Source: Burkholderiaceae bacterium (GTDB lineage: Bacteria > Pseudomonadota > Gammaproteobacteria > Burkholderiales > Burkholderiaceae_C). Taken from it: a stretch of DNA of 41,039 nucleotides. Position 1 is the stretch's first letter, and each line of letters opens with the position of its first letter. The notes beneath the pieces were generated by a model. The model saw only the letters and a list, made by a program, of their open reading frames with translations. It ran no database searches and was not told the DNA's origin. Below are positions 1 through 41,039 of the stretch, piece by piece. The stretch covers positions 1-41,039 of the forward strand of contig SCRR01000058.1 of assembly GCA_004322085.1 (NCBI GenBank), written 5' to 3'. The position numbers and the translations under genes were made by a program.

Positions 1-63
1 CGTAGGCTTGCGATAACTCTCAAAGGTTTGGTCTGCGGCCATGGCCAGGGTTTGTTGCTTCAT
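1..63 (-). mobile_element. N-terminus of an IS5-like family transposase, truncated by the window edge
   Basis: Reverse complement of 1-63 reads MKQQTLAMAADQTFESYRKPT, which resembles IS5-group transposase N-termini (MKQ.T.A.AADQ.FE.YRKPTRR). Not in the ORF track because it is partial. Confidence 0.75.
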
Positions 64-214
64 CTGTTCTGAACGTTTCAGCCCCTCAGTGCGTGGACCT
101 TAATCATCGAAGCCTTAGGGGTCCCCGACAGCGTACAACATATCAGTGTTCCATAGCGCAATGTGCCTTCCCTGGCGCATGAAGCATGAACCCCGCAGGG
201 TCCGGCAAGAAACA

Positions 215-305
215 CCGCGGAACCGGCTCTGCCGGGCCGCTGGTGTTGCCCCCTCCAAGGGGGTTGGCGAAGCGACACGAAGTGCGCGCAGCCTGGGGGT
301 GTTTC
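215..305. repeat. Candidate intergenic repeat of a type common in Comamonadaceae
   Basis: Sequence 'ttgccccctccaagggggttggcgaagcgacacgaagtgcgcgcagcctgggggtg' contains a CCCCCTCCAAGGGGG dyad and a GCGAAGCGACACGAAGTGCGCGCAGCCTGGGGG core that I recognise from related genomes. Only one copy was noted in this window. Confidence 0.4.
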
Positions 306-307
306 CA

Positions 308-1417
308 TCACTCCAGCACTACCACATGCCCCTTGAGCGGGTCGATGCGGCCGCCGTGCAGATCGGCAATCAGCGTTTGTGCGGCTTCGAAACCACGGTG
401 CTCGGCCAGTTGCATCCACGGCGCCTGCGCATCGCTCACCCGGCGGATGAAGTCCAGTTGTGCCGCTTTGAAGCGCTGGTTGACCACCGCGTGACCCCAG
501 TCGGCATTGCGTTTGCGGATCTGCACCGGCGCGAAATAGAACTTCGGCTCAGGACCGGGCAAACCCGTGTCGCGCAGGAAGTTCGTGTTCTGCGCCGAGC
601 CGGCAAAGCAGTCGTACACCAGCTGCTCGCCAAAGTGGTGGTGGATTTTGGCGCGCAAGCCTTCGTCGCCCGAAAAGTCGACATAGAGCGTGGGCACGCT
701 CGCGTCGATCGAGGTCAGCTGGTCGTAGCCAACGGTTTCGTCATAGCAGCCCAGGCCTTGGACAAAGCCCTGGTTACCTTGGGAGGTGAGCGCGATCAGC
801 CGGATGCCTTGGGCCCGGTAGTCCTGCAGACAGAAGGCGGTGCCGTACGCGGTCTTGCTGGAAGCGCTGGACAGCACCAGTTGCTTCGCGCCGAAGAACG
901 CGTTGTCCTGCAAGAAGTCGGCCAGCATGAACGAGGTGATGAACAGCGGGCGCACCAGCATCTGGTAGTTCTCGTCATCAACCCGGTAAGCCGGGTCGAC
1001 GCTGCAGCGGGTGTACTGGTTGTAGGCCGAGGTCAGCGTTCGGCGATGCTCGGCGCCGTCATAAAAGCCGCGCGGCGTGACGCGCTCGGGCCGCATGCGC
1101 AAATGGCTGGCAATGGGCCAGTAGCCGTAAAAGCGCTCACCCACTTTTACGCCGTCCACGGTGGACGCCACCACGTCGGCAAAGCCCCAGACCGGCATGT
1201 GTCCAAAATCGGCCTCGTCCGTGGGGAAGAAGTCCCAGTAGTGCATGGCGTCGCCAAAGGCCGCATAGGTGATGTTGTTCGTGGTGAGGGCGACGCGCCG
1301 GATCTGCAGCAGCGCTTCGCCAGGCTGCAGCGGCGCGAGCGCGCTGGTGTTCAAGCGACTGTGATTCAATGCGTTTTTGCGGGTGAGCAGTCGCGTCAGC
1401 TGTGGCGGTGGGTTCAT
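308..1417 (-). CDS. DUF2855 family protein
   Basis: ORF with likely start MNPPPQLTRLL; NNITYAAFGDAMHYWDFFPT and the quinone-reductase-like body are typical of DUF2855. Confidence 0.8.
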   Translation of the reverse strand: MNPPPQLTRLLTRKNALNHSRLNTSALAPLQPGEALLQIRRVALTTNNITYAAFGDAMHYWDFFPTDEADFGHMPVWGFADVVASTVDGVKVGERFYGYWPIASHLRMRPERVTPRGFYDGAEHRRTLTSAYNQYTRCSVDPAYRVDDENYQMLVRPLFITSFMLADFLQDNAFFGAKQLVLSSASSKTAYGTAFCLQDYRAQGIRLIALTSQGNQGFVQGLGCYDETVGYDQLTSIDASVPTLYVDFSGDEGLRAKIHHHFGEQLVYDCFAGSAQNTNFLRDTGLPGPEPKFYFAPVQIRKRNADWGHAVVNQRFKAAQLDFIRRVSDAQAPWMQLAEHRGFEAAQTLIADLHGGRIDPLKGHVVVLE

Positions 1418-1507
1418 GTCTGGCCTCTCATAGGTTGCAAATTTCAGGGTGAATTGAATGTATCGCCGTCGTCTGTGGTGCGGGTTCGGAAAGCTGGGAG
1501 TGTGAGC

Positions 1508-2152
1508 ATGGCCAGCGCCAAACCCGTCGCCCATCCCAGCGCCAAGCCCTTGAAGCGGCCGTCGCAGGCGCGCGCCAAATTCACGGTGCAGGCGATTTAC
1601 GACGCCTTTGTTCGGATTTGGCAACGCGAGGGCTGGAGCGGCATCACCACCCGCGCCGTGGCGCTGGAGACCGGCATCGCCGTCGGCACGCTATACGACT
1701 ATTTTCCGAACAAGGAAGCCCTGTTGTCAGGCTATGTGCGGCACTGCATGGACGTGCTGCTACAGGCCATTGCCCGCGAGGCGATCGAGCCCGTGAGTCT
1801 GCCGTGGCAGCGGCGCATCCACCACCTGGTACGGCTGGCCTGCGGCGTGCAGGCGCCCGAGCTGCCCTGGTTTCACCCCGACATGCTGATGCTGGAGGCC
1901 CGCATTGCCGAGCCCCGGCACCATCGGTGGGTCCACGAAGAGCTGTCGGCGGCATGGATCAAGGTGTTTGCGGCCAGCAATGATCTGCCCCATCGCCCGA
2001 CGGACGACACGGTGGTGGCGCTGCACTTGGCAGTCTGGGGCGCGCGCCGCTACGGCATGCTGCTCGCACTGGATGCGCAGGAAACTAACCGTTGGGCGCA
2101 GGCGATGGAGCGCCTGTGCCGTGCCGCCGTTCAGGTGCCGCCAGGCGATTGA
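1508..2152 (+). CDS. TetR/AcrR family transcriptional regulator
   Basis: HTH region YDAFVRIWQREGWSGITTRAVALETGIAVGTLYDYFPNKEALL; divergent from the DUF2855 gene. Confidence 0.88.
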   Translation: MASAKPVAHPSAKPLKRPSQARAKFTVQAIYDAFVRIWQREGWSGITTRAVALETGIAVGTLYDYFPNKEALLSGYVRHCMDVLLQAIAREAIEPVSLPWQRRIHHLVRLACGVQAPELPWFHPDMLMLEARIAEPRHHRWVHEELSAAWIKVFAASNDLPHRPTDDTVVALHLAVWGARRYGMLLALDAQETNRWAQAMERLCRAAVQVPPGD

Positions 2153-2198
2153 ACCGCCCCGCACTGACCTTCCCCGGTGCGGGTGAAGGTGACTGGCG

Positions 2199-3404
2199 TC
2201 AATCGATCAAGGCCGCGTACACCATGTCCCGAAACAGCGGCCGGTAGTGTTCGCGCTGATTAGGAGCCTGGATCATCATCAGCGCGAACAGGTCTTCGGC
2301 GGGGTCGACGAAGAAGGTCGTGCCCGCAATGCCACCCCAGAAGTACGAACCGACCGAGCCCGGCACCGCCGATAGCCCGGCCGCAGTGCGCACCGCAAAG
2401 CCCAGGCCAAAGCCGTGCCCGGGTGTGAGCAGCGCGGCCGAGCCGCTGTGCGGGTTGACCGGAATGGGGCCCAGGTGGTCGGCCGTCATCCAGTCTACGA
2501 TGCGCGGCCCCAGCAGGCGCACGCCGCCAAGCTCGCCCTTGTTCAGCATGAACTGCAAGAAGCGCGCGTAGTCCATCGCCGTCGAGACCAGGCCACCACC
2601 GCCCGACTCCATCTGCGGCTGTTCCCGCGGGTCGAACAGCACCATCGCCACCCCGCCCTCGGGGTCGCGCGCAAAAGGCTCGGCGATGCGGCTGTGGTGC
2701 TCGGGCGGCACCCAGAAACCGGTCTCCAACATGCCCAGTGGCACAAAGATCTGCTCGTGCAGGAATTCACCGAGCGGCTGGCCACCGATCACTTCCACCA
2801 GCCGGCCGAGCACGTCGGTGGCCCGGCTGTACTCCCAGACGGTGCCGGGCTGCGCCATCAAGGGCAAGGCGGCGAGCGTCCGGGAAAATTCCGCCGTGCT
2901 GCGCTCGCGTGAGCCGATGCGGGCCTGCGCATACTGGCGTTGCACGGCCGACATCCCGAGAAACTCGTAGGTCAGCCCCGCCGTGTGGCGCAGCAGATCC
3001 TGCACCGTGGCGCCGGGCGTCACGGGTTGCAGCTCCAGGCTGCCGTGATGTTCCGCGGCCAGTTGCTGGGCCGTGTATTCCGGCAGGTATTTCGAGACCG
3101 GATCGCTCAGCAGCAGCCGGCCCCGCTCCAGCAGCATCATGACCGCCACCGACACGATGGGCTTGGTCATGGAATAGATGCGAAACAGCGAGTCCCGCGC
3201 CATCGCTACGCCGCCAGCGGGGTCCTGCTGCCCCAGCGCCTCGAACAGCGCCAGCTTGCCGTGGCGTGCGATCAGGGCCACGGCACCGGGCAGGCGCGAG
3301 CGGTCGATCTCCGACTGCAACACCGTCCGCAGACGGTCCAGACGCTGTGCGCTGAACCCGGCGTCGGCCGCCGGGACGATGGAAAACAGGGAAGTCGAAC
3401 TCAT
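2199..3404 (-). CDS. Serine hydrolase, class C beta-lactamase/EstB-like
   Basis: SxxK motif SMTK in FRIYSMTKPIVSVAVMMLLERG; YSRATDVLGRLVEVIGG; C-terminal HGFGLGF. Confidence 0.88.
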   Translation of the reverse strand: MSSTSLFSIVPAADAGFSAQRLDRLRTVLQSEIDRSRLPGAVALIARHGKLALFEALGQQDPAGGVAMARDSLFRIYSMTKPIVSVAVMMLLERGRLLLSDPVSKYLPEYTAQQLAAEHHGSLELQPVTPGATVQDLLRHTAGLTYEFLGMSAVQRQYAQARIGSRERSTAEFSRTLAALPLMAQPGTVWEYSRATDVLGRLVEVIGGQPLGEFLHEQIFVPLGMLETGFWVPPEHHSRIAEPFARDPEGGVAMVLFDPREQPQMESGGGGLVSTAMDYARFLQFMLNKGELGGVRLLGPRIVDWMTADHLGPIPVNPHSGSAALLTPGHGFGLGFAVRTAAGLSAVPGSVGSYFWGGIAGTTFFVDPAEDLFALMMIQAPNQREHYRPLFRDMVYAALID

Positions 3405-3510
3405 GTGTGCCACTCTTTCCAGATGCTCGAAGCAAGCCATTCAATGTTCATAAAACTATAGTATTGATAGCTAAATATGTATATTGGGTATGAACAAAAC
3501 ACACTTTTCT

Positions 3511-5250
3511 CTAAGAATTCTGACGCTCCGCCTCCTGCAGCGTGCGCCACATCACCTTGCCGCTGCCGCTCTTGGGCAGCGCATCGACGAACTGCACGAT
3601 GCGCGGCATCTTGTACACGGCCATGTGTTCGCGGCACCAGTCCATGAGTTCCTGCCCGGTCACCTTGCCTTTGTAGGATTCCCGTAGCACCACCACGGCC
3701 TTGACGGTCTCGCCGCGGTAGCTGTCTTTGGCCGAGATGATGCAGGCTTCCTGGATGCCCGGGTGGCGAAACATCAGCGCCTCGACCTCGGCCGGCCAAA
3801 CCTTGAAACCCGAGGCATTGATCATGCGCTTGAGCCGGTCCGTCAGGAAAAAATAGCCGTCCTCGTCCACCCGCCCCAGATCGCCCGAGCGGAAAAACTT
3901 CTTGCCATCGAACTCGATGAAGGCCTCGGCGGTCGCGTCCGGGCGCTTCCAGTAGCCCGCGAACACCTCGGGGCCACGGATGATGATTTCGCCCTGCTCG
4001 CCCTGCGCCACTTCCTGCAGCGTGTCGGGATCGATCACGCGCGCATCGGTACTCATGAACGGGATGCCCAGGCACTGCTGCTTGGGGTTGTCGGGCGGAT
4101 TGCTGTGCGAGGGCGCGGCGGTCTCGGTCAGCCCGTAGCCCTCCGCATAGCGCAGCCCGAACTGGTCCAGCAGACGCTGCGCGACCGCCTGCGGCATCGC
4201 TGCACCGCCGCCGCCAATGGCGACAAGGCTGGACAGGTCGTAGCGCTCGAAGTTCGGGCTGGCCAGCAGGTCGATCACCATGGTCGGAATGTTGGTCCAG
4301 TGCGTGACGCGCCACGCGGAAATGAGGCGCCCGGCCAAGTCGCGGTCCCAGCGCGGCATCACCACCATGGTGGCCGCCGCGTAGATCGCCGTGTGCATCT
4401 GGCTCACCATGCCGGTGATGTGGAACATCGGCACCACCGCGAGCGTGACGTTTTCGGGCGTGCCATTGCCCCACAGACAGCTCGCAACGGTGTTGTGCAT
4501 GATGCTGGCGTGCGTGTGCATGCAGCCCTTGGGCAAACCGGTGGTACCGCTGGTGTAGGGCAGGATCGCGAGGTCCGCGGGTCCGACCGAATGCACGGGC
4601 GGCTCGCCCGGGGTGGCCAGCGCATCGTCCCAGTCGATGACCTGGCCACCAGCCAGAGTCGGCGGCGCGTGGCGCGTCGTCAGCCACGGCACCCAAGCCG
4701 CGGGCGGCGCGTTCTCACCCTGCACCCGAGCGTCAAAAGCGTCGGTGAAGTGCGTCACGATCAGGTGCGACAGGCGCTCGGATCCCGGCAGTGCATCGCT
4801 CGCTTGCGCCAGCTCGCCGGCCAGATCGGCCGTGGTGATGGCGACCTTGGCGTCCGGGTCGTTGATGTAGTGCTTGAGCTCTTCGGCGCGGTTCATCGGG
4901 TTCACCGGCACCACCACGGCGTTGGCCCGCAGGATCGCGAAATGGGCCATCACGAGCTGCGGGCAATTCTGCATGCACAACATGACCCGATCACCCTTTT
5001 TGACCCCCAGCCCATGCAGGCAGGCCGCCAGGCGCTCCGCCTTCTGTAGCATCTCGGCATAACTGAAGGTGCGGCCAAAGAACACGAGCGCAGCCTTGTC
5101 GGGATAGCGCAGCGCGCTCACCACGAGGTTTTGCCAAAGGGAATTGGACGGTGGCGTGAGCCGGTAAGGCAGGCGCCTGGGCCAGAAGCGGTAATGCGCG
5201 GGTACTTTGGCAGCAGCCTGCTCAGGCTGCAAGGGCGTCACGGTGATCAT
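3511..5250 (-). CDS. AMP-dependent acyl-CoA synthetase/ligase
   Basis: AMP-binding motif YTSGTTGLPKGCMHTH, GYGLTETAAP, FRSGDLGRVDEDGYFFLTDRLKRMINASGFKVWPAEVE, C-terminal PKSGSGKVMWR. Confidence 0.93.
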   Translation of the reverse strand: MITVTPLQPEQAAAKVPAHYRFWPRRLPYRLTPPSNSLWQNLVVSALRYPDKAALVFFGRTFSYAEMLQKAERLAACLHGLGVKKGDRVMLCMQNCPQLVMAHFAILRANAVVVPVNPMNRAEELKHYINDPDAKVAITTADLAGELAQASDALPGSERLSHLIVTHFTDAFDARVQGENAPPAAWVPWLTTRHAPPTLAGGQVIDWDDALATPGEPPVHSVGPADLAILPYTSGTTGLPKGCMHTHASIMHNTVASCLWGNGTPENVTLAVVPMFHITGMVSQMHTAIYAAATMVVMPRWDRDLAGRLISAWRVTHWTNIPTMVIDLLASPNFERYDLSSLVAIGGGGAAMPQAVAQRLLDQFGLRYAEGYGLTETAAPSHSNPPDNPKQQCLGIPFMSTDARVIDPDTLQEVAQGEQGEIIIRGPEVFAGYWKRPDATAEAFIEFDGKKFFRSGDLGRVDEDGYFFLTDRLKRMINASGFKVWPAEVEALMFRHPGIQEACIISAKDSYRGETVKAVVVLRESYKGKVTGQELMDWCREHMAVYKMPRIVQFVDALPKSGSGKVMWRTLQEAERQNS

Positions 5251-5399
5251 ACAAAAGTTTCCTCTCGTCAGGGTCTGGTCAAATGCCACACCGAACAATA
5301 GAGTACCCCCATTTCGCAGCAAGCCTTCCAGTGTCACGCGCGGGACCCGGGTCCCAACCCGGTCGCCGATCGCGCGCCGGCGTAGATAATCAAAGCGCC

Positions 5400-6434
5400 A
5401 TGACACGTTCCACTCCCCAAGCCACGCCAGCACTGCCGCGCCAGCGTTCCCCCGGCGGACTGACCCAGGTGGAGGGCATCGAGGTCGGCCACTTTACCGA
5501 CGCGCGCCGCCCGACCGGTTGCACGGTGATCGTCGCTCGCGCGGGCGCGGTGGCTGGTGTCGACGTGCGCGGCGCGGCACCTGGAACACGCGAGACCGAT
5601 CTGCTGGCGCCCGGCAATCTGGTGGAACAGGTACACGCCATCGTTCTGGCCGGCGGCAGCGCCTGGGGGCTGGACAGCGCATCCGGTGCAATGCGCTGGC
5701 TGGAGGAACAGGGAATTGGTCTCGATGTCGGCTTCGGCCTCGTGCCGATCGTGCCTGCTGCCGTGCTGTTCGACCTGCCGGTGGGCGATGCGCGCATCCG
5801 GCCCGACGCGCAAGCCGGCTACCAGGCTTGCGCGGCCGCCTCGCGCCAACGCCCGGCCGAGGGCAATGTGGGCGCCGGCGCCGGCGCCGTGGTGGGCAAG
5901 GCGTTCGGGTTGCACCGCGCGATGAAGGGCGGCATCGGAACCGCATCGGTCACTCTACAGGGCGTGACGGTGGGCGCGATCATCGCCTGCAATGCGTTGG
6001 GCGACGTGATCGATCCCGCCACGGGCCGCGTGCTCGCCGGTGCACGCACGGCCAACGGGCGCGCACTGCTCAATAGCCGGCGCGCCATTTTGCGCGGCGA
6101 GACGTTGCATCCCGTGCTCGCGGGCACGAATACGACGATCGGCGTGATCGCCACGGACGCCGTGGTCAGCAAGACCCAGGCACAAAAACTGGCACAGCTG
6201 GCGCATGACGGCCTGGCACGCAGCATCAACCCGGTGCACAGCATGTCCGACGGCGACACCCTGTTTGCACTGGGCACGGGTCAGTCCGGCAAGACGCTGG
6301 GCATGCTGGCGCTGGGCACCATGGCGGCCGAGGTCACGGCCAGGGCAGTGCTGCGGGCCGTGCAGGCGGCGCGCTCGCTGGACATCGGTGATCTCCACCT
6401 TCCCTGCGCAGCCGACCTGGCCACGCCGCTTTGA
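5400..6434 (+). CDS. P1 family (DmpA-like/S58) peptidase
   Basis: GLTQVEGIEVGHFTDARRPTGCTVIVA, LVEQVHAIVLAGGSAWGLDSASG, NVGAGAGAVVGKAFG. Confidence 0.88.
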   Translation: MTRSTPQATPALPRQRSPGGLTQVEGIEVGHFTDARRPTGCTVIVARAGAVAGVDVRGAAPGTRETDLLAPGNLVEQVHAIVLAGGSAWGLDSASGAMRWLEEQGIGLDVGFGLVPIVPAAVLFDLPVGDARIRPDAQAGYQACAAASRQRPAEGNVGAGAGAVVGKAFGLHRAMKGGIGTASVTLQGVTVGAIIACNALGDVIDPATGRVLAGARTANGRALLNSRRAILRGETLHPVLAGTNTTIGVIATDAVVSKTQAQKLAQLAHDGLARSINPVHSMSDGDTLFALGTGQSGKTLGMLALGTMAAEVTARAVLRAVQAARSLDIGDLHLPCAADLATPL

Positions 6435-6438
6435 CGCC

Positions 6439-7764
6439 ATGCCCAAACGGCTCAAGCTCCTGCTGCTGTCGATCCACGACCTGTCCATCTCGATCGGGCC
6501 GCTGCTGCTGATCCTGATCGGCGTGCTGGCGGCAGCCTACTGGTGGCTGGACCCGCAGCCCCCCAAGAAAGTGACGCTGGCGACCGGGCCGACCGGGAGC
6601 GCCTATGCCACCTTCGGCACGCGCTACGCCAAGGCACTCGCGGTCAATCACATCCACGTCGTGCTCAAACCCACCGACGGCTCGTCCGACAACCTGCAGC
6701 TGCTGCGCAGCGGCGAGGCCGACGTCGCGTTCGTGCGCGGGGGCAGCGCCGACCCGGTCGCCGACGAGGCGGCTGGTCTGACTTCGCTGGGCAGCCTGTT
6801 CTACGAGCCGCTGTGGATCTTCTACCGCGGCGACGTGGCACGCCGCATCGACCGCAAGAGCGGCGTGCTCGCCTCGCTCACGCAACTCAAGGGACTGCGC
6901 GTCAACGTCGACAAGCCCGGCAGTGGCGTCCCGGCCATCATGGACAAGTTGTTCGCGGCGAATCACCTGGACGCGCGGTCGATGCGGCTCTCGTACTTCG
7001 AGCCGGCCCCTGCCATGCAGGCGCTGCTGGCCGGCACGCTGGACGCCATCGTGCTCGCGTCAGCGCCGCAATCACCGCTGGTGCAAAAGCTGCTGCGCGC
7101 ACCCGGTATCGGGCTTATGGACTTTCCCCAGAGCGACGCTTATTCGAGGCGCTTCGCATTTCTGTCGGCCGTCACGTTGCCGCGCGGCGTGGTGGATCTC
7201 GCGCGCGATACGCCTCCCCATGATGTCGAACTGCTGGCCGCCACCACCTCGCTGCTGTCGCGCGAACAAACCCACCCGGCCCTGCGTCAGCTGTTTGCGC
7301 AAGCCGCCTTGAAACTGCATGGCGGTGCCGGCTGGTTTCACCGGGTGGGCGATTTTCCGAACACCAAAACCAGCGAACTGCCGGTCAGCCCCGAAGGCGA
7401 ACAGGCCATCAACGGCACACCGCCCTTCTATCAGCGCTATCTTCCGTTCTGGGCCAGCAACCTGGTCGAGCGCATGTGGCTGGTGTTTGGCGGTCTGCTG
7501 GTGCTGATGCTGCCGCTCAGTCGCCTGGTGCCGCCGCTCTATCAGTTTCGCGTGCGCCGGCGCGTGTTCCGCTGGTACGCGCGGCTGCGCGATATCGAGG
7601 CCAGGATCGATGCCGAACCCGCCAGGCGCGACGCCATGCTCGAAGACCTCGACCACCTTGACCGGGTGGTCAACCACGTGGCGGTTCCGCTGTCGTACGC
7701 CAACGAGCTGTACGCGCTGCGCAATCACATCGATCTGGTGCGCCAGAAGCTGCTCAAAGCGTGA
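6439..7764 (+). CDS. TAXI family (TRAP-associated) solute-binding protein with an N-terminal membrane anchor and a C-terminal TM/coiled-coil extension
   Basis: VTLATGPTGSAYATFGTRYAKAL, LLRSGEADVAFVRGG, LKGLRVNVDKPGSGVPAIM; C-terminal TM segment WLVFGGLLVLMLPLSRLV. Confidence 0.83.
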   Translation: MPKRLKLLLLSIHDLSISIGPLLLILIGVLAAAYWWLDPQPPKKVTLATGPTGSAYATFGTRYAKALAVNHIHVVLKPTDGSSDNLQLLRSGEADVAFVRGGSADPVADEAAGLTSLGSLFYEPLWIFYRGDVARRIDRKSGVLASLTQLKGLRVNVDKPGSGVPAIMDKLFAANHLDARSMRLSYFEPAPAMQALLAGTLDAIVLASAPQSPLVQKLLRAPGIGLMDFPQSDAYSRRFAFLSAVTLPRGVVDLARDTPPHDVELLAATTSLLSREQTHPALRQLFAQAALKLHGGAGWFHRVGDFPNTKTSELPVSPEGEQAINGTPPFYQRYLPFWASNLVERMWLVFGGLLVLMLPLSRLVPPLYQFRVRRRVFRWYARLRDIEARIDAEPARRDAMLEDLDHLDRVVNHVAVPLSYANELYALRNHIDLVRQKLLKA

Positions 7765-10027
7765 CGTCCACGCTGTTGCGCATGGCCGCCTGTGCCACCG
7801 CATCGAGCGCACTGTCCAGCACCGCCTGATCCGAGAACAGACGCAGGGCGCCGTCCTGCACCAACTGGTCGAGCGAATGCCGCGTCATCGAGTGGGTGCT
7901 GCCGTTGACGCCGGTAAACATGAACAGGTTGCCACGCCCACTGGCCCAGGTCAGCTGCATGCGCGTCCAGCGTCCGTGCACCTGCAGCTCCACCCAGGCG
8001 CCGAGCGGAATGGGACACGCCCCGGTCGAGGCGATCGGTGCTGCCGCAGCATCTTGCGATGCATCGGGCGCACCCGCCAGAGGCTGGGTCGGATCAAGAC
8101 GCGGCCGGGACAGCAGCGAGTCCGTGGCTTCGATAAAGCCCGATTGCTGCGCCTCGGACGGAGCCAGCCACAACCGAGCTTCGTCTCCGTCGCGAAACAT
8201 TGCATCCAGCCTGGCGCGTGTGAGCGCTTTGGCGTCGGGCGCAGCCGAAGCGTTGGCTGCAGGTTTGAGTGCCTGCTGATGCAGCGCCATCAACTGGTTG
8301 AAGAACAGGTCCGCCGCCGCCGCGGGGTACTCGATACGCGCAAGGCCCTCACGCAACTTGCCGAGCAGCGGCGCAATCATGCCCGTCAGCCGCGCCACAT
8401 CCGCCTTTTGCAGACCGGGCTGCGTGCTCCACAGCAGATCGCGTGCGACACCCAGGCAACCCGCGGGATCCGCCGCGCCGGGCGGCTGCGCCAGCCTTGC
8501 CTGTGCCACCACCTGTGCCCAGGGGCCATACAGAAAGGTGACGACTGGCGCTGGCGCCTGCGCGGCTTCGGGCCACGCGCGCATCTCTTTTGCAACGCTT
8601 CGTGCCACTTCGTTTCGCTGCTCCGCCCGGGCCAGAACCTGAGCCGCCCTTTTTTGCTGTTCACGCTCACGCTCTTCCTGGCGATCCCAGACCGGCTCAA
8701 GCGACTTGAGGGCAAGCTCGAATGGCTCGGCGCTGTCCATCGATCCCTGTGACAGGGCGTCAACCGCCTGGCGCAGCGGCCGCAGGAAGGCCTCGAACTC
8801 CGGAGCATCAGCGGCCCGATAGGCCAAACTGCGATGCGTCATCTGCTCGATCAGCCGGCGTGCAGGGTGCTGCTTGTGGCTGAAAAAGCGGGGATCGATC
8901 AGGGCCAGCCGCAACAAGGCGGGTTCGATATCGCGCATCGCCTGGCGCACCGGCGCCAGCAGGCGCGTGTCGCGCGTGATGTTGTCGACCATCAGGGCGA
9001 CCACTTCGAGCCCCAGTGCCTGACCCAGCCCGCGGGCCTGCCGGCGCAACTGCTCGCGCAGTGGCAGCGCGGCCTGTGCTGCCAGCGCCGCAGCCGGTGC
9101 GGGGTCACTCGCCCGTTTTGCCAGACGCTGCATCACCTGGTCCACCTGCTTCATCTCCTGCAGCGCTTCAAATGCAGCCGGCACGGTGTTTGCAAAGGCG
9201 GGCGGTGGTGACTCCTTGCCACCAGATTCAAATTCCCGCGCGAATCGGGCCGCGAACGAGTCTGGCACCGGCTGGGCGTCCAGCTCTCCCGCCAGCAGAC
9301 GGTGCAGTTGGCCCAGCGTCAGCCCGGCCGCATCACGGCCCGCCGCGGCGGGCCGGACGAGGTCAGGCGACGATGTGACGGTATACGCCGCGTGCGTCAC
9401 GCCTCGGGACCGCAATGAATCGCTCAACGACGCATACACCGCGCCCAACTCCCCGCCCAGCGTTGCACCCATGTGCTGCATCCAGTTCAACCAGATCCGC
9501 GGCGGCACGTCGGTCTGCGCCAGCAGCTTGCGCAGCGTGCGAACATACAGTTCCGGGCGTACCGGATTGCGATGGGCCTGAACCGTCCTCAAGCCTTGCG
9601 CCGCGCAAATCAGTGCGTTGAGATCCGTCAGCTGGTGGTCGCTTGCAAGCAGCACCACCTGCAGTGCGCGCGCGACCTCGACACTCTCGTCGACCTGGGT
9701 CTCGTTCATCAGCTCGAGTTCATCGAAGCTCACGGACACCAGCCTGGATTTGACCTGTTGCCCTGACACCTCTTCGGCAAAGGCAGCCTGCAACGCGCCC
9801 GGATACGCGTCACGCAGACGCGCTTCGTGTTTGTCCAGCAGACGCAGCGATTGAGCCGGCGAATCACGCTCATTCGATGGAGCGCTGCGCACCTGTTGCT
9901 GCAGCGCCAGCCGCAGCTTGCCGGTCATCATCTCCATCAGGGATCCACCGGCGTGCGCAGCTTCACGCAGGCAGTTGTCGAACAAGGCCGCGCGGCGGGC
10001 CGCTGGTTGCGCGTCGGGAGTGCTCAT
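7754..10027 (-). CDS. DUF1631 family protein
   Basis: 757-aa ORF; LFDNCLREAAHAGGSLMEMMTGKLRLALQ and PIPLGAWVELQVHGRWTRMQLTWASGRGNLFMFTGVNG. Confidence 0.8.
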   Translation of the reverse strand: MSTPDAQPAARRAALFDNCLREAAHAGGSLMEMMTGKLRLALQQQVRSAPSNERDSPAQSLRLLDKHEARLRDAYPGALQAAFAEEVSGQQVKSRLVSVSFDELELMNETQVDESVEVARALQVVLLASDHQLTDLNALICAAQGLRTVQAHRNPVRPELYVRTLRKLLAQTDVPPRIWLNWMQHMGATLGGELGAVYASLSDSLRSRGVTHAAYTVTSSPDLVRPAAAGRDAAGLTLGQLHRLLAGELDAQPVPDSFAARFAREFESGGKESPPPAFANTVPAAFEALQEMKQVDQVMQRLAKRASDPAPAAALAAQAALPLREQLRRQARGLGQALGLEVVALMVDNITRDTRLLAPVRQAMRDIEPALLRLALIDPRFFSHKQHPARRLIEQMTHRSLAYRAADAPEFEAFLRPLRQAVDALSQGSMDSAEPFELALKSLEPVWDRQEEREREQQKRAAQVLARAEQRNEVARSVAKEMRAWPEAAQAPAPVVTFLYGPWAQVVAQARLAQPPGAADPAGCLGVARDLLWSTQPGLQKADVARLTGMIAPLLGKLREGLARIEYPAAAADLFFNQLMALHQQALKPAANASAAPDAKALTRARLDAMFRDGDEARLWLAPSEAQQSGFIEATDSLLSRPRLDPTQPLAGAPDASQDAAAAPIASTGACPIPLGAWVELQVHGRWTRMQLTWASGRGNLFMFTGVNGSTHSMTRHSLDQLVQDGALRLFSDQAVLDSALDAVAQAAMRNSVDVTL

Positions 10028-10045
10028 GCAGATCTGCCGTCTTGA

Positions 10046-11707
<1,662 letters not shown>

Positions 11708-11927
11708 CGGGTACGTTATCTCTTGTAGGGTGCTGGAAAGCATCAATTATCCCAGCATGCGACAATACGTCCTGTTGCGGCGCTCCAGTTGCCCGCAACG
11801 TCAGCACTTTGCTGGGGCCGGAACCTTCTGTTCAGCGCCCAATCCTGAATCCATCTGCCTTTGACTGGTGCGGTCGTCTGACTTCCGCGACAGGCCGATA
11901 TCCCGGCGCCCTGGACGGCGCACAACT

Positions 11928-13637
<1,710 letters not shown>

Positions 13638-14230
13638 GACGTATGCGACAGTTCACTGCGTGGGGCGCCGTGCGCCGCCCATCAGCCATCCCAGGCTGAC
13701 TTGCCACACGGTTGACTTCACTGCGTTACCGGCCCTGCCGCGCGTGGACGATGTCTTCATCGCGCTGGGCACGACCATCAAGGTGGCGGGCAGCCAGGCC
13801 GCCTTCCGTGCCGTGGACTATGAGGCTGTTGTGGCCGTAGCCCAAGCGGCACAAGCATCTGGAGCTACAAAGTTGGGAGTGGTCAGCGCTATGGGCGCCA
13901 ACGCCCGGTCAAGCGTTTTTTACAACCGTGTGAAGGGTGACATGGAGCAGGCGGTCTGCCGTCAGGGGTTCGACAGCGTCGTCATCGTGCGCCCATCCAT
14001 CATTGCAGGTGACCGCAGCAGCCTGCAGCAGCCGGGGCGCAGCGCCGAAGGATGGTCGCTGCGCGCGATGCGCCTGCTCAATCCGCTGGTTCCCGCCAAC
14101 TACAAGACCGTTCGACCGGATCAGGTCGCGCGCACTTTGATCCGGGCCGTCAAGGCCGGACAGCCAGGTGTGCAACGCATCCCTTCGGGCCGTATGCAAG
14201 CCCTTTAGGGCCTGCACGGTCGGTGCCTCA

Positions 14231-14626
14231 TCACCCCCGTACGAACAGGGTCACCAGCGGGTCCGGGCCGACCTGCCGACTCCAGTGGCCGTGCACGGTC
14301 GCGTCAAAGCTGGCGCCTTCGGGCAGGACATCGGCGGAATAGAAGTGCTGGCCAGGCTTGAACATACGCGAGTTGCCGTCCTGCAAGCCAATCTCCATCT
14401 CGCCGTCCAGAATGAACACCCATTGCGGCGCGGTCGTGCAATGGAACTGGCTGCGAAAGCCCACCGGGCTGCGGCGCAACTGGTAGCCTGTGGAAGGAAA
14501 CAACCCCGACAGCATGGATTGCGGCGTGCCCTCGTCCAGGCTCACGGTTTCCTCGCGAAATTTCGCGCGCCCGTTCGTGTCCGTATACAGAATGACTTTG
14601 GTGAGGATGGCCATGCGGACGATCAT
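14231..14626 (-). CDS. Cupin domain protein
   Basis: FHCTTAPQWVFILDGEMEIGLQDGNSRMFKPGQHFYSADVLPEG is a cupin-like beta-barrel motif pattern. The start may be the internal MAILTK. Confidence 0.75.
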   Translation of the reverse strand: MIVRMAILTKVILYTDTNGRAKFREETVSLDEGTPQSMLSGLFPSTGYQLRRSPVGFRSQFHCTTAPQWVFILDGEMEIGLQDGNSRMFKPGQHFYSADVLPEGASFDATVHGHWSRQVGPDPLVTLFVRG

Positions 14627-14656
14627 ATCCGCGGGCCTTCACCTGGCGCCACCAAG

Positions 14657-15418
14657 TCAAGCCGCCGAAGAGGCCTTGAGCTGCAGCGCGGGTCGCCCCA
14701 GGCGCGGCAGGCGCCGGCGCGAGCGCAGCACCTGCTCGATGTCCTCGTGCGCGCCATCGATAAGCACCAAGATGGCCTGCTCGGCGCCGGTCACGTCGTG
14801 GGCTATCACGGCATCGAGTACCGCGCGGTGCAGCGGCAACGAACGGCGCGGGCCATTCTTCTTGCTCGTGGAAAGCTCGAAGCTCGTGCGCAGCAGCGCA
14901 CCCAAGGCCTTGCTCATCTGGACCAGCAGGCGATTGTGCGAGGCGCGCATCAAACCCTGGTGAAAGCGCAGGTCGTAGGTGACGTAATCGCCGCCGTGCA
15001 GCACGGCGCGCTTCATGCCGGCATAGGCGTCTTCGATGCCCGCGTTATCTTCGGCCGTGGCCCGCTCGGCAGCCAGCCGGACGGCCGCAGGCTCGACGAC
15101 ACAGCGCAAGTCCTGCAGGTCACGAATGAATTCGGGGCTCAGCCCGGTGCGTGATTGCCAGGCAATCACGTCCGAATCGAACCAGTTCCAGTCGTCCGAC
15201 GGCAGCACGCGGGTCCCCACCTTCGGGCCGGTGTGGATCAATCCCTTGGCCACCAGCGATTTGACAGACTCGCGTATGACCGTTCGACTGACGCCGAGCT
15301 CTTCACAGAGCAGGGGCTCAGGTGGAATCAAGCTATCCACCGCATAGCGGCCGGCGACGATGGCCTCGCCGAGAAAATCGACGGTGTTGCCGTGCACGTT
15401 TTTCATCACGGTTGTCAT
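14657..15418 (-). CDS. FadR/GntR family transcriptional regulator
   Basis: wHTH ..IPPEPLLCEELGVSRTVIRESVKSLVAKGLI..GTRVLP followed by an FCD-like domain (DLRFHQGLMRASHNRLL). 4-nt overlap with the upstream dehydrogenase gene. Confidence 0.9.
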   Translation of the reverse strand: MTTVMKNVHGNTVDFLGEAIVAGRYAVDSLIPPEPLLCEELGVSRTVIRESVKSLVAKGLIHTGPKVGTRVLPSDDWNWFDSDVIAWQSRTGLSPEFIRDLQDLRCVVEPAAVRLAAERATAEDNAGIEDAYAGMKRAVLHGGDYVTYDLRFHQGLMRASHNRLLVQMSKALGALLRTSFELSTSKKNGPRRSLPLHRAVLDAVIAHDVTGAEQAILVLIDGAHEDIEQVLRSRRRLPRLGRPALQLKASSAA

Positions 15419-16356
15419 TGCGGCACCGGCGTCAGCAAAGGCTGGCCGGCAAAATGCGCCTGCAAATTGCCGAAGGCCAAATCGGCCATGGCGCGGCGCG
15501 TCTGCCAGGTCGCACTGCCCACGTGCGGGGTCAGCACCACGTCGTCCCGCGCGCATAACTCGGCCGGCACACGAGGTTCGTTCTCGAACACATCCAACGC
15601 CGCGCCGGCGATCAGGCCCTGATCAAGGGCACGGATCAGGGCGCCCTGATCGACCACCGAGCCGCGCGCGACGTTGATCAAGTAGCCCTGCGGTCCCAGC
15701 GCCGTCAGCACCTGCTCATTAATGAGCCCACGCGTCGCGTCGCCGCCCGGCGTGATCACCATCAAAAAATCGACTTGCACCGCCAGCGCCTGCGGCGTCG
15801 GGTAGTAGCGGAACGCCGTTGCCGGCTTCTCATGGCGCGCCGTATACGCGACGGACATGCCGAAGCCTTCGGCCCGCCGCGCGATGGCCAGGCCGATACG
15901 CCCCAGCCCGACAATGCCCAGCCTGGCGCCGCTGACCTTGCGCCCCAAAACCATCCGTCCGTGCGACCACTCGCCGGCGCGCACAAACCGGTCCGCCTGC
16001 GCAATACGCCGCGCCACGGCGAGCAGCAGGCCCATGCCCATATCGGCCACATCGTCCGTCAACACATCCGGCGTGTTGGTGACCGGCACGCCGCGCTCCC
16101 GCGCCGCCTGTACGTCGATCCCGTCGTAGCCCACGCCAAATACGGAGATGATCTCCAGTGCCGGCATTTGGTCAATCAGGGCTCGCGGCACCTTGGCCTC
16201 GCCGCTGGCCGCAACGGCGCGGATGCGGGGCGCAAGCGCCGCAAAGGCTACCGGGTCTGATTGATGCACACGATCGTGCACAACATAGGCCACCTGCAGG
16301 GCCTCCATGTATGGTGGCCACAAATTCGCAGCCACCAGAATTTCAGGTTTTGACAA
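15415..16356 (-). CDS. D-isomer-specific 2-hydroxyacid dehydrogenase
   Basis: SVFGVGYDGIDVQAARERGVPVTNTPDVLTDDVADMGMGLLLAVARR, LGIVGLGRIGLAIARRAEGFG, NVARGSVVDQGALI, LDVFENEP. Confidence 0.93.
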   Translation of the reverse strand: MSKPEILVAANLWPPYMEALQVAYVVHDRVHQSDPVAFAALAPRIRAVAASGEAKVPRALIDQMPALEIISVFGVGYDGIDVQAARERGVPVTNTPDVLTDDVADMGMGLLLAVARRIAQADRFVRAGEWSHGRMVLGRKVSGARLGIVGLGRIGLAIARRAEGFGMSVAYTARHEKPATAFRYYPTPQALAVQVDFLMVITPGGDATRGLINEQVLTALGPQGYLINVARGSVVDQGALIRALDQGLIAGAALDVFENEPRVPAELCARDDVVLTPHVGSATWQTRRAMADLAFGNLQAHFAGQPLLTPVPQ

Positions 16357-16489
16357 GACACACTCCAGACAACAAACTCGGACCCGGATACGAGGACTAC
16401 GCCATGTGCTGCCCTCCCCCTACTGAAATTTACCGTATCGATCGGGCGCTCAATTGGGGGCTTTACAGATCGCGGCGGATTGTTTATCG

Positions 16490-16515
16490 TATTACCATAA
16501 TATGATTGTATGATC
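16490..16515 (+). promoter_or_regulatory. Candidate promoter/operator upstream of the dehydratase operon
   Basis: Direct repeat TATGAT-tg-TATGAT at 16501-16514, next to CATAaTATG, in the divergent intergenic region; -35-like TTGTTT at 16480. Confidence 0.3.
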
Positions 16516-16563
16516 GCACGGCTGGGGTATTTCCTCAAATTCAAGTCTTCAACCATTTCCACG

Positions 16564-18300
16564 ATGAGCCAACTCCCCAAGAAGAAACCCGAAGAACTCC
16601 GCAGCCAGCAATGGTTCGGCCGCCAGGACCGCGACGGCTTCGCCTATCGCAGTTGGGTCAAGGGCAAGGGTGTGCCGCACGACCAGTTCGACGGACGCCC
16701 GGTCATCGGCATTTGCAACACCTTCAGCGAACTCACGCCCTGCAACTCTCACTTCCGTACCCTGGCCGAGCAGGTCAAGATCGGCGTGTACGAAGCTGGT
16801 GGCTTTCCCCTCGAATTCCCGGTCATGTCGTTGGGCGAGACCTTGCTGCGCCCGACCGCCATGCTGTATCGCAACCTGGCCAGCATGGATGTGGAAGAAA
16901 GCATTCGCGGCAACCCGCTCGACGGCGTCGTGCTGCTGATGGGCTGCGACAAGACCACACCCTCGCTGGTGATGGGCGCGGCCAGCGTGGACTTGCCGAC
17001 CATCGGCGTGAGCGGCGGCCCGATGCTCAACGGCAAATGGCGCGGCCAGGACCTGGGCTCGGGCACCGGCGTGTGGAGCATGAGCGAGCAGGTGCGCGCC
17101 GGCACCCTCAAGCTGACCGATTTCTTTGAAGCCGAGAGCTGCATGCACCGCAGCCACGGCCATTGCATGACCATGGGAACAGCCAGTACCATGGCCAGCA
17201 TGGTGGAAGCGCTGGGCCTCGGGCTGCCCGGCAATGCGGCGTACCCGGCCGTCGACGGGCGGCGCAATGTACTGGCGCGCATGGCCGGGCGGCGCGCCGT
17301 CGGCATGGTGCACGAAGACCTCAAGCTGTCGAAAATCCTCACGCGCGAGGCATTCGAGAACGCCATCACGACACTGGCCGCAATTGGCGGCTCCACGAAT
17401 GCCGTGATCCACCTGATTGCCATGGCGGGGCGCATCGGCGTCAAGCTGACAATTGACGACTTCGACCGGCTCGCCGGCGAACTGCCCTGCCTGGTGAATC
17501 TGCAGCCGTCGGGAAAATTCCTGATGGAAGACTTCTGTTACGCGGGTGGCCTGCCCGTCGTACTCAAGGAAATGGCGCAGCACTTGCACCTTGGGGCCCT
17601 CGCGGCCAACGGCCTGACGCTCGGCGAGAACATTGCCGGCGCACAAAACTACAACACCGAAGTCATCAAGCCGCTGGCCACGCCGTTCAAGGAGCACGCC
17701 GGCATCGCGGTGTTGCGCGGCAACCTGTCGCCGCGCGGTGCCGTCATCAAGCCCAGCGCCGCCACGCCCGCGCTGATGGTGCACAAGGGCCGGGCCGTCG
17801 TCTTTGAAAACATCGAGGACTTTCATAAACGCATCGACGATGAGTCGCTCGACATCGACGAAAACTGCGTCATGGTGCTCAAGAACTGCGGCCCCAAGGG
17901 CTATCCCGGCATGGCCGAGATCGGCAACATGCCGCTGCCGCCCAAGATACTGCGCCGCGGCATCACCGACATGGTGCGCATCAGCGACGGACGCATGAGC
18001 GGCACCGCCTACGGCACCGTGATCCTGCATACCGCGCCCGAAGCCGCCGCCGGCGGGCCGCTGGCTGTGGTGCAAAACGGCGACATGATCGAACTCGACG
18101 TGCCGCGCCGCCTGCTGCACTTGCACGTCAGCGACGAAGAACTGGCGCGCCGGCTGGCCCAGTGGACGCCGCCTGAACCCCCGCTGCCCTCCGGCTACTG
18201 GAAGCTGTACGTGGACCGCGTGCTGCAGGCCGATGAAGGCGTCGACCTGGACTTTCTGGTGGGACAACGGGGCTCGTTCGTGCCTCGCAACAACCATTGA
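16564..18300 (+). CDS. IlvD/Edd family sugar-acid dehydratase (arabinonate/galactonate-type)
   Basis: RPVIGICNTFSELTPCNSHFRTLAEQVK, LLMGCDKTTPSLVMGAAS, MHRSHGHCMTMGTASTMASMVEALG, KNCGPKGYPGMAEIGNMPLP. Confidence 0.92.
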   Translation: MSQLPKKKPEELRSQQWFGRQDRDGFAYRSWVKGKGVPHDQFDGRPVIGICNTFSELTPCNSHFRTLAEQVKIGVYEAGGFPLEFPVMSLGETLLRPTAMLYRNLASMDVEESIRGNPLDGVVLLMGCDKTTPSLVMGAASVDLPTIGVSGGPMLNGKWRGQDLGSGTGVWSMSEQVRAGTLKLTDFFEAESCMHRSHGHCMTMGTASTMASMVEALGLGLPGNAAYPAVDGRRNVLARMAGRRAVGMVHEDLKLSKILTREAFENAITTLAAIGGSTNAVIHLIAMAGRIGVKLTIDDFDRLAGELPCLVNLQPSGKFLMEDFCYAGGLPVVLKEMAQHLHLGALAANGLTLGENIAGAQNYNTEVIKPLATPFKEHAGIAVLRGNLSPRGAVIKPSAATPALMVHKGRAVVFENIEDFHKRIDDESLDIDENCVMVLKNCGPKGYPGMAEIGNMPLPPKILRRGITDMVRISDGRMSGTAYGTVILHTAPEAAAGGPLAVVQNGDMIELDVPRRLLHLHVSDEELARRLAQWTPPEPPLPSGYWKLYVDRVLQADEGVDLDFLVGQRGSFVPRNNH

Positions 18301-18404
18301 CCGCTTATGCCTGCATAGGGCCCACACGTTGGTTGATGCTGATGACATGCTGATTCTTTCATGCTAAAAAGTTTCAGGCTCAAGAAAAAACCTTCAAGGA
18401 GACC

Positions 18405-19490
18405 ATGGCTGCCGTTCAAATCAGAGGAGTCGAAAAACATTTCGGCGCGACGCATGTCATTCGCGGCGTGAACATCGACATTGAAGACGGGCAGTTCACC
18501 GTGCTCGTGGGTCCGTCAGGCTGCGGCAAGTCGACCTTGCTGCGAATGATTGCGGGCCTCGAAGAAATAAGCGGCGGAGAAGTCGCCATTGGCGGCAAAG
18601 TGGTGAACAAGATGATGCCGAAGGAGCGGGACATCGCCATGGTTTTCCAGAACTATGCGCTCTACCCGCACATGACCGTGCGCGACAACCTGGCCTTCAG
18701 TCTGATGTTGGCAAAACAGTCGAAGGCCATGGCTGATGAGCGGGTCATGAAGGCTGCCGACATCCTGGGCTTGGCCGATCTGCTGGATCGCTTCCCGCGC
18801 CAGCTGTCTGGCGGACAGCGTCAGCGCGTGGCCATGGGCCGCGCCATCGTGCGGGATCCCCAAGTATTCCTGTTCGACGAGCCCTTGTCCAACCTTGACG
18901 CGCAATTGCGGGTACAGATGCGCACCGAGATCAAGGAACTGCACCATCGCCTCGAAGCAACCTCCATCTATGTCACGCACGATCAGATCGAGGCCATGAC
19001 CATGGCTGACAAGATCGTCGTGATGCGCGACGGCCTTGTCGAGCAAACCGGCTCGCCACTGGAGCTGTACGACCATCCGGTCAACCGGTTTGTGGCGGGC
19101 TTCATCGGCTCGCCCTCCATGAACTTCCTGCCTGGCGTGCTTCACCGCAGCGGTGGCACCGCCACGGTGGAGTTCGCTGACGGCGTGTCCCTGCCGGCGC
19201 CGATCCATGCAGGTGGCCAGGACGGTCAGAAAGTCATTTACGGCACCCGGCCCGAGCACATCGATCTGGCTGGCGCGGGCGACGGCGTTGCAACCAGGGT
19301 AGTGGTGGTTGAACCCACGGGAGCCGAAACCCAGATCTTCACGAAGATAGCCGGCGTCGAAGTCACCAGCGTGTTCCGTGAGCGTCATGAGTTCAGGCCC
19401 GGTGAAACCATCCGGCTGCGCCCCGACGCCGCCCGCGCCCATTTGTTTGATGCTGCCAGCGGAGTGCGCCTGGCGGCTTTGAGTGCTTGA
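18405..19490 (+). CDS. Carbohydrate ABC transporter ATP-binding protein (UgpC/MalK-like)
   Basis: VGPSGCGKSTLLRMIAGLEEISGG, QLSGGQRQRVAMGRAIVRDPQVFLFDEPLSNLDAQLR, C-terminal TOBE-like region. Confidence 0.94.
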   Translation: MAAVQIRGVEKHFGATHVIRGVNIDIEDGQFTVLVGPSGCGKSTLLRMIAGLEEISGGEVAIGGKVVNKMMPKERDIAMVFQNYALYPHMTVRDNLAFSLMLAKQSKAMADERVMKAADILGLADLLDRFPRQLSGGQRQRVAMGRAIVRDPQVFLFDEPLSNLDAQLRVQMRTEIKELHHRLEATSIYVTHDQIEAMTMADKIVVMRDGLVEQTGSPLELYDHPVNRFVAGFIGSPSMNFLPGVLHRSGGTATVEFADGVSLPAPIHAGGQDGQKVIYGTRPEHIDLAGAGDGVATRVVVVEPTGAETQIFTKIAGVEVTSVFRERHEFRPGETIRLRPDAARAHLFDAASGVRLAALSA

Positions 19491-19545
19491 TGGCGCCGAG
19501 CGCGCCTGGTTTTTTGTTGCTTGATCCAACCTAAAGGAGACATCC

Positions 19546-20862
19546 ATGTCCGGTTTCAATCGTCGAAAATTCCTGGAAAAAACATCAGCGGCAGGGGCCG
19601 CCGCAGCCGTGCCCATGCTTTGGCCCACGGCAGCGCAGGCTCAGTGGAACGTTAAGCCCGAAAAAGGAGCCAAGCTGCGCGTTCTGCGCTGGAGCCGCTT
19701 CGTGCAGGGCGACATTGACGCTTACATGGCCAACGTCAAGAAGTTCACCGAGAAGACAGGCATCGAGGTTCGGGTCGAAAACGAAGGCTGGGAGGACGTG
19801 CGACCGAAGGCGGCGGTCGCGGCCAACACCGGCGCCGGCCCCGACATCATCCTGTCGACCAACGATGATGCCAACTTGTACCCCGAAAAGCTGCTCGACG
19901 TGACCGACCTGTGCGACTACCTCGGCAAGAAATACGGCGGCTGGTATCCGGTGTGCTACCAATTCCTGCGTCCCGATGGCAAGCACTGGATCGGCGTGCC
20001 GCTTGGCGCCGCGGGTTCGATGATGGTCTACCGCCAAAGCATGCTGAAGGCGGCTGGCTTCGACAGTTTTCCGAAGGACACCGACGGTTTCCTGAAGATG
20101 TACAAGGCGCTCAAGGACAAGGGCACGCCGGGCGGCATGGCGCTCGGCAACGCCACCGGCGACGGCCTCTGGTGCAACTGGCTGATGTGGGCCTTCGGCG
20201 GCAAGCTGGTCGACAAGAACAACAAGGTCGTGATTGACAGCCCAGAGACCATCAAGGCGCTCGAGTATGGCAAGGACCTTTATGCCAACTTCATCCCTGG
20301 CACGCTGTCGTGGCTCGACCCAAACAACAACAAGGCTTTCCTGGACGGCCAGATCAGCGTCACCAACAACGGCATCTCGATCTACTATGCCGCGAAGAAC
20401 TCGCCCGATCCCAAATTGAAGGAAATGGCGCTCGACATCCAGCACGCAACGTTCCCGATCGGCCCGGTTGGCGTGCCGACCGAATCGCAGCTGTTCTTCA
20501 ACCAGATGGTGATGAAGTACACCAAATACCCGAACGCGGCAAAGGAGTTCCTGCGCTTCATGATGGAAGCAGATCAGTTCAACGCCTGGCTGGAGGGCTG
20601 CGGCGGTTATGTGGCGCAGCCGCTGGTCGCCTACGAGAAGAACCCGATCTGGACCTCGGACCCGAAAAACACGCCATACCGCGACTCGGTCAAGAACATG
20701 CGTCCGGCCGGCTACGACGGCAAGCTCGGTTACGCGTCGGCGGGCTGTGCGGCCGACTTCATCGTCGTCAACATGGTGGCCGAAGCGGCGAGCGGCGCGA
20801 AGACGCCGAAGGAAGCGGCGGAGCGTGCGCAAAAGCGTGCCGAGCGCTATTACAAGGTTTGA
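19546..20862 (+). CDS. Carbohydrate ABC transporter substrate-binding protein (Tat-type signal)
   Basis: Signal-like FNRRKFLEKTSAAGAAAAVPML (RRKFL) and an extracellular solute-binding protein body; sits in the ABC operon. Confidence 0.9.
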   Translation: MSGFNRRKFLEKTSAAGAAAAVPMLWPTAAQAQWNVKPEKGAKLRVLRWSRFVQGDIDAYMANVKKFTEKTGIEVRVENEGWEDVRPKAAVAANTGAGPDIILSTNDDANLYPEKLLDVTDLCDYLGKKYGGWYPVCYQFLRPDGKHWIGVPLGAAGSMMVYRQSMLKAAGFDSFPKDTDGFLKMYKALKDKGTPGGMALGNATGDGLWCNWLMWAFGGKLVDKNNKVVIDSPETIKALEYGKDLYANFIPGTLSWLDPNNNKAFLDGQISVTNNGISIYYAAKNSPDPKLKEMALDIQHATFPIGPVGVPTESQLFFNQMVMKYTKYPNAAKEFLRFMMEADQFNAWLEGCGGYVAQPLVAYEKNPIWTSDPKNTPYRDSVKNMRPAGYDGKLGYASAGCAADFIVVNMVAEAASGAKTPKEAAERAQKRAERYYKV

Positions 20863-20900
20863 CGATAAGTCCCCGTTGACACCTCTTGCAAGACGAGTAC

Positions 20901-20939
20901 GTGACCCAAGCTGCCCGCCGCGCGGGCAGTTCGGGTGAC
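20901..20939 (+). other. Intercistronic stem-loop between the binding-protein and permease genes
   Basis: Perfect 8-bp stem CTGCCCGC-CGC-GCGGGCAG (20911-20929) extended by outer arms GTGACCC/GGGTGAC with one mismatch. No T-tract follows. Confidence 0.6.
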
Positions 20940-20986
20940 AGGACGATTCGCCCTGTGCTTCACGGCAAGGCAAACTAAACGCCACC

Positions 20987-21889
20987 ATGCTGCGAAAACT
21001 GCAAAACAGTCGAAACGCGCTGGGCTTGATTTTCATGCTCCCGGCAGCGGTATTTCTGGTGCTATTCCTGACATATCCGCTCGGCTTGGGCCTGTGGCTC
21101 GGCTTCACCGACGCCAAGATCGGGCGCGCCGGCAGCTGGATCGGGCTGGAAAACTACGAGTTCCTGTGGGGCGACAGCGTGACACGGCTGGCGCTCTTCA
21201 ACACGCTTTTCTACACGACGGTAGCCTCGGTGCTGAAGTTCGGGCTGGGGCTGTGGCTCGCGATCCTGCTCAACCGCAACATCCGCTTCAAGACCTTTTT
21301 CCGCGCCGTCATCCTGCTGCCCTACATCGTGCCAACCGCGCTTTCGGCGATCGCCTTCTGGTGGATCTACGACGCGCAGTTCTCCATCATCAGCTGGGCG
21401 CTGGTCAAGATGGGGCTGATCACCCACTATATCGACTTCCTCGGCTCGCCGTGGAACGCGCGCTTTTCCGTCATTGCCGCCAACGTCTGGCGCGGCGTGC
21501 CCTTCGTCGCGATCACGCTGCTGGCGGGTCTGCAAACGATTTCACCGTCGTACTACGAGGCGTCGGCCATCGACGGTGCCACGCCATGGCAGCAATTCCG
21601 TCACGTCACGCTGCCGTTGTTGACGCCGATCATCGCGGTGGTGATGACGTTCTCGGTGCTGTTCACCTTCACCGACTTCCAGTTGATCTACGTGATCACC
21701 CGCGGCGGACCGCTGAATGCGACGCACCTGATGGCAACGCTCGCATACCAGCGCGCGATCAATGGCGGCGCGCTCGGTGAAGGCGCGGCGATCGCAATCT
21801 CGATGGTGCCGTTCCTGCTCGCTTGCATCATGTTCAGCTTCTTCGGCTTGCAGCGCCGCGCCTGGCAACAGGGAGGGACCGACAAATGA
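20987..21889 (+). CDS. Carbohydrate ABC transporter permease 1
   Basis: Six-TM MalF/UgpA-like protein; EASAIDGATPWQQFRHVTLPLLTPI (EAA motif). Confidence 0.93.
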   Translation: MLRKLQNSRNALGLIFMLPAAVFLVLFLTYPLGLGLWLGFTDAKIGRAGSWIGLENYEFLWGDSVTRLALFNTLFYTTVASVLKFGLGLWLAILLNRNIRFKTFFRAVILLPYIVPTALSAIAFWWIYDAQFSIISWALVKMGLITHYIDFLGSPWNARFSVIAANVWRGVPFVAITLLAGLQTISPSYYEASAIDGATPWQQFRHVTLPLLTPIIAVVMTFSVLFTFTDFQLIYVITRGGPLNATHLMATLAYQRAINGGALGEGAAIAISMVPFLLACIMFSFFGLQRRAWQQGGTDK

Positions 21890-22761
21890 AAGCCGCCACG
21901 CAAACCGACTCGGCCGGCATGAGCTTTCTGGAATCCATACCGCGCCGCGCGGTCATCGTGTATTTGCCACTGATCGTGTTTGTGGTCGTGCTGCTATTCC
22001 CGTTCTACTGGATGGCCATCACGTCGGTGAAGCCCAACGCTCAGCTACTCTCGCCCGCGGGGAACCCGTTCTGGGTGGTCGGGGCAACCCTGACGCACTT
22101 CCACAAGCTGCTGTTCGAGACCTCGTTCCCCGAGTGGATGTGGAACACGGTGCTGATATCGGTCTTGGCGACCGCTTTTTCTCTAGCGGCGGCGGTGCTC
22201 GCCGCCTACGCCATCGAACGGCTGCGCTTTCGCGGCTCCAGGTACTTCGGGCTGGGGATCTTCCTGTCTTACCTGGTGCCACCGACCATTCTGTTTATTC
22301 CGCTGGCCAACGTGGTGTTCAAACTCGGTTTGTCCGATACGCGCTGGGCGCTGATTCTGACGTACCCCACGTTCCTGATTCCGTTTTGCACCTGGCTGCT
22401 GATGGGCTACTTCCGCTCGATTCCGTTCGAACTCGAGGAGTGCGCCCTGATCGACGGCGCCACTCGCTTGCAGATTTTGGTCAAGATCGTGCTGCCGCTT
22501 GCCGTGCCGGGCATTATCTCGGCCGGCATCTTTGCCTTCACGCTGTCATGGAACGAGTTCATCTACGCGCTGACCTTTATTTCGTCGTCGGAGAACAAGA
22601 CACTGGCGGTTGGTGTCGTGACCGAGCTGGTGCAGGGCGACGTCTACCAATGGGGTCCGCTGATGGCGGGCGCCCTGCTTGGTTCCCTGCCGGTGGCCAT
22701 TGTCTATTCCTTCTTCGTCGAATACTATGTTTCGGGCATGACGGGTGCGGTCAAGGAATAA
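21886..22761 (+). CDS. Carbohydrate ABC transporter permease 2
   Basis: MalG/UgpE-like; ELEECALIDGATRLQILVKIVLPLAVPGI; ATGA overlap with permease 1. Confidence 0.93.
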   Translation: MKAATQTDSAGMSFLESIPRRAVIVYLPLIVFVVVLLFPFYWMAITSVKPNAQLLSPAGNPFWVVGATLTHFHKLLFETSFPEWMWNTVLISVLATAFSLAAAVLAAYAIERLRFRGSRYFGLGIFLSYLVPPTILFIPLANVVFKLGLSDTRWALILTYPTFLIPFCTWLLMGYFRSIPFELEECALIDGATRLQILVKIVLPLAVPGIISAGIFAFTLSWNEFIYALTFISSSENKTLAVGVVTELVQGDVYQWGPLMAGALLGSLPVAIVYSFFVEYYVSGMTGAVKE

Positions 22762-22785
22762 GGGTGCACCGGTGAACACGCGGTC

Positions 22786-23691
22786 ATGAACCACGTCCTG
22801 GCCATCGATTGGGGCACGTCGTCGTTGCGCGGCGCGCTGCTCGATGACACCGGTAAGGTATTGGAAGAACGGTCTATTGCACGCGGCGTCCTGACTGTAT
22901 CGCCAGGTGAGTTCGCTACAGTTTTTGAGGCTCACTTCGACCAATGGGTAAGGGCTACAGGCACTTTTTGCTTGATATCCGGTATGGCCGGCAGCCGCCA
23001 GGGCTGGATCGAGGCCCCCTACTGCGCCTGCCCCGCGGGGTTTGACGAAATCGCCCACGCGCTGGCCTGGATCACGCCGGGCCGTATCGCCATCGTGCCG
23101 GGACTGCACTGCGAGCACGGCGGCATCCCGGATGTCATGCGCGGCGAGGAAACCCAGGTGCTCGGCGCCCTGCAGTTGCTGGGCCTGCGGGACGCGCTGT
23201 TGGTACTGCCCGGCACGCACAGCAAATGGGTGCGCGTGCGCTCACGCCGTATCGAGCACTTCGCCACCCTCATGACGGGCGAGTTCTATGCGCTGTTGCG
23301 CCAGCATTCCATCCTTGCGCGCACCCTGCCCACCGATGACGGTGAGCTCGATTTGGACGCGTTCAACCAGGGCGTTGCACTCGCGCTGCGCGGCAACAGC
23401 CTACTGCAAACAACTTTCAGCGCGCGGACATTGTCATTGTTTGAACGCTTGCCCGCGCCAGCGCTGCCGAGCTACCTGTCGGGCCTGGTGATCGGTGAAG
23501 AGTTGCGGGCTCAGCCGCTGCAGGCGGGCGAAACGGTGGTCGTGATCGGTTCCAACACGCTAACCGAACGCTACGAACTCGCCCTGGCGCAGCGCCACGT
23601 GTCGGTCCAGTGCGTGGGCCAGGAGGCTGCCTGGTGCGGCCTGTGGGCCATCGCCGAGTCCTTGTCTCCATCTCTCTCTGAAATGTCATGA
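22786..23691 (+). CDS. dgoK: 2-dehydro-3-deoxygalactonokinase
   Basis: VLAIDWGTSSLRGALLDDTGKVLEER, ISGMAGSRQGWIEAPYCACPA, PGTHSKWVRV..RIEHFATLMTGEFYALL. Confidence 0.9.
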   Translation: MNHVLAIDWGTSSLRGALLDDTGKVLEERSIARGVLTVSPGEFATVFEAHFDQWVRATGTFCLISGMAGSRQGWIEAPYCACPAGFDEIAHALAWITPGRIAIVPGLHCEHGGIPDVMRGEETQVLGALQLLGLRDALLVLPGTHSKWVRVRSRRIEHFATLMTGEFYALLRQHSILARTLPTDDGELDLDAFNQGVALALRGNSLLQTTFSARTLSLFERLPAPALPSYLSGLVIGEELRAQPLQAGETVVVIGSNTLTERYELALAQRHVSVQCVGQEAAWCGLWAIAESLSPSLSEMS

Positions 23692-24326
23692 ACGCACACG
23701 AAAAATGGGCGCACTCGCTGCACACCCTGCCCCTCGTTGCCATTTTGCGCGGCCTGCCGGCGAACGACGCCCTGTCGATCGGCGCAGCGCTCGCCGGCGT
23801 GGGCTGGACGCTGATTGAGGTGCCACTCAACTCCCCGCAACCTCTGAAGAGCATCGAAGCCATGGTCGACGCGTTTCCAAACGCCCTGGTCGGCGCGGGC
23901 ACGGTACTCAACCCCGGCGATGTACGTGATGTTCACGCGGCCGGCGGTCAGCTCGTGGTGGCACCCAATTTCAACCCGGAGGTGGTTCGCGAGGCAGTGC
24001 ATTTGGGTCTGGTCTGTCTGCCGGGCGTGATGACCCTGACCGAGGCGTTTGCCGCGCTGGACGCCGGCGCCACCGGTCTCAAGCTGTTTCCGTCGGAGCT
24101 GATTCCACCAGCCGCGGTGAAAGCCCTGCGCGCTGTGCTGGATGCGGACACCGTGCTGCTGCCGGTCGGCGGCATCACGCCCCACAACATGGCCGCTTAC
24201 CTAAGCGCCGGGGCCAGCGGCTTCGGCATTGGTTCTGCGCTTTACAAGCCCGGCATGGGCGCTCTGGCCATCCACGAGAACGCTATGGACTTCATAGCTA
24301 CTTACGGGGGTACCATCAGGGCATGA
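23688..24326 (+). CDS. dgoA: 2-dehydro-3-deoxy-6-phosphogalactonate aldolase
   Basis: LPLVAILRGL, GWTLIEVPLNSPQPL, LVGAGTVLNPGDV, GATGLKLFPSELI; ATGA overlap with dgoK. Confidence 0.92.
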   Translation: MNAHEKWAHSLHTLPLVAILRGLPANDALSIGAALAGVGWTLIEVPLNSPQPLKSIEAMVDAFPNALVGAGTVLNPGDVRDVHAAGGQLVVAPNFNPEVVREAVHLGLVCLPGVMTLTEAFAALDAGATGLKLFPSELIPPAAVKALRAVLDADTVLLPVGGITPHNMAAYLSAGASGFGIGSALYKPGMGALAIHENAMDFIATYGGTIRA

Positions 24327-25105
24327 ACGCTATTTCTTCTCAAGTTTCGTTTGGATTGGGCGGCCGGGTGTGCATCGTCACTGGCGGCGCGCAAGGCATC
24401 GGCGAAGCCTGCGTTCGCCGCTTCGCCCGCGAAGGCGCCCCCGTCGTGATCGCCGACGTGGACGATGCGCGCGGCCAGAAGCTGGCGCAGGAACTCGGGG
24501 CCCTGCACGCGCATTGCGACGTTGGCGACAAGGCCCAGGTGGATGCGCTGGTCGCCCGGGTCATGACCGTGCATGGCCGCATCGATGTGCTGGTGAACAA
24601 CGCGGGCATCTTCAAGGCCGCGGATTTTCTGGATGTGACCGAGGCCGATTTCGATGCCGTGCTGCGCGTCAACCTTAAGGGCGCGTTCCTGATGGGGCAG
24701 GCCGTGGCGCGCGCGATGGCCCATGTGCACCGGGGCGCCATCGTCAACATGAGCTCCGTCAACGGCGTGCTGACCATCCCCACCATCGCGAGCTACAACG
24801 TCAGCAAGGGCGGCATCAACCAGCTCACGCGCGTGATGGCGCTCGCGCTGGCCGACCAGGGCATTCGCGTCAATGCCGTGGCGCCCGGCACCATCGCGAC
24901 CGAGCTCGCCGCCAAGGCGGTGCTGACCAGCGAAGAGGCCAAGGCGCGCATCATGAGCCGCACACCGATGAAGCGACTCGGTGAACCGTCCGAGATTGCC
25001 GACGTGGTGGCCTGGCTGGCCAGCGACGCGGCCAGCTACGTTACCGGCGAGATCGTCACCGTCGATGGCGGGCGCATGACGCTGAACTACACCGTTCCGG
25101 TGTAG
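24323..25105 (+). CDS. SDR family oxidoreductase (candidate sugar dehydrogenase)
   Basis: VCIVTGGAQGIGEACVRRF, NNAGI, YNVSKGGINQLTRVMAL, DGGRM C-terminus; ATGA overlap with dgoA. Confidence 0.93.
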   Translation: MNAISSQVSFGLGGRVCIVTGGAQGIGEACVRRFAREGAPVVIADVDDARGQKLAQELGALHAHCDVGDKAQVDALVARVMTVHGRIDVLVNNAGIFKAADFLDVTEADFDAVLRVNLKGAFLMGQAVARAMAHVHRGAIVNMSSVNGVLTIPTIASYNVSKGGINQLTRVMALALADQGIRVNAVAPGTIATELAAKAVLTSEEAKARIMSRTPMKRLGEPSEIADVVAWLASDAASYVTGEIVTVDGGRMTLNYTVPV

Positions 25106-25115
25106 CGCCAGCCAA

Positions 25116-25520
25116 ATGCGAGGAGAGGCCGGCATGGCGCGCGCGAACGGCACCGCAGCACAGGGCGATGCGCTTGAGGCGCCTGAGACGCCCTGCTGCC
25201 TCGTTCTCACCACCGTTGCCGACGAACAGCAGGCGCTGGCGCTGGCGCGCCAGATTGTCCAAGCTCGCCTGGGTGCCTGCGTGCAGATCGACCGGATCCA
25301 AAGCGTCTACCGCTGGGGTGGCCAAGTATGTAGCGAGCCGGAATGCCGCCTGATGATCAAGACGCGCAAGGCGCAGTTCGAGGCGCTGGCGCAATTCATT
25401 CGCGCGCACCACACCTATGACGTGCCCGAGATTGTGCAGATTCCCGTGACCGCCGGTTTCATGGACTACTTGCGATGGATCGACGAGGGCACGCAGCCCG
25501 GGGACAGCCCGTCGGGCTAA
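25116..25520 (+). CDS. cutA: Divalent cation tolerance protein CutA
   Basis: LVLTTVADEQQALALARQIVQARLGACVQIDRIQSVYRWGGQV..ECRLMIKTRKAQFEAL, HTYDVPEIVQIPV. Confidence 0.92.
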   Translation: MRGEAGMARANGTAAQGDALEAPETPCCLVLTTVADEQQALALARQIVQARLGACVQIDRIQSVYRWGGQVCSEPECRLMIKTRKAQFEALAQFIRAHHTYDVPEIVQIPVTAGFMDYLRWIDEGTQPGDSPSG

Positions 25521-25577
25521 CCGCCCTGCACCACGGATATTCCGCGTCAAGCAAGGGCTCGCCGGGGCGGGCCGGCT

Positions 25578-26999
25578 TCAAGCAGCGCCGCACGCCACGT
25601 CGAGCTTGAGACGGCGAAGCAGAGCGTCCGTGCGGCACGGCCAGCCGATGCGGCCAAACCACGCACCGCCGGCAATGGTGGATGCGATGACGCCACCATA
25701 CACAACCAGCGCGGCGCCTTGTGCGATAAACACATGCAACAGCCCGCCGCCCAGGCGGATCGCGAGCACGCCGCCCAGGGCGGCCACCGCGAGGCGCGCG
25801 ATACTGCCGGCCACCGGCCAGAGCAGGCGACCGGCCCCCTGGGACGCGAAGTACAGCACCAGCCCGATGCCGAAAAACCCATAGAGCGGACCGACCGTGC
25901 GCAGGTACAGCGTACCGGTTTCCAGCATAGCCGGATTGCTGCCGAACAATGACAGCCAGGCGTGCGGAAAGACCGCGGCGGCAAGCCCGATCGCCTCCGC
26001 CAGCACGAAGGCCATGGCGGCGCCGATCCAGCTTGCGCGCAGGGCGCGCGCGTGCAGGCCCGCACCCATGCAGGTGCCGACCATGGCCACCAGCGGCGCA
26101 CCCAGGCCGAACATCAGCGGCACCAGCAGGTACTCCAGCCGCGCCGCCGTTCCATAGCCTGCGATGGCGGCGGGCCCGAAACTGCCTGCGAGCGAGGTCG
26201 CGATACCGATCGACAGGTTGGTCGCCACGGTGCCGATGGAGCCGATCAGGCCGACGCGCAGGATGTCGCGGAACAGCGGCCAGCGCAGTCTGACGTTCCG
26301 GAAAGACGGCTTGAGCAGGCTGCGATCCGACCAGAGGTAGGCAGCAAGCGTGAGGGTGCCGACAAGGTAGTACAGCAGCAGCGCGGCGGCGCCGCCCGCA
26401 ATGCCGAGCGCCGGCACGGGACCCCAGCCGAAAATCAGCAGCGGCGACAAGGGCACCAAAACGATCACGCCAGCGACCGTGACATTGGCTGGCACCGCCA
26501 TGTTGCCGGTGCCACGGATCACGGCGGCCAGCGAATTGAACAGCCATACCAGTACCGCGCCGGAAAACACCCAGTCCGCATAGGTCGTTGCCGCGACCAG
26601 CGACGCACCGCTGCCGCCCATTTCAGAGAACAGCCAGCGCCCGCCGAGCAGCAGCACCAACGAGAACGACAGGCCGAAGCCCAGTGCAATCAGCATGGCA
26701 TGCAACACCAGTGCATCGGCATCGCTGCGCCGCGTTGCCCCCAGCGCACGTGCAATCGACGAGGCGATGCCCCCGCCCATCGCGCCGGCCGACATCATCT
26801 GCATCAACATCACGATCGGGAATACCAGCGCCATGCCTGCCAGCGCATCGGTGCCGAGCTTGCCGACAAAATAGGTCTCGATCAGACCGACACTGGCCTG
26901 CGCGATCATCACCAGCACATTGGGTGCGGCCAGGCGCAGCAGCGTCGGACCGATCGGTGCCTCCAGCAGCAGGCGCGTGCGGCCATCGAGCGCACTCAT
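25578..26999 (-). CDS. MATE family efflux transporter
   Basis: Twelve-TM-type ORF; LRLAAPNVLVMIAQASVGLIETYFVGKLGTDALAGMALVFP. Confidence 0.92.
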   Translation of the reverse strand: MSALDGRTRLLLEAPIGPTLLRLAAPNVLVMIAQASVGLIETYFVGKLGTDALAGMALVFPIVMLMQMMSAGAMGGGIASSIARALGATRRSDADALVLHAMLIALGFGLSFSLVLLLGGRWLFSEMGGSGASLVAATTYADWVFSGAVLVWLFNSLAAVIRGTGNMAVPANVTVAGVIVLVPLSPLLIFGWGPVPALGIAGGAAALLLYYLVGTLTLAAYLWSDRSLLKPSFRNVRLRWPLFRDILRVGLIGSIGTVATNLSIGIATSLAGSFGPAAIAGYGTAARLEYLLVPLMFGLGAPLVAMVGTCMGAGLHARALRASWIGAAMAFVLAEAIGLAAAVFPHAWLSLFGSNPAMLETGTLYLRTVGPLYGFFGIGLVLYFASQGAGRLLWPVAGSIARLAVAALGGVLAIRLGGGLLHVFIAQGAALVVYGGVIASTIAGGAWFGRIGWPCRTDALLRRLKLDVACGAA

Positions 27000-27051
27000 G
27001 AGACGCCCGGGCTGGCGCCCGTGGTTTTTCCGTTCATGAAATCTCTCCTGT

Positions 27052-28344
27052 TCAACCAGCGAGCGCCGGCTTGGCGACACGCTGTGGTTTGCGAATCGCC
27101 ATGGCGATGACGGCGGCCAGCAGGCAGGCCCCCCCCGCGGCATACAGCGCCGGGGTGTAGGTCAGCAGCAGCGTGCGGGTCATCCCTGCGCCATAGGCGG
27201 CGGTGGCGGCGCCGATCTGGTGCGCCGCAAATATCCAGCCGAACACGAGACCCACACGCTCCTTGGGAAACGTCGCGCCGGTCAACTTCACGGTGGGCGG
27301 CACCGTGGCGACCCAGTCCAGACCATAGAACAGGGCAAAGATCGACAGCCCGTAGAACGTGAAGGTGGAGTGCGGCAACCAGATCAGCGACAGGCCGCGC
27401 AGCCCGTAGTACCAGAACAGCAGCTTGCGGTTGTCGTAGCGGTCCGACAGCCAGCCCGAGAGGATCGTGCCGAAAAAATCGAAGGCGCCCATCATGGCCA
27501 GCACCGACGCCGCAGGAACCGCGGACAACCCGTAGTCGTGGCACAGCGAGACGAAGTGCGTCTGTATCAGGCCATTGGTACTCAGGCCGCAGATAAAAAA
27601 GGTACCGAAGAGAATCCAGAACGTGCGGTTGCCCGAAGCTTCGCGCAACGCCACGAAAGAGGTACGGAAGGTCATGCCGGACGCGACCGCTGGCGCATTA
27701 CCGGGCACAAAATCCTCCCCCAGCGGACCCAGCCCGACCTCAGCAGGCTGGTCGCGCACCAGGCACAGTGCCAGCACAGCCACCAACGCGCAGCCGATGA
27801 AAATCGGAATCACGGAATAGCGCCAGCCCGCGTGTTCGATGATCCACGCAGCCACCGGCAGGAAAGCCAGCTGCCCCGTCGCCGAACTGGCCGTCAGCAT
27901 GCCGATCACCAAACCGCGGCGAGAGGTGAACCAGCGGCTGGCCACGACCGCGCCCAGCACCAGGGCCGTCATGCCGGTGCCCACGCCCAGCATCAGTCCC
28001 CACAGCACGAACAGCTGCCAGAGCTGGGTCGCCTGCGTGGCCAGCGCCATTCCGCCACCGACCAGGGCCAGCCCGGCGCACATCACGGCACGCAAGCCCC
28101 AGCGCTCCATCAGCACGGCGGCGAACGGTCCCATCAGGCCGTACAGCGCGAAGCGCAGCGCCAGCGCGGAAGATATCTGCTCGTTGCTCCAGCCAAATTC
28201 GCGGCTCAGCGGCTGCAATAGCACGCCCGGCAGGCCCAGCGCGGCCGCCATGATGAACATGGTCAGAAAGGTGACCGCGGCCACCACCCAGCTGTAATGA
28301 ATACCGCGACGCTGCAGCCAGTGGGAGACTTGTTGGGCAAACAT
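27052..28344 (-). CDS. MFS transporter
   Basis: HYSWVVAAVTFLTMFIMAAALGLPGVLLQPLSREFGWSNEQISSALALRFALYGLMGPFAAVLMERWGLR. Confidence 0.92.
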   Translation of the reverse strand: MFAQQVSHWLQRRGIHYSWVVAAVTFLTMFIMAAALGLPGVLLQPLSREFGWSNEQISSALALRFALYGLMGPFAAVLMERWGLRAVMCAGLALVGGGMALATQATQLWQLFVLWGLMLGVGTGMTALVLGAVVASRWFTSRRGLVIGMLTASSATGQLAFLPVAAWIIEHAGWRYSVIPIFIGCALVAVLALCLVRDQPAEVGLGPLGEDFVPGNAPAVASGMTFRTSFVALREASGNRTFWILFGTFFICGLSTNGLIQTHFVSLCHDYGLSAVPAASVLAMMGAFDFFGTILSGWLSDRYDNRKLLFWYYGLRGLSLIWLPHSTFTFYGLSIFALFYGLDWVATVPPTVKLTGATFPKERVGLVFGWIFAAHQIGAATAAYGAGMTRTLLLTYTPALYAAGGACLLAAVIAMAIRKPQRVAKPALAG

Positions 28345-28399
28345 GGTTGTCCTGGTGAAGACTATCGGGGGCAAACCGCCGGTGTGGCGCGGCTGGCGA

Positions 28400-28879
28400 T
28401 TACTGGTCGGACTCGCCGGCATCGACGCCGGCCAGCAGCCCGATCGACTCATCAATCAGGCTGTGCAGCGCCAGCACGCGCTCGGCGCCGAGCAGCCGGT
28501 TCAGGCTTTGCTGCGCCGCCTTCCAGTGGCGTTGGGCCTCGCTGCGCTTGGTACGCCCGGCCTCGGTGATGGTGACGCTGCGGCTGCGCGCATCGGGGCC
28601 CGCGGACAGCTCGACCCAGCCGGCATCGATCAGCGGCTTGAGGTTGCGTGTCAGTGTGGAAGCGCCAAATTGCATGGCCCAGGCCAGCTCGGTAGGGCGC
28701 ACCGGTCCCAGCTTGAGGACATGCGACAACAGCGAATACTGGGTGGTCTTGAGGCCGGCTTTCGCCATCTCCAGGTCGTAGTGATGCGTCACATGCCGCA
28801 CCAGCTGGCGCAGGCGCAGATGAGTGCAGCCCAGCGTCCTGAGAGCGGCCTGCAAGGGGGGATCGATGACAGCGTTCAT
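28400..28879 (-). CDS. MarR family transcriptional regulator
   Basis: LKTTQYSLLSHVLKLGPVRPTELAWAMQFGASTLTRNLKPLIDAGWVELSAGPDARSRSVTITEAG. Confidence 0.92.
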   Translation of the reverse strand: MNAVIDPPLQAALRTLGCTHLRLRQLVRHVTHHYDLEMAKAGLKTTQYSLLSHVLKLGPVRPTELAWAMQFGASTLTRNLKPLIDAGWVELSAGPDARSRSVTITEAGRTKRSEAQRHWKAAQQSLNRLLGAERVLALHSLIDESIGLLAGVDAGESDQ

Positions 28880-28918
28880 GGTGGGTAAGTCGCGTGTTGG
28901 TTTTCGCATTATACTTGT

Positions 28919-28943
28919 AGTTGCAAATTTTGTATATGCAACT
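28919..28943. promoter_or_regulatory. Candidate MarR operator
   Basis: Perfect inverted repeat AGTTGCA-N11-TGCAACT in the MarR/thioesterase divergent intergenic region. Confidence 0.5.
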
Positions 28944-28957
28944 TAAAAGGATGCCGC

Positions 28958-29539
28958 ATGGATACCGCGACCCCCAACGTCACCTCTGAATCGGGCGCAC
29001 AGCAGACCCTGCGCCAGTGGAACCACGAGCGCGATGAGATACAGGCCCGCATACGGGCCCGCGGCGGCAAGCCTGGCCTCGCCAGCCCCGCGATGACCGC
29101 CGGGAAAACCGGCCTGGAGCTCATGCAGGCGATGCTGACCGGCGAGCTGCCCTATGCGCACATTGCCGAAACGCTGGATTTCACGCTGGTGCAGGTTGGC
29201 CCCGGCACGGCCGTGTTTCAAGGCACGCCTCAGCTCAAGCACTACAACCCGCTGGGCAGCGTACATGGCGGCTGGTATGCCACGCTGCTCGACTCCGCCG
29301 TGGGCTGCGCCGTGCACACCATGATGCCAGTGGGACGCGGCTACACGACGGCAGAGCTCAGCATCAACATCGTACGCGCCGCCTTCAATACCTCAGGGCC
29401 GCTGCGCGCGATCGGCACGGTGGTCCACTGCGGACGCCAACTGGCCACCGCCGAAGGCCGCATCGTCGGGCCGGACGGCAAACTCTATGCCCACGCCACC
29501 ACGACTTGCCTGGTGTTCGAGCTGCCGACTCGGGGTTAG
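28958..29539 (+). CDS. PaaI family (hotdog-fold) thioesterase
   Basis: LKHYNPLGSVHGGWYATLLDSAVGCAVHTMMPVGRGYTTAELSINIVRA. Confidence 0.9.
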   Translation: MDTATPNVTSESGAQQTLRQWNHERDEIQARIRARGGKPGLASPAMTAGKTGLELMQAMLTGELPYAHIAETLDFTLVQVGPGTAVFQGTPQLKHYNPLGSVHGGWYATLLDSAVGCAVHTMMPVGRGYTTAELSINIVRAAFNTSGPLRAIGTVVHCGRQLATAEGRIVGPDGKLYAHATTTCLVFELPTRG

Positions 29540-29580
29540 CGCTGACGAAGCGTGGCGGCTGCTCGCCTCCCCCTGCCCGC

Positions 29581-30039
29581 TCACAGCATGGATTTGCCCT
29601 GGGCCAGCACCTTGTCGCAAACCTGCTTCGTGACTTTCTCCTTCAGGCCACCGCCACTCAGGTCGAGCTGACTGCCATTGCTGCCGCTCAAAATCCCCTT
29701 GGCGCCACTCTTGTAGCCGCTGTCCGACGAGGGTGCTGCAGATCCCCCCGACAGCTTGCCCATCAGCGAATCCTTCACCGAGGCCGCGCTGTTGCCGCTG
29801 AGATAGTTGTTCTTGATACAGAACTGCAGCAGGCCGGCCACGTTGCCGACGCTACCGGAGGTCATCGACTGTCCCGCCAATGGACCTCCCATGTTCCCCA
29901 GGTTCGCGAGTCCGCCGGCCATGTCCTTGTTTTGCTCCTGCTTGAGCAGATTCCCGAACTGCGCGTATGCGCTCGACAAAGGCAGGAATGCGGCGAGCAC
30001 GATCACTGCGGCTGTGATGCGGTGGGTGGTTGTGGTCAT
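29581..30039 (-). CDS. DUF2501 (YjjA-like) secreted protein
   Basis: Signal peptide ITAAVIVLAAFLPLSSAYA; NVAGLLQFCIKNNYLSGNSAASVKDSLMGKL; C-terminal QVCDKVLAQGKSML. Confidence 0.82.
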   Translation of the reverse strand: MTTTTHRITAAVIVLAAFLPLSSAYAQFGNLLKQEQNKDMAGGLANLGNMGGPLAGQSMTSGSVGNVAGLLQFCIKNNYLSGNSAASVKDSLMGKLSGGSAAPSSDSGYKSGAKGILSGSNGSQLDLSGGGLKEKVTKQVCDKVLAQGKSML

Positions 30040-30117
30040 GCTGGAACTCCTTGGGTGGGCGGATAGTCCCTTGACTATAGTGTTTTCCCACACGCGCATC
30101 GGCGCGATAATCCGGCG

Positions 30118-30564
30118 ATGAGACTCCTTCACACCATGCTGCGCGTCGGCGACCTGCAACGCTCGATTGATTTCTACACCCAGGTACTCGGCATGAAATT
30201 GCTGCGCACCTCCGAGAACCCCGAGTACAAGTATTCGCTCGCCTTCGTGGGCTACGGCAACAACCCCGAGCACGCCGAGATCGAGCTGACCTACAACCAC
30301 GGTGTCGATCGCTACGACATGGGCAGCGCCTACGGCCACATCGCGCTCGGCGTGCCCGACGCGTATGCGGCTTGCGAGAAGATCAAGGCATCCGGCGGCA
30401 ACGTCACGCGCGAAGCAGGCCCGGTGAAGGGCGGCAGCACGGTGATTGCCTTTGTCACCGACCCGGACGGCTACAAGATTGAATTAATACAAGAAAAATC
30501 AATAGCTTACGAACACAGCCGCCATTCAGCCGCCAAAAGCACCGATCCGCTGCGCAGCGCGTAG
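30118..30564 (+). CDS. gloA: Lactoylglutathione lyase (glyoxalase I)
   Basis: [48 protein letters not shown]-terminal extension after ELIQEKS. Confidence 0.95.
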
Positions 30565-30580
30565 CCGATAGGCAACAGAA

Positions 30581-30608
30581 GCCCGCTTACGCGGGCTTGT
30601 CTTGTTTG
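30581..30608 (+). terminator. Rho-independent terminator-like hairpin after gloA
   Basis: GCCCGC-TTAC-GCGGGC followed by ttgtcttgttt. Confidence 0.7.
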
Positions 30609-30875
30609 TCACGGCGCTCGCCTAGTCTCCCTCAGCACGTTGAAATGCCCTGTACCTACGCCCTTCTGCGCCGCGACAGGTTTCCCACGCGGCTTGCGTG
30701 CTGCATAGTTGCGGACACCCAAAGGGCAACTGGGGCATAGCTCAGCATATGGCTGCGTACTTTGACGAGGCTCGCACGGGGCTCGTCTCAGCCCTGCACA
30801 GGTACGCTTCAGCACCTAGTCCCATCCGCTCTCAAGCGCATCGGAGCGCATCATCGATCTGGAGCCATCGATCAC

Positions 30876-31145
30876 TCATTTGGGATGTTTCGGCCGGAGA
30901 ACGGTCAGGCGCTCCAATTTCGCAGCCCTGTTCCTCAACTCTTCATCGCTCATCTCGGCAAGCACACGCAACCCCACACGAACCACCTCACTCTGGTTCA
31001 TCAACATGCCCTGTGTTGCGCAACGAACGCGCAGTGCTTCAATGAGCTGTGCGTCGGCTTCCTGCATCGAAAAAGCGCGCCGGACCACCGGGCTAGTCTG
31101 GCCTGTCGAGGTCTGTCGGCGGCCCTTGCTCACCTTGCTGGACAT
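30876..31145 (-). CDS. Small putative ribbon-helix-helix DNA-binding protein
   Basis: 89 aa; FSMQEADAQLIEALRVRCATQGMLMNQSEVVRVGLRVLAEMSDEELRNRAAKLERL is a plausible RHH pattern (strand, helix, NQSEVVRVGLRVL helix). Confidence 0.6.
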   Translation of the reverse strand: MSSKVSKGRRQTSTGQTSPVVRRAFSMQEADAQLIEALRVRCATQGMLMNQSEVVRVGLRVLAEMSDEELRNRAAKLERLTVLRPKHPK

Positions 31146-31168
31146 AGTCGCCTCCAAGCGAAGATGAT

Positions 31169-31181
31169 ACGATAATACCGT
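31169..31181. promoter_or_regulatory. Candidate operator/-10 overlap between the RHH gene and GHKL protein 1
   Basis: Imperfect palindrome ACGATAATACCGT containing GATAAT, in the divergent intergenic region. Confidence 0.3.
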
Positions 31182-31250
31182 GTGCCCAGTATGTGCGGAT
31201 GGGCAGCCGAACAAGATTGCAGCACGCCTGAGCCGCCTCAGAACCGGAGA

Positions 31251-33356
31251 ATGCCTATGGCCATACCTTCTCGCCGAGCAGTAACGGCCGTCGGCAGTAA
31301 GCCAAGTAGGTCTGCTCCTGCTGCGAAGAAGGCAGCGGCCAAGAACTCTCCGTACCAGCTCCGCATTTCGCGTCTGACGGTCGACAAACTCGGCGTCAAG
31401 CTGTACGACAAGGCCAGTGCGGTAGTGGCTGAGCTCATCGCCAACGGCTACGACGCTGACGCCGAAACCGTCACGGTGCGACTTCCACTCAACCTGCAAC
31501 TGGCTTCACAGGCCGGCGGCAAGCTGAAGGATCTCGGCTACGTCATCGAGGTTGAGGACGATGGCCACGGTATGACGCCCGAGGAGGCCATCGGCTTCTA
31601 TCTGCGGGTAGGTACCGACCGCAGAACGCGCAAGGGCGAGGACGGTAGTAAGTCACGGAAGAAGAAGCGGCCCGTCATGGGTCGCAAAGGCATCGGAAAG
31701 CTGGCGCCCTTTGGGATTTGCCGCTGCATCGAGGTGTGGTCCGCCGGCGGTCCCAAAACGAAAGACGGCTACGCCATCACGCACTTCTTCATGGACTTCG
31801 ACAAGATCGTTACCGACGACGACGAGGCCGTGCCGCTCGAAGTCGGCAGCGAAGATCGTGGCTGGAGCAAGAAGTCGGGAACGCGCATCAGGTTGACGTC
31901 GTTCCTAGCCAAGCGCGTTCCTGATCAGGAGACATTCTTGCGCCAGTTGGCAGTCCGGTTTACGTTCGCCAAGCCGGACTTCAAGATCATGATCGTCGAC
32001 ACGGCCACCAACGGGGCAAAGCCGATAAAGGTCAATCCGCTAGACATACCATTGCTCCCCGGTTCGAAGATCGACTTGGCCAGCCGCCCCGTCATCGCTG
32101 ACAACGGCTCCACGCTTCCCGTGTCGGGCTGGCTCGGTATGGCCAAGGAGGCGTACAAGAACGAAGAGATGATGGGCGTACGCATCTACGCCCGCGGCAA
32201 GATCGCGGGCGTGACGCGGGACTTCAACCAGCCCGCCGGGTTCACCGGCGAGTTCGCGATGCGTTCATACTTGGTGGGCCAGGTTGAGGCGGAGTGGTTG
32301 GATCTCGACAACGGTGACGACCTCGTACGAACCGACCGCCAGGACATCCTCTGGTCGTCAGACTATGGCGAGTTGCTGCGACGCTGGGGAGCTGAGCTCA
32401 TTAAGGAGATCGCCCGCATCTCGCGTGAGCCACGCCGCGTGCGCGTGCGCGACGAGTTTCTGCGCAAATCTGGCATCGAGGACAGAGCGCGCCAGCGGTT
32501 CGGCGATAAGCAAGTGGCTCGCGTCGCCATCGACTTGGCCAAGAAGTTTGGCGGCTTTGCCGCCGAGGACGAGCTGAGCGACGACGTTTACGTCGAAGAC
32601 CTTTCTCAGATCATCTTGTCGGTTGCACCGCACCAAGCACTGATGGAGGCTTTCCACGAATTCACCAATCAGGTGACCAAAGGCGAGGCCTCGATCGACC
32701 AGATGCTGGACATCTTCAGCAAGGCGCAGATCGCGGAACTGGCCTCGTACGCACAGATCGCGGCCCAACGCGTCCGGGTGATCAAGGACCTCGAGCAAAT
32801 CATCGACGTGTCGATGGACGAGAGCCAGTTTCAAGCACTGATTGCGCAGGCGCCCTGGCTTATCGAGCCATCTTGGACCGTGATCACGAAGAATCAGAGT
32901 TTGAAGAACTTCAAGCACGCGTTCGAGAAGTTCTGGAAACGCACCCATGGGACCGATGTCGTCCTTGCGATTGACCACGAAGGGAAACGCCCGGACTTTA
33001 CCTTGGTTAGCATCGACGGCCTGTTGCACATCATCGAAATCAAGAAGGCAGGTCATGCCTTTGACGACACTGACTTTGATCGGCTCATCAACTACGTCGA
33101 TGCGTTTGAACGATTCTTCAAAGAGAACGAAAAGACCGTGGCAGAGTTTTACAGGGAGTGGCGTATTGACGTCGTGGCGGATGGAGAGAAGCTGAAGAAG
33201 AGTCCAAATCAACGCGCATACGCCGGCTTGGTCAAAGATGGGCGCGTTAGACGCATGTCCTGGCTTGATTTCTTGAGCGGGGCAAAGAAGGTCCACGAGC
33301 AGTTCCTGGACGTGCATGATCTCGGCGTCGAAAAGCGCCAGGGGAAGAAGACATGA
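31251..33356 (+). CDS. GHKL (HATPase_c/MORC-like) ATPase with a C-terminal PD-(D/E)XK/DUF4263-like nuclease domain (protein 1)
   Basis: N box VVAELIANGYDADAETV, G1 IEVEDDGHGM, G2 MGRKGIGKLAPFGI; C-terminus FQALIAQAPWLIEPSW...KRPDFTLVSIDGLLHIIEIKKAG. The ORF opens at 31182, but GGAGA precedes ATGs at 31251 and 31257. Confidence 0.82.
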   Translation: MPMAIPSRRAVTAVGSKPSRSAPAAKKAAAKNSPYQLRISRLTVDKLGVKLYDKASAVVAELIANGYDADAETVTVRLPLNLQLASQAGGKLKDLGYVIEVEDDGHGMTPEEAIGFYLRVGTDRRTRKGEDGSKSRKKKRPVMGRKGIGKLAPFGICRCIEVWSAGGPKTKDGYAITHFFMDFDKIVTDDDEAVPLEVGSEDRGWSKKSGTRIRLTSFLAKRVPDQETFLRQLAVRFTFAKPDFKIMIVDTATNGAKPIKVNPLDIPLLPGSKIDLASRPVIADNGSTLPVSGWLGMAKEAYKNEEMMGVRIYARGKIAGVTRDFNQPAGFTGEFAMRSYLVGQVEAEWLDLDNGDDLVRTDRQDILWSSDYGELLRRWGAELIKEIARISREPRRVRVRDEFLRKSGIEDRARQRFGDKQVARVAIDLAKKFGGFAAEDELSDDVYVEDLSQIILSVAPHQALMEAFHEFTNQVTKGEASIDQMLDIFSKAQIAELASYAQIAAQRVRVIKDLEQIIDVSMDESQFQALIAQAPWLIEPSWTVITKNQSLKNFKHAFEKFWKRTHGTDVVLAIDHEGKRPDFTLVSIDGLLHIIEIKKAGHAFDDTDFDRLINYVDAFERFFKENEKTVAEFYREWRIDVVADGEKLKKSPNQRAYAGLVKDGRVRRMSWLDFLSGAKKVHEQFLDVHDLGVEKRQGKKT

Positions 33357-34786
33357 GCAAGCTGCGCGCGGTCAGCCTGTTTTCCAACTGCGGCGCCGGC
33401 GACGTAGGCTACCGCGCAGCCGGCTTCCGCTTCGACGTGATGGCGGAACTTGACCCGCGTCGCCTCGACGTTTGTCTGCTCAATCACCCTGGAGCCGAAG
33501 GCGTCCCCGGTGACTTGCGCAAGACGTGGCAGACCGTGATCAAAAAATACCGTGCGCGCGCAGGACAGGCGCGCCCGGCCCTGCTCTGCGCTTGCCCACC
33601 GTGCCAAGGAATGAGTTCTGCGAGATCGGGTAAGGGTAGCCACGATGACGCCGAGGCAGGTTCAAAGGATGAGCGAAACCTGCTGGTTACGGTGATCGCC
33701 AACGTCGCGTTGAAGCTGATGCCTTCCCTCATCGTTGTCGAGAACGTCCCGGCGTTCTTCACTCGCAAGGTGCATCACCCCAAAGACAAGAAACCGGTCT
33801 CCGCCGCGAACTACCTCATCACCTCGCTGGCTGACCACTATGTTGCGTTTCCGTTGGTCGCGGACCTCTGCGACTTCGGCGTGCCGCAGTCGCGCAACCG
33901 CGCGTTCCTGACTTTCGTGCGCAGGGACCTTCCGGGACTCAAAGAGCTGCTGCACATTGGTAGGACGCCGTTTCCGCGAGCTACGCATGCACCCGACGTT
34001 GGCAATGCAACACCGGTGTCACTAGCGGACGCGCTGGCGGAATTCGCGCTCCCCGATCTGGACGCGGCTTCGCCCGAAACTGCCCGAGCGGATGAGTACG
34101 CCGGCTTCCACTCCGTGCCCGTGTGGGACGAACGCACTTACGCCATGGTGGCGGCAATTCCGGCCGGCACGGGTCGCAGCGCATGGGACAATGACGTCTG
34201 CCATCACTGCGGACCGGTTAAGGTGTTGCCCGACACGGTCACTTGTCCGAAGTGCTCGGAGCCGCTTCTTCGTCCCATCGTGCGGGAGGACGATGGCAGC
34301 TATCGACTGATCAAGGGGTTCAAGAGCAGCTATCGCAGGATGTATGCCGACCGCCCTGCCGCCACAGTCACCACCGCCAGCGGACACATTGGCAGCGACT
34401 ACACGATCCATCCGACGCAGAACCGTTTGCTCAGCCCGTTGGAGTGCTCCCTCCTTCAAACCTTCCCGAGCGATTTCAAGTGGGGCGACGCTGTCAAGAA
34501 ACTTGGCCATACCAACGTACGCGAAATGATCGGCGAGGCCGTTCCGCCAGCGTTCACCAAGCTGCATGGGGAGGTGTTACACGGCATCTTGAAGCGCGAG
34601 TGGGCCCGCGCACCCATGGCTTCAAGTGACGAGCGGATCGCCAAGGGATGGACGAAGCTCGCCACGGCATCCAAGAAGGACGGCCGCAAGGACCCTCGCG
34701 ACTACTTTGACTATGCGAAGCCAGCCGCCCGTGCCGCGCCGCCGAGTAAGCGCGTTGGCAGTACGTCGGCGCCCGCGCGGGACTGA
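33353..34786 (+). CDS. DNA (cytosine-5-)-methyltransferase with a zinc-ribbon-like insertion
   Basis: SLFSNCGAGDVGYRAAGF (I), PPCQGMS (IV), VVENVPAFF (VI), VPQSRNRAF (VIII), IGEAVPPAF (X); insert CHHCGPVKVLPDTVTCPKC. ATGA overlap with GHKL protein 1. Confidence 0.93.
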   Translation: MSKLRAVSLFSNCGAGDVGYRAAGFRFDVMAELDPRRLDVCLLNHPGAEGVPGDLRKTWQTVIKKYRARAGQARPALLCACPPCQGMSSARSGKGSHDDAEAGSKDERNLLVTVIANVALKLMPSLIVVENVPAFFTRKVHHPKDKKPVSAANYLITSLADHYVAFPLVADLCDFGVPQSRNRAFLTFVRRDLPGLKELLHIGRTPFPRATHAPDVGNATPVSLADALAEFALPDLDAASPETARADEYAGFHSVPVWDERTYAMVAAIPAGTGRSAWDNDVCHHCGPVKVLPDTVTCPKCSEPLLRPIVREDDGSYRLIKGFKSSYRRMYADRPAATVTTASGHIGSDYTIHPTQNRLLSPLECSLLQTFPSDFKWGDAVKKLGHTNVREMIGEAVPPAFTKLHGEVLHGILKREWARAPMASSDERIAKGWTKLATASKKDGRKDPRDYFDYAKPAARAAPPSKRVGSTSAPARD

Positions 34787-34793
34787 GGTTCGA

Positions 34794-35249
34794 TCACCGC
34801 GGTTCGAGGAACGCCCGTAGCCGTGCTTCCAGGCGAGGCACGTCCCGGACTTCGCATTCCCAAACGACGAGAACCTCCCAGCCCAACGCGCCGAGTGCGT
34901 CCAGGTTCCACTGATCTCGTCGGCGATTGCCTTCGATCTTCGCCGCCCAGGTACTGGCGTTGTTGACGGGGCGCGTCGCACGTTTGCAGTCTTCGTGGCC
35001 ATGCCAGAAGCAGCCGTGGACGAGCACGATCTTGCGATGGCGCGGCAATACGACATCGGGCGTACCGGGCAAATCTTTCCGATGCAGCCGGAATCGATAG
35101 CCCATGGTATGCAGGATGCGTCGAACGCGCATCTCCGGCACCGTGTCACGCCCTTTCACTGCCAGCATGCGTCGCCGGGTCTCCGGAGTCACCTTCGCGT
35201 ACGCCGGCACCGACGCGCCGGGGTTGTCAGGCATCGAAGGTTCACGCAT
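34794..35249 (-). CDS. vsr: Very short patch repair endonuclease (Vsr family)
   Basis: RRRMLAVKGRDTVPEMRVRRILHTMGYRFRLHRKDLPGTPDVVLPRHRKIVLVHGCFWHGHEDCKRATRPVNNASTWAAKIEGNRRRD. Confidence 0.95.
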   Translation of the reverse strand: MREPSMPDNPGASVPAYAKVTPETRRRMLAVKGRDTVPEMRVRRILHTMGYRFRLHRKDLPGTPDVVLPRHRKIVLVHGCFWHGHEDCKRATRPVNNASTWAAKIEGNRRRDQWNLDALGALGWEVLVVWECEVRDVPRLEARLRAFLEPR

Positions 35250-35724
35250 AGACGAACTCGGCGCGAGCTACCGCAGGCTCCTGCACGCGAACGCCCAGGC
35301 GCACAAAGACGCCATGTCGATAGCCGAGCTGCTGGCAGTAGCCACGCAGCTTTTCGAAGTCACGATCGTCCGACTCGGGGTTGTTCGACTTCTTGAGCTC
35401 GAAGACGATGTGGTTGTCGGTCGTTCCTCTCTTGTGGACGATCACGTCGGGAAACACGCGACTGCCGTGTTCTCCGTCATCACCGGAGCCAAAGGCAATC
35501 TCCTTCGGATCGTGGCCGTCGCGGTTGTATTCGCAATCAACGTCCCAACCGGGAAACGCTTGTTCGACGTAGATCGCCAACCGATGCGTGACGGTTCGCT
35601 CGTTCACGTCCGACCACAGCAAGTAAGCGTCGCGCTCGAGCAAGGTTTGCACCGCGTGAACGACCGCCTCGGCCAGAGCTTGATCACCCTGGCAACTCGC
35701 CTTCAACGAATCGACCCCAGTCAC
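35242..35724 (-). CDS. Small PD-(D/E)XK-like nuclease (hypothetical protein)
   Basis: 160 aa; NERTVTHRLAIYVEQAFPGWDVDCEYNR...RVFPDVIVHKRGTTDNHIVFELKKS fits E...PD...ExK. 8-nt overlap with vsr and 4-nt overlap with abiEii. Confidence 0.65.
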   Translation of the reverse strand: MTGVDSLKASCQGDQALAEAVVHAVQTLLERDAYLLWSDVNERTVTHRLAIYVEQAFPGWDVDCEYNRDGHDPKEIAFGSGDDGEHGSRVFPDVIVHKRGTTDNHIVFELKKSNNPESDDRDFEKLRGYCQQLGYRHGVFVRLGVRVQEPAVARAEFVYA

Positions 35725-36623
35725 GTCGGACCGCCCTTCGAGAGATTGCCTGCGGACAGTTCGCTGGCGCGACGCGCGTGAGGTAGCAGAAATTCGGCGA
35801 GGGCCGACACGACGCCGCCAAGGCCCAAGACTTCCATTCCCAAGTCACGCACGAAGGCTTGCCATTGCCGCTGCTTGGCAGCGTCGTTCGCAAACGTTGC
35901 GCTCAGTGCTTCGGGCGCCTCGGTGGGCAGCGCCGTGCCGCGGCGCTCGAAAGTGGCAGCAACGGCGCGCGCCAGGCGATCATCGTTGAAATCGTACGTC
36001 CGGCTGAGCACCCACACGTCGTAGAAGTCCTTCATTCGGCTGTTCGCAAGTCCCAAAGCAACCATCGCTTGGAACTTCTCCGCGATTACGGTTTCGCGTG
36101 CGTATGCACGAAGCTTCGGCTGGGGCAAGTCGAGAAGAACCGGCAACTCCACTTCTTCGAGTCCTGGCTCGATGGCATCCCCAAAGCCGATGTCGATCAC
36201 TACCGTGATGCGAGCACCGGAAAGCCGCGCAGTGGTGCGAAGCCGCAAGCCGCCGTAGTCCAGCTCTTCCCTGATCAACTCGACGCGCAAACCCTCAACG
36301 TCGAATTCGATACCGTCGTTCAGCACGATGGCGCATATCTCGCGGAAGGTCGCGAGCATCGGTTCGGGTGCCGGGTCGCCGTAGCCCAGCAGATCCACGT
36401 CGCGTGTCGGGCGGTGTGGATCTTCGAACCACGTCGTCATTAGCATCGCCCCTTTCAATACGAAGCGGTCACGATGCGGCGAGATGCTGAGCCTGTGCAA
36501 TAGTCGTTCGATGGCGTAGCGCGTCAAAAGAAGATCGAGCGCCTGGCCCTTCTGCTTGGCGAGATTGAGCAGTCGCGCCCTCACCGAGGCACCGACGTCC
36601 CGCGACTTCTTGGTATCAGCCAT
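35721..36623 (-). CDS. abiEii: AbiEii/AbiGii-family nucleotidyltransferase toxin
   Basis: RDRFVLKGAMLMTTWFEDPHRPTRDVDLLGYG nucleotidyltransferase motif; ETVIAEKFQAMVALGLANSRMKDFYDVW. Confidence 0.9.
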   Translation of the reverse strand: MADTKKSRDVGASVRARLLNLAKQKGQALDLLLTRYAIERLLHRLSISPHRDRFVLKGAMLMTTWFEDPHRPTRDVDLLGYGDPAPEPMLATFREICAIVLNDGIEFDVEGLRVELIREELDYGGLRLRTTARLSGARITVVIDIGFGDAIEPGLEEVELPVLLDLPQPKLRAYARETVIAEKFQAMVALGLANSRMKDFYDVWVLSRTYDFNDDRLARAVAATFERRGTALPTEAPEALSATFANDAAKQRQWQAFVRDLGMEVLGLGGVVSALAEFLLPHARRASELSAGNLSKGGPT

Positions 36624-37239
36624 GCGACGTCAGCGCCACGAGGTACGGCTCCATGGCTTTCCAGACCTTAGCCTTAGCCGCCTGACTGGAGATTTCCGAA
36701 GGCGTCACCTTCTTCTGCCTCAGGCTTTCGCGCAGACCTTCGAGAGCAACGTTGATGCCAACGGTCTGGCGGTAGCGGAACAGATCTGCGACGGTCCGAG
36801 CAATGCCGAACACGGGAACGGCGACGCCATCGACGAGGTGCCATTCCACGTCTTCTTGCAGACGCACATCGTCAAAGCGCGCAAAGCGCACTGGTGGATA
36901 GGTAAACTTAGGGTGCCAGTCCTTCGTGCCGATGGCCATCCAGATTTTGGCGGGAATCTGATCCGTAAGGCCATGGAACGCGAGGGCTGACGTGAGACAG
37001 ATGACTCCTTTTGGAACGAGCTTCGCTGCCTCTGCGAGAGAGTGATTCACGTCGAGAGGCGCATCGGGCAATTGGTACAGACCGCGCGCCAGCCGGACGA
37101 TCAACCCGTCACGCTCAAGCCGTGACACCGTGGCCGCCGTGGCGCCCGATGCGATCAATTCGCTCAAACGCGCCATCCCCCTAGCGCGCAGGTGCGCCAT
37201 GACGATGTCGCGGTGGCTGAGAGGCTGGGAGGCAGGCAT
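36616..37239 (-). CDS. abiEi: AbiEi-family antitoxin with an N-terminal winged HTH
   Basis: GMARLSELIASGATAATVSRLERDGLIVRLARGLYQLPDAPLDVNHSLAEAAKLVPKGVICLTSALAFHGLTDQIP; 8-nt overlap with abiEii. The track's 37242 start is TTG; ATG is at 37239. Confidence 0.9.
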   Translation of the reverse strand: MPASQPLSHRDIVMAHLRARGMARLSELIASGATAATVSRLERDGLIVRLARGLYQLPDAPLDVNHSLAEAAKLVPKGVICLTSALAFHGLTDQIPAKIWMAIGTKDWHPKFTYPPVRFARFDDVRLQEDVEWHLVDGVAVPVFGIARTVADLFRYRQTVGINVALEGLRESLRQKKVTPSEISSQAAKAKVWKAMEPYLVALTSHG

Positions 37240-37244
37240 CAATG

Positions 37245-37272
37245 ATACAAAACCTAGGAAGGTTTCTGGTAT
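37245..37272. promoter_or_regulatory. Candidate AbiEi operator dyad
   Basis: ATAC-N1-AAACCT-AGGA-AGGTTT-N3-GTAT. The inner 6-bp arms are perfect (37250-37265). It lies just upstream of the abiEi start. Confidence 0.5.
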
Positions 37273-37307
37273 TTTCCGATGTTTTATATCAAAATGCCAG
37301 CGTCCCG

Positions 37308-39512
37308 CTACGAAGCTGGCACCTCCCCGGGTGAACTCGTGGCAGGCACGATAGCCGATACGGAGGTGGGCTCGTCCAAGAGGCCCAGCATATCGGTGAT
37401 GACGTTCGGGAAGTCACCCACCGGCGCCAGCCGCGCAAGCAACTGCATCGTCTCCTTACCGCCAAAGTCGGCGATCTGCCTCAGCCGGGCGTCCGTGGCC
37501 GTGGGATCGGAAGCCAGGAGAAGCGCGCGAAGGTACTCCACGTGAAGATTTCGGGCCTCCGCAAGCACCTCCGACCAGGTAGTGACGGTAATCCGAGTGT
37601 TGTGCTCCTCGAAGCCGCCTCTGTCGTGACCCACTAGAAGGCCGCGCACCGTGATTTTGGGGCTCGTGTAGGCAGCGCGGATGATCCTCAGGTACTCACC
37701 GAGTTGCTCGTACTCGACGGGCTGCAAGGTCTTTCCTGCCTCTGGCCCCTTCAACTCGAAGACGATGAGTTCTTCAAGGCCGCCAGGATCGCTTAAGAAC
37801 ACGAAGTCCGGCTTCAACTTGGCCTTTTCACCCACGATCGACCATTCGCCAAGGGCCTCGTCAGGTTTGTGCTTCTGCGTCACCAGCGTCTTGATCGATT
37901 CATTGGCCGTGAGACGCTCCCAGCGTGGTCCCAAGAGCCAAGGGAAAGTCTCAATCAATCTCTGCAGATGCGTCTCAGTCTTGTCCTGTTCGATCATGCG
38001 TCGCATGACCGTGATCGCGGCGATACGCTGTGCCATCGTGACAGCGAGCCCCATGGCTTCGGGAACCATGCTCTTCCGAAGGTTCTCGACCAGCGTCGCG
38101 AAAACCGCTGAGTCCGAGTCCAGCGATGAAAAGACCTTCTCCCACAAGCTCTTGGTCAGGAGCCGGGTCGGCGCATGCGTCCAAGCTTCCGTGAAACTCT
38201 TCGTCGCCCGGTCCTTCGCCTCTTCGTCATTAGCCAGGTTTGGCAGGACCTCGCTCAAGAGTTCGGCGAGCGCCTCTTCCTCTGCTCCGGTGAGGGTGGA
38301 CTTTGGCGAAACGGCCCGAATGCGGGTAATGATCTCCTTCTTGGGCTGCTGGCCACGCCACTTGCGAAATTCTTCGAGCCAGTGCGAGATCCTGGAGTTG
38401 CCCCATTGCTGAAACGCAATGGTGTCGTCCGTGTCCCAATCGATCGACCGCCGATCTGTGGAGACGACATCGTTGGGCAGTTCGTCCAGCCAATCGGCTT
38501 CGATCACGCCGTACAGGTAGCGGCTCAGGATCTCCTTACCCTTGACGTCGAAAAAGAACGGTCGATCCTGCGCGATCTTCCCATGCGCATAGACGCCAAT
38601 GCCGGCGTTCTCGATCGACCAGTCCGATCCCTGTAAGCTGACGAACTTGATCCAGTAGCGAACCTGCCGCGCGACCCCGTTGATCGTCAGAATTTCTTCG
38701 ATGGGGTTATTCCAGTCGCCGAACCCGAAGTCGTGCAACGGTGGCAGTGCCTGGTCGGGAGTGATCCGCTTGCCGTTGATGTTGATCACGAAGTCGGGCC
38801 GCAACATCGACACCGTGAAGCGGCGCCCCATTGACTGCAGCAAGGTCTCCACGTTCATCGCCTTCTTCAACGTCGTGTTCCGAAGAAACACGCACACGCC
38901 GCCCTTGCCAGCATCGACGTTGTCGATGAAGTGCTTGTACGCGCTCTCATGACCGCTTTGCTTCACCAACGCCTTGAAAGCGGCCTCATCGACGCCGTCA
39001 GCGATTACCTCCGGTTCATAGCTTCCGGCCAGCGCTGATCCTGACTTCGCAATCAGTTCCTTCAACGAAAATCGGAGCCAGTAGAAACGCTGTTCCGGCT
39101 TCGGTTCCTCCCTTCGCTGCACATTGTTGGGCGTCGAAACGATGTCCACCGTCCCTGCGATGCCGAAGCCGGCCAACTTTCCAATGCCCTTTCGGCCCAT
39201 CGGTAGCCGGCCACCTGGCGTCAATTCGGTGGGCGACGTACGCCGATTCCGACCAATGACCAAAAATTCGTCGGTGAGCTCGTCGCGGGTCATTCCGCGA
39301 CCGTCGTCCGTGATGACGATGGTGGGACGACCATCCTCGCCGTGGGCCGTCAGCTCGATGTGGACCGTGTTCGCATCTGCATCCCAGCAGTTGGATAGAA
39401 ACTCAGCGACGACATTGGTAGGTTTGTTCTGGTACAGCTTTATGCCGAGGTGCTCAATCACCCGATTGGAAAACTCCAACTTGAATGGCTTGACCATATC
39501 TCCAATCGGCAT
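37308..39512 (-). CDS. GHKL (HATPase_c/MORC-like) ATPase with a C-terminal PD-(D/E)XK/DUF4263-like domain (protein 2)
   Basis: N box VVAEFLSNCWDADANTV, G1 IVITDDGRGM, G2 MGRKGIGKLAGFGI; C-terminus LQRLIETFPWLLGPRW...KPDFVFLSDPGGLEELIVFELKGPE. AGGAGA precedes the ATG. Confidence 0.82.
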   Translation of the reverse strand: MPIGDMVKPFKLEFSNRVIEHLGIKLYQNKPTNVVAEFLSNCWDADANTVHIELTAHGEDGRPTIVITDDGRGMTRDELTDEFLVIGRNRRTSPTELTPGGRLPMGRKGIGKLAGFGIAGTVDIVSTPNNVQRREEPKPEQRFYWLRFSLKELIAKSGSALAGSYEPEVIADGVDEAAFKALVKQSGHESAYKHFIDNVDAGKGGVCVFLRNTTLKKAMNVETLLQSMGRRFTVSMLRPDFVININGKRITPDQALPPLHDFGFGDWNNPIEEILTINGVARQVRYWIKFVSLQGSDWSIENAGIGVYAHGKIAQDRPFFFDVKGKEILSRYLYGVIEADWLDELPNDVVSTDRRSIDWDTDDTIAFQQWGNSRISHWLEEFRKWRGQQPKKEIITRIRAVSPKSTLTGAEEEALAELLSEVLPNLANDEEAKDRATKSFTEAWTHAPTRLLTKSLWEKVFSSLDSDSAVFATLVENLRKSMVPEAMGLAVTMAQRIAAITVMRRMIEQDKTETHLQRLIETFPWLLGPRWERLTANESIKTLVTQKHKPDEALGEWSIVGEKAKLKPDFVFLSDPGGLEELIVFELKGPEAGKTLQPVEYEQLGEYLRIIRAAYTSPKITVRGLLVGHDRGGFEEHNTRITVTTWSEVLAEARNLHVEYLRALLLASDPTATDARLRQIADFGGKETMQLLARLAPVGDFPNVITDMLGLLDEPTSVSAIVPATSSPGEVPAS

Positions 39513-39756
39513 CGCTATCTCCTGTGTCTGAGTTCCCCTCCTTGGTCATGCCGTCACGTCTGCCCCGCGGAGTAGCCTATTTGTAACAGATCGCAGCTTG
39601 CCCACCGGAAGATGGGCGGAGCATTCTTCATTGGAGGCGGATGACGACGTAGAGAAACCGGTGGAAGTATCGAACTACCTTCTGCAATCATGTCAGAGGC
39701 AACTGCATCCTGCACTCGCTGCTGTCAGCCACTAGGAAGCGACTAGTTCGGAACCT

Positions 39757-39840
39757 GGAGATCGCTCAATCTCCATCTTGTCGATAAGATGGATCATCGC
39801 ATGATCTGATCGAGTTTCAGCCGCCATTTTGTGACGGCTG
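39757..39840. repeat. Cluster of four consecutive inverted repeats
   Basis: GGAGAT-cgctca-ATCTCC (39757-39774), CCATCTT-gtcgat-AAGATGG (39773-39792), GATCAT-cgc-ATGATC (39792-39806), CAGCCGCCA-ttttg-TGACGGCTG (39818-39840, one mismatch). Confidence 0.7.
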
Positions 39841-40041
39841 AGGATGCTTTCGAGACGTTTTTCAAACCCGCATGTTTGCGTAACTTATTGATTTATAAGG
39901 ATTTCAAAAATGACGGCGAGACAGGCAATCAGCTACAAGATCGAGCTGATCCAGCGCGCCGAAGCCGCCAGACGGCGGTGGCTTGCGCTGAGCTGCAGCG
40001 CAAACGCCCCGCATTCGATAGCGAACTATGGAGTCTGAATA

Positions 40042-40055
40042 AGGCTTTAAAGCCT
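40042..40055. repeat. Perfect 14-bp palindrome AGGCTTTAAAGCCT
   Basis: Read directly; lies between the right edge of the island and the MFS gene. Confidence 0.6.
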
Positions 40056-40104
40056 ATTTGGTGCCAGAACCGGTCGCCGAATTGATCCCGTCCTGGTTCA
40101 CAAC

Positions 40105-41039
40105 ATGGTCGTGACCGACACCGACATTCCCGCCCGCCTCGACCGCCTTCCCTGGTCGCGCTGGCACTGGCGGGTGGTGATCGCGCTGGGCGTGGCCTGG
40201 ATCCTCGACGGGCTCGAGGTCACGCTGGTCGGCTCCATCGGCGCGGTGCTGGAGAGGACCGACACCCTGGCGCTGACGCCGGCCCAGGTCGGGGGTGCCG
40301 GTTCGCTTTACGTTGGTGGCGCCGTCGCCGGGGCGTTGCTGTTCGGCCGGATGGCGGATCGGCTCGGGCGCAAGAAACTGTTTCTGACGACGCTCGCGGT
40401 GTATGCGGTTGCCACATTGGCCACCGCCCTTTCGCCCGACTTTTACTTCTTTGCGGCCTGCCGTTTTCTGACCGGCCTGGGCATCGGCGGCGAATACGCA
40501 GCCATCAACTCGGCCATCGACGAACTGATTCCGGCGCGGGTGCGCGGCCGCGTGAATCTGGCGATCAACGGCAGCTTCTGGATCGGCGCGGCGCTCGGTG
40601 CGGGCCTGAGTCTGGTGCTGCTCGATCCGCGCGTGCTCGGGCCGGTGCATGGCTGGCGTGCCGGCTTCGCACTCGGGGCGCTGCTGGCCATCGCCATCCT
40701 TTGGGTACGTCGCGACGTGCCCGAAAGCCCGCGCTGGCTGGTGGCGCACGGACGGGCCGACGAGGCCAGGCACGTCATCGAAGCGATCGAGGAGCGGGTC
40801 ACCGGGCAGCATGGCCCGCTGGCGCCCGTGACCACGCAGCTTCGCTTCGTGCGACAGGGGGCGCCGCCAATGCGGCAGGTGGCACGCGTGCTGCTCAAGC
40901 AGTATCGGGCGCGCAGCGGCGTCGTGCTCGCGCTGATGATCTCGCAGGCGTTCTTCTACAACGCCATCTTCTTCACCTATGCGCTGGTCCTCACGCGCTT
41001 TTACAAAGTGCCCGATGAACGCGTGGCGCTGTACATTTT
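40105..41039 (+). CDS. MFS transporter, 3'-truncated by the window edge
   Basis: Open frame from ATG 40105: MVVTDTDIPARLDRLPWSRWHWRVVIALGVAWILDGLEVTLVGSIGAVL...GRMADRLGRKKLF...FLTGLGIGGEYAAINSAIDELIP. Absent from the track because it has no stop. Confidence 0.92.
   Translation, partial: MVVTDTDIPARLDRLPWSRWHWRVVIALGVAWILDGLEVTLVGSIGAVLERTDTLALTPAQVGGAGSLYVGGAVAGALLFGRMADRLGRKKLFLTTLAVYAVATLATALSPDFYFFAACRFLTGLGIGGEYAAINSAIDELIPARVRGRVNLAINGSFWIGAALGAGLSLVLLDPRVLGPVHGWRAGFALGALLAIAILWVRRDVPESPRWLVAHGRADEARHVIEAIEERVTGQHGPLAPVTTQLRFVRQGAPPMRQVARVLLKQYRARSGVVLALMISQAFFYNAIFFTYALVLTRFYKVPDERVALYI

Follow-up and report, generated by a model that had tools for sequence, protein, structure and literature searches.

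Gene organization of the locus

The DNA analysed (hereafter the window) is a 41,039-nt stretch of contig SCRR01000058.1 from a Burkholderiaceae bacterium. On its forward strand lies P1 (31251..33356; ATG start, TGA stop), which encodes a 701-aa protein with a GHKL-S5 ATPase, a helical stalk and a PD-(D/E)XK nuclease, the putative restriction subunit of a restriction-modification (R-M) module. The true start may be two codons in, at ATG 31257, which is likelier than 31251 because the relatives in L028 and L029 begin at the equivalent position. The end of P1 overlaps by 4 bp (ATGA) a gene on the same strand for a C5-cytosine DNA methyltransferase (MTase; 33353..34786) of the class termed type A below. 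The other genes of the region are on the reverse strand. A Vsr-family mismatch endonuclease gene (34794..35249) is convergent with the MTase gene and is followed by PDL3 (35242..35724), whose small PD-(D/E)XK-like product contains PDVIV...FELKK and matched PADLOC PD-Lambda-3_A (E=1.2e-43). Beyond these lie genes for an AbiEii toxin-type nucleotidyltransferase (35721..36623) and an AbiEi antitoxin (36616..37242), and P2 (37308..39512), which encodes a second GHKL plus PD-(D/E)XK protein of 734 aa with an intact PDFVFL...VFELKG. The AbiEii stop and the PDL3 start overlap by 4 bp. In the window, L029 and L030 alike, PDL3 (160 aa) has a fixed place between the Vsr gene and P2.

The gene order P1-MTase-Vsr-PDL3-P2 was found without the AbiE pair in Brachymonas (L029) and Hydrogenophaga (L030), and DNA alignment to these loci skips ~35.70-37.39 kb of the window. 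The AbiE pair is therefore regarded as an insertion, and its genes were rejected as part of the module. Outside the module, the alignment revealed no similarity of the DNA to that of L029 or L030, indicating a mobile module that is transferred as a whole. The G+C content of the module region (0.57-0.63) is slightly below that of most of the window. The window was found to contain neither a tRNA gene nor flanking direct repeats of the kind that mark an integration site. In L028/L039 (Achromobacter sp. Marseille-Q4962), the P1 homologue (84% identity) is truncated by the contig end. This homologue and a small regulator gene are close to a tyrosine integrase gene and a sul2-like gene (names from reading translations), a setting which suggests carriage of the module on mobile DNA that also bears resistance genes. 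Beside the module in L030, positions 3893-7566 carry what appears to be another GHKL ATPase gene with its own C5 MTase and a Vsr-like gene; this may be a MORC-type R-M system.

Divergent from P1 is a gene for a small ribbon-helix-helix-like protein of 89 aa (30876..31145, reverse strand), a candidate controller. Its counterparts are 71% identical in L029 and 66% in L028/L039, and its Pfam match is weak (ParD, E=0.1). The conserved GATAATACCGTGTGC (31171..31185), a candidate promoter/operator between the two genes, is also found in L029 and L028; the conserved GATAATACCGTRTGC and GTRTGC-type repeats ahead of P1 are likewise common to the window, L029 and L028. The 89-aa protein gene and this conserved DNA look like a controller and its operator.

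ATPase and nuclease halves of P1

The initial annotation had read P1 as an apparent fusion of a GHKL ATPase with a PD-(D/E)XK nuclease of DUF4263 (Shedu) flavour. Every string that it quoted was found in P1, and the ORF coordinates agreed. The three ATP-binding boxes are present in the order N, G1, G2 (31431..31715, forward strand): N-box ELIANGYDAD (aa 61-70, 31431-31460), G1 box EDDGHGM (aa 102-108, 31554-31574) and G2 box GRKGIGKLAPFG (aa 144-155, 31680-31715). This part of the protein matched Pfam HATPase_c_3 with E=3.7e-17. We aligned P1 with 16 homologues (n=17; 40-87% identity to P1) ranging from Comamonadaceae to Cenarchaeum, Methanophagales archaea and viral contigs. E61, N65, D68, D103, G105, G107, G144, G147 and G149 were invariant, and no variation was seen at R315 or K317 of the S5-domain R315-G-K317 (32193..32201, forward strand), in which K317 is a candidate lysine finger. 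Purifying selection on P1 is strong (dN 0.085 and dN/dS ~0.03 between the window and L029, with dS saturated).

In the AlphaFold model of P1 (mean pLDDT 76, pTM 0.53), a GHKL head and an S5-like domain are joined through a helical stalk (364-521) to an alpha/beta nuclease domain; the S5 fold follows the GHKL domain, with strands and helices at aa 190-350. Foldseek matched the N-terminal half to MORC2, MutL, GyrB and TRAP1 with modest TM-scores, the matches to the first three covering both the GHKL and S5 domains.

The C-terminal PD-(D/E)XK domain (aa 522-696, 32814..33338, forward strand) has E524, D582, E596 and K598 as predicted catalytic residues and contains the strings FQALIAQAPWLIEPSW (527-542), RPDFTL (580-585) and HIIEIKK (593-599). 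A PD...ExK string is by itself weak evidence; in P1 it is more than chance, because R580, D582, E596, K598, R611 and Y615 are invariant across the 17 sequences, with E524 nearly so. A chance match was rejected, since the motif residues are invariant among homologues that include archaeal and viral ones. Loss of the acidic and lysine residues among homologues had been named beforehand as evidence against a nuclease; the 17 sequences retained the motif, and AlphaFold modelled the proposed domain as alpha/beta with pLDDT ~82-90 at aa 590-670. The fusion of ATPase and nuclease is confirmed: the three ATP-binding boxes, the S5 lysine and E524-D582-E596xK598 are all retained in bacterial, archaeal and viral homologues. 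A sequence search of solved structures with P1 gave GHKL chaperone and MutL matches only, none credible for the nuclease end, and in viral models Foldseek matched the C-terminus to nucleases only weakly.

The Shedu part of the description held as remote homology and failed as plain family membership. Profile-profile comparison of the P1-clade C-terminal domain with six Shedu (SduA) proteins gave E=2e-4 across 149 columns, in which the active sites coincide and the DxxL...IEVKK motif is in register; controls (Vsr, MTase, reversed Shedu) gave E values of 0.06-0.45. Pfam SduA_C scored 15.4 bits on P1, below its gathering score of 27. It matched 11 of the 17 clade members at E<=0.05, with all scores seen below 27 bits and the best score among the relatives tested being 24.8 bits. 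These findings indicate that the likeness of the P1 nuclease to Shedu is genuine but remote. Plain Shedu membership was rejected because SduA_C is below cut-off and P1 is MTase-linked.

P1 among restriction enzymes

We next consider the named families to which P1 is closest, BbrUII/HgiDII and paraMORC3; the initial annotation, correct on the fusion, had missed both the overlap with the C5 MTase gene and the R-M module. NF050001 (NCBIfam, BbrUII/HgiDII) matched P1 with 255.1 bits (E 1.4e-75) and P2 with 204.1 bits (E 3.8e-60), both below the equivalog cut-off of 550 bits. Members of the sister clade that have MTases exceed this cut-off (e.g. 766 bits for L044 and 791 bits for L046), and P1 shares a homologous nuclease domain with them (profile-profile E 1.6e-15). 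PADLOC REase_II matched 17/17 members of the P1 clade. P1 and P2 resemble BbrUII/HgiDII over most of the protein; P1 also has the homologous nuclease domain and a C5 MTase neighbour, the gene at 33353-34786. P1 differs in that the order is MTase-REase in BbrUII/HgiDII and P1-MTase here, the MTase type is another, and the P1 clade is separate. Identity of P1 with a characterised enzyme is not established, because its NF050001 score is 255 against the required 550 bits.

Most of the related GHKL proteins adjoin an MTase. The P1 and MTase trees broadly agree for core loci, and the two genes are co-inherited from Pseudomonadota to Acidimicrobiaceae and Rhodothermaceae, with Vsr in most loci. Genetic linkage and co-inheritance mark P1 and the MTase as a putative type II R-M pair. 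HgiDII is a sequence-specific (GTCGAC) endonuclease. GTCGAC, the recognition site of M.HgiDII (PMC5867850), had an observed/expected ratio of 0.71 in 430 kb of the bacterium's own genome and ranked 4 of 60 palindromes, i.e., it was not outstandingly avoided; palindrome avoidance in these 430 kb singled out no 6-bp target.

In 2008, Iyer, Abhiman and Aravind introduced under the name paraMORC3 a GHKL-S5-RE-fold fusion whose gene neighbours include Dcm and Vsr (PMC2292703). P1 corresponds to it in the N-terminal GHKL domain with intact motifs, the S5-fold domain, the C-terminal RE-fold nuclease with E-D-ExK, and linkage to cytosine methylase and Vsr genes. This placement is based on architecture and motifs; the direct match is a phage protein annotated ParaMORC3. 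That protein, from Escherichia phage PhiR44_1 (PV340563), forms with Dcm a convergent GHKL-nuclease/C5 MTase pair, as do P2 and the MTase here; however, the phage has only one GHKL protein, which is 24-27% identical to P1/P2. In PhiR44_1, a P2-like phage (L234), the ParaMORC3-Dcm pair (5010-8058) is situated between portal/terminase and replication genes. The available part of the 2008 paper proposed manipulation of DNA superstructure and did not describe two such proteins per MTase. The relation to HgiDII/BbrUII and the division into P1 and P2 clades are added here to the paraMORC3 picture. By its domains, residues and gene linkage, P1 is very probably a paraMORC3-type restriction endonuclease whose clade is sister to the BbrUII/HgiDII type II enzymes.

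Alternatively, P1 might resemble VcSduA in being an immune nuclease of Shedu type I-D, in which the GHKL domain senses infection and gates the DUF4263 nuclease and the MTase is incidental. VcSduA, a stand-alone GHKL-DUF4263 protein reported in 2025 to defend V. cholerae, resembles P1 in combining a GHKL ATPase and a DUF4263-like PD-(D/E)XK nuclease in a single chain of identical architecture, and it requires both E27 (ATPase) and K557 (nuclease) (PMC12137116). Together with the remote homology of the nuclease domains (E 2e-4; SduA_C in 11/17 members), this speaks for the Shedu reading. However, VcSduA was reported to work alone (PMC12137116), whereas P1 is the operon partner of a C5 MTase; the overlapping MTase is conserved with P1 across loci, in contrast to the stand-alone occurrence characteristic of Shedu. 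The 4-bp overlap, the wide co-inheritance, Vsr in most loci and the far better match to NF050001 (1.4e-75) than to SduA_C, which stays below cut-off, make an immune nuclease of this kind very unlikely. ATP gating, as predicted by the initial annotation, would fit both the conserved ATPase residues of P1 and the published VcSduA mutants (PMC12137116).

P2 and the proposed sharing of one methylase

P2 has the architecture of P1, is 27% identical to it and converges on its MTase from the opposite strand. An AlphaFold model of P2 built with 6 sequences was poor (pLDDT 50) and was set aside. P2 is intact and constrained (dN/dS ~0.03 across three genomes); the host must therefore be protected from it somehow. 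The window MTase was the only C5 MTase found by a PF00145 search, which covers the C5 class only, of the draft genome (90% complete, 456 contigs), from which another MTase could be missing. Given this single C5 MTase, P2 most likely cuts at sites that the window MTase protects, working either in parallel with P1 or together with it in a heteromer.

The arrangement P1-MTase-(Vsr)-second GHKL was also found in L032, L033 (Pseudomonas), L034 (Lysobacter) and L035 (Rhodospirillales), so that the composite recurs in Comamonadaceae, Pseudomonas, Lysobacter and Rhodospirillales. A second GHKL-nuclease lies beside the MTase in 6 of the 7 fetched loci that have P1 of >=69% identity and intact downstream sequence. 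Loci without a second GHKL-nuclease are L031 (Vandammella), L036 (a prophage-like contig of Duodenibacillus) and L037. The P2 proteins of the window, L029 and L030 group with those of viral L119/L120 (SH-aLRT 99), the second GHKL proteins of L032/L034 with L122-type proteins (93, inside a clade with 100), and that of L035 with L109 (100). The second-enzyme slot was thus filled at least three times, because the second GHKL proteins fall in three lineages of the tree. A Cenarchaeum MAG (L040, 9923-14479) carries two P1-clade GHKL-nuclease genes in tandem, with no MTase gene directly beside them.

Free-standing relatives of P2, on viral contigs and the P. aeruginosa plasmid pY89, carry their own C5 MTase. 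P1 and P2 classes each occur with an MTase and without the other (L031, L036, L119-L130), indicating that the second copy is dispensable elsewhere. The MTases are of two types. Type A, which is long and has CxxC...CxxC in the target-recognition region, comprises the window MTase and the partners of P1-core and L122-type proteins. The shorter type B comprises the partners of L119, L120, L121 and L127 and of the P1-outer viral proteins L108, L109 and L111. Both GHKL classes therefore pair with both MTase types. P2 of the window belongs to a lineage paired with type B, yet it is placed beside a type A MTase. Its protection by the latter is not self-evident, because the MTases of L119/L120 are type B and have a different target-recognition region.

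One explanation for P2 is that it is the remnant of a second R-M system which lost its own MTase, and is silent or tolerated by chance. The free-standing L119/L120 proteins, 63-67% identical to P2, do have their own type B MTase, and the draft genome yielded no C5 MTase besides that of the window. However, the intact P2 gene with its low dN/dS across three genomes and the origin of the composite on at least three occasions make a remnant improbable.

A further explanation is that sequence specificity resides in the MTase and not in the GHKL enzyme, such that any GHKL-nuclease can be guided by the MTase. The pairing of both GHKL clades with both MTase types is consistent with this. No GHKL positions tracking MTase type were found among the few sequences compared, a search of low power, and the identity profile of P2 against L119/L120, which are type-B-paired, showed no local dip beyond that of L119 against L120. 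In view of the sequence specificity of HgiDII, the low power and the possibility that type A and B MTases are isospecific, we consider guidance by the MTase highly improbable.

GHKL ATPases dimerise via the head, and heterodimers are known for MutL and plant MORCs. P1 and P2 may accordingly form a heterodimer or heteromer with an active site from each, for which one MTase would suffice, as in MutLalpha or the type IIT enzyme BbvCI; AtMORC1/2/6 provide a plant example (PMC4865129). The presence of a second GHKL-nuclease, from three sources, with a single MTase in 6/7 close P1-core loci with intact downstream sequence is in favour of a heteromer. Against it, each class is also found alone with an MTase, and a co-evolved interface would hardly be expected where members of unrelated clades take the place of P2; we consider a heteromer rather unlikely. 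Type IIT heterodimers (BbvCI, PMC4081073) resemble the module in having two nuclease polypeptides per R-M locus, but lack the GHKL ATPase of P1/P2, for which action as one enzyme is a candidate. None of the terms GHKL, MutL and MORC appears in a 2014 review of type II enzymes (PMC4081073).

Taken as a whole, the locus is very probably best explained with P1 as the paraMORC3-class endonuclease of a mobile type II-like R-M module in which the MTase protects the host and P2 most likely acts under the same MTase. The sequences themselves show the domain architecture, the conservation of the active residues, the linkage of the genes and a composite that recurs and was assembled repeatedly; ATP gating, cleavage and its site, sequence specificity and shared protection are predictions. 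Binding of ATP would dimerise the GHKL-S5 heads, closing a MutL/MORC-like clamp on DNA. Clamp closure would license the C-terminal PD-(D/E)XK domains (E524, D582, E596xK598) to cut targets that lack 5-methylcytosine. The host would be protected by the overlapping, presumably co-transcribed C5 MTase, and Vsr probably mends T:G mismatches arising from deaminated 5mC. P2, which has the P1 architecture and comes from a different ancient clade, would either cut in parallel at the site that the MTase protects or act with P1 in a heteromer.

The GHKL-nuclease fusion itself is already known (PMC2292703; PMC12137116). For the composite of two cutters and one methylase, we found no description in the literature searched, which included part of PMC2292703. 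We tentatively propose, as a possibility rather than an expectation, that two MORC/MutL-like ATPase-nucleases from separate clades operate under a single cytosine MTase, with the second slot repeatedly refilled from systems that have another methylase type elsewhere. The choice of target would then fall to something other than the nuclease chain (the methylase or the ATP-gated heteromer), or unrelated methylases would converge on one site.

The analysis brings together, as related proteins, paraMORC3, the HgiDII/BbrUII restriction enzymes and the Shedu proteins of GHKL type. It makes directly testable the long-open question of the role of a MutL/MORC-type ATPase in a restriction enzyme. The module with two cutters and one methylase would be a natural system for locating sequence specificity and for studying hetero-dimerisation of GHKL nucleases, and it bears on how the MORC proteins of eukaryotes originated.
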